In this document: one piece after another, positions 1 through 64,000 of the stretch
Position numbering within the stretch: the stretch's first letter is position 1
Layout of the letters: every line of letters starts with the position of its first letter
The notes under the pieces: generated by a model
What the model was told of the DNA's origin: nothing
Databases searched by the model: none
What the model saw: only the letters and a program-made list of their open reading frames with translations
Program-made: the position numbers and the translations under genes
Source: Methanoregula boonei 6A8
GTDB lineage: Archaea > Halobacteriota > Methanomicrobia > Methanomicrobiales > Methanospirillaceae
DNA: 64,000 nucleotides
Assembly (NCBI RefSeq): GCF_000017625.1
Contig: NC_009712.1
Coordinates: 1,984,001 to 2,048,000 of the forward strand
Direction of reading: 5' to 3'

Positions 1-1
1 C

Positions 2-61
2 TGCAAGATGGCAGAAAATGTCCAGTACATGGAAACCGGCGAACGGATCGAAATCAAATGA
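2..61 (+). CDS. 3' end of an unidentified protein (partial)
   Basis: An open frame enters from the left edge and ends at TGA 59-61, giving about 19 C-terminal residues ending in ETGERIEIK. The tail is hydrophilic and charged and carries no recognisable motif. The family cannot be named from this fragment. It is convergent with the next reverse-strand gene. Confidence 0.45.
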   Translation, partial: CKMAENVQYMETGERIEIK

Positions 62-120
62 GATCTTTAAAAAAACAGGGATTTGTTGAGAGAAGCACAC
101 CCCTTTTGCTGCCCGGGAGT

Positions 121-501
121 TCAGTGGACGATTACCGTTCCTTTTATTGACGGGTTATCCGTGCAGTGGTAACCATACGTCCCCGGGATCGTGAACGTGA
201 ACTGGTACCGGCTGTTATTTACCAGGGGCGGTGAGGTGAAGGAATCGGGATCTGATGCATCGGAGGTGACCGTATGGACACCCATATCAAGGTTGAGCCA
301 GGTAACCGTCACCCCCTTATCCACCACCAGAACCTGGGGATTGACACCTGCGCTCCCGATCAGGATTGTGGTCTGCGGGGTATACAGAGGTGTTGACGGG
401 CGGGATGGGGGTGGCGAACCGGCACAGCCTGCAATACATATCAGTGCAGCAAACACACAAAGAACGCCGACCATCAATACCACAGGAGATCGGGGCTGCA
501 T
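121..501 (-). CDS. cupredoxin-like lipoprotein with degenerate copper site
   Basis: A 126-residue protein with an N-terminal hydrophobic segment ending in a lipobox (IAGC, about residues 23-26), so it is probably lipid-anchored outside the cell. A Ser/Pro-rich spacer leads into a plastocyanin-like fold: a VVDKGVTVTWLN strand, the first His (GVHTVTS) and a C-terminal YHC loop. In the usual family motif the Cys is followed by His and Met ligands (C-x2-H-x2-M). Here the loop reads CTDNPSI, so Asn replaces His and Ile replaces Met. It therefore probably cannot form a type I copper site and may be a structural or decaying relative. The ATG at 501 is followed directly by the signal sequence. Confidence 0.8.
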   Translation of the reverse strand: MQPRSPVVLMVGVLCVFAALICIAGCAGSPPPSRPSTPLYTPQTTILIGSAGVNPQVLVVDKGVTVTWLNLDMGVHTVTSDASDPDSFTSPPLVNNSRYQFTFTIPGTYGYHCTDNPSIKGTVIVH

Positions 502-611
502 GGACTAAGATTGGTTACCGGACAATAAAGGCTTCATGGTTTTGGCCAGGTTTGTTCCCCATTTGTCAGCAGGAACCGGAAGAATATCCTGTAGGGTCTT
601 TCGGGATTGCC

Positions 612-1205
612 TTACAGGATAAACGCAACCTGGGTACGTCCTTTGTCGGGTGCTGCTGCTGTTGCAGAAGGGAATGTGTACAGCAATTGCATCTTGTCGG
701 AGTTCTGGGGAACGATGTACACCACGCTTGCAATGCCGGTGGTATCAGGAGACAGATCGTACGAAGGTTTGGACTGAATTCCCCCGGAAGGAGTGTAATA
801 GATGCCCTTGCCATCGGTTAGGGCAAAATCAGCTGCCGCAATGGTATAGGTGTCGGATGCGTTATAGTTCTGGAAAGTGAGGGTGACAGTATAGAACCGG
901 TTTCCGTTGAACTGGGTCTCTCCGGCTCGGGCGTCGGTGACCGTGACCTGGAGATCCCCTATCCGCACAGGCTGGTTGAGAGGGTACTGAGGTAATGGTG
1001 TTGGTGTGGCAGTAATAGCACCGAGAGCGGTTGAGAGTACGTGCCCGCCGGCCATGGAATATTCAATGGCCGGGACGATCACAAGGACGAGAACTATAAA
1101 AACGACCAGGAGCACGACTGCGGGAACCAGGTACCGCCGTATCCCCTCATGTTGAGGGAGCTCCGGCAGGGGTGAACCACAATTAATGCACCGGGTGTAA
1201 ATCAC
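612..1205 (-). CDS. zinc-ribbon membrane protein with DUF4352-like domain, probable broken start
   Basis: The frame as it stands starts at GTG 1205 and gives 197 residues: a CINC zinc-ribbon half (residues 7-10), one membrane helix (about 26-48) and an extracellular beta domain. The beta domain (VRIGDLQVTVTDA) resembles DUF4352 immunoglobulin-like modules, and the name rests on that resemblance. In-frame DNA upstream of the GTG encodes a second knuckle, RCPRCKTDNPV, but has no start codon before a stop. An ATG at 1252-1254 lies one base out of frame. Removing one A from the AAAA run near 1235 would join ATG, CPRC and CINC in one frame. The gene may therefore be frameshifted, or the sequence may carry a one-base error. 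Confidence 0.65.
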   Translation of the reverse strand: MIYTRCINCGSPLPELPQHEGIRRYLVPAVVLLVVFIVLVLVIVPAIEYSMAGGHVLSTALGAITATPTPLPQYPLNQPVRIGDLQVTVTDARAGETQFNGNRFYTVTLTFQNYNASDTYTIAAADFALTDGKGIYYTPSGGIQSKPSYDLSPDTTGIASVVYIVPQNSDKMQLLYTFPSATAAAPDKGRTQVAFIL

Positions 1206-1454
1206 CGGGTTGTCAGTTTTACACCGGGGACACCGTTTTACTGCCGTACTTCATCACCTTTTGTTCCTGTCAGGTGCCGCGTCCCCGGGAACGAAGAAGT
1301 GTTTCCGAACGCACGCCGACCCCGGCATATGCACGCATTTCGCATGTCAGGGAATGATCACATCAGCGGCCCGGCTTATGGACTTTTCTTTTTTATTCAT
1401 GCTAAAGAATAGAGAAGGAATTGCAGGGAGCATCCCTGCCCGGCATTATTCGCT

Positions 1455-1596
1455 ATGATCCTGTTTTGCCCGTTATGCGGCGGGAAGGACATGGACAATG
1501 GCGTGGAGAATCGCGATGATAATGTTGAGGAAGAGTACCTGTGCAGTGTGTGAAGGATCCTTCCACCTGTTTGATCATAATACGGGTTTTGAGTGA
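1455..1596 (+). pseudogene. small zinc-ribbon protein, frameshifted
   Basis: ATG 1455 opens a frame with a first knuckle FCPLCGG and an acidic spacer, then reads LCSV and stops at TGA 1551. From 1549, two bases out of phase, the frame continues CEGSFHLFDHNTGFE and stops at TGA 1594. Adding one TG to the GTGTGTG run at 1546-1552 restores CPLC...CSVC, a complete two-knuckle ribbon of about 47 residues. The second Cys pair sits exactly at the break, which argues for a real former gene. The ancestral function is unknown. Confidence 0.6.
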
Positions 1597-1756
1597 AATA
1601 AATTTCAGTTAACTTTCGGAACCGACTTAGGAAACCTTGTTGTCTCTTTTTGGATCCAGATCTGTTTGGGGGTACCGCACCCGACGCGGGCCTGACCTAA
1701 ATCAACGAAAACGTCATGCCCCATCGATATACGGTGGTCAGAACACTTTTGGATCG

Positions 1757-1859
1757 CGTGACCCCCTGCAGAACACGGTACCCTATTTTGCCATGAGTTA
1801 TAGTCATAAAAATGGCTCAATTTTGTATCAGGTTTGAAGCAGGGATGAAGGGGGTCACG
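1757..1859. repeat. 11-bp inverted repeat
   Basis: CGTGACCCCCT at 1757-1767 is exactly complementary to AGGGGGTCACG at 1849-1859, with 81 bases between. The right arm lies within a longer motif repeated directly about 160 bases downstream. No gene is evident between the arms. Confidence 0.6.
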
Positions 1860-2034
1860 TGGGTACAAACTGTAGAATGGTCCCGCACAGATCCGGATGC
1901 TGTATTTGAATTACCGGCCGGTTTTTCTGATATTTTATAACGTGGAGATGGGATGCTGCAGCCATACCCGAGCATGTGGATCGTGTACTATAGCCGGGGG
2001 AGGGGATGGAGGGGGGCACATGGGTACAAAGTGT
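1841..2034. repeat. 33-bp imperfect direct repeat pair
   Basis: The 33-base blocks at 1841-1873 and 2002-2034 match at 28 positions and share the core TGGGTACAAA. They lie in the 650-base gene-free stretch 1597-2245, in which I see no convincing coding frame. They could be ends or internal repeats of a decayed small mobile element, but no transposase is visible. Confidence 0.6.
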
Positions 2035-2192
2035 CCGAACCTGTATTTCATGACGGATAATTCTTTGAGAGATGTGAGAAAACCAAAAAATACGATTATC
2101 GTGGCGCAATGAAATATACTCGGAAAAACTTTATCACAACAGATCCAAGCAAGCAGATTTAAATAGCAAAAAGGATCTTTGTCCCCCTCACG

Positions 2193-2201
2193 CTTATAAA
2201 C
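2193..2201 (+). promoter_or_regulatory. TATA box of the PIN-ATPase gene
   Basis: CTTATAAAC lies about 90 bases before the preferred ATG at 2291. An archaeal start 25-28 bases downstream would fall near 2222 and leave a leader of about 70 bases. A second AT-rich element, ATTTAAATAG, lies near 2157. The assignment is by consensus only. Confidence 0.5.
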
Positions 2202-2249
2202 CCCAACACCGTATAACAGTACCTATCAACGTACCCATTCGTTGAATGA

Positions 2250-2271
2250 ATAGTATACAACACCATACTAT
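2250..2271 (+). promoter_or_regulatory. perfect 7-bp inverted repeat in the leader
   Basis: ATAGTAT and ATACTAT arms flank an 8-base spacer between the TATA box and the ribosome-binding site of the next gene. It could be an operator or a weak leader hairpin. Its position argues that the coding region starts at 2291, since an upstream ATG at 2246 would place the repeat inside the gene. Confidence 0.45.
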
Positions 2272-2290
2272 ATGGGATGAGGAATATTTT

Positions 2291-4267
2291 ATGATACTGG
2301 TACCAGATACAAGCGTCCTCATTGACGGGCGCATAACCTCAATGATAAAGGCCGGTGAATACAAGGGAGCAACAATAATCGTCCCTGAGGCGGTCATTGC
2401 CGAGCTTGAAGCCCAGGCAAATAACGGGCGCGAGATCGGGTTCTCGGGCTTGGGCGAACTCCAGTCCCTCTGCAGGATGGCCGAGGAAAAAACCATCGAA
2501 CTCAAGTTCTCCGGCATCCGCCCCACGCTCGAACAGGTAAAGCTTGCAAGCGGTGGGGAGATCGACGCGATGATACGAAGCATCGCGATTGAGAACGCTG
2601 CACGGTTCATCACCAGCGACAACGTGCAGGCCGAAGTGGCACGTGCAAAAGGGCTCGATGTCATCTACTTAAAACCCCAAATTACCGATTTTGTCCCGCT
2701 CGGGATAGACCAGTTCTTTGATGAGCATACAATAGCCGTATACCTCAAGGAACGGGTTCCCCCAAGCGCAAAGAAGGGCACCATAAACGATATGAAGCTG
2801 GTCAAAATCCGCGATCAGCCGGTAAGCGAGTACGAGCTCCGGAACCTCGCCCAGGAAATCCTCGAACGGGCAAAACGGGATCCCGACGGGTTTATCGAAG
2901 TCGAGAAGCGCGGGATTACCGTTGTCCAGATCGGGTCCATGCGCATCGCGATCGCACGTCGTCCCTTCTCGGACGGTATGGAGATAACCGCAGTCCGCCC
3001 CATCGTGGACGTAACCCTGGACAACTACGCGAAAGCCGAGGTCATCAAGAAGAGGATTATTTCGGACCGCCGGGGCCTCATTATCGCTGGTTCTCCCGGC
3101 GCAGGAAAGACCACGCTTGCCCAGAGCATTGCCATCTTCCTGTCTGACAACGGCTACGTGGTCAAGACTATGGAAGCACCCCGCGAGCTCCAGGTGCCCG
3201 ACCAGATCACGCAGTACACCACCCTTGACGGGAGCATGTCCAACACTGCCGATGTCCTCCTCCTTGTCCGTCCGGACTTTGTCATCTTCGACGAGCTGCG
3301 CAAGAACGAGGACTTTTCGGTCTTTGCCGACATGCGGCTTGCGGGACTGGGCATGGTTGGCGTGATCCACGCAAACAGCGTCCAGGACGCGCTCCAGCGC
3401 TTCTCTGATCGCGAGGACTTCTCCGTCCTCTCGCAGATCCTCAACACGATTGTCTTTTTGGAAAAGGGCGTGGTTACAAAAATCTACGAGGTAGGGTTTA
3501 CCATCAAGGTGCCCGAGGGCATGGGAAGCGAGATGCACATCCGGCCGGTTACCACAGTTACTGATCTTGAGACCGGCAGCCTCGTGCTCGATATTTTCCG
3601 GTACGATGGCCAGACGATAGTGATGCCGGTCGTCCCCGGCGTCCCGGCTGCTCCCGCTGCGCCGACGGCAAAAGCAGCCACGGTCCAGAACGCCCAGCCA
3701 ATTCCTCCGGTCAGCAGACCCGGGAGTTCCCTAGCCTCCATTCCCGACGCAACCCCCCGGGCACCGCAGGCCGAAGATCGACCCGGCTGGAAGGTTAACG
3801 AGAAGGAGATCCAGCGCGAGATCGGACGGTACACTGACGGTGAGGTAGAAGTTGAGATGATCAGCGACACCAAGGCCGTAGTTTACATTGACGATAAGGA
3901 TGTTCCGGCAGCGATCGGCAAGGGTGGCAAGAATGTGTCTGCCATCGTAAACAAGATCGGAATCGGGATCGACATCAAGCCCCGCTCCGACCTTGAACGC
4001 CAGCACACCCAGCAGGCATCTGCAAAACCCGAGGGTGAGATCTCACTGGGCGGTGGGATCAAGATCCAGACCGACAAGAAGCAGCTGGTGATCATCGCCC
4101 CGGACCAGAGCGGCAAGATCGTTGACGTCTTTGCCGGCAAGGAGTACCTTTTCACCGCCACAGTAAACGAGACCGGCGAGATCAGCCTTGCCAAGAACTC
4201 AAGCATCGCGCAGGAGATGCTCCGGCGCTATCAGAATAGCGAGACCATCAGGCTGCGGCCGGTCTGA
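2291..4267 (+). CDS. PIN domain-RecA-like ATPase-KH domain protein (COG1855 type)
   Basis: A 658-residue archaeal protein with three modules. The N-terminal PIN domain (about 1-140) opens VPDTSVLIDG with its conserved Asp and resembles VapC-type RNases. A secretion-type (PilT/VirB11-like) ATPase follows, with Walker A GSPGAGKTT near 267 and a Walker B-like VIFDE near 329. A KH domain with AIGKGGKN near 539 indicates RNA binding. An Ala/Pro-rich linker separates the ATPase and KH parts. The family is widespread in Archaea and its substrate is not established; the domains suggest an ATP-driven RNA-processing enzyme. ATG 2291 is chosen because GAGG lies 8 bases upstream and the PIN domain starts at once. 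leuS follows after 52 bases, probably cotranscribed. Confidence 0.9.
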   Translation: MILVPDTSVLIDGRITSMIKAGEYKGATIIVPEAVIAELEAQANNGREIGFSGLGELQSLCRMAEEKTIELKFSGIRPTLEQVKLASGGEIDAMIRSIAIENAARFITSDNVQAEVARAKGLDVIYLKPQITDFVPLGIDQFFDEHTIAVYLKERVPPSAKKGTINDMKLVKIRDQPVSEYELRNLAQEILERAKRDPDGFIEVEKRGITVVQIGSMRIAIARRPFSDGMEITAVRPIVDVTLDNYAKAEVIKKRIISDRRGLIIAGSPGAGKTTLAQSIAIFLSDNGYVVKTMEAPRELQVPDQITQYTTLDGSMSNTADVLLLVRPDFVIFDELRKNEDFSVFADMRLAGLGMVGVIHANSVQDALQRFSDREDFSVLSQILNTIVFLEKGVVTKIYEVGFTIKVPEGMGSEMHIRPVTTVTDLETGSLVLDIFRYDGQTIVMPVVPGVPAAPAAPTAKAATVQNAQPIPPVSRPGSSLASIPDATPRAPQAEDRPGWKVNEKEIQREIGRYTDGEVEVEMISDTKAVVYIDDKDVPAAIGKGGKNVSAIVNKIGIGIDIKPRSDLERQHTQQASAKPEGEISLGGGIKIQTDKKQLVIIAPDQSGKIVDVFAGKEYLFTATVNETGEISLAKNSSIAQEMLRRYQNSETIRLRPV

Positions 4268-4319
4268 CCGGAGGAATAAAACGCACTACCACCCATAATG
4301 AGAGGGAAGGTGAAGGGTT

Positions 4320-7100
4320 TTGAGCGAATTTGATCTGGGCACATTCGAGAAGGAAGCACACGAGCGGTGGGCGCGGGCGTTCGAGTCCAACCCCTCGGAC
4401 CGCGAGAAGTTTTACATAACGGTCGCATTCCCGTACCCGAGCGGCGCAATGCACGTCGGTCATGGGCGTACCTATATCGCTCCCGATGTTATCGCACGGT
4501 TCTGGCGGATGCGGGGAAAACAGGTGCTCTTCCCCATGGCATTCCACGTCACGGGCGCACCGGTAGTCGGGATCTCGAAAAGGATTGCACGAAACGACCC
4601 AAAGACAATCCATCTGTACCGCGACCTCTATAAAGTCCCGCAAAACGTGCTCGCGGAGTTTACCGACCCGCTGACCATTGTCAAGCACTTTGCGGCAGAG
4701 TACCAGCGCGTGATGACCTCCTGCGGCCTTTCGATAGACTGGCGCCGGCGCTTCATCACGGTCGACCCGACCTACAGCAAATTCGTCGAGTGGCAGTGGA
4801 AGCACCTGTACGAGGCCGGCCACGTAATGAAAGGGGTCCACCCGGTCCGGTACTGCACAGTGGATGAGAATCCGGTCGGGGACCACGACCTGCTCGAAGG
4901 GGACAAGGCAGAGGTGATCAAATTCACGCTCGTCATGTTCCACTATGGCGATGCCCTCATCCCCACCGCCACCCTCCGCCCCGAGACCATCCACGGGGTC
5001 ACCAACCTCTGGGCCAACCCGAACGTGACCTACGTCCGTGCAATCATCGATGGCAAACCGTGGATTGTCTCAAAAGAAGCAGCAGAAAAACTCTCACTTC
5101 AGGACCACACCGTCGAGATCGAGAATGAGATTCCCGGAAAGGATCTCATCGACAAGACCGTCACCCACCCTCTCTGCGGCACGGTTCCGATCCTCCCGGC
5201 CGATTTCGTGGATCCCGACATGGCAACCGGTATGGTCATGAGCGTTCCCGCCCATGCACCATTTGACTATATCGCGCTCCGCGACCTCCAGCAGCAGGGC
5301 AAATACACCACGATCAAGCCGGTCCCGCTGATCAAAGTCGAGGGTTACGGTGAAGTCCCTGCCCAGGATGCAGTTGAGCGGGCAGGGATCAAACACCAGA
5401 TGGACAGCCGGATGGATACCCTCACTCAGGAGATCTATTCTGCGGAATTTTCGAAGGGAAAACTTTTCGAGAAATACGGCGGAAAGCCGGTCCGGGTGGC
5501 TCGCGACGAGGTCGCTCAGGAGATGTGCGAAAAGTACGGCTCGGTCGTGATGTACGAGTTCGATACCCGCCCCGTGATCTGCCGGTGCGGCAACAAAGTC
5601 AGGGTCAAGATCCTCCACGATCAGTGGTTCCTGAAGTACAGCGATCCCGTATGGAAGGAGCAGGCGGGTACCCATATCAACGATATGGCGCTTGTCCCAC
5701 CCGAGGTCAGGGCCGAGTTTGACCGTACTGTCGGCTGGCTCAAGGACTGGGCCTGCACCCGGCGCGTTGGCCTTGGTACCCGGTTCCCGTGGGACCCGGC
5801 CCAGCTGATCGAGCCACTCTCCGATTCAACCGTGTACATGGCATACTACACGATCGCCCACAAGATCCGTGAGCTCGATCCCAAACTTCTTACCCCGGCG
5901 GTCTTTGATTACATCTTCCTCGGGAAGAAGTCCCCCGACCTTCCCGAGAAGAAAAAACTGGACGCGATGAGGGAGGAATTCCTGTACTGGTACCCGTACG
6001 ACTACCGGTTCTCGGCAAAGGACCTCATCAGCAACCACCTCACCTTCCAGATTTTCCATCATGTGACCATCTTCCCCAAGGACAAGCTCCCCAAAGGCAT
6101 GGTGGTCTTCGGCATGGGCCTGTTGAATGGTGCGAAGATGTCATCCTCGAAGGGGAATGTCTTCTTGCTCGAAGATGCCGTAAGCGAGTTCGGGGCCGAC
6201 ACGGTCAGGATGTTTTTGACCGGCAGTGCCGAACCCTGGCAGGATTTCGACTGGAGAAACGAGCTCGTTCTCTCCACCAAAAAGCAAATCGAACGGGTCT
6301 ACTCTACGATCATGGAGATCAAGGACACCGGTGGCGAGCCCCAGGACATCGATCGCTGGCTGATCAGCCGGCTCCAGGAGCACATTGCAAAAGCAACAGC
6401 GGCCCTTGAGAACTTCCAGACCCGGCAGGCGCTCCAGGAAGCATCATTCGGCATCGAGACCGACATGAAATGGTACCGCCGCCGGCTGCCCGCGAATTGC
6501 GATGGCAGCAGGGAACTGGCCAACCTCTGTTCGGCCTGGACACGGCTCCTTTCACCCTTTATCCCGTTCACTGCCGAGCACCTATGGAAAGAGTTGGGCA
6601 ACAAGGATCTTGTCTCCTTTGCTGAATGGCCGGTCGCAGATGAAAAACTGGTCAACACAAGAATCGAGCTCGCAGAAGAGCTCCTTGCCCGGACCGTGGA
6701 GGACATTGAGTCGATCAAAAAACTCATCCAGATCACACCCAAGTCCCTCAGTATCGTGCTCGCACCTGCATGGAAGCATGAGGTTTTTAAGACCATCGCA
6801 AAGTCCAGCGACCGCAACACCGTGCTCAAGGAGATCATGAAGGACGAGAGCATGAAGAGGCGGGGCAAAGAAGCCACCGACGCTGCAAAACAGTGCACCA
6901 CACTCATCCACCGCCTGCCCCCGCACGTGGTTACGTCTCTTGCGCAGGAATCAATCAACGAGCGGGCAGTCTTTGAGGCGGCCCAGGCTTTCCTCGAACA
7001 CGAACTCGGCGTGCCAGTTCACATCATGGATGCGGAGTCAAGCGGTCATGCCAAGGGGGCAACCGCTCTGCCATTCAAGCCGGCAATTGTAATCGAGTAA
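4320..7100 (+). CDS. leuS: leucyl-tRNA synthetase
   Basis: A 926-residue class Ia synthetase that charges tRNA-Leu in the cytoplasm. The HIGH signature is HVGH (45-48, within [10 protein letters not shown]) and the KMSKS loop is KMSSSKGN near 606. The insertion between them is the editing domain, and the length fits archaeal LeuRS. The start codon appears to be TTG 4320, preceded by an AGGGAAGG ribosome-binding region. Poly-T tracts follow the stop directly, so transcription of the upstream two-gene unit probably ends here. Confidence 0.97.
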
Positions 7101-7103
7101 GTA

Positions 7104-7123
7104 TTCTTTTTTGATTCTTTTTT
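7104..7123 (+). terminator. poly-T terminator after leuS
   Basis: Two T-rich tracts (six and seven T) within 25 bases of the leuS stop codon match archaeal intrinsic terminators. No stem is needed. The remaining 260 bases to the next gene are G/C-rich and non-coding, with the palindrome CCTCGCGAGG near 7242. Confidence 0.6.
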
Positions 7124-7381
7124 ACAGAAAAATACGCCTGAAACAGGTACACTCTGGAGTCGATGAGAGAGACCGACCACCACCCTTCTCCGCCATCGCC
7201 CCCCTTCCACAAGGTGTGGCTGCGGGCGGAATGAGGGGGGCCTCCTCGCGAGGGATGCGATGGTTCCTTGTTTTGCAGGGTGGGCGGGTTCATTCTCTTA
7301 TATTTCGGAGAGATCGCTGACGACCTGCACCGCCCGGATGTGTGAGGCCCCCGTATCGGAAAGAGATCGACCGTTGTGTTA

Positions 7382-7903
7382 TCACGCATATCCACCCTTA
7401 ACCGTCTCCCCCCGGTACCCGTGTCCGGCAAGAATCGCACAAACACTATTTACCCACGTGGGATCGCCACAGTGTGTTGCCGGGCAGGGCAAGGGTTTAA
7501 CCTCATCATTCCATATCGTGGTGAGCACAGGATCAGCAGTCTGGATATCCGCCCGCCCGACCATCCGGCCTGCTGGCTCACCCTTCGAATTGTAGATAAT
7601 CATATGATAGCACCGGAACTCCCGGCATATCTGGGGCCGGGTGGAATAGATTGCACAGACCTGCCCGGGGCCATGTGGATTGCGGCGCAGGAAGATGCAA
7701 CCCGGGCGGGAGCCGGCGGAACCCGTGGTGAAGTCCTCATCAATCTCCTCCGCGAACTCCGGCGCCACATGAACGGGAGAGATCTCCCCCGTGATCGTGT
7801 TCCTGCAATAATAGTCCATGTCTGAAAGCTGCCGCTCAATCCGGATATATCTGCCAAGGCTGGTACAGCACTTCCCGCAGTGATCACAGACAAACAAGAC
7901 CAT
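7382..7903 (-). CDS. YkgJ-type cysteine-cluster protein
   Basis: A 173-residue protein with the YkgJ/UPF0153 pattern: CDHCGKCC near the N-terminus, GCIFL in the middle, then CAIYSTRPQICREFRC. The Cys set is thought to bind zinc or an iron-sulfur cluster in this family, whose biochemical role is unknown. The start is placed at the ATG giving MVLFVCDHCG, because earlier in-frame codons add a non-conserved tail. It lies 68 bases downstream of the DUF5611-like gene on the same strand. Confidence 0.8.
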   Translation of the reverse strand: MVLFVCDHCGKCCTSLGRYIRIERQLSDMDYYCRNTITGEISPVHVAPEFAEEIDEDFTTGSAGSRPGCIFLRRNPHGPGQVCAIYSTRPQICREFRCYHMIIYNSKGEPAGRMVGRADIQTADPVLTTIWNDEVKPLPCPATHCGDPTWVNSVCAILAGHGYRGETVKGGYA

Positions 7904-7971
7904 CGGGCACCGGTTACCGGTAATGAATACGCAGAGAAGACGGGGGAAAAACAAGATCGGAGAGGAGAGCG

Positions 7972-8289
7972 TTATTCCCCTTCTACGCTCTTTGCCCGCT
8001 TTACCCGTTCCTTGGTGGAAAAACCTGTGGCCGCATCAAGGAATTTCCTGAATCGCTTGTTCGTGTCGATAATCACCTCATCGCTTGCCGAGATGTCGGA
8101 TTCAGTGTCCACCCGGAGAGTCTTTCCCCCGGCGCCGATCGTTGCTTCCAGTTTTTTTAAGGCACCGAACCGGATCCGGTACGTGCTCCCGGACTTCTCC
8201 GGCTCAATTCCAAAGCAGTTCCTGAGCTCCGTGAAAACGCGCTGTTCGAGATCTTTTGTGAGGCCTCGCTTGATGGGGTACTCCTGCAT
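7972..8289 (-). CDS. DUF5611-like small archaeal protein
   Basis: A 105-residue cytoplasmic protein starting MQEYPIKRGLT, with alternating charged strands and a Lys/Arg-rich C-terminus. The opening and length resemble the DUF5611 family of methanogens. No catalytic motif is visible and its function is unknown. It is divergent from the PAC2 gene with about 20 bases between starts, so the two promoters must overlap. Confidence 0.65.
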   Translation of the reverse strand: MQEYPIKRGLTKDLEQRVFTELRNCFGIEPEKSGSTYRIRFGALKKLEATIGAGGKTLRVDTESDISASDEVIIDTNKRFRKFLDAATGFSTKERVKRAKSVEGE

Positions 8290-8309
8290 ACTACTTTTTT
8301 AGGTACTGC

Positions 8310-9053
8310 GTGTATGTTAACTTAATGACACCCGAATCTTCTCACGACCTCATGATATTTGCCAACCCCCCACCGGGCGAGGGCGCTGCGGTTCTGATGG
8401 GATTCCCCGGGAGCGGCCTTGTGGGCACAATCGCCCTCCAGTACATGGTCGATCAGCTCGAATTCGATCTGGTCGGCACGATGACCTCCCGGTACTTCCC
8501 TCCTCTCGCCATGATGAACAAAGGCGTTGTCAACGATCCCGTACGGTTGTACATGAAAAACGATATTGCTGCTATCGTGGCCGATATCCCTATTCACCCT
8601 ATGATCTGCTACGAGATCTCGACAGGTATTCTCGACTGGCTTGCCCCCTTAAAGCCTAAGGAGGTGCTCACGATTGCCGGGATAGTCACCAACGAGTCGG
8701 AAAAACGGGTCTTTGGCGTTGCAACGACTCCCGAAGCACTCACCCGGATCCAGGATCACACCCTCGTCCTCCCAATCGGGAGTATTTCGGGGATCGCTTC
8801 GAGTATTCTCACGGGATGCAAGATCCGGAATATCCCGGGGTACGGCCTCTTGGGCGAAACGGTAAATGCGCCCGACCCGCGATCCTCTGCAGCAACTATC
8901 GAGGTACTCAACAAGATGTACAATCTGGGCCTCGATATCAAGCCACTCCTTGAGCAGGCCGAGGAAATTGAGCAGAGTATGCACCGGATCTCAGAAGAGG
9001 TCCAGCAGTCCGCAGATACCTCGCCCAAAAAAGATCTGCCAATGTACGGGTGA
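8310..9053 (+). CDS. proteasome assembly chaperone (PAC2) family protein
   Basis: A 247-residue PAC2-family protein. The GFPGSGLVGTIALQYMV segment corresponds to the conserved glycine-rich turn, and the C-terminal third is a charged helix. Archaeal members resemble proteasome assembly chaperones, but their clients are mostly unproven. GTG 8310 has AGGT upstream; ATG 8325 is an equally plausible start. A second paralogue lies at 32046-32804. The DUF473 gene follows 6 bases after the stop, which indicates an operon. Confidence 0.85.
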   Translation: MYVNLMTPESSHDLMIFANPPPGEGAAVLMGFPGSGLVGTIALQYMVDQLEFDLVGTMTSRYFPPLAMMNKGVVNDPVRLYMKNDIAAIVADIPIHPMICYEISTGILDWLAPLKPKEVLTIAGIVTNESEKRVFGVATTPEALTRIQDHTLVLPIGSISGIASSILTGCKIRNIPGYGLLGETVNAPDPRSSAATIEVLNKMYNLGLDIKPLLEQAEEIEQSMHRISEEVQQSADTSPKKDLPMYG

Positions 9054-9059
9054 CCTGTT

Positions 9060-9458
9060 ATGAAATGCGCAGCATTAACCGGAATTTCGCCCGATCTTAT
9101 CCGGGATCTCCGGGCCGGACGGCCCCGAACACTCGAATTCCAGAGCACACAGAATATCATTACTATCGCAAATATCGATGCCGGACCCGAAGCCCATATC
9201 TTCCTGACCTCCATTGATGCCGAGGACCTGGGACCCGGGGATGCAGGAATCTGCGTCGAAGTTCTCTCCTCATCTATCTCCATGAAGCGGGTCGTGGAAT
9301 ATGCACAAGGAATCTATTACGAGGAACGGGAGCGGATGTCAGCCCGGGTGCAGGTGAAGTACTGCTTCTCGTCCACGGTTCGGGAAGTCTTCCGCGAAAA
9401 GCTCTGCGCCCCGACATTTGTGGAAGTGCTAAAATCATCATGTTACCATGCCGGCTGA
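9060..9458 (+). CDS. DUF473 family protein
   Basis: A 132-residue protein (MKCAALTGIS...) that fits DUF473, a family of unknown function found mainly in methanogens. It is soluble, with no membrane segments. Two C-terminal cysteines (KLCAPT, SSCYHAG) are not in a CxxC pair. It starts 6 bases after the PAC2 gene and is probably translated from the same transcript. Confidence 0.75.
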   Translation: MKCAALTGISPDLIRDLRAGRPRTLEFQSTQNIITIANIDAGPEAHIFLTSIDAEDLGPGDAGICVEVLSSSISMKRVVEYAQGIYYEERERMSARVQVKYCFSSTVREVFREKLCAPTFVEVLKSSCYHAG

Positions 9459-9587
9459 GTGCCCCGGGCAGGACTACATCATCTTATTCTTGTAATGCAT
9501 AATGATCCGTCCTGCGTGCGAAACCTGGTCTCCCGATTGGGAACACAGATTAATTAGCCCGGAAAACGAATATAGGAGGCGTTATTT

Positions 9588-9662
9588 GGGCTTGTGGCTT
9601 AGCTTGGACATAGCGCCGGGCTTCTAACCCGGATGTCGGGGGTTCAAATCCCTCCAAGCCCG
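9588..9662 (+). tRNA. tRNA-Arg (anticodon TCT)
   Basis: The acceptor strands GGGCTTG and CAAGCCC pair perfectly with discriminator G at 9662. The anticodon stem CCGGG/CCCGG encloses loop CTTCTAA with anticodon TCT at 9623-9625, reading AGA. The T-arm contains GTTCAAATC. CCA is not encoded and no intron is seen. A T-rich stretch follows. Confidence 0.96.
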
Positions 9663-9769
9663 TTCTCCTTTTTATACACTTCTTATGAGGGGGACTGCTC
9701 CTGCTCGATTGAATACCGTAAGATGATCTGTTAAACAAAAGACGGGATAAAAAGAAGAGGTAAGATGTA

Positions 9770-10234
9770 TTACTCTTGGGCCGGTGCATCGTCTACCGGC
9801 TTCTGGAGGATCTGCACATCCACGATGTTGTGCTGTCGCAGGGCCAGTTTCTTTGCCTTGAAGATATTCTTACCGTCCTTGCCTATCGCAATACCCCGGT
9901 CCTCATCGCGGACTTCGACAGTTGCCGATTGTGCATCGGGCTCCCCGGAAAAGACAATACTTGTTACCTGTGCAGGCAGGAAACAGTTCTTGAGGAACTG
10001 CTCAGAGTTACTGTTGTACTCCACAACTTCGATCTTCTTGCCCATTGCCTCGGACGCCTTCTTGATGGATGCGCCTTTCTTTCCGATCGCAAGCCCCATA
10101 TCCCCGGGGTTGACGACAAAGATCAGCCTCTCATTCCGGTCATCGATAACGCAGTCGCGGCTTCCCGCACCGGTCAGCGACTCGAACTGGGAGATCAGGC
10201 GCATGCAGTCTTCGGTCAGTTTGACTTCGACCAT
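9770..10234 (-). CDS. nusA: NusA-like transcription elongation/termination protein
   Basis: A 154-residue archaeal NusA homologue with two KH domains, marked by GLAIGKKGASIKKA and GIAIGKDGKNIFKA. It lacks the N-terminal polymerase-binding and S1 domains of bacterial NusA, as usual in Archaea. It is the last gene of the RNA polymerase operon, one base after rpl30e. The S12/S7 ribosomal genes that often follow in other archaea are absent here; tRNA-Arg lies convergent instead. Confidence 0.93.
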   Translation of the reverse strand: MVEVKLTEDCMRLISQFESLTGAGSRDCVIDDRNERLIFVVNPGDMGLAIGKKGASIKKASEAMGKKIEVVEYNSNSEQFLKNCFLPAQVTSIVFSGEPDAQSATVEVRDEDRGIAIGKDGKNIFKAKKLALRQHNIVDVQILQKPVDDAPAQE

Positions 10235-10235
10235 A

Positions 10236-10529
10236 TCATGCCGTCCTCTTTAAGGAGAGAATGTCTGACTCGCCGGGGCTGACAATCGCAAGCGTGCTCA
10301 CCATGAACGGTTTACCGCAGGCCTTGCCCAACGCCACGCTCGAGCCTTCGAACGTGTGGATAAAGAGGTTCTCGTACGAGCCAAGCTGGCTTCTAAAGTT
10401 CTCCGGGCAGTTTGCCGCGATGACAACCATCTGGGCCTTGCCCTCTTTTATGCATTTTTCTGTGTTGTTCTGACCGAGAATGACATCTCCGGTCTTGATT
10501 GCTCTTCTTAATGAAGCATTAAAATCCAT
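10236..10529 (-). CDS. rpl30e: 50S ribosomal protein L30e
   Basis: A 97-residue L30e with the L7Ae-like RNA-binding fold (GDVILGQNNTEKCIKEGKAQMVVIAANCPE). It is encoded between rpoA2 and nusA as in many euryarchaea. ATG 10529 is chosen because AAGGAG lies 8 bases before it; a TTG two codons earlier would be too close to that site. Confidence 0.94.
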   Translation of the reverse strand: MDFNASLRRAIKTGDVILGQNNTEKCIKEGKAQMVVIAANCPENFRSQLGSYENLFIHTFEGSSVALGKACGKPFMVSTLAIVSPGESDILSLKRTA

Positions 10530-10576
10530 CTGCAATTCTCCTTCTAAAGGGTGGTTTTTGGTTTTTTACCTGGTCT

Positions 10577-11749
10577 TTAATTCTCTCGCTGTTTGACGGC
10601 CACGAGCTTTACATCGCCGGTGCCCAGCTGGATCGGCTGGCCAACGATAACGTTCTCGGTGACGCCGCTCAGTTCATCGGTTTCGTTTGCAACGGCAGCA
10701 TCGAGCAGGTGGTTGACGGTCACCTCGAATGCGGCACGGGAGAGCACGCTCTCCTTCTCACCGGCAATACCGTGACGGCCGATCTGCTTGACCTCGCCTT
10801 CCATGCACATCATGTCAGAAACAAGCATGATGTGACGGACATCTACGAGGATCCCCTGTTCGTTCAAAGTCGACTGGGCCTCGTGGATGATCGCATTTCT
10901 TGCCGCTTCGATACCAAGTACCTGGGCGATCTCACTGATGTTGTTGGTGCGGGTTCTTGTGGTGTCCACACCGGCAACGTCAAAGACATCTTTTAGGTTG
11001 GATCCCTCAGTATAAAGTATATACTCCCCGGCCTCCTTTCTCACGACGACACGAAGGATATCATCAATGCCCTGCACAATCACGTTCCTGACGTGCTCGG
11101 CCAGCTGGAAAAGGTTCTGGTAGCTCTCCCGGTCTTTGGGCGTGAAAATGAGGGTTGCGTTTGCTTCGTCAACATCATGCTCAAAGTCACGGTAGTGACG
11201 GCGGTCGCGGATCTTCTTGGGCGCCACTTCCATGATCTCCGAAGGGGAGATCTTGCGTTTCTCGCAGACCTTAACATTGAGGTGAACCACTACCTGCATA
11301 TTCTCCATGTCGGTAGTGATGTCACCGAACTCGTGAAGCGGTGCGGCCTCAATCTGCCAGCTGACCTCACGGGCCCGGTCCCGGTCAATACCGTACTCGG
11401 TTTCGAGGTACACGGTCATTGTCGGGGTGCTGGGCTCTTTTCGTGCATCCATGATCTCGATGAGGCGGGGGAGGCCAAGGGTAACGTTGATTTCTGCGAC
11501 ACCTGCGTAGTGGAACGTACGCATCGTCATCTGGGTGCCCGGTTCTCCGATCGACTGTGCGGCGATCACTCCCACCGCTTCGCAGGCCTCGATCCGGGTC
11601 GATTGGTACTCTTTTTCAACCCGTTCCAGAATTTCCTTGAACTGGGCGTCGGTGATCTCCTTGCCCTCCAGGAAGGTACGCAACTGGTCCTTTGTTTTCT
11701 GCGGGAGACCGGCTGCCTCGATCTTCTTGTCGTACTTATCGGCAACCAT
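10577..11749 (-). CDS. rpoA2: DNA-directed RNA polymerase subunit A''
   Basis: A 390-residue C-terminal part of the archaeal split largest subunit. It contains the trigger-loop region around [18 protein letters not shown], which is essential for nucleotide addition. It starts three bases after the A' gene ends, so the pair is surely cotranscribed. No insertion or intein is seen. Confidence 0.97.
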
Positions 11750-11751
11750 GA

Positions 11752-14391
11752 TCAGACTTCCTCCTTGAGCACGGCTTCAACAATGCCTTTGACATCCACC
11801 GGGTCGCCAAAAGCGCTCTTCGTGGGGTCGGTGCTGTCCTCTCCGTACTGGAACTGGATGATCCTGCCGCCGGTCGTTCTGACAGTACCGTCGTACGCGA
11901 CCTTGAGATCCTGAAGTGCGTTAATCATACGCCGCTGGAGGTACCCGCTCTGGGACGTACGAACGGCTGTATCCACGAGACCTTCACGGCCACCGATAGC
12001 ATGGAAGAAGAACTCGGTCGGATTTAAGCCACCCTTGTAGCTGTGCGCGATAAATCCGTGTGCATCAGCACCCCGGTCACCTCTTTTAAAGTGCGGGAGG
12101 GTACGGTCATCATACCCACGGACGATACGCTCACCACGGACAGACTGCTGGCCGATACAACCAGCCATCTGGGTCAGGTTCAGCATCGAACCACGGGCGC
12201 CTGAGACCGCCATTACCACGGCACTGTTCCCAAGACCAAGGTGTCGGCCCGCAATCTGACCGGTCTGGTCACGAGCTTTCCCAAGCACCTGCATAATCTG
12301 CATCTCGAGGGTTTCCTCGACAGTACGCCCGGGCATCGGTTCGAGCTGGCCGTCCTCGTAGATCTTAATCCTGCGGGAGACATCAAGTGCGGCAGTATTC
12401 AGAACATCGTCGATCTGGCCGTACTCGGTCTTGGAGAGATCTTCGTCATCGATACCGAACGAGAAACCGTCTATCATAATTCCACGGATAGAAAGCTTCG
12501 TAACCTGATCAATAAACTCAGTCGCCCGCTTCATGCCGTACTGGCGAATGATCCGGTTAACGATCTGGCCGTCAAATGCACCGATTGCTTTCTTATCGAT
12601 GGTACCGGATTCAAGCCGGCCCCCCATAATGCGGACATAAGCGTCACGCTCGCAGAGCTCCTTTTTGCAGGTGTCACAGTTCTGGCAGGAGCTGGCATGG
12701 AAGACCATGTTGAGCGCTGTCGGCAGGATTTGCGAGAATACCTGCTTGTTGCTCCAGTATTCGATCCCATTCTCGGTCTTACCGGGCGGGGGCATGTGAT
12801 CGACCCTGACAGGCTTTAAAAGATAGAGCGCCTCTTCTTTGGTGAACCAGCGCATGTCATGGGTCAGCATGAAGATGCCGGATATGTGGTCGTGGATACC
12901 GCCAATGATCGGACCGCCAAACCGGGGAGAGAGGATATTCTCCTGAACGGAGCAGAGAATCGATGCCTCTGCCCGGGCTTCCTCAGTCTGGGGAACATGG
13001 AGGTTCATCTCATCGCCATCAAAGTCGGCGTTGTAGGGCGGGCAGACAGCCGGGTTAAGCCGGAAGGTCCTGCCTTCCATAACCTTGATCCGGTGGGCCA
13101 TAATACTCATGCGGTGCAGTGAGGGCTGCCGGTTGAAGAGGACAATGTCGCCGTCGCGGAGCTGGCGTTCAACCGTCCAGCCGGTTTCAATCATGTCGGC
13201 GACAGTATCCAGATTATCTGCACCCAGACGGAGACGGCGATTGTCCGGACGAATGACATAGTTTGCGCCGCAGGGAGCATTGACACTGGAACGGATCGGG
13301 CCGTTCCTGACAATCTGCTTGAGTTCCTCGAGATTATAGGGTGTGACCCTGACGGGGATCGTCATTTCGTTTGCAACCGCACGCGGAACGCCTACTTCCG
13401 TCACCGAGAGATTGGGATCGGGCGAGATAACGGTACGGCTTGAGAAGTTCACACGCTTACCCGAAAGCGAGCCACGGAACCGCCCGTCTTTCCCCTTGAG
13501 CCGCTGGGACAGGGTCTTTAAGGGCCGACCGCTCCTGTGCCGTGCCGGTGGGCAACCGGCAACTTCGTTGTCAAGGTAGGTAGTGACATGGTACTGAAGC
13601 AGTTCCCAGAGATCCTCAATAATCAGCTGGGGTGCACCGGCGTCCTGGTTCTCCTTGAAACGCTGGTTGATACGGATAATATCCACGAGCTTGTGGGTGA
13701 GGTCGTCTTCCGATCGCTGCCCATTCTCAAGGATAATGGAGGGGCGCATCGTAACCGGGGGCACCGGGAGCACCGTGAGGATAGTCCATTCCGGGCGGGC
13801 CACCCGGGGGTTGATCCCAAGCGGTATGAGATCCTCATCTGGGATCTTTTCGAGGCGCGCCCGTATATCCGCGGGTGTGAGCTTGTGCTCGACTTTCTTG
13901 CCATCCTCGATCATCACTTCGGAGAAGGTTGTGGGCTTCTCGAAGTTGATCTTGAGCTGCTGTTCGCCGCAGTGGGGGCAGACGCGCTCTTTTTTCACGT
14001 CCTTCTCCGAGATCTGGTCTCCGGTGAGGTCCTCGTCCGTCCCGACTACCTTCTCGACTTCATCAGGGGAGAGAAGCAGGCGGCCACAGGACCGGCAGGT
14101 GACACGGAGGAGTTTTCTGATCAAGCGCGTGTAGCCTACATGGATGACCGGTTTGGCGAGCTCGATGTGCCCGAAATGCCCCGGGCAATCGCTGGCCTTC
14201 TGGTCGCAGGTCTTGCACCGGAGCCCCGGGTCGATAACCCCGAGGTTGAGGTCCATGAGCCCCTGCGGATACGGGAAACCATCATCATCGTAGGTATCTG
14301 CCCAGATAATCTTCCTGACACTCATTTCCCGGATCTCCTTTGGGGAGAGCAGGCCGAACTCGATTTTTCCAATTCTCTTTGGGCTTGGCAT
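11752..14391 (-). CDS. rpoA1: DNA-directed RNA polymerase subunit A'
   Basis: An 879-residue N-terminal part of the largest subunit. It has the clamp-core zinc-binding cysteines ([20 protein letters not shown]) and the active-site [12 protein letters not shown] motif, whose three Asp hold the catalytic Mg. The bridge-helix region is intact. It lies between rpoB1 (17 bases upstream) and rpoA2. Confidence 0.98.
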
Positions 14392-14408
14392 GACTGTATG
14401 GCACCTCC

Positions 14409-16223
14409 TTATACTACATCCTCTAATCTCAGGCGGGGTGCTATTCCCATGCTCTTCATCTCATCCAGCAGGAGCTTGAATGCGTAGCTCATCTCGACCG
14501 GGTAAATGTCAGTCTCGTTGCCGCAGGCCAGGCAGCGGGTCATGTTGCGCTTGCGGTCAAGCATTGCCACCATTCCACAGTGGGCACAGACATACTCCTG
14601 CACCTTGTCTGATTCGTCAAGCAGACGCTCCTTTAATGCCATAGCGGCACCGTGGCCGATCATGACATCACGCTCCATCTCACCGAACCGGAGACCTCCT
14701 TCACGGGCACGGCCCTCGGTGGGCTGCCGGGTAAGCACCTGCACCGGCCCGCGGGACCGGGCGTGCATCTTGGAGCTGACCATGTGGTACAACTTCTGGT
14801 AGTAAATTACGCCGATGTAGATATCGGCCTTAAAAGATTTTCCGGTATACCCGTCATACATCACTTCTCGGCCGGTATGAGAGTAGCCGAGTTTTCTGAG
14901 AGAGGCACGGAGGTCAGCCTCGCTCTCGCCTCCAAATGCGGTGGCATTGATTCTTCGGCCTTCGAGTGACCCGACCTTACCACCGATCATCTCGAGCATG
15001 TGCCCGATGGTCATACGACTCGGGATTGCATGGGGATTGATCACGAGATCGGGAGAGAGACCACTTTCGGTAAAGGGCATGTCTTCCTGGTTGACAATAA
15101 GCCCGATAACCCCTTTCTGTCCGTGTCGGGATGCAAACTTGTCGCCGATCTCTGGGACACGGAGGTCACGGGTCCGCACCTTCACGAGGCGTGAACTGTT
15201 CTCACCCTCAGTGATAATAACCGTGTCCACGATGCCGTGCTCGTTGCTGCGCATCGTGACCGAGGTGTCGCGGCGCTTCTCCACCGCGATAAGTTCTCCG
15301 GAGGGCTCTTCAAGGAACCGGGGCGGCGAAGTCTTACCGATCAGGACATCCTTTTCGGCAACGATCGTTTCGGGATTGATCACGCCATCCTCATCCAGAT
15401 TCTTATAGGATTCGGCACCGTGGGCACCGCTCACATCTTCATCTGGGACTTCGATGCGGTCAATCTGGCCACCGGGGTACCGGCGTTCTTCACCTTCATA
15501 GGTCCTGAAGAAGTGCGAACGGCCCAGGCCACGGTCAATCGAGGCCTTGTTGAAGATAAGCGCATCTTCAATGTTGTAACCTTCGTACGAGAGGATGGCA
15601 ACCACAAAGTTCTGCCCGGCAGGCCGGTCGTCTGATCCAATCAATTCGGAGGTCTGGGTGTGGGTGAGCGGTTTCTGCACATAGTGAAGCATGTGGCCAC
15701 GGGTATCCGGCCGGAGCTTCATGTTTGCCGCGGCAAACCCCAGCGCCTGCTTGACCATCCCTGCTCCCATTGTGACACGCGGACTTGCATTGTGCTCCGG
15801 GAACGGGACATGCGCCGCACCGATCCCAAGGATAAGCGAGGGGTCAATCTCCAGGTGGGTGTGCGCCGGCGTAATATCGGCGGGATTCATGGCAATGAGG
15901 AGATCTTCTTCTTCCTCGGCATCCACGAACTCGATGAGGCCCCGCTGTACGAATGAGGAGAAATCGATCTCACGCTTGGCAAGTTTCTTAATATCGTCTT
16001 CAGAGATCAGGCTCTTGCCGTCCTTTAATACGATCAGGGGTCGGCGGGCGCGGCCGCGGTCGGTGAGAAGGATCACATCGCCGTTGAATTCCTTGAACGA
16101 GACATTGACCTCGGAGGATATGGCGCCCTGCCGGCGCATGGAACGGATATTCTCCACAAGGCCCTTTGGGTCATCGACAAGGCCGATTAAGGCACCATCA
16201 ACAAATACGCGTGATTTCTTCAT
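14409..16223 (-). CDS. rpoB1: DNA-directed RNA polymerase subunit B'
   Basis: A 604-residue C-terminal half of the second-largest subunit, which is split in methanogens. The switch and hybrid-binding motifs [13 protein letters not shown] and [10 protein letters not shown] are present. A zinc ribbon (CAHCGM...CLACGN) lies near the C-terminus. Its ATG overlaps the rpoB2 stop by four bases, indicating translational coupling. Confidence 0.97.
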
Positions 16224-17788
16224 CTGACTTCACCCCGAATGTGCTCGACATTGAGTGAATGCAGGATGCGCATGATCTCCTCTTCGTCATTGACTCCTTT
16301 GCTGATCTCCACCATCTGCGCGAAGTTCTTTACCAGACCACAATTCGGCCCTTCTGGTGTCTCACTTGGGCAGATCCGGCCCCATTGGGTCGGGTGCAGA
16401 TCACGGGCCTCGAAATGAGGCTGCGAGCGCGAGAGAGGAGAGATGACACGGCGCAGGTGCGAGAGAACTGCCATGTGGTCTACCCGATCCAGAAGCTGGG
16501 AGACACCAGTCCTCCCACCCACCCAGTTACCGGTTGCAAGAGGGTGAAGCAGGCGTTCGGTGAGCACATCGGCCCTGACTGCAGTGGCAATCGAGAGGTC
16601 GCGATGCCGCATACTTGCCCGTTCAAGCTGATACTTGATATCCCGGGTCAAGCGGTTGAGCGAGATACGGAAGAGATCCTCCATAAGGTCGCCTGCGAGC
16701 TTGAGCCTCTTGTTGGAGTAATGATCCTTGTCATCGATCCGGCGCTTGTTCAGCACAAGGTCGAAGCAGGCCTCTGCCATGCGGCCAAGGAAGTGCGCCT
16801 TTGCGAGTCGGACCGAGGCAACAGCCTCATCATAGCCCTCATCACCCTCCTTGAGGGTAGTAGGCAGCGCATAGTTGAGGTGGGGAAGCAGGTAATTGTC
16901 CAGCACAAACTCGGCGCGCTTCTTCTGGTAGTCCTTGGTCTGGTTGGGGGCAAGCTTTTTTCCTACGTACATGACGCCGCCCTCAACCGAGTCGCACTCG
17001 CTTTCTTCGAGGTTCTGCATCATGAAGGTGAGGATGTCCTCATCAGTCGAGACCGCATTCACGACTTCTTGATCATTGGTCATGCCCAGGGCCCGCATCA
17101 GGTCCACGAACTTGAGGTGGCCTGCAACCGAGGGGAACGAGACCTCAAGCAGATTCTTCTTGTTGCGTTCGACAACAACGAGCGCACGGTAGCCGCGGAA
17201 CTGCGAGAACACCTTGGCCACATAGATCCGCTCGTTATACCGCTCGGTGAACTCGGTCATGATCTTGTTGGAGGCAAGATCCTCTAAGGTCATGAGCACG
17301 CGCTCAGTGCCGTTGACGATGAAATACGCGCCCGGGTCAAACGCATCTTCCCCATGGGAAACGCGTTCCTCATCGCTCATACCATACAGATTGCAGGCAA
17401 CCGAACCAACCATGATCGGCAGCTGCCCGATGGTCGTGACGATCGGCTCCTGGCGATCCTCTCCGTGTACGAGCGTAAGCCCGAGCTGAATTGGTGCTGC
17501 GTAGGTGAGGTTGCGCAGGCGAGCTTCGCTCGGGTACAGTTCACCCTGCGAACCATCGGCCTCGCGCACGAGCGGTTTTTTTACCTCAATATTGCCGAGC
17601 TCGACCCAGACCGGGTCGTTATTCCGGCCCCGGTTCTCGATATCGGTTTCGATAATCTTCTGTTCATTGACCACTTTCTGAAGATTTTCTGTCAGGAAAT
17701 AGTTAAAGGAGTCAAGCTGGTGGCGCGCAACATGCTCCCGTGCAAAGTATGCCCTAGATAAAACGCTTCTGTCGATCAGATAGACCAT
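16220..17788 (-). CDS. rpoB2: DNA-directed RNA polymerase subunit B''
   Basis: A 522-residue N-terminal half of the second-largest subunit with the protrusion and lobe domains. Conserved blocks include [12 protein letters not shown] and the C-terminal [18 protein letters not shown]-like segment (here [20 protein letters not shown]). It lies 9 bases downstream of rpoH and overlaps rpoB1. Confidence 0.97.
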
Positions 17789-17797
17789 CCCCGGCCT

Positions 17798-18049
17798 TTA
17801 TTTTTTGGGTCTCCTGATAACAAGTCGGTACGCCTCGGCTCTGCCGGCGGTATGACTCTTCCGGATGATCCGGATGACGTCGTCGACTTTCGCATCGATC
17901 GCTTTTACTGCAGGATCGTCGTGATAGATTTTTGGTAATTGTTCGGTAGTAATATGGTAGCGGGAGAGCAGGGCAGATACCTCCTCTTCACTCATGAGCT
18001 GGTGATCCGGCACCATTACGTGGCTCAACACATTCAGTTTGGTGCTCAA
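17798..18049 (-). CDS. rpoH: DNA-directed RNA polymerase subunit H
   Basis: An 83-residue archaeal counterpart of the Rpb5 C-terminal domain ([19 protein letters not shown]...RLVIRRPKK). It is the first gene of the RNA polymerase operon. It starts 76 bases after tRNA-Lys on the same strand, so readthrough from the tRNA promoter is possible alongside its own promoter. Confidence 0.95.
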
Positions 18050-18125
18050 GGAAAAACCCCCTTAACATTGAAACGATTGCCTCTCAGATGCATCACCGCA
18101 AAAGATCCACGATTGGTCGTGGTAA

Positions 18126-18199
18126 CGGGCCCGGAGGGATTTGAACCCCCGACCACCTGGTTAAAAGCCAGGCGCTCTACCGAACTGAGCTACGAACCC
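18126..18199 (-). tRNA. tRNA-Lys (anticodon TTT)
   Basis: The acceptor GGGTTCG pairs with CGGGCCC through two G-U pairs, with discriminator G at 18126. The anticodon stem CCTGG/CCAGG encloses CTTTTAA with anticodon TTT, reading AAA/AAG. The T-loop is GTTCAAATC. CCA is not encoded. TATA-like sequence (GTTATAATG) lies about 25 bases upstream. Confidence 0.96.
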
Positions 18200-18255
18200 T
18201 GGAAAGTAAGATGTACAGCATTATAACAATGTTAGAAACTTATTTAAATGTTCCT

Positions 18256-18921
18256 TCAGAGCCCTTCCGGTTTTTTTGTTTCCAGAACAGGGGGTTGCAC
18301 CTTTTCAACCAGATCATGAATTTCTCGCAGCCTTCGCTCCTCGGCATACACTTTGTCCTCGAGGTTCCGGATTGCATCCCTGTCCTCGCGCGAGACTTCA
18401 CGTCCCGGCAGATCGATCCCGCTTGCTGCACGGAGAACTGAAAGGAGGTTCCGGTTAACTTCGACATTCTTGCGGAGAAGGGCATATTCATCTATGATTG
18501 TGGTATCCATCCCTTTGTCCTGTGCCGCAAGGCGCGCAAGCAGCACATCATTTCTCCGAGAGAAGATCCGCTGGATCGATTCTAGAAGCTGCGCCGGGCT
18601 GACGGGTTTTGAGACAAAATCGTCGATGTTCATGCTGTGCTCCCGGGCCTCATCGGGCGTAATTTTTTTTGCCGAGAACATCAGCACAGGAATATCTTTT
18701 GTCACCGGATTCTCACGGATCTTTTCCAGTGTCTCCCACCCGTCCATCGGTTCCATCATGATATCCAGCAGTATAAGATCCGGGGTCACGGTCTTAAGAA
18801 CGGAAAGACAGTCATCCCCGCCATTAGCGGATAGCGGGGTGTAGCCCTTCCGCGTAAGGATCGCTGCAAGACCATCGACAATGAACGGGCTGTCATCCAC
18901 AATCAGGATAGTAGCGTCCAT
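18256..18921 (-). CDS. response regulator (REC plus helical output domain)
   Basis: A 221-residue protein with an N-terminal receiver domain (1-120). The acidic pair is VDDS, the phospho-acceptor Asp is in LILLDIMM, and the conserved Lys is in VSKPVS. The C-terminal 100 residues are mostly helical, with the phrase IIDEYALLRKNVEVNRNLL that also occurs in the next regulator. No DNA-binding motif is visible, so output is probably by protein contact. It has its own TATA-like element. The receiver shares a near-identical central stretch with its neighbour. Confidence 0.9.
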   Translation of the reverse strand: MDATILIVDDSPFIVDGLAAILTRKGYTPLSANGGDDCLSVLKTVTPDLILLDIMMEPMDGWETLEKIRENPVTKDIPVLMFSAKKITPDEAREHSMNIDDFVSKPVSPAQLLESIQRIFSRRNDVLLARLAAQDKGMDTTIIDEYALLRKNVEVNRNLLSVLRAASGIDLPGREVSREDRDAIRNLEDKVYAEERRLREIHDLVEKVQPPVLETKKPEGL

Positions 18922-18960
18922 CTGAGTTCTCCAATATCCGGGGATTGGCAGGCAGGATGA

Positions 18961-18970
18961 ATTATATATC
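18961..18970 (-). promoter_or_regulatory. TATA box for the distal response regulator
   Basis: On the reverse strand the sequence reads ATATATAAT about 40 bases before the ATG at 18921. The distance fits a short leader. It lies between the two regulator genes, so the distal gene can be expressed separately. Confidence 0.5.
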
Positions 18971-19043
18971 TGCGAGCGCAGGACTTCAGTGCCATCCTAT
19001 TCATTCTTAACGATCGCTGTTTTTCGGAGGAGGATAAGAGATC

Positions 19044-19066
19044 CCGTTTTTTTTTTAAAAAAACGG
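19044..19066 (-). terminator. hairpin with poly-A/T arms after the proximal regulator
   Basis: CCGTTTTTTT and AAAAAAACGG form a 10-bp inverted repeat with a 3-base loop just past the stop codon of the regulator at 19072. Its position and T-rich arm suggest partial or full termination between the two regulator genes. Confidence 0.45.
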
Positions 19067-19071
19067 TATTC

Positions 19072-19701
19072 TTACTGGATTCTTCCGGCCAGTTCTCCTT
19101 TGATCTGCTGGAGCCGTGCTTCCTGGAACTTGATATTGGTGTCCATATTTTTGAGGGCACGAGAGATGTCATCGCTGATCCGGACTTTTGAGTCATTGAA
19201 ATTGTAGGTCGTTTCGAGAATCTTCATTAACCGTTTGTTCACATCAATGCTCTTTGAGAGCAGGGCGTATTCGTTCACAACATCGAAATCGACCCCGGAC
19301 TGCCGGGCCCGGTCCATATCGGACCTGATCGTCTGGCGCCGGCCAAGTACATGCTCAATGGCATCATAGAGCTCACGATGGGTGATGGGTTTGAGTACAT
19401 AATCTTCGATGAAGATTCCATACTCCTCCGCTTCTGTCGGAGTCAGCTGTTTTGCCGTGAGCATCAGCACCGGAATATCTTTTGTGGCCGGGTTTTCCTT
19501 GATCTTTTCTAAGGTCTCCCACCCGTCCATCGGTTCCATCATGATATCCAGAAGGATGAGATCCGGGGTCACGGTCTTGAGGATTCCCAAACACTCCTCG
19601 CCGCCATATGCAGCCACGGTGCGGTATCCCCCCCGTTCAAGCATCGTGACAAAAACATCAACGATAAAGGGACTGTCATCTACCACAAGAATTGTGTACA
19701 T
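19072..19701 (-). CDS. response regulator, paralogue of the neighbouring one
   Basis: A 209-residue REC protein with VDDS acidic residues, acceptor Asp in LILLDIMMEPMDGWETLEKI, and Lys in VLKPITH. The C-terminal helical domain shares the VNEYALL...VNKRLM pattern with the neighbouring regulator, so the pair arose by tandem duplication. Its ATG overlaps the Roadblock gene's TAA by one base (TAATG). It probably acts with the Roadblock protein; the cognate kinase is not adjacent. Confidence 0.9.
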   Translation of the reverse strand: MYTILVVDDSPFIVDVFVTMLERGGYRTVAAYGGEECLGILKTVTPDLILLDIMMEPMDGWETLEKIKENPATKDIPVLMLTAKQLTPTEAEEYGIFIEDYVLKPITHRELYDAIEHVLGRRQTIRSDMDRARQSGVDFDVVNEYALLSKSIDVNKRLMKILETTYNFNDSKVRISDDISRALKNMDTNIKFQEARLQQIKGELAGRIQ

Positions 19702-20066
19702 TACATCACCTGCCCGATCTCTGCGGCAACGGCATGGATCTGGGAGCTTGTTTCTTCCTTTTGTGCATCACCCTTCAGGAGCGCTGCGATAAGGAAATGA
19801 TCACCGGCACCCATGATAAGCATGGATGAGTCAGCCCCCAATACAGAGACTGTCCCAAGAGATTTCATGCCAACGAGGTTCCCCGCAGATTCTGATGAAG
19901 CAAGGATAGTGGCAGCGAGTGCACCAAACCAGGGTTCGTTGAGATCACGGTCAAAATATTTCCCGGCAATAATGCCGTCGCGCGATACGAGGGCGCATGA
20001 GGTTACCCCGTCGACAGCCCGGATTTTTTCAATAAATGCCGCAATCTTGTCTTTTAACATGCCCAT
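19701..20066 (-). CDS. Roadblock/LC7 domain protein
   Basis: A 121-residue single Roadblock/LC7 domain (VDGVTSCALVSRDGIIAGKYF...). This fold typically regulates small GTPases or receiver proteins through dimer contacts. It is the first gene of a unit with a response regulator, joined by a TAATG junction. No Ras-like GTPase gene is nearby. Residues are soluble with no signal peptide. Confidence 0.85.
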   Translation of the reverse strand: MGMLKDKIAAFIEKIRAVDGVTSCALVSRDGIIAGKYFDRDLNEPWFGALAATILASSESAGNLVGMKSLGTVSVLGADSSMLIMGAGDHFLIAALLKGDAQKEETSSQIHAVAAEIGQVM

Positions 20067-20114
20067 GGCTCCAGTGATGCATTATTCGCTGTATGTCATA
20101 ATAACAGATGGCAC

Positions 20115-20122
20115 CTTATATA
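20115..20122 (-). promoter_or_regulatory. TATA box of the Roadblock-regulator unit
   Basis: TATATAAG on the reverse strand lies about 49 bases before the ATG at 20066, which implies a leader of about 20-25 bases. Confidence 0.55.
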
Positions 20123-20518
20123 CATATCTTTTTTATTTCAGGCGCATTTTCCACGTTCCGGAGAAAGTTACACGGTTCCGGGGGATTGCCGGAGCCGCGA
20201 TCCTTTTGCGCCTGATAATTAATTATGCAGTAGGAGAAGAAAAAATCATGTATCTTTTTCCCCACCGCTGAACAGATATGAAGAGAGAAAAAATTTCCGG
20301 TGACGCAATGACAAGGGCGGATTTACCTTTTTTCGCGCACAACCGTAAAATGGAAATTCTTGCATAGAGAAAGGATAAAAATAAAGCTAAAAAGAAAAAT
20401 GGTGTATTGGTTTCTGCCCGATTGAAAACAGGTGTATGCAGCAGAGTCCGGAGAAAAAGTGTTCGGATGAGAGATATACCAGAATCCGGGTGGATCAGAC
20501 TTCGTACGGGGTGATAGG
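20123..20518. other. intergenic stretch without a recognised gene
   Basis: About 400 A/T-rich bases lie between the divergent Roadblock unit and a small membrane protein gene. No frame with coding character, no RNA gene and no strong repeat was seen. It presumably holds the promoter of the downstream small gene. Confidence 0.5.
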
Positions 20519-20713
20519 GTGTTAGAGAGTTACATGGTGGTTTTATTTGGTGCGGTGATCGTTGTCCAACAGTTCATCATGTACCTGATGTACGTCAGGA
20601 TCCGTCAGCTCCTCACCGAGATCAATGCAATTGAAGGAAAGATGAAGATCACCGATACGGAAATCGACAGCCTGATCCAGAAAGTTGAGGAGTTCAAGCG
20701 TAGCAGCCTCTGA
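20519..20713 (+). CDS. small membrane protein with coiled coil
   Basis: A 64-residue protein from GTG 20519, with ATG 20534 as an alternative start. One transmembrane helix (about residues 6-24, VVLFGAVIVVQQFIMYLMYV) is followed by a charged heptad-like segment ending KVEEFKRSSL. The shape suggests a small subunit or scaffold at the membrane. I do not recognise the family. The hydrophobic-then-amphipathic pattern supports a real gene. Confidence 0.55.
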   Translation: MLESYMVVLFGAVIVVQQFIMYLMYVRIRQLLTEINAIEGKMKITDTEIDSLIQKVEEFKRSSL

Positions 20714-20797
20714 TCCCCCTTTGCACATTTTCCTTTCTGATTCTCCCGTTTTCGGATAACAAGATACATATGGGATATGTGCGAATACTATGACCGC

Positions 20798-20871
20798 GGG
20801 GCCATAGGGTAGCCTGGCCATCCTAGGAGACTGGGGGTCTTCTGACTCGCGTTCAAATCGCGATGGCCCCA
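20798..20871 (+). tRNA. tRNA-Pro (anticodon GGG)
   Basis: The acceptor GGGGCCA/TGGCCCC pairs fully, with discriminator A at 20871. The anticodon stem GGAGA/TCTTC encloses CTGGGGG, giving anticodon GGG, which reads CCC/CCU. The T-loop is GTTCAAATC. No CCA is encoded. The DUF89 gene starts 34 bases downstream. Confidence 0.93.
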
Positions 20872-20905
20872 TTTTCAATTGTTTCGTTTTTCGTGGTGAT
20901 GACCC

Positions 20906-21760
20906 GTGAAGATTACGGACTCCTGCATTGACTGCCTGATCTCGCGGGTGGCGCTCGAATGCAGGCTTGTCGGAGCTGACCCTCAAGTTACACGGCAGAC
21001 CATGGAATCGTGCCGCGATCTGCTGTTTTCCTTAAAAGATCAGCCGCTCACGCACCCGCAGATCGCAAGCAGGATCCATCTGCATGCGTACCAGCTGCTC
21101 AGTACTACAGATCCGTTCCGCGAGCTCAAAGCCCAGGGAAATGCTGAGGCGATCCGGGTCTGCAGAGAGGTCCGGCCAACATTTTCTACATTCCGGGACT
21201 TTGTGCTCGCTTCGGTGATTGGAAACATATTTGATTACGGGGTCAGGGGGCACATCGTTACGGATGATTTCTCCTCATTTTTCCGGCAGGAATTTGAAAA
21301 AGGGCTTGCAGTCGATGATACCGACCGGATCCTGCCGCTGACACAACGGGTGGTGTACCTCAGCGATAACTGCGGGGAGATCGTTTTTGACCGGCTCCTG
21401 ATCCAGTACCTGAAATCCCGCGGTGCACATGTTACGCTTGCGGTAAAAGCCCTACCGGCACTCAATGATGCGACCCTTGATGATGCACAGATGCTCGGCC
21501 TTGACCGGATCGTCGATTGCCTAACAACAAATGGCACGATCCCCGAGATCGGGCTCTCTCCTGAAGAGGCACCCCCGGAACTCAAGAGTGCGCTTTCGCA
21601 CTGCACACTGGTCATTGCAAAAGGGATGGCGAACTTTGAATCCCTTTTCGAACGCAGCGAACTGCCCCCGGTTGCGTACCTGATGGCAGCAAAATGTCAG
21701 CCTGTTGCGCAGGAGGCCGGCGTACCGGTTGGGGCAAAAATTGCAATGCTCCGCGAATAA
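20906..21760 (+). CDS. DUF89/ARMT1-like metal-dependent phosphatase
   Basis: A 284-residue DUF89 protein. The family's metal and substrate residues are visible in the motif DNCGEIVFD, the Lys in AVKALPALNDAT, and the late Asp/Asn-rich region. N-terminal cysteines CIDCL are typical of archaeal members. DUF89 enzymes hydrolyse damaged or excess sugar phosphates, but the substrate here is unknown. GTG 20906 has GGTGAT upstream. A phosphofructokinase gene follows, which fits a sugar-phosphate context. Confidence 0.85.
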   Translation: MKITDSCIDCLISRVALECRLVGADPQVTRQTMESCRDLLFSLKDQPLTHPQIASRIHLHAYQLLSTTDPFRELKAQGNAEAIRVCREVRPTFSTFRDFVLASVIGNIFDYGVRGHIVTDDFSSFFRQEFEKGLAVDDTDRILPLTQRVVYLSDNCGEIVFDRLLIQYLKSRGAHVTLAVKALPALNDATLDDAQMLGLDRIVDCLTTNGTIPEIGLSPEEAPPELKSALSHCTLVIAKGMANFESLFERSELPPVAYLMAAKCQPVAQEAGVPVGAKIAMLRE

Positions 21761-21862
21761 CCGAGCGGCTTTTCTGTACGGGCACAAACACCCGGGATCG
21801 TGCAATCATACAAAATATCATTACGTCCCTTTGCAAAATGCACATACCAGGACGGCTGACAC

Positions 21863-22918
21863 ATGGCATTCACAGGAAAAATCGGCGTGCTGACTGGTGG
21901 CGGAGACTGTCCGGGTCTCAATGCGGCGATCCGTGCGGTGGTGCGCAGCGGAATTGCACACGGGTATGAGGTAATCGGAATCCGGAACGGCTGGCAGGGT
22001 CTCATTGCCAACGATATTTTCCCGCTTTCGGATCATCTGGTTTCCGGGATTATCTCGTGGGGAGGAACAATCCTTGGTACGTCCCGTACCGATCCGGTGA
22101 AAAATCCTGACGATATCGCAGCCCTCAAACGGGCGCTGGACGAGCAGGGCATCGGAGCTCTCGTGGTGATCGGGGGCAACGGAACCCTCAGTGCAGCAAA
22201 AGAGGTGGCAGAAAAGGGCGTCCACCTTGTGGGGATCCCAAAAACCATCGATAACGATGTCTTTGGGACTGATGTCACTATCGGGTTCGATACTGCAGTA
22301 GCAATTGTGACTGAGGCGATCGACAGGCTCCACACAACCGCGGAATCCCATCACCGGATTATGATACTGGAAGTGATGGGACGCCGGTCCGGCCGGCTCG
22401 CGCTCGCGGCCGGGATGGCCGGGGGTGCCGACCAAATCCTGGTACCGGAGATCCAGGTACTCATGAATGAAGTCTGTTCGTCCCTTGAGGCACGGTCCCG
22501 GGTCGGGAAAAAATTCTCGATTGTGGTTGTGGCAGAAGGGACCCGGCACGAAGATATTGCCGGAACTGTGGTCCCGGCATGTGACAGGGATGAATGTGGC
22601 CATGAAAAGTTTGTCGGGATTGGCAATTTCCTGGGAAAGGAGCTGGAGCGGCGTCTGTCCATCGAGACCCGGGTCACGGTGCTCGGCCATGTGCAGCGCG
22701 GGGGAAGCCCAACTGCACATGACCGGATCCTTGCTACACGGCTTGGGATCGCAGCGGTAGAGCAAATCCACACGGGCAGTTTTGGCTGCATGGTCGGGAT
22801 GCAGGAGGGCCGGATCGTCCAGGTACCTCTGGAGTCCGTAGCTGGCCGGTCCCAGGGAGTCGATCCCAAGGTATACGAAGAGGCAATGAACGTGGCAGGA
22901 ATCACGGAGCACAAGTGA
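21863..22918 (+). CDS. pfkA: bacterial-type 6-phosphofructokinase
   Basis: A 351-residue PfkA-family kinase that phosphorylates fructose 6-phosphate. The N-terminal loop is GGGDCPGLN and the catalytic segment PKTIDND keeps the Asp base. At the phospho-donor site the protein reads GGNGT. The glycine favours ATP over PPi by the usual family rule, while Lys in PKTID is common in mixed-type enzymes. Asn sits where most relatives have a metal-binding Asp or Glu. Most euryarchaea with glycolysis use an ADP-dependent kinase, so this gene probably came by transfer from bacteria. Confidence 0.9.
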   Translation: MAFTGKIGVLTGGGDCPGLNAAIRAVVRSGIAHGYEVIGIRNGWQGLIANDIFPLSDHLVSGIISWGGTILGTSRTDPVKNPDDIAALKRALDEQGIGALVVIGGNGTLSAAKEVAEKGVHLVGIPKTIDNDVFGTDVTIGFDTAVAIVTEAIDRLHTTAESHHRIMILEVMGRRSGRLALAAGMAGGADQILVPEIQVLMNEVCSSLEARSRVGKKFSIVVVAEGTRHEDIAGTVVPACDRDECGHEKFVGIGNFLGKELERRLSIETRVTVLGHVQRGGSPTAHDRILATRLGIAAVEQIHTGSFGCMVGMQEGRIVQVPLESVAGRSQGVDPKVYEEAMNVAGITEHK

Positions 22919-22957
22919 ACTGAAGCAGCCCCCATATCACGTTATAATCAGCAGCAT

Positions 22958-24256
22958 TCACATGTGCAGCAGGTACGGCAGCAGGATAAGAGAGATAAGA
23001 ACCACGATCATCACGTAGCTGACAGCTCCGACCACGTAACCGGAATATTTAATGAGCCCGCGCCGGTCGAGCAGCCGATCGACGCCTTCCTTGAAGATGT
23101 ACCCCCCATCGAGCGGGATCATTGGGATTGCGTTGAAGATCCCCACGTTGATGTTGATCCATGCACACCAGAAGAGGAGGTGGATCGCGTCCCAGAATCC
23201 GGCAAACGGCACCTGGTAATACGAAGTATCAGGGGAATCAAAGGCAAGGATACGCAGGTACTGCATCCCATCGCTTGTCGTAAAGGGGACAATCAAAAAT
23301 TCGAAGAACCCTACCGGCGAGAGCATGGATCCGATCGCAGACTTGACGGTGGGTCCGTCATAGTACTCAACACCCATAAACCCGCTGGTCTGGCCGGTGT
23401 TATCACCGACAGGCCACGTGGCGAGCGTGAGCCGGTAGTCTGACGATACCCCCCCCTTTTCGGCTGTGAGAGTGATCGTATCCCCGGGTTTTGTCGTATT
23501 GAGGATCGATGCAACATCAGCCCGGCTTGCCACCGGTACCCCGTTGATCGCGGTCACCACGGCCCCTTGCGGCAGGCTGGCATTGTCAGCAGGATAGCCT
23601 TGGTAGATCCCATGGACCACCGGCTGGGTGGAAGGAACGACCAGCCCGAAAAGCAGGATCATGAGAACAAAGCAGGAAAAGCCGATCACCAGGTTATTGG
23701 TGATCCCGGCCCCAAACATCCGCACCTTGGGCATACCTTTTGTCTTTTCCAGTTCCTCCTCATCAGGTTCTACAAAGAAACCAATAGGGATGACGGCAAG
23801 CAGGACTCCCATGCCCTTGACCTTGATATTCTCTACGCGGCAGAGGATGGCATGGCCGAATTCGTGGACTACGATCGTCAAAAAGAAAGCAAACCAGACC
23901 GCAAACGTCGAGGGGACATAATCATTTATCCCCGGAAGCAGGAGAATATTCTGTGGTTCATAAATCCCGGTCGGTTCGGGCCGGACCATAAGCGTGTACC
24001 GTATGGAGAGTAAGAGCATTACGGTCATGAAGACCGAGACAATAACCACTGCAATAACGCCGACTGTGCCATAGATCCTGAAAAATGACCGCAGTGCAGT
24101 AAACCGGTCAAAGAACTGCACCCGGCGGGTCTTGATCGCCATGATCGGACCATAGAAGACAATATGATCGGTCCAGAGCCCATTCCGGTGCACGATATAC
24201 GCCACAACGGCGTAGATCGCAACCAAGGCGATCAGGATCAACAGCCAGTCCATCAT
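22958..24256 (-). CDS. M50 (site-2) family membrane metalloprotease with PDZ domain
   Basis: A 432-residue intramembrane protease. The zinc motif HEFGH is at 131-135 within a membrane helix and the second metal region is IPMIPLDGG near the C-terminus. A PDZ domain (about 205-290, GYPADNASLPQGAVVTAINGVPV) lies between. Several hydrophobic helices flank these. The family cleaves membrane-bound regulators or remnant peptides; the substrate is unknown. It stands between pfkA (convergent) and rnhB (90 bases upstream). Confidence 0.92.
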   Translation of the reverse strand: MMDWLLILIALVAIYAVVAYIVHRNGLWTDHIVFYGPIMAIKTRRVQFFDRFTALRSFFRIYGTVGVIAVVIVSVFMTVMLLLSIRYTLMVRPEPTGIYEPQNILLLPGINDYVPSTFAVWFAFFLTIVVHEFGHAILCRVENIKVKGMGVLLAVIPIGFFVEPDEEELEKTKGMPKVRMFGAGITNNLVIGFSCFVLMILLFGLVVPSTQPVVHGIYQGYPADNASLPQGAVVTAINGVPVASRADVASILNTTKPGDTITLTAEKGGVSSDYRLTLATWPVGDNTGQTSGFMGVEYYDGPTVKSAIGSMLSPVGFFEFLIVPFTTSDGMQYLRILAFDSPDTSYYQVPFAGFWDAIHLLFWCAWININVGIFNAIPMIPLDGGYIFKEGVDRLLDRRGLIKYSGYVVGAVSYVMIVVLISLILLPYLLHM

Positions 24257-24345
24257 ACCTTATGGTCTGGACAACCACATTAAGGCAATGGTGGGGACTA
24301 CAGTCCCCCGAGGTTGTTTTTGTTATCCCCTGAAAAAATCCGGCC

Positions 24346-24987
24346 CTAAAAAAAAGAAGTAAGACTGCTCTGGGTTTTTTTTGCAAGCAGGGTACTTACC
24401 GTCTTCCAGCTTTTACGGGCGATTGGAGGAGGGATCCGGTGCTCGTCAATATACGCGTTGAGATAGGCAATCGTCTCGGGATCGGAGGGATAGCCACTCC
24501 CGATCTGCCCGTATTTTTTCGCGAGCTTTGCAATTTCCCGGTCGCGGGTGACCTTTGCTACGATGCTTGCCGCGGAAACCACCGGGTAGGTACTATCCGC
24601 ATGATGCTCTGAAACGATCTCGCATGGCGAGGAAAGATATCCCCGGACGGTCTCTGCGTACCGGAATGGATTCACATCGCAGGCATCGACATACGCAATC
24701 TCCGGCGCAAGCTGGGCAATAACCACTGCGTGGGCCCGGGCAACACAGGTATTCAGGGTCATTTCGCGCCGGAATGCGTCTATTTCCGCCGCAGATATCA
24801 CTACTGTTGCAACCTTGCACTTTTTTTTGATCAGTACAAATAGACGCTCCCGTTCTGAGGGAGATAGTTGTTTGGAGTCCCGAAGTCCAAAGCCGTCGAT
24901 CATCTCTGTGGATCCTACACCCACTCCCGCGATCACCATCGGCCCCAGCACCGATCCTTTTCCGGCCTCGTCCACCCCGCAGATCAC
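24346..24987 (-). CDS. rnhB: ribonuclease HII
   Basis: A 213-residue RNase HII that nicks RNA in RNA-DNA hybrids during replication and ribonucleotide repair. The opening CGVDEAGKGSVLGPMV holds the conserved Asp-Glu-Gly block, and AYVDACDVNP and STYPVVSAASIVAKVTRD hold later active-site residues. The start appears to be GTG 24987 with almost no leader. It is divergent from trkA. Confidence 0.95.
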   Translation of the reverse strand: MICGVDEAGKGSVLGPMVIAGVGVGSTEMIDGFGLRDSKQLSPSERERLFVLIKKKCKVATVVISAAEIDAFRREMTLNTCVARAHAVVIAQLAPEIAYVDACDVNPFRYAETVRGYLSSPCEIVSEHHADSTYPVVSAASIVAKVTRDREIAKLAKKYGQIGSGYPSDPETIAYLNAYIDEHRIPPPIARKSWKTVSTLLAKKTQSSLTSFF

Positions 24988-25041
24988 ATAGAGTGATTTC
25001 TGCGCAAATTATTTCAATGGAGATGATGGTAACCGGTAGGC

Positions 25042-25710
25042 ATGTACATCATCATCGTGGGGCTTGGCGGAATCGGGCGAAGTCTGGTCAGGCAGGCGGT
25101 CGAACACGGCAACAACGTGGTTGTCATCGACCAGGACGAGGCCCGGTGCAGCGAAATCCTGGAGCACTACGATATCCTGGCAATCACCGGTAACGCCACC
25201 GACAAGTCAACACTTGAGGAAGCTGGTATCGATCGGACTGATGCATTTGTGGCCACCACAAGCGATGATGCCGTCAATCTGATGACTTGCTGGCTTGCAA
25301 AAAGATTTCATGTCCCAAACGTGGTAGCAATCGTCAACCAGCCAGCCCATTCGGAATTCTTCAAAGAGGTAGGAGTCCGGATCAGCGAGAACCCGGACGA
25401 CCTGGTGGCCTCGCGTCTCTATTACTGGACCGAGAACCCGAAACTCCAGCAGCTGGCCTCCATTCCCGGCGGATCGATCTTCGAGATCATGGCAGAAGAG
25501 AATGCTCCTATAGTGGGTCATGAGATCCGCGAGCTCAAGGTTAAGGACTTTGTCTTTATCGCGATCCGGCGGGCCGGCGGTGCGCTTATTATCCCTAGCG
25601 GCAATGTCCGGATCCAGCCCGGCGATGTCTTTACGGTTTTTACCAAAAAAGAGGCAGAGGAAGACTGCCTGCGGCTCCTCAACAAACAGTTAAAAAAATC
25701 AGCGGATTGA
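25042..25710 (+). CDS. trkA: TrkA-type potassium uptake regulatory protein
   Basis: A 222-residue cytoplasmic RCK protein. The N-terminal Rossmann domain ([16 protein letters not shown], acidic VVVIDQDEA) binds NAD(H) or ATP. The C-terminal TrkA_C domain (about 140-215) binds a ligand. It gates a Trk/Ktr membrane channel, whose gene is not adjacent. The single-copy RCK layout is usual for archaea. Its 3' end overlaps the convergent geranylgeranyl reductase gene by 12 bases. Confidence 0.92.
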
Positions 25711-26895
25711 TGCGGCAAGCGCCCCGAGTTCCACAAGCAGCTTGGGATTTGCCTTCAATAACTCTTTTATCAGTGTGAGCGTGGAGAACTCCTTGAGGTC
25801 CAGCTTCGAAACCGAATGAATGATGGTGTTGAGTTTCTCATCGGGCTGCTTAATCAGGTATTCCTTTATATGATAATTGCGCTCGATGCTCTTACCCATC
25901 TTGGAGGCCCGCCACTCCCGATCGTAGATCATCAGGGCTTTTTTCGAAAGATCCCCTTTGGCAATGCAATCCGCCGCGACCTCTGCCGCGAGTTTGCCGG
26001 TATACATTGCGTTATAGATGCCACCACCCGTGAGCGGATCCACAACCCGTGCCGCATCACCTACCAGCATCAGGTGATCAGCGACCGTGCACTCCAGAGG
26101 TCTGCAGACCGAGACACCACCTACAATACATTCGATGGTCTTGCCGTGCGGGAACTTTTGTTTCACAAACTTGTCGAGATAGTCTTTTGCCCGGTGCCCT
26201 TTGCCACTCTTCCTTCCTGAAATACCTATACCCACATTTGCAGCCCGTTTTCCTTTCGGGAAGACCCAGAGGTATCCTTCAGGGGCCACCTCGTTACCGA
26301 GATAAAAAATCGTGGCGCCGGGATTGATGTCGATATCGGTCATGACATACTGTACCGAGCTCATGATTTCGCGCACCGGTACTGTCGTGTCAATCCCGCA
26401 CCACTTGCCAAACTTTGATTCAACGCCATCAGCGGCGATCACGACATCCGCCGTGACTTTGCTGGAGCTCCCGCAATAGTCAAGCACTGCCCCCTTGAGC
26501 CTTCCCTCGCTCATAATCGGGGAAGAAGCCCGGGTCTTGACATAGACATCGGCACCGGCATCGGCCGCCTGCCAGACCAGTTCCCGGTCAAAGACCTTGC
26601 GGTCGAGAATGTACCCGACTTTCCCCCCGGCCATGGAGGATTCAAGGGTCATCTCAAAACCATCAGGGGCGACAATGCCCGCGCCGGTCATCTCCGCTGA
26701 GATCCAGCGGGGATTGGGCGGGATAAACTCGGCAAGGGCTTCTTTACCGATGCCTTCAGCACAACGGACAGGGGCACCGATCGCGGGGCGCTTTTCCACC
26801 AGGCAGACCGAGAGCCCTTTTTGTGCTGCAGTCCGTGCTGCAAGGGCCCCGGCAGGACCACCACCGATAATCAGCACATCGTACTTACTTTTCAT
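25699..26895 (-). CDS. digeranylgeranylglycerophospholipid/geranylgeranyl reductase
   Basis: A 398-residue FAD-dependent reductase that saturates the isoprenoid chains of archaeal membrane lipids. The dinucleotide motif [10 protein letters not shown] lies at the N-terminus, [11 protein letters not shown] is the lipid-site signature and [16 protein letters not shown] is the second flavin motif. The start is the ATG giving [13 protein letters not shown]; in-frame codons further upstream lie inside the ferredoxin gene. Its start overlaps the ferredoxin stop region by 11 bases. In Methanosarcina the homologous pair is known to work together. Confidence 0.93.
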
Positions 26896-27061
26896 GGACG
26901 ACCTCCAGCGCACCTAACGGACAGACCTTGGCGCAGATACCGCAGCTTGTACAGTTCTCCTCAACAGAAAGGTATGCATCGATCAGTTCCAGCGCACCTT
27001 CGGGGCAGACTGACACACAGCAACCACAATACCCGCAGATATCCCTGTGTACATTGAGCAT
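26885..27061 (-). CDS. 2[4Fe-4S] ferredoxin, electron donor to the reductase
   Basis: A 58-residue ferredoxin with two cluster motifs: [12 protein letters not shown], in which an extra Cys makes C-x2-C-x-C-C, and [12 protein letters not shown]. It starts at ATG 27061 and ends at TAA 26885. It overlaps the geranylgeranyl reductase ATG by 11 bases, so the two are translationally coupled. It most likely supplies low-potential electrons for lipid saturation, as shown for the Methanosarcina pair. Confidence 0.92.
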
Positions 27062-27207
27062 TGATCGAATATGTTGGAGGCCGGTTTCATTAATCTTTAC
27101 GCAAAAAACCGGGAAAGACGAAATGATTTCCTCCTCCAGGGTGTAACACCCATGACCAAAGACCGGGAATATCTGACCGTGGAGATATCGGGTATAGAGG
27201 ACTTATG

Positions 27208-27238
27208 TTTAAATATTATTAGTAGGAAATACTCTTCC
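27208..27238 (+). promoter_or_regulatory. glnA promoter with NrpR-type operator
   Basis: A TATA-like element (TTTAAATATT, 27208-27217) is followed by GGAA-N6-TTCC at 27225-27238. This palindrome is the published NrpR operator consensus of methanogens, which represses nitrogen genes when ammonia is plentiful. Its place just downstream of TATA, about 90 bases before the glnA ATG, fits blocking of polymerase. NrpR itself is not in this window. Confidence 0.75.
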
Positions 27239-27328
27239 TGTTGCCAGCAGATGCGCGTCCGTGGATTTCATGAGGGTTTGGGATCCGCATTCGTACGTAC
27301 ATGACTGCCGGTATGAACAGGTGACCAA

Positions 27329-28804
27329 ATGGTTCAAAAGAGCAAGGATACCACGATTCCGAGCGTTACAAAAGATCAGATCAGCTCGATCAATTCCCTT
27401 ATCAAAAAGAAGGAGATCAAGATCGTTGATTTCAAATTCAATGATCTGCCGGGCCTCTGGCAGCATTTCTCCATCCCGGCCCACGAACTTGTCAAGGAGT
27501 CCGACCCTCATGCCGGCATCTGGGCAGAAGGAATCGGGTTTGATGGTTCGTCGATTAGGGGATTCCAGAAGATCCAGGAGTCAGACATGGTCCTGTACCT
27601 GGATCCCTCAACCGCAGTCACGGATCCGGTCTGCGAGGTTCCCACGCTTTCCATCATTTGTAATGTCTTTGATCCGATAAACAAAGAGGCATATACCCGT
27701 GATCCAAGATACATTGCCCAGAAGGCGGAGCAGTACCTCAAGTCCACCGGCATTGCAGAGGAAAGTTTCTGGGGACCGGAATACGAGTTTTTCCTCTTTG
27801 ACAATGTGAGATACTCCCAGACAGTTAACGAGGGATTCTACTCGGTAGACTCAGTAGAGGGCATCTGGAACTCAGGACGCGACGAACAGCCCAACCTTGG
27901 ATACAAAATACGGCACAAGGAAGGCTATTTCCCGGTCCCGCCGCATGACTCTCTCCAGGATGTCAGGAGCCATATTATCAACAAGATGATCGAGACCGGC
28001 ATTCCGGTAGAAGTGCACCACCACGAGGTGGCAACCGCAGGACAAAATGAGATCGATATACGGTACAACTCGCTTGTCAAGCAGGCGGACAACTGCCTGA
28101 TGTACAAATACATCGTCAAGAACATGGCCCAGCAGTTCGGCATGGTTGCAACCTTCATGCCCAAGCCCCTCTTTGGCGACAACGGATCCGGCATGCACAC
28201 CCACCAGTCGATCTGGAAGGGCGGAAAGAACCTGTTCTTCGATCCGAAGGGCTACGGTATGATCAGTCAGACCGCAAAGTACTACATCGGTGGGCTCCTT
28301 AAGCACGCAAATGCGCTAATGGCCTTCTGCGCCCCGTCAACCAATTCCTACAAGCGTCTCGTGCCGGGCTACGAAGCCCCGGTCAACCTTGTGTACTCGC
28401 TCAGGAACCGGTCGGCAGCAGTCAGGATCCCGATGTACTCGGAAAACCCCAAGACGAAAAGAATTGAATTCCGTCCCCCGGACCCGACATGCAACCCGTA
28501 TCTTTCATTCTCAGCACTCCTGATGGCAGGTATTGACGGGATCAAGAAGAAGATCGACCCGGGTCAGCCGTTCGAAGGAAACACCTATGAGCTCGACGGC
28601 AAGGCAGCAAAGAAGCTCCCAACCGTTCCCGGATCGCTCGAACAGGCCATCGATGCACTGGAGGCAGACCACAAGTTCCTGCTCGAAGGTGGTGTGTTCA
28701 CGCAGGATGTTATCGAGGCTTGGATCGAGATCAAGCGTGCAGAGATCGATGCTGTCCGTCTCCGCCCCCACCCGTGGGAGTTCCAGCTCTACTTCGACGT
28801 ATAA
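27329..28804 (+). CDS. glnA: glutamine synthetase, type I
   Basis: A 491-residue GSI that makes glutamine from glutamate, ammonia and ATP. Family motifs are present: the N-terminal DLPGLWQHFSIP region, EYEFFLFD with metal-binding Glu, HHHEVATAGQNEI, NGSGMHTHQS (as DNGSGMHTHQSI) and the NRSAAVRIP substrate loop. The tail matches the short archaeal/alpha-type enzyme. ATG 27329 has AGGTGA five bases upstream. A nitrogen operator lies in the promoter, and a T-run follows the stop. Confidence 0.96.
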   Translation: MVQKSKDTTIPSVTKDQISSINSLIKKKEIKIVDFKFNDLPGLWQHFSIPAHELVKESDPHAGIWAEGIGFDGSSIRGFQKIQESDMVLYLDPSTAVTDPVCEVPTLSIICNVFDPINKEAYTRDPRYIAQKAEQYLKSTGIAEESFWGPEYEFFLFDNVRYSQTVNEGFYSVDSVEGIWNSGRDEQPNLGYKIRHKEGYFPVPPHDSLQDVRSHIINKMIETGIPVEVHHHEVATAGQNEIDIRYNSLVKQADNCLMYKYIVKNMAQQFGMVATFMPKPLFGDNGSGMHTHQSIWKGGKNLFFDPKGYGMISQTAKYYIGGLLKHANALMAFCAPSTNSYKRLVPGYEAPVNLVYSLRNRSAAVRIPMYSENPKTKRIEFRPPDPTCNPYLSFSALLMAGIDGIKKKIDPGQPFEGNTYELDGKAAKKLPTVPGSLEQAIDALEADHKFLLEGGVFTQDVIEAWIEIKRAEIDAVRLRPHPWEFQLYFDV

Positions 28805-28822
28805 TTTTCTCACCTTTTTTTA
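28805..28822 (+). terminator. poly-T terminator after glnA
   Basis: A TTTTC tract and then seven T (28815-28821) within 20 bases of the stop codon match an archaeal intrinsic terminator. Confidence 0.55.
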
Positions 28823-28974
28823 TAGGTTGCGATGTTGCGCTACTGGATTTTTAACTTAATTATCATAGTGCGCCATACCGGGCAATGCTGATTACCAGCA
28901 ACACTACAACCTTGTGCATCACGCACAGCTCTTGAAGGATGGGAGAATCCCCCGCACGACCAATACGAGGGGGA

Positions 28975-29164
28975 GAGGGTGATCCCCCCTTATAAAAAAT
29001 AAGGACCGGGGGGTGAGGGGCACCCCCCTCCCGATTGTGTGGGAAAATCGACATTTTCAGGAATGAAACTTCAGTCTGCCAAAGCACCATTTCCTTAAAG
29101 ATAAAGGGAGTGAACCACCCTCTTGTAAAAACAATGGAGGGGGGGGTAGGGGGTACCCCCCCCG
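28975..29164. repeat. two G/C-hairpin repeats in the glnA-EndoQ gap
   Basis: Two related blocks (about 28975-29033 and 29107-29164) each carry an A-rich middle and then a G-run hairpin. The first stem is GGGGGGTG/CACCCCCC (29008-29028, loop AGGGG). The second is GGGGGGGGTA/TACCCCCCCC (29139-29163, loop GGGGG). Frames that read through them are Pro/Gly low-complexity artefacts. The rest of the 490-base gap holds no gene that I can see. They may belong to a small non-autonomous repeat family. Confidence 0.6.
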
Positions 29165-29294
29165 CGTAGCACAAAAATGTGGCGGACCGGCCATGTCCTT
29201 TGCGCAGGCAGGGTACCTGGCCGGTTAAAAAAATCCCGGGCCCGACCTCACCCACATGACCAATGCCGTACGATAGAAGCGGGAAAAGAAAAAT

Positions 29295-30416
29295 TCACCT
29301 CAGCGAGAACGTTCCGTACTTCCCCCCGCCACCGGGATGGAGGACAACCCGGTTTTCCCGCAGTGCCGAGATTGCTTCCGCGACACCGGGGTGGACCGCC
29401 TGAATCTCGGCAAGGGGAATATCGACCAGAAGGGCAATCTCGTTTTCAAACGTCCCGATAAACGAGGCATAAATCTCCTTACATTTCTTTGTATTCGGTG
29501 AAGAAGCGCCTTCGACAGTCTGGATGATCTGGGCAAGCGGCAGCACATGGAGGTACGGCGGCCGGGGTCGGGCGGTTCCTCCCCGTGAGAGTTCCCTTGC
29601 CCGGTCAGATACCCCTTTCTTGATGAGCCCGCCATCTACGGGACATTTCCAGTTGTGCCCGATCGCCTCCTCAAGGGAGTACTGCGTGTAGCAGCGGGTG
29701 CAGGCAGTCCGGTTGTACTTCCCTTCCTCGGGAAAAAAGCCGGCATTCATGGCAACATCCCCGACCCGTATCATCGCGATCACGTCTTTTGCGGTACGGC
29801 CGGTCAGATTGAACCGGTTGAACTCCCGCCCGAGCTTATCCGGTGTCGGGCTGTGGGCATCAGAGTTGGTGAGGAACGGCAGATTATAGAGATCCGGGAT
29901 GGCAGCCCCGTACGAGCTGTCCGCAGAAAGGCCAAGCTCCACAAAATCAATCGGCTCGCCCCCGTAACAGGCAGGAACGCTATCGAAGTATGCATACATT
30001 GCCGTCCACGGGGTAAATGCATGGGCCGGGCCTATAAGCGCGCCAACATCGTGGGCATGCCGGGCAATATCCTCCCCACTCAGGTATACGTGCGGTCGCC
30101 CGCTCGAAAGAAAACTCTTGGTGGTTCCGGCCAGCAGCTCCCGAAGCTGATCGAATTGGGCGGGTTCCTGCGCAAGGATTACGTGGTGGACACGCTTTTT
30201 GTCCTCGACTTCTGCCTGAGGAACGATAATAATGCCAGCATCGTTCTCAAGGAAAGGTTCCCACCCGGCAAGCCAGTCAGGCTGGAGTGCGTCACCAGTG
30301 CCGAGCACCTGGATGCCCTTGGTCACGCACCCTTTGATCAACGCCTCCGGCTGCATGAATCGGGAAACCGCAATCGAGTACGGCGAATGGATGTGCAGGT
30401 CGGCAGTGGCAAGCAT
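29295..30416 (-). CDS. endonuclease Q (PHP-domain DNA repair nuclease)
   Basis: A 373-residue PHP-type enzyme (TIGR00375-like). It opens with ADLHIHSPYS metal ligands and has ALIGPAHAFTPW and FLTNSDAHSP later in the PHP domain. A zinc-finger-like region and a helix-hairpin-helix-like C-terminus follow. EndoQ nicks DNA 5' of deaminated bases such as uracil and hypoxanthine. The start is placed at ATG 30416, just before the metal motif. The finger reads CTRCY...KCPVDGG, with Asp where a fourth Cys is expected. Confidence 0.85.
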   Translation of the reverse strand: MLATADLHIHSPYSIAVSRFMQPEALIKGCVTKGIQVLGTGDALQPDWLAGWEPFLENDAGIIIVPQAEVEDKKRVHHVILAQEPAQFDQLRELLAGTTKSFLSSGRPHVYLSGEDIARHAHDVGALIGPAHAFTPWTAMYAYFDSVPACYGGEPIDFVELGLSADSSYGAAIPDLYNLPFLTNSDAHSPTPDKLGREFNRFNLTGRTAKDVIAMIRVGDVAMNAGFFPEEGKYNRTACTRCYTQYSLEEAIGHNWKCPVDGGLIKKGVSDRARELSRGGTARPRPPYLHVLPLAQIIQTVEGASSPNTKKCKEIYASFIGTFENEIALLVDIPLAEIQAVHPGVAEAISALRENRVVLHPGGGGKYGTFSLR

Positions 30417-30509
30417 GAGTATACCTTTCCGGATTACGCCGTACAGGGATATAAGGAGGACCCGTGTTTTCAGCCCCCCTTCCATAAAACAACTATTTAG
30501 CCGGCCCCT

Positions 30510-31895
30510 TTACAGGAACTCGTTGCGCTTCCGCGGAACGGGTGTATCCTTCTTCCAGAGTTTAATGTCCCGGGCCCGGTCAAAATAGAACTTAGATTCC
30601 TCGGGTTTTCCCAGTTCCTTTAAGCAGATGCCGATATGGTTCCAGGAATCCATGTTGTTTGGCAGGCTATTAACCACCATCTTGAAGGTTTCCACTGCCG
30701 CTTCGATATACCGGTTGTTCATCTGCATTACCCCCATCTGTTCGAGCGTTTCGCCAAGCTCGTACAGGATCTCGGGATTCTGAGGGGAGAGTTCCACAGC
30801 ACGCAGGAACGATTTGAGCGCCTCATCATAATCGCCCAGCGCCCGTATACAGATCCCCCGGTCATTCCAGACATGGGGAAGTTTGGGGTCGATCTCGATC
30901 GCCCGCTCGAACGCCTCGATCGCCCCGCGGTAATTCCGGTTGCGGGCATACAGGACTACTCCCTCTTTGTACTGCCCCATTGCCCGGCCAAGGATACGGT
31001 CGATGAAACCCCCGCTGCCCGAGGGCTGAGCCTCGCCGTTTGCAGCTGCCGGAGAAGTCCCGGCTTCCGATTCCTCCTCGATACTGACATCACGGAATGT
31101 AGTGGTGACATCGCGGACAATGCAGGCCGCAGCAACGAACTCCCCGTGGTTGTCAAAGAGTGGGGTTGCCTTCATCCAGAGCGTCCATTCCGTCCCATCC
31201 GGTTTCCGCGCCCGGGTTACCGCCACGACCGGCCCGTTCTTCTCCCTGCTGATGACCATGTACCGGGCTTTGCGGATGTTCTCATCAGAGGAAAAAACAA
31301 AATCGATGAGCATCTTCTGGCGTTTGCCAAAAAATGGCTCTGCATAAAGGTAATTGCCCTTTTCCATCACCGCGTGCGATGGCATGCCGGTCAGCTGTTC
31401 CATGGCCCGGTTCCATACCAGCACGTTCCCATCCGGATCAATGGCAAAACCGGCATCAAGGGAAAAATTGAGCAGGTCGAAAACAATCTTTCTGGCAAGA
31501 CCTTTTGCCTTTCCCATGAAGCGCTGGTCAACCGCATGCCGGATCATCCGCTGGAGCTCGATAAACGGCATCTCCAGATTCTCGCCCTTTTTTAAGAAGA
31601 AATTGGCTCCATTATTGAGCGCAGAGATCGCTGCATTTTCCCGCCCGACACCGGTGAATATGATGACCGGCGTGACAATTCCCTTGCCCCGGATAATTTT
31701 CAGGAACTCAATACCGTTAATCTCGGGCAGATCGTAATCAAGAACGATGGCGTCGAAACTATTCTTATCAAGCAGTTCGAGGGCTTCCCGTGCTGAAATG
31801 ACCGGTCGGACAGTGATCTCGTGCGATCTCTCCAGTACCTGCCGGGTAACATCCAGAATCGCCGGATCATCATCAACCATCATCACGGAAAGCAT
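30510..31895 (-). CDS. response regulator with PAS domain and TPR repeats
   Basis: A protein of about 461 residues in three parts. The N-terminal REC domain (MMVDDDPAIL, acceptor Asp in AIVLDYDLP) is followed by a PAS/PAC sensor (AGFAIDPDGNVLVWNRAMEQLTG region). At least three TPR-like repeats (NYRGAIEAFERAIEIDP, DYDEALKSFLRAVELSP and a third) make up the C-terminus. No histidine-kinase or DNA-binding module is seen, so the TPRs may scaffold a partner. ATG 31895 is preferred over an upstream TTG because the REC domain begins there. Confidence 0.85.
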   Translation of the reverse strand: MLSVMMVDDDPAILDVTRQVLERSHEITVRPVISAREALELLDKNSFDAIVLDYDLPEINGIEFLKIIRGKGIVTPVIIFTGVGRENAAISALNNGANFFLKKGENLEMPFIELQRMIRHAVDQRFMGKAKGLARKIVFDLLNFSLDAGFAIDPDGNVLVWNRAMEQLTGMPSHAVMEKGNYLYAEPFFGKRQKMLIDFVFSSDENIRKARYMVISREKNGPVVAVTRARKPDGTEWTLWMKATPLFDNHGEFVAAACIVRDVTTTFRDVSIEEESEAGTSPAAANGEAQPSGSGGFIDRILGRAMGQYKEGVVLYARNRNYRGAIEAFERAIEIDPKLPHVWNDRGICIRALGDYDEALKSFLRAVELSPQNPEILYELGETLEQMGVMQMNNRYIEAAVETFKMVVNSLPNNMDSWNHIGICLKELGKPEESKFYFDRARDIKLWKKDTPVPRKRNEFL

Positions 31896-32045
31896 GCTGC
31901 CTGCACCTGCGCTCGTATATTCGCGCAATATATAATCAGGTCAGCATGGGCTTATAAAATACGCGCATGCAGATTGCTGCTCCGATCAGGATCTACCGGG
32001 CTACCGCGTACAAACAATCCGGGATTCGGCAAAAACAGGATCAAA

Positions 32046-32804
32046 TCAACCTATATAACTGAGTTCTTCATCGTGCTGGTTCTTTTCGCTTTCAAGAAGA
32101 CCCTGCACGACTTTCTCCATTTCGGCCGCGCGGTCATTGAGCTGCGTGGGATCCACCGGCACGGCAATAAGTTTTGAGAGGACACAAAGAACGCTTGCAG
32201 CGCTCATAGGGTCAACAACGTACCCGCTCGTTTCACCCATCAGGCAGACGGCATCGATCCCCCGCAGACCTCCCATCCCCAGGAGGAGCCCGGCCGCACC
32301 AACGATTCCTCCGCCGGGTTCGTCGCGATCAAAGGTCACACCGGCCTCTGAGACCTCATTTTTAAGATCTTCCCGGTTGGCAGCACCGAAAACCCGGGGT
32401 GCGGACACGAGGTGACCAACGCCAAAACCACCCAGCGTGTAGATCCGCTTTACACCCAGTTCGGCTGCAGTGTCGAGGTACGCGTCCGCCATGAGATAGT
32501 GACCCTCGTTTGAGGTGCTCTGGAAATCGCCCACAAGAAAGACCACATGCCGGTTTTCCGCCAGGTATAAGTAGAGTTCGTTCCGCGGCAGACGAGAGAT
32601 ACCGTTTTCGTCAAGGATTACCTGTGGGGGAAAGTAGATCGCATGGATCTCACCAATTTTTTTTGCGCCGAGCATATGGACCATGTACTCGGCAACAAGT
32701 TTTCCCACCTGACCGATGCCGGGCAGCCCCACGACAAGGATCGGATCTGCAAGGTTTTTATCCGTGAAGGTATCGCAGTAACGGATGCTGATATCGTCGA
32801 TCAT
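32046..32804 (-). CDS. PAC2 family protein (proteasome assembly chaperone-like)
   Basis: A 252-residue PAC2 protein (ILVVGLPGIGQVGKLVAEYMV near the N-terminus). It is the last gene of a translation operon (rpl44e, rps27e, aif2a, nop10), an arrangement common in euryarchaea. Its ATG overlaps the nop10 stop by four bases. Its role is unproven; the conserved operon suggests a link to ribosome or proteasome assembly. Confidence 0.87.
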   Translation of the reverse strand: MIDDISIRYCDTFTDKNLADPILVVGLPGIGQVGKLVAEYMVHMLGAKKIGEIHAIYFPPQVILDENGISRLPRNELYLYLAENRHVVFLVGDFQSTSNEGHYLMADAYLDTAAELGVKRIYTLGGFGVGHLVSAPRVFGAANREDLKNEVSEAGVTFDRDEPGGGIVGAAGLLLGMGGLRGIDAVCLMGETSGYVVDPMSAASVLCVLSKLIAVPVDPTQLNDRAAEMEKVVQGLLESEKNQHDEELSYIG

Positions 32805-32965
32805 GGCTCAAACCGGCCCCCGGCGATTCGCCGGTACCGGCCCAATCGATCTTGGATAGAAAAACGCGCCGGGTGCGCAACTGATGTAGATCCGCCGCAT
32901 ACCGGACACTGCAGAGAAAGAGTATAGGTATGATCAGTACCGCAGCGGCGGATTTTACCACTCAT
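32801..32965 (-). CDS. nop10: H/ACA RNA-protein complex subunit Nop10
   Basis: A 54-residue protein read from ATG 32965 to TGA 32801. It overlaps aif2a and the PAC2 gene by four bases each. The core QCPVCGGSTSVAHPARFS and the tail DRLGRYRR match archaeal Nop10, which helps H/ACA guide RNPs make pseudouridine in rRNA. The first knuckle reads CGTDHTYTL: only one Cys remains and Asp occupies the other position. The zinc site may therefore be weakened or absent. Confidence 0.92.
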   Translation of the reverse strand: MSGKIRRCGTDHTYTLSLQCPVCGGSTSVAHPARFSIQDRLGRYRRIAGGRFEP

Positions 32966-33753
32966 TGGCTTTTCCCGGACTTGGGCTTCTTGACCAGCTT
33001 GCCCTCGCCGCCGCTCTTCTCAACAACGGCAATGGCAGCGTTTGCTGCCTTTTCAAGCGCTTTTTCCGCTTTCTTGTAATCGGCAGCGGTAACCTTGATC
33101 CGGTAGATCGGCGCACCCAGGTACAGCAGTTCGATATCGGCTCCCGCCGTCTTTGCGTCGCTTGCCTTTTTTAAGGCATTCCGGATAACCATCACGCCGT
33201 CAGATTCAGCAGACGTCAGAACAAGCTGGCCGGTCACTTCGACTCTTGGGATTTTGACACTCTCGTGGGCGATATGAATCAGGGCTTCACTTGCCTTTTT
33301 GGAGAGGCCCAGCTTCCTGATCGTTGCGTCGCTGTCAAGGACTACATCTTCAAAAACCGCATAGAGTTCCCCGTATTTATCGAGGATAACATCCTCTATC
33401 GCTGTGGCAGGTTCCCCGGATTTTTCCGCAACAAATCCAATCCACTTGCGTGCCTTGGACTCGTTCTTCCACTCGCGAATCTTCTCGCGCCTTTGGTGGT
33501 CGTTGACGTCTTTTAAAGAAAGGTCAATGTGGCCACGGGTCCGGTCAACGTTGAGAACCTTGCAGACGATTTTCTGGCCCTCACGGATGTGGTCACGGAT
33601 ATATTTTATCCAGCCGGTTGCGATTTCAGATATCGGGATGAGACCCTGCCTGCCGTTGTACTCGTCAAGCGATACGAACGCTACGAAATCCTTGACATTT
33701 TCTACGGTACAAACAACCAGTTCCGCTTCCTGAGGCCACTCCCTGTCCGGCAT
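32962..33753 (-). CDS. aif2a: translation initiation factor 2 subunit alpha
   Basis: A 263-residue aIF2-alpha. The N-terminal S1-type RNA-binding domain (ELVVCTVENVKDFVAFVSLDEYNGRQGLIPISEI) is followed by a helical and a C-terminal alpha/beta domain. With beta and gamma subunits it delivers initiator tRNA to the small subunit. It lies between rps27e (7 bases upstream) and nop10 (4-base overlap). Confidence 0.96.
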   Translation of the reverse strand: MPDREWPQEAELVVCTVENVKDFVAFVSLDEYNGRQGLIPISEIATGWIKYIRDHIREGQKIVCKVLNVDRTRGHIDLSLKDVNDHQRREKIREWKNESKARKWIGFVAEKSGEPATAIEDVILDKYGELYAVFEDVVLDSDATIRKLGLSKKASEALIHIAHESVKIPRVEVTGQLVLTSAESDGVMVIRNALKKASDAKTAGADIELLYLGAPIYRIKVTAADYKKAEKALEKAANAAIAVVEKSGGEGKLVKKPKSGKSQ

Positions 33754-33760
33754 GAATTGC

Positions 33761-33949
33761 TCACTTGAACTCTGAGATGATCTCAGCCTTTAGGTTCGCC
33801 TTTCCACCTGTGGGGGTCGCGAGATCGCGCCCGCAGACAACACATTTGACAGTTGTACTTGCCTTTGAAAAGACGGTCTGCTCGTTGTCGCAGTCCGGGC
33901 ACTTTACCTTTAAAAAGCTGCTCCGGTTTGCTCGTGCTTCACGTACCAT
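33761..33949 (-). CDS. rps27e: 30S ribosomal protein S27e
   Basis: A 62-residue zinc-ribbon ribosomal protein with CPDCDNEQ and CVVCGRDL. The start is ATG 33949 (MVREARANRS), two codons inside the longest frame. The gene follows rpl44e and precedes aif2a, as in most euryarchaea. Confidence 0.95.
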   Translation of the reverse strand: MVREARANRSSFLKVKCPDCDNEQTVFSKASTTVKCVVCGRDLATPTGGKANLKAEIISEFK

Positions 33950-33955
33950 AATCAC

Positions 33956-34228
33956 TCACTCCGTTAATTCGAATTTGGCAACCCTGAAGCCCTTGCGCAG
34001 GTGTGCTTTTCCGCAGGTGGTGCAGCGGTACCTGACATTGATCTTCTTTGTGGGCTTATCGCCACCGGGGACTTTCGAGAACTTGCCCATGTTACCCACT
34101 TTGCCTCTGCGTGCCTTCTGGCGGTCGATCCAGTGGAGGCCGGTCGTCTTGCTCTTCTTGACCTTCTCCACCTCGTGGATCTGGTGATTCCGGCAAAAAG
34201 GACAGTAAGTTTTGAATTTCGCTGGCAT
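33956..34228 (-). CDS. rpl44e: 50S ribosomal protein L44e
   Basis: A 90-residue L44e with two zinc pairs (TYCPFCRNH and RCTTCGKAH), a basic middle and start MPAKFKTYC. It is the first gene of the aIF2-alpha operon. The 217 bases upstream, back to the gins51 gene, contain no further gene. Confidence 0.96.
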
Positions 34229-34451
34229 CTTCATAATAATTTCACCGATCGTACTGGATATTGAATCCCAGTATTATTGGCTAAGGTTCATATTTAAGAT
34301 ATGGGTTTCCGGCAGTACTCAGGCACTGTTCAGTCCCACCATTATGCAATTCTCATCGTGGCGAAGAGTGTTTAGGTTTTGGCGCCGGGATGTTAAAAAA
34401 GATTCGGATACTCCCGTCACCTGTGAACAAGTTAAATGGGAAGAGGGGGGG

Positions 34452-35186
34452 TTATTTACAGCTCGGAAGCAAGATCGGCATCACAATCCCGCGGTCGCTG
34501 AGCACCGCGGCGTTCCTCTCGGGCAGGGTCACAATATCGCCCCGGGTAAGTGTATAGGTTCTCCCATCGATCCCCATGAAGGAGTCCATGTCTGCACGTA
34601 CCCGCACAAGCAGGTAGTGCGGCATGAGGGCCGGTGAGTCAGACGCAGGCGTCGGGGAGTCACGGGAGGGTTCACCAGCTCCTCCAGCTTCGGTCGAGGC
34701 CAGTTCGTAAGCAGATTCCCAGTCATCATCGCTTGTATCTGTCGGAGTCGCGACCGTAAGTGCAGCGGCTGGATGAGAGGCCACCGGTGCCGGCACAGCG
34801 ACAAGCGGCTGCTTCTCGTTTTTCAGGAGTGCCCCCTGGCAGGCTGCCAGATCTGCTGCGATCTGCTCGAACATGGTGCGCTCAGCCGGCAGCATCCTTT
34901 TGACCTCCTCGCGGTCATAGTAGTTACCCTCTGCATGCATGAGGGTAAGGGCAAGGATTTTACGCGAACGGATCGAGAAGAGTTCGTGCATGGTTTCTTT
35001 CATGGCGATCGTCTCTTCGATGAGAGCCCGGGCTTCGTCGGAGAGCGGATCCTCTATTGCATAGACCTTCTTTAAGAGTGCGGCAATTTCAGCGTGAGTG
35101 CGGTCGAAGATATCCGGAGATACCTGTACCAGTTTGCCGGTCTCGCGTTCGGTGAGCAGGATGCTGCGCAGATCGTCAAATCCCAT
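34452..35186 (-). CDS. gins51: GINS complex subunit (Gins51/Gins15)
   Basis: A 244-residue replication protein. The helical A domain (about 1-125) and a small beta B domain (about 195-244, HYLLVRVRADMDSFMGIDGRTYTL) match archaeal Gins51. A long Ala/Pro/Ser-rich linker lies between them. GINS joins MCM and Cdc45/RecJ in the replisome. It is encoded 26 bases downstream of primase PriS, a classic archaeal pairing. Confidence 0.88.
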   Translation of the reverse strand: MGFDDLRSILLTERETGKLVQVSPDIFDRTHAEIAALLKKVYAIEDPLSDEARALIEETIAMKETMHELFSIRSRKILALTLMHAEGNYYDREEVKRMLPAERTMFEQIAADLAACQGALLKNEKQPLVAVPAPVASHPAAALTVATPTDTSDDDWESAYELASTEAGGAGEPSRDSPTPASDSPALMPHYLLVRVRADMDSFMGIDGRTYTLTRGDIVTLPERNAAVLSDRGIVMPILLPSCK

Positions 35187-35212
35187 GGATGAGCGCCTCC
35201 GGGTTTGAAGGG

Positions 35213-36337
35213 TTATGCAATTTCCGCAATGCCGCGGCAGCAGAGGAAGACGCCCACGGCTTCGGGTACTGTAGAGATCCCTTTTTGGATCTGATAAGTG
35301 CTTCCCAGCATAGGCATGGCAAGCGGGAAGCGAGCGTCCACGCGGACCTCGCGGGCAGAAAAGACCACTGCATCCACAAGGGGATCAAAGTCAGGCAGAT
35401 CCCGTAGTTCAAGTGGCTGGACCCGCATCCCGCTGCCGCCATGGATGGATGTTGGCATCCGGATCAGGCGCTTGATGTCCGTTGTGACCGGTTCATCTGC
35501 AAGCGCGGCTTTCTCGTTGAGCCGTTTCCGAAACTCCCCTTCAGTTTCGTGCACAACTGCTTTTATTACCCGGTCTTTGAGAAGAGTGGGATCGATTTCC
35601 CCGCTGAGCCCGGCAAGGATCTCTGCACGTTTTTTCAAAAACCCGGCTGCTGATTCTTTTCCCACGCCTTCAAGCGAAGTCAGATGTGCCATCGCCCCAT
35701 CTTCGCTGAGCGTTCCGAGCCATCCGATATATTCCGCCAGCGCGCTGCGGAACCGGGCTGGCCACCCGGGCACCAGGCCCCCGTTCAGCAGCACGGCGGG
35801 ATCTATCCCGATACCGCAGATGTAGTCAACCAGTTCCCGCCGCTCAGCACTCCCCCACCCGCGGAAGGCAAGATCCCGCACGTGCACGTGGTAGCCCCTC
35901 CCACCGGAAAAGACCAGCTCAATCTGTTTTGAATCGATCCCCAGCTCTTCAGTGAGCATGGCAAGCAGTTTCTCGGTTTCGGTTTTGACCCGGGAGAGCA
36001 TCTGGTCGTAGGGCCCCTTGACAATATGATCCGCATCGAGATCGAAGATCAGGTCGGCCCCACACCAGCCTTTCTCGGCCATGGTAGGCGCATCCGGTTT
36101 CTCATAGTACGCGCTCGAGTAATACACATGAGAGGGGACAAGGTTCCTGATGTAATCAAAAAGCTCCGTACGTTCAGGGAATGCGATATGTCGGCGCATC
36201 CGCAGCTCGGCGGCCCCCGGGTTAAAAAGGACAAAACCCCATTCACGCTGGGCAAGAGATGAGGGCGAAACTAGCATGGCCTTGCGATAGTACTCCGCAA
36301 AACGCTGCCGCACAAACTCCGTTGTCGCCGGGTTCAT
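35213..36337 (-). CDS. priS: DNA primase small subunit
   Basis: A 374-residue catalytic primase subunit. The active-site acid pair sits in LIFDLDADHI, with a later Asp-containing strand and the conserved SGGRGYHVHV. It makes RNA/DNA primers with PriL, which is not in the window. Its ATG overlaps the elp3 stop by four bases. Confidence 0.96.
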   Translation of the reverse strand: MNPATTEFVRQRFAEYYRKAMLVSPSSLAQREWGFVLFNPGAAELRMRRHIAFPERTELFDYIRNLVPSHVYYSSAYYEKPDAPTMAEKGWCGADLIFDLDADHIVKGPYDQMLSRVKTETEKLLAMLTEELGIDSKQIELVFSGGRGYHVHVRDLAFRGWGSAERRELVDYICGIGIDPAVLLNGGLVPGWPARFRSALAEYIGWLGTLSEDGAMAHLTSLEGVGKESAAGFLKKRAEILAGLSGEIDPTLLKDRVIKAVVHETEGEFRKRLNEKAALADEPVTTDIKRLIRMPTSIHGGSGMRVQPLELRDLPDFDPLVDAVVFSAREVRVDARFPLAMPMLGSTYQIQKGISTVPEAVGVFLCCRGIAEIA

Positions 36338-37914
36338 GGCATCTCCTTTACCATATAGGGCCCGTTGCGCTCATATCCCTGCCGCCGGTAATAGGGCCGG
36401 ACTCCGATGCCGCTCATAATAGCCATACTCCCGAAGCCTGCGGCCTGTGCAATCTCCTCAGCCCGGGAGAGCAGAATCTTCCCAAAATTCCGGTGCTGAT
36501 ACTCCTCCTGTTCTGCCGCATCGATCCCCACCGGGACAAGGCTCCCGTATACGTGGAGCTCGCGGAGGAGCGCGGCACCGGCAATCTCAGGACGGAACTC
36601 GGCCGAGGGAAACCGGAGACGGGCAAACCCAATCAGAGAATCACCAGCTACAGCCGATATGAAATGTTCCATGCCCCCGCAGCACTCGTACCGGATCACC
36701 CGGATCTCCGCCTCATCTGCTGAGGGGAGACGGCCGATCTCCCGGCACCGGATGCAGCGGCAGCGCCGGCCCTGTGCGGCAAGCCGGTTCTGGGCCAGCT
36801 GCCGGAAATTGGAATGCCGGGATCCGGCCACGATCAGCTTGGCCGGGATATCGCGCTGCACCCTCGATAGGCGTGTGTACTCCGGGATGAGCATTTTTGC
36901 ATATGCAATAAGATCGATAAGCGTCTCCTCATCGTACGGGGCATACCGCTTGAGTTCCCAGAGCTCCTCGATCTCTGAGCCGGGGGTGACCAGGGTCGGG
37001 TAGATCTTCAGGAAATCCGGCTTAAACCGGGGATCGGAGAAGAGAGTCTCGAACATTGCCTTATCTGCCGCGATGGTCGAATGCGGCAGATTTGGCATCA
37101 TGTGGAATCCGACCTTGATCCCTGCGTCCCGCAGGAGCCGGTTTGCTTCCGCGGTGTCTGCAACCGTACATCCCCGACGGTTGAAGGCAAGTATCTCGTC
37201 ATCCAGATGCTGGACGCCCAGCTCCACTTTGGTAACGCCAAGATCGAGCATCCGGTTGATATGTTCTTTCCTGCACCAGTCGGGGCGTGTTTCGAACGTG
37301 ATCGCCACGCACCGGACATCTGATATCTCATTTGCTGACTGGACTCCTTCAACTGCCGGAGGGGAGGCTGCGGGCGTGTTTTCAGGATAGAGATTCATTG
37401 CTTCGATGCACCGGGCAACAAATTCATGCTGGTACTCAATCGGGCGGGCGGTCATGGTCCCGCCCATCACAATCAATTCCACCTTTTCCACCCGGTGCCC
37501 CAGCGTCTCGAACTGGCTGAGCCGCGCATGGACCTGGGCAAATGGATCGTAGCCATTCTCCCGGGCCCGCTTTGCTGCGGGTTCTTCCCCGGTGTAACTC
37601 TGGGGCGAGCTGAAAGGATGGGAAGGACCGCCCGGGCAGGGAAGGCACCGCCCGTGCGGGCATGGATACGGAGAGGTCATGACCGCAACCGGCGCAACTC
37701 CCGAGAGCGTCCTGGTGGGCTTGACCAGCAGGATACGCCGCAAAGTCTCCCGCTCATCAGGAGTGGCTGCGGCAAGTATCGCCGAATTCTTGGGAACCGC
37801 ATTCAGCCGGTACTTCCGGCAGGTCTCGATCTTTGCGGCAACGATCCCGTTCTCACCTTGAGGATGGGAGAGGATGAGGGAGATGATCTCCCGAATCGCC
37901 AGCGCCTCATCCAT
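36334..37914 (-). CDS. elp3: tRNA uridine-34 modification enzyme Elp3
   Basis: A 526-residue radical SAM plus acetyltransferase enzyme that adds carboxymethyl groups to wobble uridine. The iron-sulfur cysteines lie in PCPHGRCLPCPGG. The SAM region includes FETRPDWC, and the zinc-like CRCIRCRE segment precedes the GNAT domain (about 390-526, ending RRQGYERNGPYMVKEMP). It lies in an operon between UPF0058 and priS. Confidence 0.96.
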   Translation of the reverse strand: MDEALAIREIISLILSHPQGENGIVAAKIETCRKYRLNAVPKNSAILAAATPDERETLRRILLVKPTRTLSGVAPVAVMTSPYPCPHGRCLPCPGGPSHPFSSPQSYTGEEPAAKRARENGYDPFAQVHARLSQFETLGHRVEKVELIVMGGTMTARPIEYQHEFVARCIEAMNLYPENTPAASPPAVEGVQSANEISDVRCVAITFETRPDWCRKEHINRMLDLGVTKVELGVQHLDDEILAFNRRGCTVADTAEANRLLRDAGIKVGFHMMPNLPHSTIAADKAMFETLFSDPRFKPDFLKIYPTLVTPGSEIEELWELKRYAPYDEETLIDLIAYAKMLIPEYTRLSRVQRDIPAKLIVAGSRHSNFRQLAQNRLAAQGRRCRCIRCREIGRLPSADEAEIRVIRYECCGGMEHFISAVAGDSLIGFARLRFPSAEFRPEIAGAALLRELHVYGSLVPVGIDAAEQEEYQHRNFGKILLSRAEEIAQAAGFGSMAIMSGIGVRPYYRRQGYERNGPYMVKEMP

Positions 37915-37917
37915 GAC

Positions 37918-38196
37918 TTAATGTTCGACTGCTACCTGCTGGGTTGCGGCAGTTACAGTCTCAGGAGAATAGTTCACCACATGCACGCGGTGGTGTCCGC
38001 TTATATGGGTTACAACCTCTTCACCAAGGGTGAGGAGGGCGTCTTTGTGGGCTTTTTTGTCTTTATGGATATGAACCGGCGATATTTCAAGGGCATCGTA
38101 GCGTTCGGTAGGAATCTCTTCGTTTGTAGTGCTCTCGTAGTACTTCCTGATGTGAACCATCAGCATATGCAGATGCAGTAACTCTTCCTTTTGCAC
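37918..38196 (-). CDS. UPF0058 family protein
   Basis: A 92-residue protein opening MQKEELLHLHMLMVHIRKYYE, as in UPF0058. It is His-rich (HIHKDKKAHK, HISGHHRVHVV), which may suit metal binding, but function is unknown. It is first in the operon with elp3, priS and gins51, three bases before elp3. Confidence 0.82.
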   Translation of the reverse strand: MQKEELLHLHMLMVHIRKYYESTTNEEIPTERYDALEISPVHIHKDKKAHKDALLTLGEEVVTHISGHHRVHVVNYSPETVTAATQQVAVEH

Positions 38197-38252
38197 ACTA
38201 TCGCCTTCTCTCTGAAAAGTTAATTTTTCTGTACGGCAGATATACCTTTTTG

Positions 38253-39182
38253 GTGAGATTTATAAGAGAATACATTCACCCTAGGGGATTGCTGGCAGGA
38301 CTCGCAATTGGGGACGCATTGGGTGCGCCTTTAGAGGGATCTCCGCAATCTGAAGCCTGGGTAACAAATATGCGGCCCGGCGGGCGCCATTTCCGGAGGG
38401 CCGGTCAGTACACGGACGACACCCTCCAGGCACTTGCGGTCGCGGAATCGCTTATTGCATGCGAGAGATTCGACCCGTCAGACCTCGTACAACGTTTTCT
38501 TTCCGGATACCGCAAACGGCCGGAATGGTACGGCCCTACCTCATCTGCTTTTTTCGATCTGGTTGGTTCCGGTACCCCGCCTCACCATGCCGCGTGGCTG
38601 GTCCACCGTCGCAATGGGGGGAGCCGGACAAACGGGAGCGTTATGAGAGGTTTTCCGCTTGGGATCTTTTACCCGGCTGACCATGCATATACCATCAGCA
38701 TAGACTGCTCCCGGATCACGCACTACGACACGGTGGCCGCTCACTGCTCCGCATGGATGACCATGATGGCAGCAGACCTGTGCCGGGGCGCGACCCGGAG
38801 ACGGGCTTTTATGCATGCACGCTCGCGGTGCCTGAATGCGGAAGTGCTTGCGGTCCTAGGCAGTTTCGAGCGGTACCCCCGTATCCCCTCTCTGGACGCC
38901 GTACAGTGTGCACACGCGGCGCTTTCGTGTTTCATGAACGCCAGGACATTTGAAAACGCACTCCTTGCCGCAGTCAATCTTGGCGGAGACGCGGATACCG
39001 TGGGGGCCTGCTGCGGGGCGCTTGCCGGGGCATACTGGGGTATGAACGCCGTACCGGAGCGGTGGAGCCGGATGATTGAGGGGTACGACGAGCTGATCCG
39101 TATTGCAGGGGCGTTGTGGGAGAGTCGGGAAGACCGGAAAGAACAGAGGTGGCGTGCGGATAACCGCGAGTTCTTACCATAA
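38253..39182 (+). CDS. ADP-ribosylglycohydrolase family protein
   Basis: A protein of about 309 residues of the DraG/ARH fold, which removes ADP-ribose from proteins or other targets. The di-magnesium ligands are intact: GDALGAP, YTDDT and GGDADTVG. GTG 38253 and the TTG just before it are both possible starts. No ADP-ribosyltransferase is adjacent, so the target is unknown. DraG acts on nitrogenase in some organisms, but no nif gene is here. Confidence 0.85.
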   Translation: MRFIREYIHPRGLLAGLAIGDALGAPLEGSPQSEAWVTNMRPGGRHFRRAGQYTDDTLQALAVAESLIACERFDPSDLVQRFLSGYRKRPEWYGPTSSAFFDLVGSGTPPHHAAWLVHRRNGGSRTNGSVMRGFPLGIFYPADHAYTISIDCSRITHYDTVAAHCSAWMTMMAADLCRGATRRRAFMHARSRCLNAEVLAVLGSFERYPRIPSLDAVQCAHAALSCFMNARTFENALLAAVNLGGDADTVGACCGALAGAYWGMNAVPERWSRMIEGYDELIRIAGALWESREDRKEQRWRADNREFLP

Positions 39183-39341
39183 TCTACTCTGGTGGGGGAG
39201 GTTTCAGACAACAAGTTGAAGCCCTGGGAACATCAGGGTAATCTCCAAGAAGGATAAGCAGAGTATACCGGGCTGATCTGCACGGCCACATTTCACACAC
39301 TTATGCCAAACGCAAGGGAAGAAAAAGGGCAATTTAAAGGA

Positions 39342-39788
39342 TCACGCAGGCCTGATCTCGACCAGCTTGAGGGCCCGACCCTTGCCGCAGATATCGGACG
39401 CGTTGCCCAGAACATCGGCAACCACGTATTTTTCACCCTCAACCACACCATCAGGCCGGCAGAGGGAATAGCTCCGGCACTCAGTTTTGTTGCAGGAGAA
39501 CTCCACCTTTATTTTGGAGTTGATCATTGCCATATCTGCAGAAATGAGCATGGTAACTGGCGCCTCCATTACTTCGACAGCGGTCGCACCGTTCAGATGG
39601 ACAGCACAGTCATGATGAGTACTCCGCACCGTGATGATCCGGTACCGGTGTCCCCGGTTAAGATTGTTACACGCTTTTTTGACCTTGCAGGTTTCGCATT
39701 CCGGAGACTCGCCTTCGTACACAAACTCGGTGCCGGGTTTTGCAAGCACCGTCCCCACAAGCGTCACTTTGGTTTTTGTCTCAGCCAT
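39342..39788 (-). CDS. UPF0179 family protein
   Basis: A 148-residue protein with cysteine pairs CETCKVKKAC and CNKTECRSYSLCR that recall a metal or Fe-S site. It matches the archaeal UPF0179 family, whose function is unknown. It is encoded 36 bases downstream of egsA on the same strand. Confidence 0.82.
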   Translation of the reverse strand: MAETKTKVTLVGTVLAKPGTEFVYEGESPECETCKVKKACNNLNRGHRYRIITVRSTHHDCAVHLNGATAVEVMEAPVTMLISADMAMINSKIKVEFSCNKTECRSYSLCRPDGVVEGEKYVVADVLGNASDICGKGRALKLVEIRPA

Positions 39789-39824
39789 GACAAACCTCCT
39801 GCATCCTTCTTTACGGGGATATAA

Positions 39825-40904
39825 TCAATCCGCATAAAGCATCTGGATAAGCTTCTCCGCGGAGTCCCGGGTAATACCCATGTCAAAGATGGTAAAGCGC
39901 TCCGGGCGGATAGTCTTTGCCATAAGGAGCGCCTCTACCGCAATCTCATCCGCTATGCCAACGTCAGTCGGTGTTACCGGGGCACCGATCGTCCGGAGGG
40001 ACTGACGGATTCCCCGCCAGTCGCCCCCATGGAGATACATCGATATGATCGTCCCTATCCCACAGCTTTCACCGTGAAGAGCTTTATTGGGGGCAAGCCG
40101 GTCGAGCGCATGGGAGAATTTATGCTCGCCGCCGCTGGCCGGCCGGGACGATCCGGCAATGCTCATAGCCACCCCGCTCGACACAAGGGCCTTGGTGACA
40201 AACCATGCCGATTGTTCCTGGTTTGGCCGGATGAGATCGGCATTCTTCACCAGAATCTCTGCAGTCATTTTGGAAAGGGCCACTGCATATTCACTCATGG
40301 GTTCACCCTTGATCCGGTGCGCCATCTCCCAGTCAAGGATCGCTGTGTAATTGGAGATCACATCAGCGCACCCGGCCGCAAGGAGACGGTGAGGGGCAGA
40401 TGCAATGATGCAGGTATCTGCAATGATCGCTATGGGGGGATGAGCTTCAAGGGAAACGTTACCTTCGCCGGTAGGTACCGATGCCCGGGCTGATGCAATG
40501 CCATCGTGGGAGGCAGCGGTTGGTACCGACACGAACTGTCGATCAAGGTTGTACGATACGATCTTTGCCGTATCGATAACCCGGCCGCCTCCGACACCGA
40601 TCACAAAGTCTACGTCCTTTGCCGCCTTCTCGGCATCCTTGATAACAGCCGGGCTGATCTCATCGGAGATATAGACCATTACGTCACAGGTCTTCCCGAT
40701 CACATCCTGAACCGTTTTTCCGGCCCGGTCCATCGTGTTTTTGCCGGAGATCAAAAGGGCGGACCTGCCCAGTTTGAGATCTTCGCACACAGGAGCGATC
40801 TGGCCGAGGACATCGTGACCGATCACCACGTCACGGGGTAACTGCATCCATTTGGACTTGTCAAAGACCTTCTCTTTGAGTAATTTTATAGCATCTGGGC
40901 TCAT
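39825..40904 (-). CDS. egsA: glycerol-1-phosphate dehydrogenase
   Basis: A 359-residue enzyme that reduces dihydroxyacetone phosphate to sn-glycerol-1-phosphate, the backbone of archaeal lipids. The nucleotide motif GVGGGRVIDTAKI, the NAD-binding region and zinc ligands (including ASHDGIASARAS and GGEHKFSHAL) are visible. Its ATG lies 11 bases from the divergent DUF63 start. An AT-rich TATA-like element for it therefore lies inside the DUF63 gene. Confidence 0.96.
   Translation of the reverse strand: MSPDAIKLLKEKVFDKSKWMQLPRDVVIGHDVLGQIAPVCEDLKLGRSALLISGKNTMDRAGKTVQDVIGKTCDVMVYISDEISPAVIKDAEKAAKDVDFVIGVGGGRVIDTAKIVSYNLDRQFVSVPTAASHDGIASARASVPTGEGNVSLEAHPPIAIIADTCIIASAPHRLLAAGCADVISNYTAILDWEMAHRIKGEPMSEYAVALSKMTAEILVKNADLIRPNQEQSAWFVTKALVSSGVAMSIAGSSRPASGGEHKFSHALDRLAPNKALHGESCGIGTIISMYLHGGDWRGIRQSLRTIGAPVTPTDVGIADEIAVEALLMAKTIRPERFTIFDMGITRDSAEKLIQMLYAD
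40883..40889 (+). promoter_or_regulatory. TATA box for DUF63, inside egsA
   Basis: TTTTATA lies 26 bases before the DUF63 ATG, within the first codons of divergent egsA. Transcription would begin nearly at the ATG, giving a leaderless mRNA. Confidence 0.45.
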
Positions 40905-40915
40905 CCGGATTATGA

Positions 40916-41782
40916 ATGATTAGTGATTTCCTATACAAATATTACATCGATCCAGTAAAATACGGTGAACCCTACAATATTGTTGAAACACTGACTTACG
41001 CGATCATCCTTATCATAGGAGTATATTTACTGTACCGGTGGTTCTCTAACTCTGCATGGCTCTTGGATCATGGGATAAAGCTTGATTCCTCATTTATCCT
41101 TGCCACGCTGCCCTATGTTGTGCTTGGCGGCGTGCTCCGGGTGATCCAGGATACCGGGATGGTTGGGGGGGACTGGCAGTACCTGATCGTCACTCCCCCG
41201 ATCTACTTTGTACTGTTCTTCTTTACCCTCGCAATGATTTTTATCGGAGGTACCCTGAAGAAAAACGGACTTATAAAAGATTTCCTGTCATTCTATGCAT
41301 TCATTGGCTGCATGTCGGTTTTTGTCGTATCGCTTATCCTTCTTTCATGGGGTATGGCCCACGCTCATGTTGATCTATTCATCCTTGCGATAATCCTGCT
41401 TATGGCCCTTGCGGCAACAGTGCTGGTGTGGGGCTTCATGAGATATATCCTCTCTTGGGAATATGTGCAGGATCCTCTCTATATTGCTCTTATTTTCGGG
41501 CAGATGCTGGACGCAAGTGCCACCAGTTACGGACTCACCTTCCACCCTGCCGTACATTATATAGAGCAGCACGTGGTCGGGTCTAACCTGATTGCAATGA
41601 CGGGGACCGCGTTTGTCATGTACCCGCTCAAGCTGGTCATCCTCTTCCCGGCCATCTATATCATGCAACTCTACCGTAAGGAGGCAAATGCGACCTTCTG
41701 GCACCTGGTGCTCCTTGCAATGATCGTAGTCGGCCTTGCCCCGGGTATACGTGATATGATCCGGATGGTCCTGTATGTCTGA
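40916..41782 (+). CDS. DUF63 multi-pass membrane protein
   Basis: A 288-residue integral membrane protein with about seven to eight hydrophobic helices. The opening (DFLYKYYIDPV) and the segment LPYVVLGGVLRVIQDTG are typical of DUF63, a euryarchaeal family of unknown role. The SpoIIM-like gene overlaps it by eight bases, so the two are coupled. Confidence 0.85.
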   Translation: MISDFLYKYYIDPVKYGEPYNIVETLTYAIILIIGVYLLYRWFSNSAWLLDHGIKLDSSFILATLPYVVLGGVLRVIQDTGMVGGDWQYLIVTPPIYFVLFFFTLAMIFIGGTLKKNGLIKDFLSFYAFIGCMSVFVVSLILLSWGMAHAHVDLFILAIILLMALAATVLVWGFMRYILSWEYVQDPLYIALIFGQMLDASATSYGLTFHPAVHYIEQHVVGSNLIAMTGTAFVMYPLKLVILFPAIYIMQLYRKEANATFWHLVLLAMIVVGLAPGIRDMIRMVLYV

Positions 41783-42368
41783 TTCCGGTGTCCCGACCAT
41801 CCAGATGAGATTCCTTTTAAGGACAACCGCAACGGTCACCATTCTTATTTTTATCATCTCCCTGATTGCAGGATGGATCGGAACCCTGCACAACCCTGCA
41901 ATAGGTAACGAGCTCCTTGCCCTCTTCGAGAAAGAGATCGCAGGTCAGATTACGATGGATAACCCGGCTAACATGTGCATGATGATCTTTGCAAATAACC
42001 TCGAAGCCTGCATCCTGCTCTTTCTGGGGGGGGCCACATTCGGCATCCTGACGCTCATAATCCTGAGCCTGAACGGGATCGTAATCGGTGCAGTCACCGA
42101 GATCATCAGCAAAGGGCATTCCATACTCTTTATTGCCGCCGCCATCATCCCCCATGGAATCTTCGAGATCCCCGCATTCATTATCGCATCCACGCTTGGA
42201 TTCTGTATGGCACAGTCGCTGATCGCAGAGTGGTACGGGGTTGCCGATACCGCGGCCGATGCCCAGCGGTTCGCCCGGCTGTTTCTCTTGTATGTATTGC
42301 CCCTTATCACCGTCGCAGCAATTGTCGAGGCTTTTATTACGCCGGCAATCATACAAATGGTAGCATAA
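41775..42368 (+). CDS. SpoIIM (DUF95) family membrane protein
   Basis: A 197-residue protein with about five membrane helices. The [20 protein letters not shown] and [13 protein letters not shown] motifs are the SpoIIM/DUF95 signatures. Methanogens do not sporulate; archaeal members are of unknown function and may act in membrane remodelling. It is coupled to DUF63 upstream, and proS follows 28 bases later. Confidence 0.87.
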
Positions 42369-42396
42369 CCGCAAAATATCCGAGGGTACAATTATC

Positions 42397-43833
42397 ATGG
42401 AAACAGACACGGGCGCCCTGCCAAAAAAGCAGGATTTTTCTGAATGGTACAACGAGATTCTGTGGCGTGCGGAGATCATGGATGTCCGCTACCCGGTAAA
42501 AGGACTCTATGTCTGGTTTCCGTACGGATTTGCGATTCGCAAGTTCGTGTACCAGCACCTTCGCGAACTGCTTGACCGGGATCACAAAGAGACACTGTTT
42601 CCCCTGCTTATCCCGGAACAGGAGTTCATGAAAGAGGCCGAGCACATCAAGGGATTTGAGGATGAAGTCTACTGGGTCACCCACGGCGGCACTACACCCC
42701 TTGAAGTGAAACTGGCCCTCCGCCCCACAAGCGAAACTGCGATCTACCCGATGTTTGCTCTCTGGGTGCGCTCCCATGCCGACCTCCCTATAAAGATCTA
42801 CCAGATTGTCAACACCTTCCGGTATGAGACCAAGCAAACACGGCCACTGATCCGGCTCCGCGAGATCACCTCGTTTATGGAATCTCATACGGTCCATGCA
42901 ACCTGGGACGAGGCCGAAATCCAGGTAGAATCGGAGATCGCACTCACCCGTGAATTTTATCGGAACCTCTGTATCCCGATCATCATCTCAAAGCGTCCTG
43001 ACTGGGACAAATTCCCCGGTGCTGATTACACGATTGCGGTAGATGCGATCATGCCTAATGGCAAGACGCTCCAGATCGGGACTGTCCACCATCTCGGCAA
43101 TCATTTTTCCCGGACCTTCAATATCCAGTACGAGGACAAGAACGGGGAGCAGAAAGAGGCATATCAGACCTGCTACGGCATTTCGGAGCGCTGTATCGCA
43201 GCGCTGATCTCCCTCCATGGGGATGACAAGGGTCTGATTCTCCCACCGACGGTCGCGACGTTCCAGGTGGTGATCGTTCCGATCACCATAGGGAAGCGCC
43301 ACGAAGATGTGCTCGCAGCTGCAGGAAAACTCAAAAATGATCTCGAAAACGCCGGTCTCCGGGTCACACTCGATACGCGGGACCTGAGGCCCGGGGCGAA
43401 ATATTACTGGTGGGAGATTCGGGGCGTTCCTCTCCGGCTCGAACTGGGGCCAAGGGATCTCGATTCCGGGAAAGCGATGGCAGTAACGCGGACGGGCGAG
43501 AAGACGACGATCTGCCTTGCGAATGCTGCGGAGGACACGACAAGCATTCTGACCGGGATCACGGATGCGATCCGGGCCAAAGCCGGGGAGCACACCAAAT
43601 CCCATCTCTGCACGACGCACACCATGGACGGGCTGGACATCGCACTCAATGAAGGAAAGGTGGCAGTAGTGCACTGGTGCCGTGACCGGACCTGTGGGGA
43701 CACTATTGAGGAAAAGGCCAACTCGAGCCTGCTCGGAACAGAGGTCAGGTCGGAATATATCGAAGCGACAGATGGGCCATGCATCATCTGCGGCAAACCA
43801 GGGAAAGCAACTCTCGTTGGCAGAACCTACTGA
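42397..43833 (+). CDS. proS: prolyl-tRNA synthetase (archaeal type)
   Basis: A 478-residue class II synthetase. Motif 2 ([17 protein letters not shown]) and motif 3 ([10 protein letters not shown]) are present. The C-terminal zinc-containing domain ends in a conserved Tyr (GRTY). There is no bacterial-type editing insertion, so it is the archaeal/eukaryotic form. It probably shares a transcript with the DUF63-SpoIIM pair. Confidence 0.96.
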
Positions 43834-43979
43834 TCCTATTTAACCGGTCAACTAACAGGCGAAACCATAGAGCGCGAGTCAGATTCCGGGCGTTAATGTT
43901 AAAAGAGAAAAAAACCCCCTATTTATACAAGCGGTTGCACCGGGCGATTGTAAGCCACGATGTGATCCTTGAGGCCCGT

Positions 43980-44936
43980 ATGAACTCGACAATTCTGGCA
44001 GTTATTCTTCTTATATTGATTGTACTGCCAGTATCTGCTGATCTTACCGTAATTAATACGAGCACCCCCCAGACTATTGTAAAGGCAGATACGGTAACTC
44101 TCTCGGGGTCCGGTGCCCAGAATGGTTCGATTACTCTCTGGATTTTCGGGAGCAATTATTTTGCCACCATGACAACGACACCGGATAAAAAAGGGAATTA
44201 TACCTTTACGCTCAAGCCGGCAGATACAAACCGGTTCTCCCCGGGAAAATATGCTTTCCTGATTCAGGATCCCGGAGCTAACCAGGTGTTTGAGATCGGG
44301 CCGCTATCCTGGTCTGATGGCAGCATCCGCATTTCAGACCGCGGAAAAGTTGTAGAAAATATAGGTTCTCCGGCAACTTTTCCGGCTAATATTGTGCCGG
44401 TGGCCGAGACTGTTCTTAATGCTTCAGACAGACCCGATGTGGATGATATTTTTACCCCGTATTATTTTTACGTGGAGGAGCCTACTATCCACTTCAACCG
44501 GGAAAATAGTGCCGGAAGCCTGCCCGACCAGACCACTGGTGAAGCACTACTCATCACCGGAACCACAAACATTGGAACCGAAAACCAGCTCCAGGTCAGC
44601 GTCCGGAATGCAACATCGGGAGATCTGGTCACCTCACAAACTATCCCGGTGGTGGAAGGTGCCAATACCAACCAGTGGACCTATTCACTCAACGAACCGG
44701 GCCTTCCGCCCGGTTCATATACGGTGACTGTTGGAGAGCAAAAGTACACAACCAAAGGCAGCGCATCAGCACAGCTCATGATCCGGGAATATCTGATTGC
44801 TGGCAACTCTTCCTTTATCCCTCAACCGGAACTTCCCCCGGGGACAACACCCTTTGATGTTCTTCTCCCCCTCCTGATCAGCGGTGCTGCTCTTGCCATT
44901 ATCGGGATCATTATGCTCGTATCGTTGCGAAAGTAA
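43980..44936 (+). CDS. surface protein with C-terminal membrane anchor (DUF3821-like)
   Basis: A protein of about 318 residues starting MNSTILAVILL, with a signal peptide (cleavage near Ala20), a long Thr/Asn-rich extracellular beta domain and one C-terminal membrane helix (about 295-315) with a short basic tail. The pattern and composition recall DUF3821 surface proteins of Methanomicrobiales; that name is tentative. Upstream in-frame codons lie inside proS, so the start is set at 43980. Confidence 0.7.
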   Translation: MNSTILAVILLILIVLPVSADLTVINTSTPQTIVKADTVTLSGSGAQNGSITLWIFGSNYFATMTTTPDKKGNYTFTLKPADTNRFSPGKYAFLIQDPGANQVFEIGPLSWSDGSIRISDRGKVVENIGSPATFPANIVPVAETVLNASDRPDVDDIFTPYYFYVEEPTIHFNRENSAGSLPDQTTGEALLITGTTNIGTENQLQVSVRNATSGDLVTSQTIPVVEGANTNQWTYSLNEPGLPPGSYTVTVGEQKYTTKGSASAQLMIREYLIAGNSSFIPQPELPPGTTPFDVLLPLLISGAALAIIGIIMLVSLRK

Positions 44937-45031
44937 CAGCACTCCCTTTTTTGGCAACGGCATTATATATCAGGATCGCAGACTTTTTCGCCAGCTTTGA
45001 CGAAATCAGAAAGCACTATCAGAAAAAAGGA

Positions 45032-45487
45032 TCAGCACCGGTCACAAAAATACCGGGTATATACTTTTGTGGAGCGCATATCTCCGTGAATTTCCTTTTT
45101 TCCGCCACGGAAAAAGAGTCGGTTGCACTTGGCGCATTTCTTGGGACGAAGTGCATCCAACATACCCATAGGAAGCTCGAGGGAGAAATCCGATTTTGTC
45201 CATTCTTCGCGGGGCTTCTCAGCGTTTTGTTCATAGGTGCTGAGAAGATCCATGATCTGGGAAGGGGGAACCCCTAAGTCCGCAAATTTCTTAAATACAA
45301 AATAATTGAAGATTAGCCACGAAAGATCGGAACGATCGAGAATGCCGTCGTACTCGCCAATGGACTCTTCGAAGTCCTCCAGTGAACAGCCGCACAGCGG
45401 GCATTTGCCACCCACCAGCTCGTCGAGGAACACCTCTTCCTGACAACCCGGGCAAGTGGTATGAGGGGCATGCATGCGTGACGTCAT
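45032..45487 (-). CDS. conserved double zinc-ribbon protein, unknown function
   Basis: A 151-residue soluble protein with CPGCQEE and CPLCGCS pairs at the N-terminus and CAKCNRLF and CDRC at the C-terminus. An acidic helical middle (SIGEYDGILDRSDLSWLIFNYFVFKK) lies between. Two ribbons at opposite ends suggest a nucleic-acid or protein adaptor. The start ATG at 45487 has AAGGTT upstream. It is followed by no same-strand gene; the family is not recognised. Confidence 0.7.
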   Translation of the reverse strand: MTSRMHAPHTTCPGCQEEVFLDELVGGKCPLCGCSLEDFEESIGEYDGILDRSDLSWLIFNYFVFKKFADLGVPPSQIMDLLSTYEQNAEKPREEWTKSDFSLELPMGMLDALRPKKCAKCNRLFFRGGKKEIHGDMRSTKVYTRYFCDRC

Positions 45488-45652
45488 AGGTAACCTTTTC
45501 GTTTGTATTCACTTTGCGGATGCAGAAAGATCGCATGAAGATTGTCTCAGATTGGATATATCTGCCTGATCATACATGATACGGACGGACACTTATAGAT
45601 ATCATCCGTGCATATCCTCCCCGATAAGAGGTTTGTGGCACCTGATATCGTT

Positions 45653-45961
45653 TCACGAGGTCTCAGGCTCCTGAGGCTCCATGACAAGGGTTCCAAAGAT
45701 CACTTTTTCGAGAACCTGGGCAACGTAACGGATATACATAGCCTTCTCCAGATCCTCGTTTCTGTGGACATCTGCATAGATCTGGAGACGCAAGAGCGCA
45801 AAACGGAACTGGTCAAGGGTCTCGTCATCGAGCTTCATTGCCTGACGGTACACCGGTTCCAGCAGATCGGGAAATACCTGAGGACTCTCCAGACAGGCAA
45901 TAACCGGTTCATAAATGGGAAGCGGGGCTGATTTCCCGGAAAGGATCCGAAGGAAGTCCAT
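45653..45961 (-). CDS. conserved hypothetical protein next to mrp
   Basis: A 102-residue helical, acidic protein (MDFLRILSGKSAPLPIY...). It begins 6 bases after the mrp stop, so it is cotranscribed with the Fe-S carrier ATPase. It has no cysteine motif and no membrane segment apart from a mildly hydrophobic C-terminal stretch. It could be a partner of Mrp, but this rests on position alone. Confidence 0.65.
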   Translation of the reverse strand: MDFLRILSGKSAPLPIYEPVIACLESPQVFPDLLEPVYRQAMKLDDETLDQFRFALLRLQIYADVHRNEDLEKAMYIRYVAQVLEKVIFGTLVMEPQEPETS

Positions 45962-45967
45962 GCCGGC

Positions 45968-46861
45968 TTATCCCTCGACCACTTTGATAAGCGCTTCCAT
46001 AACCTTGTCCACGCTCGCCCATGTTGTACTGTCGCCACGCCGGATAATGAACGGTCTGCCCTCATCACCTGCCTTACGCATATCAATATCGATCGGAATT
46101 GCCCCAAGGAACGGAACCGAGAACTCATCGGCAATCTTTTTACCGCCGCCTTTGCCAAAAAGGTCGATCTCCTGACCGCAGTGGGGACAGACCATCCCGC
46201 TCATATTCTCAATAACGCCAAGCACAGGGAGGCCGAGTTTTTCCACGAACTTGATGGCTTTTTTTGAATCCAGTGTGGCAACGTCCTGAGGAGTGGTCAC
46301 GATCACGGCACCGCGCACGTTGGGTGCAAGCTGAGCAATCGTGAGAGCCTCATCCCCAGTGCCCGGGGGAAGGTCCACGACAAGGTAGTCCAGGTATCCC
46401 CAGTTTACATCAGTGAGGAACTGGTTGATCGCCGCCATCTTCATGGGCCCGCGCCAGATAATCGGTGTGCTTTTATCCGGCAGGAGAAATGCCATGGAAA
46501 TAACCGAAAGGGCACCGGTTACCCGGACCGGTTCAATCTTGGTACCGATAGTCGAGAGCTTGTACTCTTCTATCCCGAGCATCTTTGGGATATTGGGGCC
46601 ATGCATATCCAAGTCAAGGAGCCCGACTTTTTTACCGTGGCTGGAGAGCGCGTAGGCAAGATTTACCGATACTGTCGATTTTCCTACACCGCCTTTTCCC
46701 GAAAGCACCAGAATAACGTGCTTTACATCGATGTCCGCTTTGGGGGGCAGGCCTGGCTTTGCATCGGAGCAGGTTCCTGCCGTCGCGCAGCTGGAGCATT
46801 CGTGGGAGCAGGTATCCTTCGTGGGTTTTTCCGGCAGGGCGCCGGTAGATTTCTTTGCCAT
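45968..46861 (-). CDS. mrp: Mrp/NBP35-type Fe-S cluster carrier ATPase
   Basis: A 297-residue P-loop ATPase (LSGKGGVGKSTVSVNLAYAL) with later switch regions (DYLVVDLPPGTGDEALTI). The N-terminus has CSHECSSCATAGTC, and a C-terminal CPHCGQ pair can bridge an Fe-S cluster between subunits. It delivers clusters to apoproteins. ATG 46861 is used because further upstream codons form an unlikely extension. Confidence 0.92.
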   Translation of the reverse strand: MAKKSTGALPEKPTKDTCSHECSSCATAGTCSDAKPGLPPKADIDVKHVILVLSGKGGVGKSTVSVNLAYALSSHGKKVGLLDLDMHGPNIPKMLGIEEYKLSTIGTKIEPVRVTGALSVISMAFLLPDKSTPIIWRGPMKMAAINQFLTDVNWGYLDYLVVDLPPGTGDEALTIAQLAPNVRGAVIVTTPQDVATLDSKKAIKFVEKLGLPVLGVIENMSGMVCPHCGQEIDLFGKGGGKKIADEFSVPFLGAIPIDIDMRKAGDEGRPFIIRRGDSTTWASVDKVMEALIKVVEG

Positions 46862-47092
46862 GGTTGCCTCTGAAGTACAGTAAGAGTACTTCTTTCCTGT
46901 TGTATTCACCTTGTGAGACAATAAACATGCGGAGAGGGCAACCGGCATGCATGAGGGGAGGTGAAGGAGTGCCCGTTCATAAGCGGGAAATGAACGAAAG
47001 ATCGAGTAAATCGTGATGTATGACATCGTTGTGTATGATCAAAATTTTATGGACTGTGCCCTTGATGATGCAAGAAGAGGGGAAATGTAATT

Positions 47093-47544
47093 ATGGAATC
47101 ATTAAGTGTACGGATTTCCGTTAAAAGCCTCCCGAGCGCATACACATGCGCTGGAGCGAACAAATAACCTGAGATCGAAGTCGGGCGTGTAAACGTGCAA
47201 CACGCAAAATGCCTTGCCCTCATCTGTACGGATCCTGATGCCCCGGGTGGCAGGGGATTCATTCACTGGATAGCCTGAAAAATAGTACTGGCAAGACTCA
47301 TACCGGAGAAAATCCTTCAGGACCCCGAGGTGACCTTCCCGATCCGGGCGGTCCGGGGAACCAACAGTTTTGGGACAATCGGGTACTTCGGCCCCTGCCC
47401 GCCCCATGGGAAGACCCCCGGAACTTCTTCAAGGTTTACGGGCTCGATACAGAACTTGATCTCGCACCCGGTGCCGCCAAAGACCAGTTGGTTGAAGCGA
47501 TGAATGGGCAGGCCATCCTGTACTGGGAGACCTTTGTCACGTAG
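47093..47544 (+). pseudogene. YbhB/YbcL (PEBP) family protein, inactivated
   Basis: ATG 47093 opens a frame with PEBP features: KSLPSAYTCAGAN, ALICTDPDAPGGRGFIHWIA and GTIGYFGPCPPHGK. A TAA at 47165 and a TGA at 47276 interrupt it. A one-base loss in a C run near 47412 then shifts to the frame reading NFFKVYGLDTELDLAPGAA, which ends at TAG 47542. The order and spacing match a complete YbhB/YbcL protein of about 150 residues. Three lesions make inactivity nearly certain. Confidence 0.88.
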
Positions 47545-47607
47545 TGACGGTAACGGCACGACAGTCGTCAGCCTTAATGCCCCCCGCCCCCTAAATTGAC
47601 ACTACGC

Positions 47608-48786
47608 ATGGTAAAGCAGAGAGATCAGGACCCGGATCGCAACGCAGCAATTTTCCGGTACACACGCGAACGCGAGGCTCTTCTCTCTCCTCGTGCCTCG
47701 CGCAGCGACCAGGCGCTGAGACGCAAGAGCCGCAAGCCGGAAGATATACGCACCCCGTACTCCCGGGACGCGGACCGAATCCTCCATACCCGGGCGTACA
47801 CGAGGTACATTGACAAGACTCAGGTTTTTTACCTTGTTGAAAACGACCACATCACCCACCGGGTTATCCATGTCCAGCTCGTTTCGAAGATCGCCCGCAC
47901 GATCGGCCGGTGCCTGCGCCTCAACGAAGACTTGATCGAGGCGATCGCGCTCGGACACGATATCGGTCACATACCTTATGGGCATTTCGGCGAGGCCTGC
48001 CTTTCGGACCTCTGCCTGGAGCACGGGATCGGGAAATTTGCCCATAACGTTCAGAGCGTAAGATCCCTGGACAGGATTGAGGATCAGGATCTGACCATGC
48101 AGGTACTGGACGGGATCCTTTGCCATAACGGGGAAGCCGAGGATTTGCGTATGTCCCCGGAATCCTGCCCGGACTGGGCAACTTTTGATCGGAAAGTCTG
48201 CGCAAACGAGACAGGTGGGCGGCCTGGATCTCCGATGACTCTTGAGGGATGTGTGGTAAAATTTGCCGATACGATTGCATATATTGGCCGCGATCTCCAA
48301 GATGCACAAGAAGTCGGGCTTATTAAAAATCCCGGTGAGATTCCGCAGGAATGCCAAGAGGTATTTGGATCAGATAACCGCGCTATAATCGATACCCTGA
48401 TTCGTGATCTACTGGAGAACAGCGATGCGGATGATAAATGTTTTATCTCCTACAGCAGGGAGGTAGAACATGCACTCGCTACACTCCGGGCATTCTCCCG
48501 GCACACCATTTACAATAACCCGAAACTGACCGCGGAGCGGGAAAAGATCCGAACGATGTACCGGGTTCTGTTCTTAACCTATCTTTCCGATATAGAATCC
48601 GATCGGCGCAGCTCAAAAATATTCTCTGATTTTATTAATGCCCCATGGGTTAATCGGGAGTACCTTCACACGACCCCGCCTGCCGGGCTCACCCGTGATT
48701 TTATTTCCGGGATGACCGATCGCTATTTCCTGAAACGATTCGAGGATTGTGTAATTCCCCACAGAATCGAAGGGGCATTTCGGTGA
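47608..48786 (+). CDS. dGTPase-like HD domain phosphohydrolase
   Basis: A protein of about 392 residues of the deoxyguanosine triphosphate triphosphohydrolase type. The HD metal site is clear in LGHDIGHIPYGHFGE, with upstream His in RVIHVQLV and a later Asp in VVKFADTIAYIGRD. The opening (RTPYSRDADRILHTRAYTRYIDKTQVF) matches the family. Such enzymes cleave dNTPs and can limit phages or balance pools; the exact substrate is unknown. ATG 47608 gives MVKQRDQDP; a TTG four codons earlier is less likely. Confidence 0.85.
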   Translation: MVKQRDQDPDRNAAIFRYTREREALLSPRASRSDQALRRKSRKPEDIRTPYSRDADRILHTRAYTRYIDKTQVFYLVENDHITHRVIHVQLVSKIARTIGRCLRLNEDLIEAIALGHDIGHIPYGHFGEACLSDLCLEHGIGKFAHNVQSVRSLDRIEDQDLTMQVLDGILCHNGEAEDLRMSPESCPDWATFDRKVCANETGGRPGSPMTLEGCVVKFADTIAYIGRDLQDAQEVGLIKNPGEIPQECQEVFGSDNRAIIDTLIRDLLENSDADDKCFISYSREVEHALATLRAFSRHTIYNNPKLTAEREKIRTMYRVLFLTYLSDIESDRRSSKIFSDFINAPWVNREYLHTTPPAGLTRDFISGMTDRYFLKRFEDCVIPHRIEGAFR

Positions 48787-48794
48787 GGGGGGCA

Positions 48795-48986
48795 TTAGTC
48801 GTACTTTCCTTTAGGATGAAACCATCCAGTAAAACCACAATAAAGGCAACCCACTCCTTCGCACTCGGGACAGACTTTCTTGGGTGCCTGCACAAGAACG
48901 GTACCGGTCCCATTGCAATAGGAACAGCCTAGTCCGCCGCAATGTCCGCAGATTGCTGGTTCGTAAGTTACCCAATCAGTTACCAT
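48795..48986 (-). CDS. small CxxC-rich zinc protein (DnaJ-finger-like)
   Basis: A 63-residue protein with CGHCGGLGCSYCNGTG and CPECEGVGCLYCGFTG. These resemble the CxxCxGxG repeats of DnaJ-type zinc fingers, with two repeats compacted. It lies 21 bases downstream of the receptor kinase gene and is likely cotranscribed. No J-domain is present. Its role in that operon is unknown; zinc binding is inferred from the cysteine pairs. Confidence 0.75.
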   Translation of the reverse strand: MVTDWVTYEPAICGHCGGLGCSYCNGTGTVLVQAPKKVCPECEGVGCLYCGFTGWFHPKGKYD

Positions 48987-49007
48987 CACAATTTTGACCG
49001 CGATTCT

Positions 49008-51131
49008 TTATTCATCGTCCTCATCAAGATAACGGGAAAGAGCATTAAGCAATTCGTCAGCGGACTGGTACCGGTCCGCAGGATTTTTTGCAAGACATTT
49101 AAGGATAATTTTTTCCACGACTTCCGCATCGGGATTGTACTCGGTGGGAGGGAGGGGATCATCCCGAACAATAGCGTTTCCAACTTCAACAATGCTGTCC
49201 CCGCCAAAGGGGATGGACCCCGTGACCAGCTCGTAAAAGAGCGCCCCCAGTTGGTATATATCGGTACGGATATCAGTTCTGCCAAACTCGGCCGGGGAGA
49301 CCTGTTCAGGTGCAGCGTACGAAAGAGAGAAACCGGCAACATTGGATTTGTCCATGGTAGTTGCGATGACTTTACTCATGCCCCAGTCAGTGATCTTGGG
49401 AACAAAATCGCTGGTTACAAGGATGTTGTGCGGCTTGATGTCACGATGAATGATTCCGTGGGTATGGGCGTATGCCAGACCGTCTGCTATCCCGTGCACC
49501 AGATGAACCGCCTTCCAGACCGGAAGGGGTTTTTCCACGGACTCCAGGGAACCGGGCACATATTCCATTTCCACATAGGGAACCGGGAGGATGTTAACCT
49601 CCAGCACTTCGACAATATTTTTGTGACGGAGTGTCTGCCATGCAGCAATCTCGTTAAGGAAACATTTACCGGTCACTTCATCAAAGCTGATCGGTATCTT
49701 GACTGCTACGAGAAGGTTATCGGATTTTCGATGCGCGGCAAAGACCTGCGCCACGCCCCCCCGGCCGATATGCCGGATGTCACTATACCTGCTCTCAAGT
49801 TCCGGCGGGAAGTAAAACTTCGATCCTGCTGAGGGCAGAGCTGATTCCCGAGAGGCAGTGATCACTTCGGTCTCAAGGGCAGGAACGGTCTCCATAGGGC
49901 CGGTGTCGAGAGGGGGCTTACTATATACTAAGGATTCGTCAACGTGGTGTGATGCGTGAACCTGACGAGACGGAGTATCGTCGATATTTACCGGGGCAGA
50001 GAGTACCTGACCTTTATGCTGTGAACGGGACCGGATGAAGAGCATCCCCCCAACTCCAACAATACCGATCAGGATTATAATTATGACCAGAGTTACGAGA
50101 TCCCTGCCGGGGTGGCTCCCAGGCAGAGAAGTACTCTCCTCGGGAATTGATACTTGTCCGGTGGCAGGTGCAGTTACTGAGGGGGATGATGGCGGGGTAA
50201 TCGTCCCTGTCCCGGATGCCGCCGAACTGATCTGCAGATAATAATCAATAGGATCCATGAGGGGAGCCGGATCGATTTCGTTGCCAGAGCCGGCATTTCC
50301 AGAAATCCGGGCAGATTCAGAACGTATGATATACGATGCATCACCTACCCCATCAGAGTTCTGATCTCCGGTCCCCCGGTAATCACTCCAGTAATTTCCC
50401 AGTTGCCGGGTAAACGATCGTCCCATATACGTATAGGTCAGACTTGACGGCGATTCCCACTGCTGGCCGCTGCCCCGGGACACAACATTTACCGTATTGG
50501 AAAAGGAGTTAAGGTAGATCGTGTTAGCACCGGAGAGCTCATCAATGGATATCCCGATAGCATTGTTTGTCAGCCGGTTCCCATAGATCAGGTTACCCTG
50601 GGCATCCTTGAGCACAATGCCCGCCCGGCTGTTGGCAGTTATCGTATTTCCGGTCACCCAGTTGCTATTTGTAGAAGAGAGCTGGATCCCTACTGCATTA
50701 CCGGTAAGAGTGTTGTTGGAGATCGTATTCCCGTTCGAGGCAACTAGAATCCCGCTCGCCTCCGCACTGTTCCGGATAACAAAACCCTGAACGGAACAAT
50801 TGTCAGCATCGATCTCAACAGCGGTTCCTTTCCTTCCGGGATCTATAACCGGCGCTCCTCCACCGGTATCCATCCCAATCAGCGTGATCCTTTTATCGAT
50901 TTTGACTGTCCCCGGGTAGGTCCCGCTCTTCACCACAATGGTATCGAGAGGCGACGCCCATGTCACTGCATTCTGGATACTGGTAAAGCTGCCTCCGGAT
51001 GGTGCAACCACGTATTCCGCTCCTGCAGCTGGAGGGACAAAAGATGCGATAATAAGCAATACCGCTGCGCTGATAATAAGGATCCATGCCGGGATGCAGG
51101 TCTTAATGGGGTCAATTCTTTTCTGGATCAT
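49008..51131 (-). CDS. membrane Ser/Thr protein kinase with NosD-like beta-helix ectodomain
   Basis: A 707-residue single-pass receptor kinase. An N-terminal signal/membrane helix precedes right-handed beta-helix repeats (about 45-300; GIQLSSTNSNWVTGNTI and similar), as in NosD or pectate-lyase folds. A second membrane helix (about 344-367) leads to a cytoplasmic kinase domain (about 450-700). Key kinase motifs are glycine loop GRGGVAQVF, VAVKIP Lys, HRDIKPHN and TDWG in place of DFG. All catalytic residues except that variant are intact. The beta-helix probably senses a surface glycan or ion. The upstream neighbour has a phosphothreonine-binding FHA domain. Confidence 0.9.
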   Translation of the reverse strand: MIQKRIDPIKTCIPAWILIISAAVLLIIASFVPPAAGAEYVVAPSGGSFTSIQNAVTWASPLDTIVVKSGTYPGTVKIDKRITLIGMDTGGGAPVIDPGRKGTAVEIDADNCSVQGFVIRNSAEASGILVASNGNTISNNTLTGNAVGIQLSSTNSNWVTGNTITANSRAGIVLKDAQGNLIYGNRLTNNAIGISIDELSGANTIYLNSFSNTVNVVSRGSGQQWESPSSLTYTYMGRSFTRQLGNYWSDYRGTGDQNSDGVGDASYIIRSESARISGNAGSGNEIDPAPLMDPIDYYLQISSAASGTGTITPPSSPSVTAPATGQVSIPEESTSLPGSHPGRDLVTLVIIIILIGIVGVGGMLFIRSRSQHKGQVLSAPVNIDDTPSRQVHASHHVDESLVYSKPPLDTGPMETVPALETEVITASRESALPSAGSKFYFPPELESRYSDIRHIGRGGVAQVFAAHRKSDNLLVAVKIPISFDEVTGKCFLNEIAAWQTLRHKNIVEVLEVNILPVPYVEMEYVPGSLESVEKPLPVWKAVHLVHGIADGLAYAHTHGIIHRDIKPHNILVTSDFVPKITDWGMSKVIATTMDKSNVAGFSLSYAAPEQVSPAEFGRTDIRTDIYQLGALFYELVTGSIPFGGDSIVEVGNAIVRDDPLPPTEYNPDAEVVEKIILKCLAKNPADRYQSADELLNALSRYLDEDDE

Positions 51132-51204
51132 GGCTCATTCATGGGTGGAGGCAAAGGGTGAAGGGGGGGAAGAATCTGTTACATTATTAGAAGGATTACT
51201 TATA

Positions 51205-51990
51205 TTATGGGCTTTTGGGGATAATTAACAGCATCTTTGTCCCGGCCGGGCCTTTTGCCAGTTCCAGCAGATCGCCATCGTGAATCTGGACGGGGGTATT
51301 GCGCTCCAGTCGCGCATTGTTCAGCATCGATCCACCGGTACTCCCACAATCTTCATAATACCATCCGTCTTTTCTCTGGAGGAATCTGCCGTGAGGTTTT
51401 GAGATCCGGGTGACCGCAGTATAGGATCCGGAAATTTCAACATCGCTGTCTCCGGTTGCCCCGGCGGGGCGTTCGGGATCGCTGCGCCCGACCCGTACTC
51501 CGTCGTTCCTCAACAGGAATGTTTTGCCATCATCATGACCGCCAAGGATAATTACTGCGGGAACATTCCCGAGCACTTCCTTGGAGAGAGTATTTTTGAC
51601 CGATTCCAGCCGACGTGATATTTCCCCACCGATAATCTGGACTCTGGTGTTGGAGAAGAGTCCGAGATTCCGGATAATGGATTCAAGACCTCCTGGGACA
51701 AGAGAATACTGCCAGACCGGGTGAATCCCTTTGGACGTCGGGGAGCCTAAACCAGCCTCCTTTTTTATCACACCAATACTCATGAGTTTGTCCAGATGTT
51801 TCTTGGTATTTTCATAGCTGGTCTCAATCTCATGGGAGATAGCCCGCGCATCCCGGGGTTTCTTTTCGAGAAACTTAACAATCCTCAATCGGGCGCTGCT
51901 CGATAAAACATCGAGATATTCCGAGAGTTCATCGAGAGAATCCTCCGTATCCTCAACGACAATTGTGGGAGACTTGTCTGCCGGGTCCAT
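51205..51990 (-). CDS. winged-helix regulator fused to FHA domain
   Basis: A protein of about 261 residues with an ArsR-type winged helix (about 20-105; LSSSARLRIVKFLEKKPRDARAI). A C-terminal FHA domain (about 165-255) follows with GRSDPERP, the conserved SYTAVTRISKPHGRF stretch and GSTGGSMLNN. FHA domains bind phosphothreonine, so kinase signals could switch its DNA binding. ATG 51990 has AGGAA upstream and heads the operon; the kinase gene follows after 73 bases. Confidence 0.9.
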   Translation of the reverse strand: MDPADKSPTIVVEDTEDSLDELSEYLDVLSSSARLRIVKFLEKKPRDARAISHEIETSYENTKKHLDKLMSIGVIKKEAGLGSPTSKGIHPVWQYSLVPGGLESIIRNLGLFSNTRVQIIGGEISRRLESVKNTLSKEVLGNVPAVIILGGHDDGKTFLLRNDGVRVGRSDPERPAGATGDSDVEISGSYTAVTRISKPHGRFLQRKDGWYYEDCGSTGGSMLNNARLERNTPVQIHDGDLLELAKGPAGTKMLLIIPKSP

Positions 51991-52234
51991 ATTCTTCCTG
52001 AGAGATACGTTGCTTTGTCCTCCTATAACCCTATGCACGTTCCAAGCCCGGATTCACTGAATCCGATCATGATTACACAATAAGGTTATTGTATAACCCG
52101 CGGGTTCAATGGTCTAACCGGCTTCATGGGGGCAATATAAGTGACGCTGCATGTAACTATGAGATCAGGTGATAGCCGGAAATGTTTTCGGTGTGTCACC
52201 GACCCATGAACAAAAAACGGATGGAGCACGTACA

Positions 52235-52504
52235 ATGGACACCGGGAAGATCCTGATGGGAACAGCATTGGTCCTGCTCATGATCGGTCTTGTGGTACAT
52301 CCTGCGAACGCTGCACAAACCGGTTGCATATACCCGGTTCAGCAGAACATTGACATCGGTGATTCTGGGCAGATCCCGACAGGCTGTAATGTATTCTGTG
52401 ATCCCGGGGCCGGTTCATCCGTTCCCGCCACGCATTCGTACAAACGATTTATCATCAGTACTTGTGCATCATTCATTCCGGATGACCCGAAAATTACGGG
52501 ATGA
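52235..52504 (+). CDS. small secreted cysteine-containing protein
   Basis: An 89-residue protein with a signal peptide (about 1-27, GTALVLLMIGLVVHPANA) followed by a compact region with five cysteines (GCIYP, GCNVFC, STCAS). Disulfide bonding outside the cell is likely. It is divergent from the FHA-regulator and could be a target or ligand of that system, though this is inferred. ATG 52235 has GGAG nine bases upstream. Homologues are not recognised. Confidence 0.6.
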   Translation: MDTGKILMGTALVLLMIGLVVHPANAAQTGCIYPVQQNIDIGDSGQIPTGCNVFCDPGAGSSVPATHSYKRFIISTCASFIPDDPKITG

Positions 52505-52933
52505 ACAACCTGAAAGGTACAACAAGCAGCAGCACGAGCAAGACAAAACCGGGAAGGACGCTCCCGCATGCGGCCTTTCCTCAAAAACCCTGATACACAT
52601 CCTCCAGGCTTCATAAAAGCCACCCCCATACTCTTTTTAAGGACCCAGACTATTTTGTGCTCTATGAGTTCGTGAATCAGAAATGGGTGAACATCATTAA
52701 ATCGATTTAAAATCGCATGTGTAAGATTTTGCGAAGTTCGTGCGTTTTAATGAATTTCACAAGGGGGGACGTAATCCATGGAGATCATGATGCACCACAT
52801 CCCTCTCACTATTTCGTGATTCGCCAACCAACGAAATCATTACAAAATTGATCCGGCACAAGTAACGGCATCATTCAACGGAAAAAAGAAAAACCGGAGT
52901 TAAAAATGGAGCGTCCCTGACTTCCCCAAATGC
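52505..52933. other. intergenic stretch with palindromes
   Basis: About 430 bases hold no gene that I can support. A perfect 14-bp palindrome TTAAATCGATTTAA lies at 52697-52710, and ATTTCGT/ACGAAAT arms lie around 52810-52836. These may be protein-binding sites or decayed repeats. Confidence 0.4.
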
Positions 52934-53857
52934 TTATCTTTTCTTTTTCTGCACAGGGTGAATTATGGTGAAAAACCCTACAATTCCCACAGCGCTCACT
53001 GATACCCATCCCGGAATCGGAGATTTCTTTGTCGCCGTAGATATTGGCGTATATGTCACAAGCGGATGTGTCGTCGCAGTCTGATTAATAGAGTACGTTG
53101 GCTGGGTGATGACAGGTTGCTGGGTTTCCGTTACTGATGCGGCAGGTGCAGGAACAGTTAGCCGGACATTATCGATCCACCCTATTGCGTACAATCCCAT
53201 AGTACCGTAATCGCCAACATTACCCAGATAGATCCTGTTCATTCCCTTGAGGGGGGATTGTGAAGTGATATAGTAACTCCAGAGAGGTTGACCGGTCTGT
53301 TTATTTGTAACCGTCTCGGTGATGATGTTTGTATCGTTGTTATAATCGACCTTGACATGGTATGTAGTATTCAATTCGAAGTTAACAGTCTGCCCGCCAT
53401 AGGAAGATAGCTCACTGGTTACTTCTTCCTGAATGGCACTGGGGGAGACTGTGTGGAGCACCATAATCAGACCATTTTTATTATTGGTGAACGCAGTTAT
53501 CACGTTGGGGCCCTTGTTGAAGTCCATATCGGTGCCGGTAAAGCCCAGTCTGAATGTGGCACCGGGATCCATTTGCACGAAGAGGATATCGTACTCCAGT
53601 GTGAATGATCCACCATTGAAACTGATTGCTGACGAGTATGCATAATTGCCGGTACTTGGCTCGATTCCAAAATGGTACATCTCCTGAGTGGAATCCCAGT
53701 AATCCGATGAAGGATTGTTGGTGGTCCACTGGGGATTTGATGCAAAGTTCTCCTGATAGAGAACGCCTGGTGTTGCCGAATCTGCCTGAACAGGACTTAC
53801 CAGGGTGATGACTGCGGCAGCCAGCACCAGAAGCAGGAAAAAGCGGATGTTTCTCAC
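52934..53857 (-). CDS. secreted surface protein with lectin-like domain and C-terminal anchor
   Basis: A 307-residue protein with a signal peptide (1-25), a beta-sandwich region (about 35-235; SFTLEYDILFVQMDPG and WIDNVRLTVPAP) resembling LamG/concanavalin-type modules, a Thr/Pro-rich stalk and a terminal membrane helix with a KKKR tail. It is probably displayed on the S-layer side. Ligand and exact family are unknown. Confidence 0.65.
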   Translation of the reverse strand: MRNIRFFLLLVLAAAVITLVSPVQADSATPGVLYQENFASNPQWTTNNPSSDYWDSTQEMYHFGIEPSTGNYAYSSAISFNGGSFTLEYDILFVQMDPGATFRLGFTGTDMDFNKGPNVITAFTNNKNGLIMVLHTVSPSAIQEEVTSELSSYGGQTVNFELNTTYHVKVDYNNDTNIITETVTNKQTGQPLWSYYITSQSPLKGMNRIYLGNVGDYGTMGLYAIGWIDNVRLTVPAPAASVTETQQPVITQPTYSINQTATTHPLVTYTPISTATKKSPIPGWVSVSAVGIVGFFTIIHPVQKKKR

Positions 53858-54073
53858 GATGTGTACTCCCTTATAGATGTATGGTCAAACGGTGTGCGAA
53901 TCCGTCCCGGAAATATGCCGGGCAGGAAGGTATCCGCAAGCAATGTATGCTTATAATGTTCTGCCGCCGTTCATAAAAATATCTCTAAATAACAGAACGT
54001 TCTCCTCTGGATCCGGGGGAGCACTATATTTATCTTCGAAATAAGGCAATATGATAGAGCAGAAAGTACTTTC

Positions 54074-54144
54074 GCGATAGTAGTCTAGCGGCAGGACAGG
54101 AGCTTCCCAAGCTTCTAACCCGGGTTCGATCCCCGGCTATCGCA
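54074..54144 (+). tRNA. tRNA-Gly (anticodon CCC)
   Basis: Acceptor GCGATAG/CTATCGC pairs perfectly, with discriminator A at 54144. The anticodon stem GGAGC/GCTTC with one G-U pair encloses TTCCCAA, anticodon CCC, reading GGG. The T-loop is GTTCGATCC. No CCA or intron is seen. A protein gene starts nine bases further on. Confidence 0.95.
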
Positions 54145-54153
54145 TTGGTTGGT

Positions 54154-54831
54154 ATGGACGCGCAACCTGAACGCTGTGCAATGCGAATCATTGCGGAGAA
54201 TACCAGTGGTGTTCTGCGGGATATCGCGACAGTTATTGCCGGCCATGGGGCAAATATCCTCATGATAAATCAGGAAATCTTTGATTCCGGCCCCTATGCC
54301 GGTCTTGGAGAACTCTATCTTGAGTACGAACCGGGTCCTGATCGGGAAAAGCTGGTGCGCGATCTTGAAGCAATAAAATCGGTCCGGGACGTAAAAAATT
54401 TCCAGCCATTTGGGGATATATTCGGTTCCCGGGTGATCATTATTGGTGGCGGGGCGCAGGTTGCTCAGGTGGCACTAGGTGCAGTAAATGAAGCGGACCG
54501 GCATAACATCCGGGGCGAGCGCATATCAGTTGATACAATCCCACTGGTGGGCGAACGTACACTTGCCCTTGCGGTTGACGCAGTCTCGCGACTCCCCCGC
54601 GCATCGATTCTCGTGCTCGCCGGTTCGATCATGGGTGGCGAAATCTCAAAAGCGGTAGATCGGGTGAGGGAAGCCGGTATTCCGGTCATTGCCCTCAAGA
54701 TGGCGGGAACCGTACCGGAGCATGCCGATCTTGTAGTTACCGATCCAATCCAGGCCGGCGTATTTGCCGTGATGCAAGTGAGCAGCAAGGCAGTTTTCGA
54801 TATTAACCGGGTCCGTGGCAGGGAATTCTAA
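54154..54831 (+). CDS. ACT domain/DUF5612 protein
   Basis: A protein of about 225 residues with an N-terminal ACT domain (RCAMRIIAENTSGVLRDIATVIAGHGANILMI) that likely binds an amino acid. The C-terminal alpha/beta domain matches DUF5612, found in methanogens. Its ligand is unknown. The ATG is nine bases from tRNA-Gly, and the stop overlaps the sua5 ATG by one base (TAATG). Confidence 0.8.
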   Translation: MDAQPERCAMRIIAENTSGVLRDIATVIAGHGANILMINQEIFDSGPYAGLGELYLEYEPGPDREKLVRDLEAIKSVRDVKNFQPFGDIFGSRVIIIGGGAQVAQVALGAVNEADRHNIRGERISVDTIPLVGERTLALAVDAVSRLPRASILVLAGSIMGGEISKAVDRVREAGIPVIALKMAGTVPEHADLVVTDPIQAGVFAVMQVSSKAVFDINRVRGREF

Positions 54832-55403
54832 TGGATATTATCGAGCGCGCAGTCTCGGTACTGACACACGATGGCCTGATTGTGTACCCGACTGATACGC
54901 TGTATGGTCTTGGAGCTGATGCTTTTTCCGATGAGGCCCTGGAAAAGGTGTACGAGGCAAAGAAGCGGGATCTTTCAAAGCCGATATCAATAGCGGTCTC
55001 TGATTTCGAAATGCTTGCTGCGGTGTCGCATACCACTCCCTTTGCCGAGGAATTTATCGAACGATTCCTGCCCGGGCCGGTGACCGTGATTGTGCCGGTA
55101 CGAAAGATGCTGCCCGAAATCCTGAGTGGGGGAACAGGGATGATCGGGATCCGGATCCCTGCCCACGGTGTTGCCCTCCAGATTATTGAGAAATTTGATG
55201 CGCCCATCACCGCGACAAGTGCCAACCTCTCCGGGGGAAAAGATCCGCAGACTCCCGAGGAATGTACCGTACCCCGGGATCTTTTCGTTGATGGAGGGAG
55301 ACTTGCCGGGAAGCCCAGTACTGTCGTTGATCTGACCAAAAAAGAGATTGTCAGGCGCGGTGCCGAGGCGGATGCTATAGAGGCATTTCTGCGATCCGGC
55401 TGA
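54831..55403 (+). CDS. L-threonylcarbamoyladenylate synthase (YrdC/Sua5 family)
   Basis: A 190-residue YrdC-type enzyme that makes threonylcarbamoyl-AMP for the t6A base at tRNA position 37. Substrate motifs include YPTDTLYGLGADA, KRDLSKPIS and TSANLSGG. It lacks the C-terminal Sua5 domain, so it is the short form. It lies in an operon between DUF5612 and a nucleotidyltransferase. Confidence 0.92.
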   Translation: MDIIERAVSVLTHDGLIVYPTDTLYGLGADAFSDEALEKVYEAKKRDLSKPISIAVSDFEMLAAVSHTTPFAEEFIERFLPGPVTVIVPVRKMLPEILSGGTGMIGIRIPAHGVALQIIEKFDAPITATSANLSGGKDPQTPEECTVPRDLFVDGGRLAGKPSTVVDLTKKEIVRRGAEADAIEAFLRSG

Positions 55404-55411
55404 TCCCGGAT

Positions 55412-56344
55412 GTGGTACCCGTGCTCCCTATCCGCCTGCGTGATTTTGTTGAGGATCCTGACGGCTGGATCTACGCCGTCTCCACGTATGACAATGACCG
55501 TAATGTCGGGTGTGTTCTCAGGTACGTGCCGGACAGCCAGGGAGACCGGGTAAACCCGGCCGGCCAGAGGTACCACAAGTACGATTTTGAAGACGCCTAT
55601 GCGCGGATCGCACGCGAGAAACCGGCCTATGCCGGGTTGGTTCAGCGTATACCGGTTACCGATCTGCGCAGGGTATTAAAACCGGATGTGGAGATTTACC
55701 GGATAGCCACATCACATGATCGGGTCAGGAAACTGCTGCATCTTTTCGACCTCCCCCAGGGAACGATAGGCTGCACCGGCTCACTCCTGTGCGGTCTCGA
55801 TAATGAGACCTCGGATATCGACATGGTAGTATACGGCAGGCACTGGTTTGATGCGCAGGCGCAGGTCAAACGCGGCATTGACGAGGGAAAGATCGAGGGC
55901 ATGTCACAGGATATGTGGCGGAAAGTGTACAAAAAACGTAAACCGGAAATCCCCTTTGAGGCCTTTGTGCTTCATGAACAGCGGAAGTGGAACCGGGGGC
56001 AGATCGATGGCACCTACTTTGATATCCTGTATACCCGGACTTATAATGATTGCAAAGGGGTTCCTGCCGGGAAAGGCGAAATCCTGGGAAAAGAGACGAT
56101 CGAAGCGCGGGTAACCGATGCGTCGCTTGCCTTTGATAACCCGGCGGTCTACTCTGTTAAACATGAATCCGTGAGTAAGGTTCTTTCGTTCACGCATACA
56201 TACAGCGGCCAGGCCCTTCCCGGCGAAACCATCGAAGCCTGCGGCGTAGTGGAGCAGCACGGACATGAGCGCTGGCTCATTGTTGGCACGACCCGGGAAG
56301 CGCGAGGGGAATATATTATATCAAAAACACTGCTCGGACGGTAA
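55412..56344 (+). CDS. predicted nucleotidyltransferase (COG1665 type)
   Basis: A 310-residue archaeal protein with a polymerase beta-like nucleotidyltransferase core: GCTGSLLCGLDNETSDIDMVVYG carries the GS and DxD signatures. The flanking domains are of unknown role. The substrate is not known; a tRNA or other RNA is possible given the sua5 neighbour, but this is inferred. It follows sua5 after 8 bases. Confidence 0.8.
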   Translation: MVPVLPIRLRDFVEDPDGWIYAVSTYDNDRNVGCVLRYVPDSQGDRVNPAGQRYHKYDFEDAYARIAREKPAYAGLVQRIPVTDLRRVLKPDVEIYRIATSHDRVRKLLHLFDLPQGTIGCTGSLLCGLDNETSDIDMVVYGRHWFDAQAQVKRGIDEGKIEGMSQDMWRKVYKKRKPEIPFEAFVLHEQRKWNRGQIDGTYFDILYTRTYNDCKGVPAGKGEILGKETIEARVTDASLAFDNPAVYSVKHESVSKVLSFTHTYSGQALPGETIEACGVVEQHGHERWLIVGTTREARGEYIISKTLLGR

Positions 56345-56428
56345 GATCCTGTAAGTGCGCCGTTTTCTTCGAGAATGCGCAAAAAGCAAAAGGATAGCGG
56401 ATGTTGAGACGAGACCGGTGCAGATCTC

Positions 56429-57079
56429 TTAAACTCCCTTTTTGAGCGTGCGGATATATTCGATTGCAGCGATCGCATCCTCCTTTTTCTGGTCGGCCGG
56501 AGTAGCCTCAGTATAGGCGAGGAACCGTTCCCGGGTATCGACATCGATTACCCCACCAGCTACAGATACAATTTTTGGGTATGTTCGCTGCGGGTAGAAG
56601 ACTGAACGGGCTGCGGCAAGAAAGGCAGCATGGTCCGCTGCGGTTATGATACCTGCAGTTTCTGCCCGTTTAAGTGTACAGCGGATGTTAATGAGAGGTT
56701 CTGAGAGCGCGTATCCAGAGATCGGATCAAAGACCAATGCAACTTCGTCATCAGAAATAAGTGTGCCTTCCTTATACATCTGATAGATTTTACCGATACC
56801 AATCATTCCTAATGTGTCCATCTCTGCAGCCCGCAGTGCACCCATGCTGGACGCCCCGACCACCACAACGCCCCTTTTTACAGCGGTGAGGATCTCCCGG
56901 TGGGCAACCGCGGAATCCTGGTGAAATACCCCGTCAATCAAACCAATGATTGTGGCACCGGCATCGACGGCGGCGAGGATATCACCCCGTTTTGCGGGTA
57001 GCCGGTACTCTGCAGGGAGGATTTTTTCCGCAGAAGTCCGATCAAGACTTGGCCCGAGAAAGACGATGGTTTTTGGCAT
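56429..57079 (-). CDS. tfuA: TfuA, partner of YcaO in McrA thioamidation
   Basis: A 216-residue TfuA-family protein (GPSLDRTSAEKIL...GASSMGALRAAEMDTLGMIG). In methanogens it acts with YcaO to turn an McrA glycine into thioglycine. It probably supplies sulfide to YcaO. The first 38 bases lie within the ycaO 3' end, so the two are coupled. Confidence 0.92.
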   Translation of the reverse strand: MPKTIVFLGPSLDRTSAEKILPAEYRLPAKRGDILAAVDAGATIIGLIDGVFHQDSAVAHREILTAVKRGVVVVGASSMGALRAAEMDTLGMIGIGKIYQMYKEGTLISDDEVALVFDPISGYALSEPLINIRCTLKRAETAGIITAADHAAFLAAARSVFYPQRTYPKIVSVAGGVIDVDTRERFLAYTEATPADQKKEDAIAAIEYIRTLKKGV

Positions 57080-58253
57080 GTCTCAGCCGCTCTCCTCTGC
57101 GCTCCGGATCCATGGCATACACCTCAAGACCGGGCACAATTACCCTGACCACCGGGATTCCCACCTCTTCCCGGGTCAGATCCACCACGATTACCCGGTT
57201 CAGATCCTGTTTTTTGAGCGCTTCTATGACAACCCGGATATCCCGTGCAAAATCGTCACTGTCAAACGATCGTAGAGCCGCATAGTCCACATATCCGTTA
57301 TCCTTGAACCAGTAACCGTTGATCCTTTTCGCCCGGTCATAGCCCATCTTCTTCCTGAGCTCGGCGGTTATTGTATCCTCCCGTGCCCCGTGGATCTGGG
57401 TAAGCCGGCTCTGTGCTACCTCAGTGAGTGCCCGCATCACCGCGATTCGTGCATTGCTATGGGTGCCGATCCCAATGGTGAGCAACGAGGGATCTTTAAG
57501 GAGCACATCATCTGCAACCGCTGCCATCGTGGGAATGCCGATGTCGCTTGTGATATCCCGCACGATCACATCCACCTGCGCATCGGCAAACTTCTTCTGC
57601 ATATCCGCAAGCATCGGATCGCTGATATTTACTACTGATGGCCCGGTATCGCGGGTGGCTTCCACCAGAGACCATGCATCCCGTTCGATCACTTCGCAAA
57701 GCGCGTGAAAGATTGCCTCTTCCCGGGTATTTCCCGAGGCGAGACCGTTGGTGGATGTGCGGAAGATCTGACGGAAATTTCTCGGAAGCGGGTGGAATAC
57801 AGCTTGGGCCGGGACAAGAAGCTGCTCATCGTTGGCAATATCCCATCCCTCGACCCAGGGAAGTACATGCCCGGGCTGTGTTTCTGCCGGAAGGATAAGA
57901 TCTGCAGGATTTATCACAGGTTCCCGGTCTTTAAGCATCTCATAGGTATCAAGCCGGACTTTTCGATCATGAATTTCGGAAGAATACCGTTCGATCCCTT
58001 CCATTATCCCGGAGATTCGCGACTCCTCCACGGTTGCGCCTTTTCCATTGTATACCGTGATCGCCCCATCCTCTGCTGTCGGCCGGATGCAGGAGAAGAC
58101 AGGAATACCGATCCTGTCAAGACCCGTGATCTCTGCTACCCGGGTGATGCCGGCAACGGGGATCTTCGGCTCTATGCGTGCAAGGGTCTCTGCGAGCGGT
58201 ACGGCACGCTGGGTCTCGTTGCTGTAAGTCTTCTTGCAGGAGGAAATACGCAT
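57042..58253 (-). CDS. ycaO: YcaO-type McrA-glycine thioamidation protein
   Basis: A 403-residue YcaO enzyme that activates a peptide amide with ATP. Residues for nucleotide and Mg binding lie in the SRISGIMEGIERYSSEI and ALCEVIERDAWSLVEA helices. With TfuA it thioamidates methyl-CoM reductase. It heads this two-gene operon. The mcr genes are not in the window. Confidence 0.95.
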   Translation of the reverse strand: MRISSCKKTYSNETQRAVPLAETLARIEPKIPVAGITRVAEITGLDRIGIPVFSCIRPTAEDGAITVYNGKGATVEESRISGIMEGIERYSSEIHDRKVRLDTYEMLKDREPVINPADLILPAETQPGHVLPWVEGWDIANDEQLLVPAQAVFHPLPRNFRQIFRTSTNGLASGNTREEAIFHALCEVIERDAWSLVEATRDTGPSVVNISDPMLADMQKKFADAQVDVIVRDITSDIGIPTMAAVADDVLLKDPSLLTIGIGTHSNARIAVMRALTEVAQSRLTQIHGAREDTITAELRKKMGYDRAKRINGYWFKDNGYVDYAALRSFDSDDFARDIRVVIEALKKQDLNRVIVVDLTREEVGIPVVRVIVPGLEVYAMDPERRGERLRHAKNHRLSRAKS

Positions 58254-58558
58254 GGATTCACCGGGATTCCGAGGGTTACCTGTTTTTCACTCTTGAGGTT
58301 TCACACTCTTGCGGTTTATACATGTCCCCCAGGGCAATAACTCCTCTCCAGCGATGATCCTGTGCTCTGGGGACTATCAAGTACACGGCACGAAGATTCA
58401 CGATCTCGTTACTAATCACTTCACCGGCCCTAACCGTCTTTACATTACCCGGGACCCGTACTCCCCCTCTTCGGCAGGACCTCTGGGATCGGGATTATTG
58501 CAGTTCTGGGGATACACTGATTGCTTTCCATGAACTCAAAGCGGTTGATAAAAGAGAT
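58254..58558. other. gap between ycaO and a sensor kinase
   Basis: About 305 bases on both strands. A weak forward frame (58309-58533, 74 codons) has no recognised domain or ribosome site and is not called. Upstream sequence for the ycaO unit presumably lies here; I see no distinct RNA gene. Confidence 0.45.
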
Positions 58559-59719
58559 CTAGCAGTGGGCCCGGTTAAATCGGTATGCACCTTTGGGAAT
58601 AAGAATTTCGAAGCGCAAACCCAGGTCCGGGTCACCGGTTTCCCGTATGCTCATACCGGAATATTCAAGGGTGTCATGGATGAGTTTCAGGGAAAAGTTG
58701 CTGGCATTCACGATCTCTTCTTTGAACAGATTGTTCTTCCTTGTAAGGGGAATGCCGGCGCTATTGTCCCCATAGGTGAGCTGAAGGCCTTCCTTTACTT
58801 CCGCAAAACTGATCCTGACTTCCGGTGCAGATTTCCCGTTTGCCAGGGTATTTTTCACCAGATAGGCTAACATTATCTCAAGTGCGGGGTCTCCAAAGAT
58901 CTCCAGCGCATGTGCCTCGGCATCCATCGAAAGAGATCCGGTCTCCATTAAAGAGAAAACTGATTGGATCGCCCTCCCCACATTCACCCAGCAGGGATGT
59001 TGCGTACCGAGCTTCTGGTAATCCCTTGTAAACTGGAGGAGAGCATGGATTTTCCGCAGCAGGTTCTCCTCTGCTTCAAAACACTTCATGCACGATTCAT
59101 TTTTCACGATCTCTTTTGAAAATTCGATGTACCCGCGTATGCTTGTGATCTTGTTTTCTATCTCATGCCAGACAATATTATTCATCAGATGGAGTTTTTT
59201 TTGGGAAAGCAGGAATGAACGCTCCATCATTTTGAGGGAAGTAAGATCTTCAAAGCTTTCGATACATCCAAGGATCACCCCGTTTCCGTCTAGGATAGGA
59301 ACCGCGGTAAAATGCAACCATTTGCCCTTCTTTCCCAAGCGGGGGAAAAAATCAATGGCTTCATAGGATCGTTCAACGCAATCGGATTCCGCCCATTTGT
59401 CACGGTACCAGATGCTTAGGTCTTTTGTTGCATCATCTACCAGTAGATCAGCAAGACAGGGCCTTTTTGTTTCGTAAAATGCCGTCCAAGACCGCGGCGT
59501 CCCGGATATCTCTTCTCCGGAGATCCCGGTGGATTCTTCCAGCGCCCGGTTCCAGGCAATAACCGAGTGACTGCGATCTATGAGAAATTGCGGGATGACA
59601 GACATTCGTACGACGGCACCCATGAGGGAGAGAATGTCGTTGCTCTGATCCACGGAGGGGGTCAGGATTGCAGATAATTTGCCATCTTCCCGTTTTTCCG
59701 GATTTGTCGTCGTGGTCAT
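58559..59719 (-). CDS. PAS-domain sensor histidine kinase
   Basis: A protein of about 386 residues, soluble, with a PAS/PAC sensor (about 40-170; FLIDRSHSVIAWNRALEESTG). A kinase region follows with phospho-acceptor His in NNIVWHEIENKITSIRGYI and an ATPase with GIPLTRKNNLF. Its ATPase core is somewhat degenerate (AYLVKNTLANG for the N box). It has no adjacent regulator. ATG 59719 is used in preference to a start eight codons upstream. Confidence 0.87.
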   Translation of the reverse strand: MTTTTNPEKREDGKLSAILTPSVDQSNDILSLMGAVVRMSVIPQFLIDRSHSVIAWNRALEESTGISGEEISGTPRSWTAFYETKRPCLADLLVDDATKDLSIWYRDKWAESDCVERSYEAIDFFPRLGKKGKWLHFTAVPILDGNGVILGCIESFEDLTSLKMMERSFLLSQKKLHLMNNIVWHEIENKITSIRGYIEFSKEIVKNESCMKCFEAEENLLRKIHALLQFTRDYQKLGTQHPCWVNVGRAIQSVFSLMETGSLSMDAEAHALEIFGDPALEIMLAYLVKNTLANGKSAPEVRISFAEVKEGLQLTYGDNSAGIPLTRKNNLFKEEIVNASNFSLKLIHDTLEYSGMSIRETGDPDLGLRFEILIPKGAYRFNRAHC

Positions 59720-60226
59720 ATCTCTCTGGTACAGATTCGGCACGAAGTTGTTCTGTGATGCCTATGCATTAGCCGCGATGAAGAAAGTCTGTCTGAAATC
59801 CCAAAGAGAACAGATTTTTCCAAGGATCTTGGATCACTTTACGAGGGAAAACTTTCGGGAAGGACCTGTGTGCCGGTATGGTATCATACTTACTGTTCAT
59901 TCAGGAAATCAGACAGTGTTCATTGTATCGGCAGGGACAAGTATATTATTACCTGCCGGTGAGTTTTAACGCCATTAAAAATTTCAACGCGGTTATAATC
60001 CATTTACGCTGGCGGAGACCTTACCAGACCCGGACGTTACCGCCATGGCAATCCATCGAATTGCATCCGGGTTTTCGAGCAAACTCCAAAGAGAGGCATT
60101 CAGTCTTTTAAAAAAACACGCCTTGAAACTTAAAAATCAGAGATCCCGACGTCATATTTCAGGAGGGTTTTTCATACGTGATAGCAATATACACTATTCA
60201 GGAAAACACACTCCGGACAGTGCAAC
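59720..60226. other. intergenic stretch without a recognised gene
   Basis: About 500 bases between divergent genes. Short frames present lack domains and ribosome sites. The segment near 60180-60200 (AATATACACTATT) is a plausible TATA region for the DUF1724 regulator. No RNA gene was recognised. Confidence 0.45.
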
Positions 60227-61009
60227 ATGAGCGATCTTTTGAGTATCATCTCGGCATCCGATAAACGGCGGAATCTTTTGATCCTCTTAAATAACGGCCC
60301 AAAAGAATGGGATGAAATTAAACAGATTCTAAAAGTCACGTCCACCGGCATGCTCCCCCAGGTTAAAATTCTTGAGGAAGAGCACCTGATTGAGAGAGCA
60401 GGAAAACAATTTTCTCTCACATCTATGGGAAGAGTCCTCACTGCCCATATGACCCCGCTTATCAGAACGATGGATGTATTTGACAAGAACAAAAAGTTTT
60501 GGCAGGATCATAATCTTGACGCACTTCCGATTGAGCTTTTAATGGATATCGGAGATCTGGGAAATTACCAGATCCTGGAAACAGCAGATGAGGAAATATT
60601 CGGTATAAGCGCTTTTCTGGATAACATAAACAAGGCAAGGACGCTCACCGGCATATCCCATACCGTGCATCCGAGATTCCCGGATTTTTTCCTGAATCTT
60701 GCCAAGAAGCGGGTGAAAATGTCCCTGATCCTGACACCCGGCGTTTTTAAAATTATTCAGGAGAAATACCGGCATCTGCTCAATGAAGGATTGAAACTCA
60801 AATCCGCGGATGTGTATGTGTTAAAAGAAGACGTCAAATTCTCAAATATTACCACGGATACCTATTTTTCTTTGTCCTTATTCTATAATAACGGGGTATT
60901 TGACTCCAAACACGATGTCATCAGTTATGATCCTTCCGCCCGTGAATGGGGGAACCGTCTCTTTTCTTATTACCTTAACAGAGCGGAAAAAATTGAGGCG
61001 GATGATTAG
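60227..61009 (+). CDS. DUF1724 winged-helix transcriptional regulator
   Basis: A 260-residue regulator of the methanogen type. An N-terminal winged helix (about 1-80; KRRNLLILLNNGPKEWDEIKQIL) is followed by a DUF1724 effector domain (about 130-255; MSLILTPGVFKIIQEKY). The effector is unknown. It is convergent with the UbiA gene, and the stops overlap by four bases. Confidence 0.88.
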   Translation: MSDLLSIISASDKRRNLLILLNNGPKEWDEIKQILKVTSTGMLPQVKILEEEHLIERAGKQFSLTSMGRVLTAHMTPLIRTMDVFDKNKKFWQDHNLDALPIELLMDIGDLGNYQILETADEEIFGISAFLDNINKARTLTGISHTVHPRFPDFFLNLAKKRVKMSLILTPGVFKIIQEKYRHLLNEGLKLKSADVYVLKEDVKFSNITTDTYFSLSLFYNNGVFDSKHDVISYDPSAREWGNRLFSYYLNRAEKIEADD

Positions 61010-61857
61010 GCCATTATACATGACCGGATTACCAGTGTTATGGCCGATTCCCAGTAAATAACGATTTCTCGAAGCCTCCGGCAGATAATTAGCGAGCTTT
61101 TTTCAAATGATGATGAGTATACAAGAAGGAAGGATGAGGTAATTACGAAACTGTACACGATTATAATCCATTCATTCTGGATAACATGGAAAAACACTGC
61201 ATAAGCCATCACGATGTGAAGCGCAACAATAATGATCACCAGGACTTTTTTTGTCAGATTCTCTCCAAGATATGCAGGGAGCGTGTGAATGCCGGCAGCC
61301 ACATCACCGCGAACATCTTTGAAATCATTCACACATGAAGTGACAAACAGTTTTAGTCCAAAGAAAAGGAAGATCACACCGACAGTTGCAATACTGCCGC
61401 AGTAACGGCTTACGACAAGTGCGATCGCTCCTCCCCAGCTTATGCCGATGATAATATTTTTTATCCCGGCTCCACCTTTGAGTTTGAATGCATAAGGTCC
61501 GATTTGTAGACCTCTTGTGTAAATATACCCGACAATGAACGGGAAAAAGGGTGCCAGGTAAATCCCGTCGCGTACAAAGAGAAAGGTACCCAGAAGAAAT
61601 GCAACAATGCAGGCAAGGATCCCTATTCTGCCATTTGCACCTATAAGTGAGGGTTTGTTGATTGCATCTTCTTTACAATCGAGCGCCCGATCAAGGGTAT
61701 AAGTAGCATAAATGATCAGGGCACAGGCGCAATATTCGGGTATCTGAACTGCGAGACCTGCAAGGAGAAAGGCGATGTGCAGCCGGAGCCCTCCTCCTAT
61801 TGCAACTACTGTTGATGAATTCAGAAGCCGAAAGGTTGGGTTGCCAAAGATTGACAT
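61006..61857 (-). CDS. UbiA family prenyltransferase
   Basis: A 283-residue membrane protein with about eight helices. Its two Asp-rich motifs have DxxxDxxxD spacing (YTLDRALDCKED near 57 and NDFKDVRGD near 180), which bind Mg-prenyl diphosphate. UbiA enzymes attach isoprenoid chains to lipids, quinones or hemes. Here the likely context is archaeal lipid or cofactor synthesis, but the acceptor cannot be fixed. Confidence 0.85.
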   Translation of the reverse strand: MSIFGNPTFRLLNSSTVVAIGGGLRLHIAFLLAGLAVQIPEYCACALIIYATYTLDRALDCKEDAINKPSLIGANGRIGILACIVAFLLGTFLFVRDGIYLAPFFPFIVGYIYTRGLQIGPYAFKLKGGAGIKNIIIGISWGGAIALVVSRYCGSIATVGVIFLFFGLKLFVTSCVNDFKDVRGDVAAGIHTLPAYLGENLTKKVLVIIIVALHIVMAYAVFFHVIQNEWIIIVYSFVITSSFLLVYSSSFEKSSLIICRRLREIVIYWESAITLVIRSCIMA

Positions 61858-61928
61858 ACCCTAAAAAATTTTGGCCGGCTATGTTATTACAAACGCATGA
61901 TAAATTTCAACAAGATTAAAATTATTAG

Positions 61929-61940
61929 ATATTTAAATAT
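61929..61940 (-). promoter_or_regulatory. AT-rich TATA region for the UbiA gene
   Basis: The 12-bp palindrome ATATTTAAATAT lies about 72 bases before the UbiA ATG and implies a leader near 45 bases. The surrounding 150 bases are unusually A/T-rich for this window. Confidence 0.4.
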
Positions 61941-62119
61941 AATACATTTTTAATTTGTTTTCCTCACGAAAATCTTTGCTCCTCTGCACTTATTCTATCG
62001 CCATTCATATTCACAATATATAGTATAATCGCAGTTTCGAGGTCATTGTAAGAAGTTAACACGGGAAAAATAAGGAGATGACATTTTCCTTCCTAAAATG
62101 AGTTTCCGACGCAAACGGG

Positions 62120-63082
62120 TTATCCCGGTCCGGTGTTTTCCCGCTTTTTTGCCCCATCACGCCTCCATGGCTCGTTGAGAACGTTGACCGTCACGTGCTC
62201 GATACCATTGACACCAAGAGCCTTAAGTTTCACCTGTTCCGACAGGTGATCCGAAAGGGGGCAGCCGCTACAGGCAAGAACCAGATCGATCTCCACGCTG
62301 GTACCTTTTACCCGGACCGCTTTGACCAGACCGAGATCGATGATGTCAAGGCCCACTTCCGGATCGATTACTTCGCGCAATGCATCGCGAATCTGGAGTT
62401 CCCAGATCAGTTCTTTCTGGACTGAGGGTGAGGCCGGAGCCGGTTGTGCCTGTTCTATGAGGCGGAGCCGCTCTTCAAACTGGTTCTGCCGCTCCAGCAA
62501 CCGGCTGGCCACACGGAGCACCGGGTCGGGAAGTACCTCGCCGGCGATTTCCTCCTCCATACCCCGATCCAATCCGGCAATCCTGCCCGGGACCCCGACT
62601 ACGGTTGCCCCAGGGGGAACTGACCTGACCACAACGGATCCGGCCCCTACTTTTGCGCCTTTGCCAATAATGATAGGGCCAAGAACAATGGCACCGGATC
62701 CCAGCGTCACTCCAGCCTCGATAGAAGGGTGGCGTTTGACATTTTCAAGCGCTGTCCCGCCAAGCACAACACCCATATAAATCAGGACATCGTCGCCAAC
62801 TTCGGCAGTTTCGCCGATAACAATACCCATGCCATGGTCAATAACCACACGGCGGCCGATCGTAGCGCCCGGATGGATCTCAATCCCCGTCAGGAACCGG
62901 TTGATATGGGAAACCAAACGCCCCCAGAATTTTAAACCGTGAGACCAGAGCCAATGTGCCCTGCGGTGAATCCAGAGCGCATGGAGTCCGGGATAACAGA
63001 AGAGCACTTCGACGGTAGAACGGGCCGCCGGATCCTTGGAAAAAATGGCCTGTATATCCTCCCGCAGCCGGTCAAAAACCAT
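62120..63082 (-). CDS. cysE: serine O-acetyltransferase fused to a MIP18/DUF59 domain
   Basis: A 320-residue fusion. Residues 1-190 form an EpsC-type serine acetyltransferase with left-handed helix repeats and catalytic His in [18 protein letters not shown]. It makes O-acetylserine for CysK. After a linker, about residues 230-310 are a DUF59/MIP18 domain ([21 protein letters not shown]...[13 protein letters not shown]), a type used in Fe-S cluster delivery. The fusion ties cysteine formation to cluster assembly. cysK lies 13 bases downstream in this strand's order. Confidence 0.9.
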
Positions 63083-63095
63083 AATTATTCCTCAT

Positions 63096-64000
63096 TTAAG
63101 CTTCGAAGAGTTCCGTACTCAGGTATCTCTCACCGGTATCCGGGAGAATGACAACAAGCGTCTTGCCCGCAAATTCAGGCCGGGCTGCCACCTGGAGCAC
63201 CGCCCATGTGGCAGCTCCACCGGATATACCGATCAGGATCCCTTCCTCTTTTGCCATACGCCGTGCGGTGGCGACAGCATCCTCGTAAGTTACGCGGATT
63301 ACCTCATCTATCAGGTCCATCTTAAGCACCGGCGGAATGAAACCTGGTGCCAGTCCCTGGATCTTGTGAGGCCCGGCCTGTCCTCCGGACAGGACGGGTG
63401 ATGCATCAGGTTCAACCGCAATAGCCTTAAAGGATGGCCTGCGGGGTTTGATTACTTCTGCAACACCCGTGAGGGTCCCGCCAGTTCCTACTCCTGCAAT
63501 GATAGCATCCACATTTCCATCGGTATCCCGCCAGATCTCTTCGGCGGTGGTCTTCCGGTGAACGGCAGGGTTAGCCGGGTTCCGGAACTGCTGGGGGATA
63601 TAGAAGCACTTGGGGTTTTCTTCAAGAAGTGCCTCGGCCTTCGCTATCGCACCTTTCATGCCCTCCTTTCCGGGAGTAAGAATCAGTTCCGCTCCAAAGG
63701 CCCTGAGGAGTTTTCTCCGTTCAATGCTCATTGTTTCAGGCATGACGAGGGTTATCCGGTATCCCCGGGCCGCGGACACCATTGCAAGCCCAATCCCGGT
63801 ATTCCCGCTGGTAGGTTCAAGAATGATCGTATCCGGTTTGATAAGCCCGGCTGCTTCTGCCGCATCGAGCATGGCATATCCGATCCTGTCCTTGACGCTG
63901 CCCATGGGGTTGAATGATTCAACCTTGGCTAGCACCGCAGCTCCCAGACCGCGGGTAACGCGATTGAGGCGCACAAGCGGGGTGTTGCCGATTGTTGCAG
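63096..64000 (-). CDS. cysK: cysteine synthase (N-terminus beyond window)
   Basis: The frame runs to the window edge with [12 protein letters not shown] and the PLP lysine in [11 protein letters not shown]. The substrate loop [11 protein letters not shown] and [11 protein letters not shown] are intact. It makes cysteine from O-acetylserine and sulfide. The reverse-strand start lies right of 64000. It precedes the cysE fusion, giving a cysK-cysE operon. Confidence 0.94.

Follow-up and report, generated by a model that had tools for sequence, protein, structure and literature searches.

Three neighbouring genes in Methanoregula boonei 6A8 raise the question of how a serine/threonine kinase at the surface of an archaeal cell might address a DNA-binding protein. 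To our knowledge, the signal or the transcription target is known for few Ser/Thr kinases of archaea. The genes lie in a row on the minus strand (51990..48795) of the window, the 64,000-nucleotide stretch analysed here, which belongs to the single 2,542,943-bp contig of this genome; they encode a regulator, then a kinase and then a CxxC protein. A preliminary description had recognized in them an FHA-winged-helix protein, a kinase and a CxxC-rich protein, closely spaced on one strand, and had proposed that a surface signal reaches the DNA-bound regulator in one phosphorylation step. The layout is borne out by the open reading frames and Pfam matches, and the phosphorylation step can now be narrowed to one putative site, Thr9 (T9) of the regulator.

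The gene cluster and its products

The first gene (51205..51990, ATG start) encodes a winged-helix and FHA regulator of 261 residues, assigned from its reading frame, its Pfam matches and its orthologues in the order Methanomicrobiales. After a gap of 73 bp follows a receptor-type Ser/Thr kinase of 707 residues (49008..51131), recognized by its Pfam Pkinase (E=2.7e-40) and NosD (E=4.6e-32) matches, its catalytic residues and an AlphaFold model. The third gene (48795..48986), ~20 bp further on and with an ATG start one codon past a GTG, encodes a CxxCxGxG-type cysteine-rich protein of 63 residues with two CxxC-type zinc-knuckle-like repeats and a weak likeness to anti-TRAP. It was found only as a third gene adjoining the pair, in Methanoregula and in a single neighbouring genus, which makes it a clade-specific accessory. 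A secreted, probably membrane-anchored protein is encoded upstream of the pair at 52934-53857 (minus strand); its place is kept in most Methanoregula loci, and it is a possible target or partner of the pair.

A receptor kinase with an interchangeable sensor

The kinase is a single-pass membrane protein with a NosD-like ectodomain and intact HRDxKxxN residues, as originally described. A right-handed beta-helix at residues 39-242 (50406..51017), matched by the Pfam NosD and Beta_helix profiles and modelled by AlphaFold with high pLDDT, forms the extracytoplasmic sensor. It is followed by a transmembrane helix at residues 343-371 (50019..50105; hydropathy and AlphaFold helix), a disordered juxtamembrane linker at residues 372-440 (49812..50018; pLDDT < 50 for 369-437) and the kinase domain at residues 441-704 (49020..49811), all on the minus strand. 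The kinase domain has a GxGG loop and the full Hanks-type Ser/Thr kinase set, comprising K478 (the VAIK Lys), E494 (the alpha-C Glu), HRDIKPHN at 562-569 and D582, which stands in DWG, not DFG; all of these are conserved in the family. The DWG and HRDxKxxN motifs are invariant in nearly all kinases of such pairs, and the kinase domain is intact in nearly every member.

While the kinase core is constant, the region preceding it varies, and the beta-helix ectodomain is thus one choice among several. The sensors include a NosD beta-helix with one transmembrane helix in Methanoregula, NosD with several transmembrane helices, PEGA, six or seven transmembrane helices, and a short loop between two transmembrane helices. 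The ectodomain of the window kinase scored 111.6 vs 23.6 bits with the NosD profile PF05048 and missed the NCBIfam NosD maturation family TIGR04247 (118 vs 300); the NosD likeness is one of common fold, with no sign of a copper function.

The regulator and the kinase form a conserved pair

Of 199 Methanomicrobiales genomes, 135 encode the regulator, among them 101 of the 132 genomes of good quality; in this major methanogen order it is present in 31 of the 38 sampled genera, and the gene pair is carried by nearly every family. No full-length regulator was detected outside Methanomicrobiales among 393 genomes of the phylum, where winged-helix matches only were obtained. Gene neighbourhoods were surveyed for 112 regulators from ~70 genomes; two of these are the window regulator and its paralogue, and the other 110 come from loci extended downstream by as much as 4 kb. 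A kinase lies directly downstream on the same strand in 109 of them, at a median gap of 15 bp and within 150 bp in 100 of the 109. The three exceptions are a contig end, a regulator followed by a PP2C gene and one regulator without a kinase. This adjacency is far above chance and marks the pair as a module conserved at the family level. As a general unit, the operon first proposed holds for the regulator-kinase pair across the order; it does not extend to the interchangeable beta-helix or to the clade-specific CxxC gene. The preliminary proposal held up against two checks, conservation of the pair in relatives and integrity of the kinase domain.

Paralogous pairs occur: among the sampled pair-bearing genomes 38 have one, 27 have two, four have three and one has four. 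The window genome contains two FHA domains in total, each in such a regulator adjoining its own kinase. Regulator and kinase distances are correlated (r = 0.82), partly from shared species history. Where a genome has at least two pairs (32 genomes), the two partners agreed in their best match across genomes in 76% of cases, against 47 +/- 4% after shuffling of kinases within genomes (maximum of 300 shuffles, 61%), which is the pattern of cognate pairs. Regulator and kinase very probably form one kinase-to-regulator pathway.

An exclusive pairing of this kinase subfamily was rejected, as ~69 of 78 close kinases from 60 genomes are paired. The regulator-less kinases include some members from family f6, G001 and G033 with propeller-, TPR- or TIR-like parts, as read from the sequence, and some of these adjoin PP2C genes. 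At L214, L215 and L216, same-family kinases have N-terminal parts that read as beta-propeller- or TPR-like, no FHA regulator stands beside them, and those of L214 and L216 adjoin PP2C genes. At L218:2926-4845 (+), a same-family kinase has a TIR-like N-terminal region and is adjoined by a second TIR-like protein. A defence role was considered and rejected, the PADLOC matches being to generic kinase and HTH only.

PP2C phosphatase genes accompany the pair

In several genera a PP2C gene belongs to the pair cluster, in at least four arrangements. It precedes the regulator and kinase in L064-L067 and L077, follows them in L071 and L072, and lies downstream in L153. At L125:1120-1866 (+), equivalent to L081:6435-7181, a regulator is followed by a PP2C gene and no kinase, and a second regulator-kinase pair lies 2.4 kb further on. 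The window genome has a PP2C-like gene elsewhere, adjoining its third Hanks-type kinase near 417 kb. This kinase (328 residues, C-terminal transmembrane helix) is encoded in a separate phospho-signalling cluster (L208, G000:C1:411000-423000, 5772-9096) with small proteins that are PII-like by eye, the PP2C-like phosphatase and a transporter-like protein.

The regulator combines a winged helix with an FHA domain

AlphaFold models the regulator as a disordered N-terminal tail (residues 1-16), a helical winged-helix domain, a disordered linker (residues 110-125) and an FHA sandwich. The winged helix (about residues 25-95; 51706..51918, minus strand) was recognized by Pfam HTH_5 and HTH_45 and by alignment, and contains a near-invariant TSYENTKKHLDKL. 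It is ArsR-like, and the regulator misses the cut-offs of the ArsR/SmtB family, narrowly for PF01022 (E=2.5e-4; 21.3 bits, just below the 22-bit cut-off) and clearly for NF033788 (23.7 vs 55).

The C-terminal part (about residues 143-258; 51217..51564, minus strand) is an FHA domain by profile, with a PF00498 match of E=5.5e-10 and 40 bits against a curated cut-off of 20.7, and by fold, with Z scores of 15.8-15.9 for DgcB, 15.1 for OdhI, 15.0 for GarA, 14.6 for EmbR and 14.0 for ArnA among solved FHA domains. The fold likeness to DgcB, OdhI and GarA is no proof of function. Its characteristic residues are G168, R169, R195, S197, K198, H200, S217, T218, G219 and N224. Aligned to Rad53 FHA1, S197, H200 and T218 fall on canonical residues of the phosphothreonine pocket. 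R169, the Arg of the GR motif, is invariant, as are the structural H200 and N224; Ser or Thr occupies position 197 in 108 of 110 regulators and position 218 in nearly all. In known FHA domains, the Asn of the NG motif touches the peptide backbone; at its position Gly219 is found in 99 of 107 regulators and Asn in four. This replacement would suit an FHA domain that acts here as a phospho-independent interaction domain, as those of GarA and OdhI do toward their enzymes, with a kinase that is just co-operonic; such interactions of GarA are indicated by the title of Nott et al. 2009, as cited in PMC5448819. The retention of the pocket residues R169, H200, S/T197 and T/S218, as well as the pairing of the regulator with kinase and PP2C, argue against this explanation, which we regard as very improbable.

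Residue 198, directly after S197, is Lys or Arg in 101 of 107 regulators. In ArnA, an Arg at the equivalent position is tied to the reading of doubly phosphorylated motifs (PMC6509490). The S7-P8-T9 sequence of the window tail would fit such a motif, but Ser or Thr stands at position 7 in just 37 of 107 regulators.

An invariant threonine in a drifting tail

The tail (51943..51990, minus strand; pLDDT < 50) carries T9, encoded by 51966..51964, in a T-phi-phi-phi motif followed by acidic residues. Thr is found at this position in 107 of 107 full-length regulators, and no other residue among the first 20 exceeds 67% identity. In all 107, position +1 is hydrophobic, an acidic residue occurs at +4 to +8 and T9 lies 16 residues ahead of the near-invariant Tyr25; about half have a basic residue immediately N-terminal of T9. 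The motif is of T-phi-phi type, and the ETTS motif of the GarA/OdhI type is absent. The placement of the tail in the AlphaFold model is unreliable (pLDDT 35-45). T9 is probably a target of the kinase and, once phosphorylated, a ligand of the FHA domain; What lends this prediction its precision is the parallel with the N-terminal Thr tails of DgcB, OdhI and GarA.

The fixed spacing between T9 and the winged helix counts against such a switch, as it would suit a structural role of the tail too. Together with the basic residue ahead of T9 in about half of the members, it would agree with a mechanism resembling that of EmbR, the closest functional precedent (PMC6213207), in which a phosphothreonine on the activated kinase is bound by the FHA domain, phosphorylation by this kinase elsewhere on the regulator (the wing, the linker 110-125 or the FHA surface) alters DNA affinity, and T9 has a structural or DNA-contacting role. 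Such a route is unlikely, given that T9 is the sole invariant residue of a drifting, disordered tail, with a hydrophobic +1 residue and downstream acids, and that a motif of the same type is enriched in the kinase linker.

A related motif in the kinase linker

The juxtamembrane linkers differ in length and sequence across kinases. In a set of 26 kinases sharing under 60% identity, 16 have a T-phi-phi motif in this segment, against 2.3 +/- 1.4 expected, and none of 5000 composition-preserving shuffles reached 16. The reversed motif order (2 vs 2.3) and a Ser version (2 vs 2.4) occur at chance level. The strict motif is absent beside the kinase domain in six related regulator-less kinases, a small sample. 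It is also missing from the window kinase, whose linker has the degenerate form ETVP and ETEVI. A pair-specific resemblance between the linker motif and the regulator tail was rejected, the likeness within pairs being no greater than that between different pairs (p = 0.43). The invariance of T9 and the presence of the same T-phi-phi motif in the kinase juxtamembrane segment are new here. Docking of the regulator to the juxtamembrane segment has, in our estimate, slightly less than an even chance of being correct.

The enriched threonine motif, a disordered linker that could serve as a docking arm and the PP2C linkage would also agree with a scheme in which the phosphorylated kinase holds the regulator at the membrane through its FHA domain, with release alone setting DNA binding and the regulator never being a substrate. 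We consider this improbable, since it leaves the invariant T9 of the regulator unexplained.

Promoter and candidate operator

Upstream of the operon (all minus strand), a TATA-like element at 52133..52141 (ATAAATA / TATATT) is conserved in position across 18 Methanoregula upstream regions. Just downstream of it, the footprint contains two tandem inverted repeats, GGTT-N7-9-AACC (52084..52119), a candidate operator; as GGTT-N9-AACC they are more or less exact across the 18 regions. Upstream of the TATA-like element, an inverted repeat GGTGACAC-N18-TATCACC (52168..52200) is a further candidate site for the regulator, and its TATCACC arm is kept in nearly all of the 18 regions. Each full pattern, the tandem and the N18 repeat, occurs as a single copy in the window genome, at the operon. 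These repeats are candidate sites of autoregulation. Neither kind of repeat is conserved outside this clade. The GGTT-N9-AACC repeats occur in the Methanoregula group alone and are absent from other families and from the paralogous pair; an order-wide operator was rejected on this ground, and a family-wide DNA site is not claimed.

A proposed model of the signalling pathway

The combined results suggest a dedicated phosphothreonine relay, to which we assign a probability of roughly 0.58. The beta-helix ectodomain would pick up an envelope or extracellular cue, upon which the PknB-like kinase would activate and autophosphorylate its juxtamembrane linker. The linker phosphothreonine would dock the FHA domain of the regulator encoded next door, and the kinase would next phosphorylate T9 in the regulator tail. 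Phosphorylated T9 could then engage an FHA domain, either in the same molecule or in a dimer partner, so that the regulator leaves the kinase and its winged helix switches between DNA-binding states. A PP2C phosphatase would reset the regulator. The three domains, the intact kinase, the order-wide pairing, the swapped sensors, the paralogous cognate pairs, the PP2C linkage, the invariant T9 and the enriched linker motif are seen in the sequences themselves; from this anatomy and its conservation we infer every phosphorylation and every binding event, their succession, the direction of regulation and autoregulation via the promoter repeats. The replacement of the NG Asn by Gly and the lack of a strict T-phi-phi motif in the window kinase count against the relay. 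The conserved pair, together with a named phosphosite candidate and a putative operator, opens a complete phospho-relay of archaea to direct tests.

For Methanomicrobiales as a whole, we tentatively propose a modular, insulated, one-step phosphothreonine 'two-component' family, in which interchangeable receptor kinases would each drive a cognate FHA transcription factor via a self-binding phosphothreonine tail, with linker and tail competing for the FHA pocket. If true, this would provide a phosphothreonine counterpart to the histidine-kinase two-component systems, one in which sensors are swapped and cognate pairs have paralogues.

Comparison with known systems

A paper describing the regulator-kinase pair was not found in the open-access literature. 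In its kinase domain, the archaeal protein is akin to PknB and Stk1-type kinases, PknB being the best match of the kinase fold (33-34% identity). It scored 220 bits, below the cut-off of 450, with the PknB/PASTA kinase family (PknB_PASTA_kin, NF033483), and the archaeal kinases differ in having beta-helix (NosD, in the window), PEGA or multi-transmembrane sensors in place of PASTA repeats, and DWG for DFG.

The pknH and embR genes of Mycobacterium tuberculosis are adjacent, and they likewise encode a membrane Ser/Thr kinase and a regulator combining a winged-helix and an FHA domain; a regulator of this kind stands beside a membrane Ser/Thr kinase in 109 of 112 archaeal cases, and the FHA part of the archaeal regulator has EmbR as one of its best structural matches. 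Phosphorylation by PknH raises promoter binding by EmbR (PMC6213207). The two systems differ in that EmbR has an OmpR-like winged helix and a BTAD domain, whereas the archaeal regulator has an ArsR-like winged helix and no BTAD domain detected by Pfam, and the archaeal system has an invariant tail Thr and many paralogous pairs with swapped sensors.

In GarA, OdhI and DgcB, a Thr in a disordered N-terminal tail binds the FHA domain once phosphorylated (PMC5448819, PMC6733907). GarA and OdhI, substrates of PknB or PknG, and DgcB from Bdellovibrio all rank among the top structural matches to the FHA domain. They act by inhibiting enzymes or by making cyclic-di-GMP, not through a DNA-binding domain; the archaeal regulator, in contrast, has a winged helix between tail and FHA domain.

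FHA regulators under Ser/Thr kinases are known in archaea from ArnA of Sulfolobus and from ST0829-ST1565 (PMC7226565, PMC6509490). Arg-147 of ArnA matches the Lys or Arg at position 198, where most FHA domains carry Asn, but ArnA has a zinc finger instead of a winged helix, and its partner is ArnB. No description of an order-wide pairing with a receptor kinase was found. The pair looks like a previously undescribed surface-to-gene signalling relay and, by analogy, may work like PknH-EmbR with a switch of the GarA/OdhI type, as a member of neither family.
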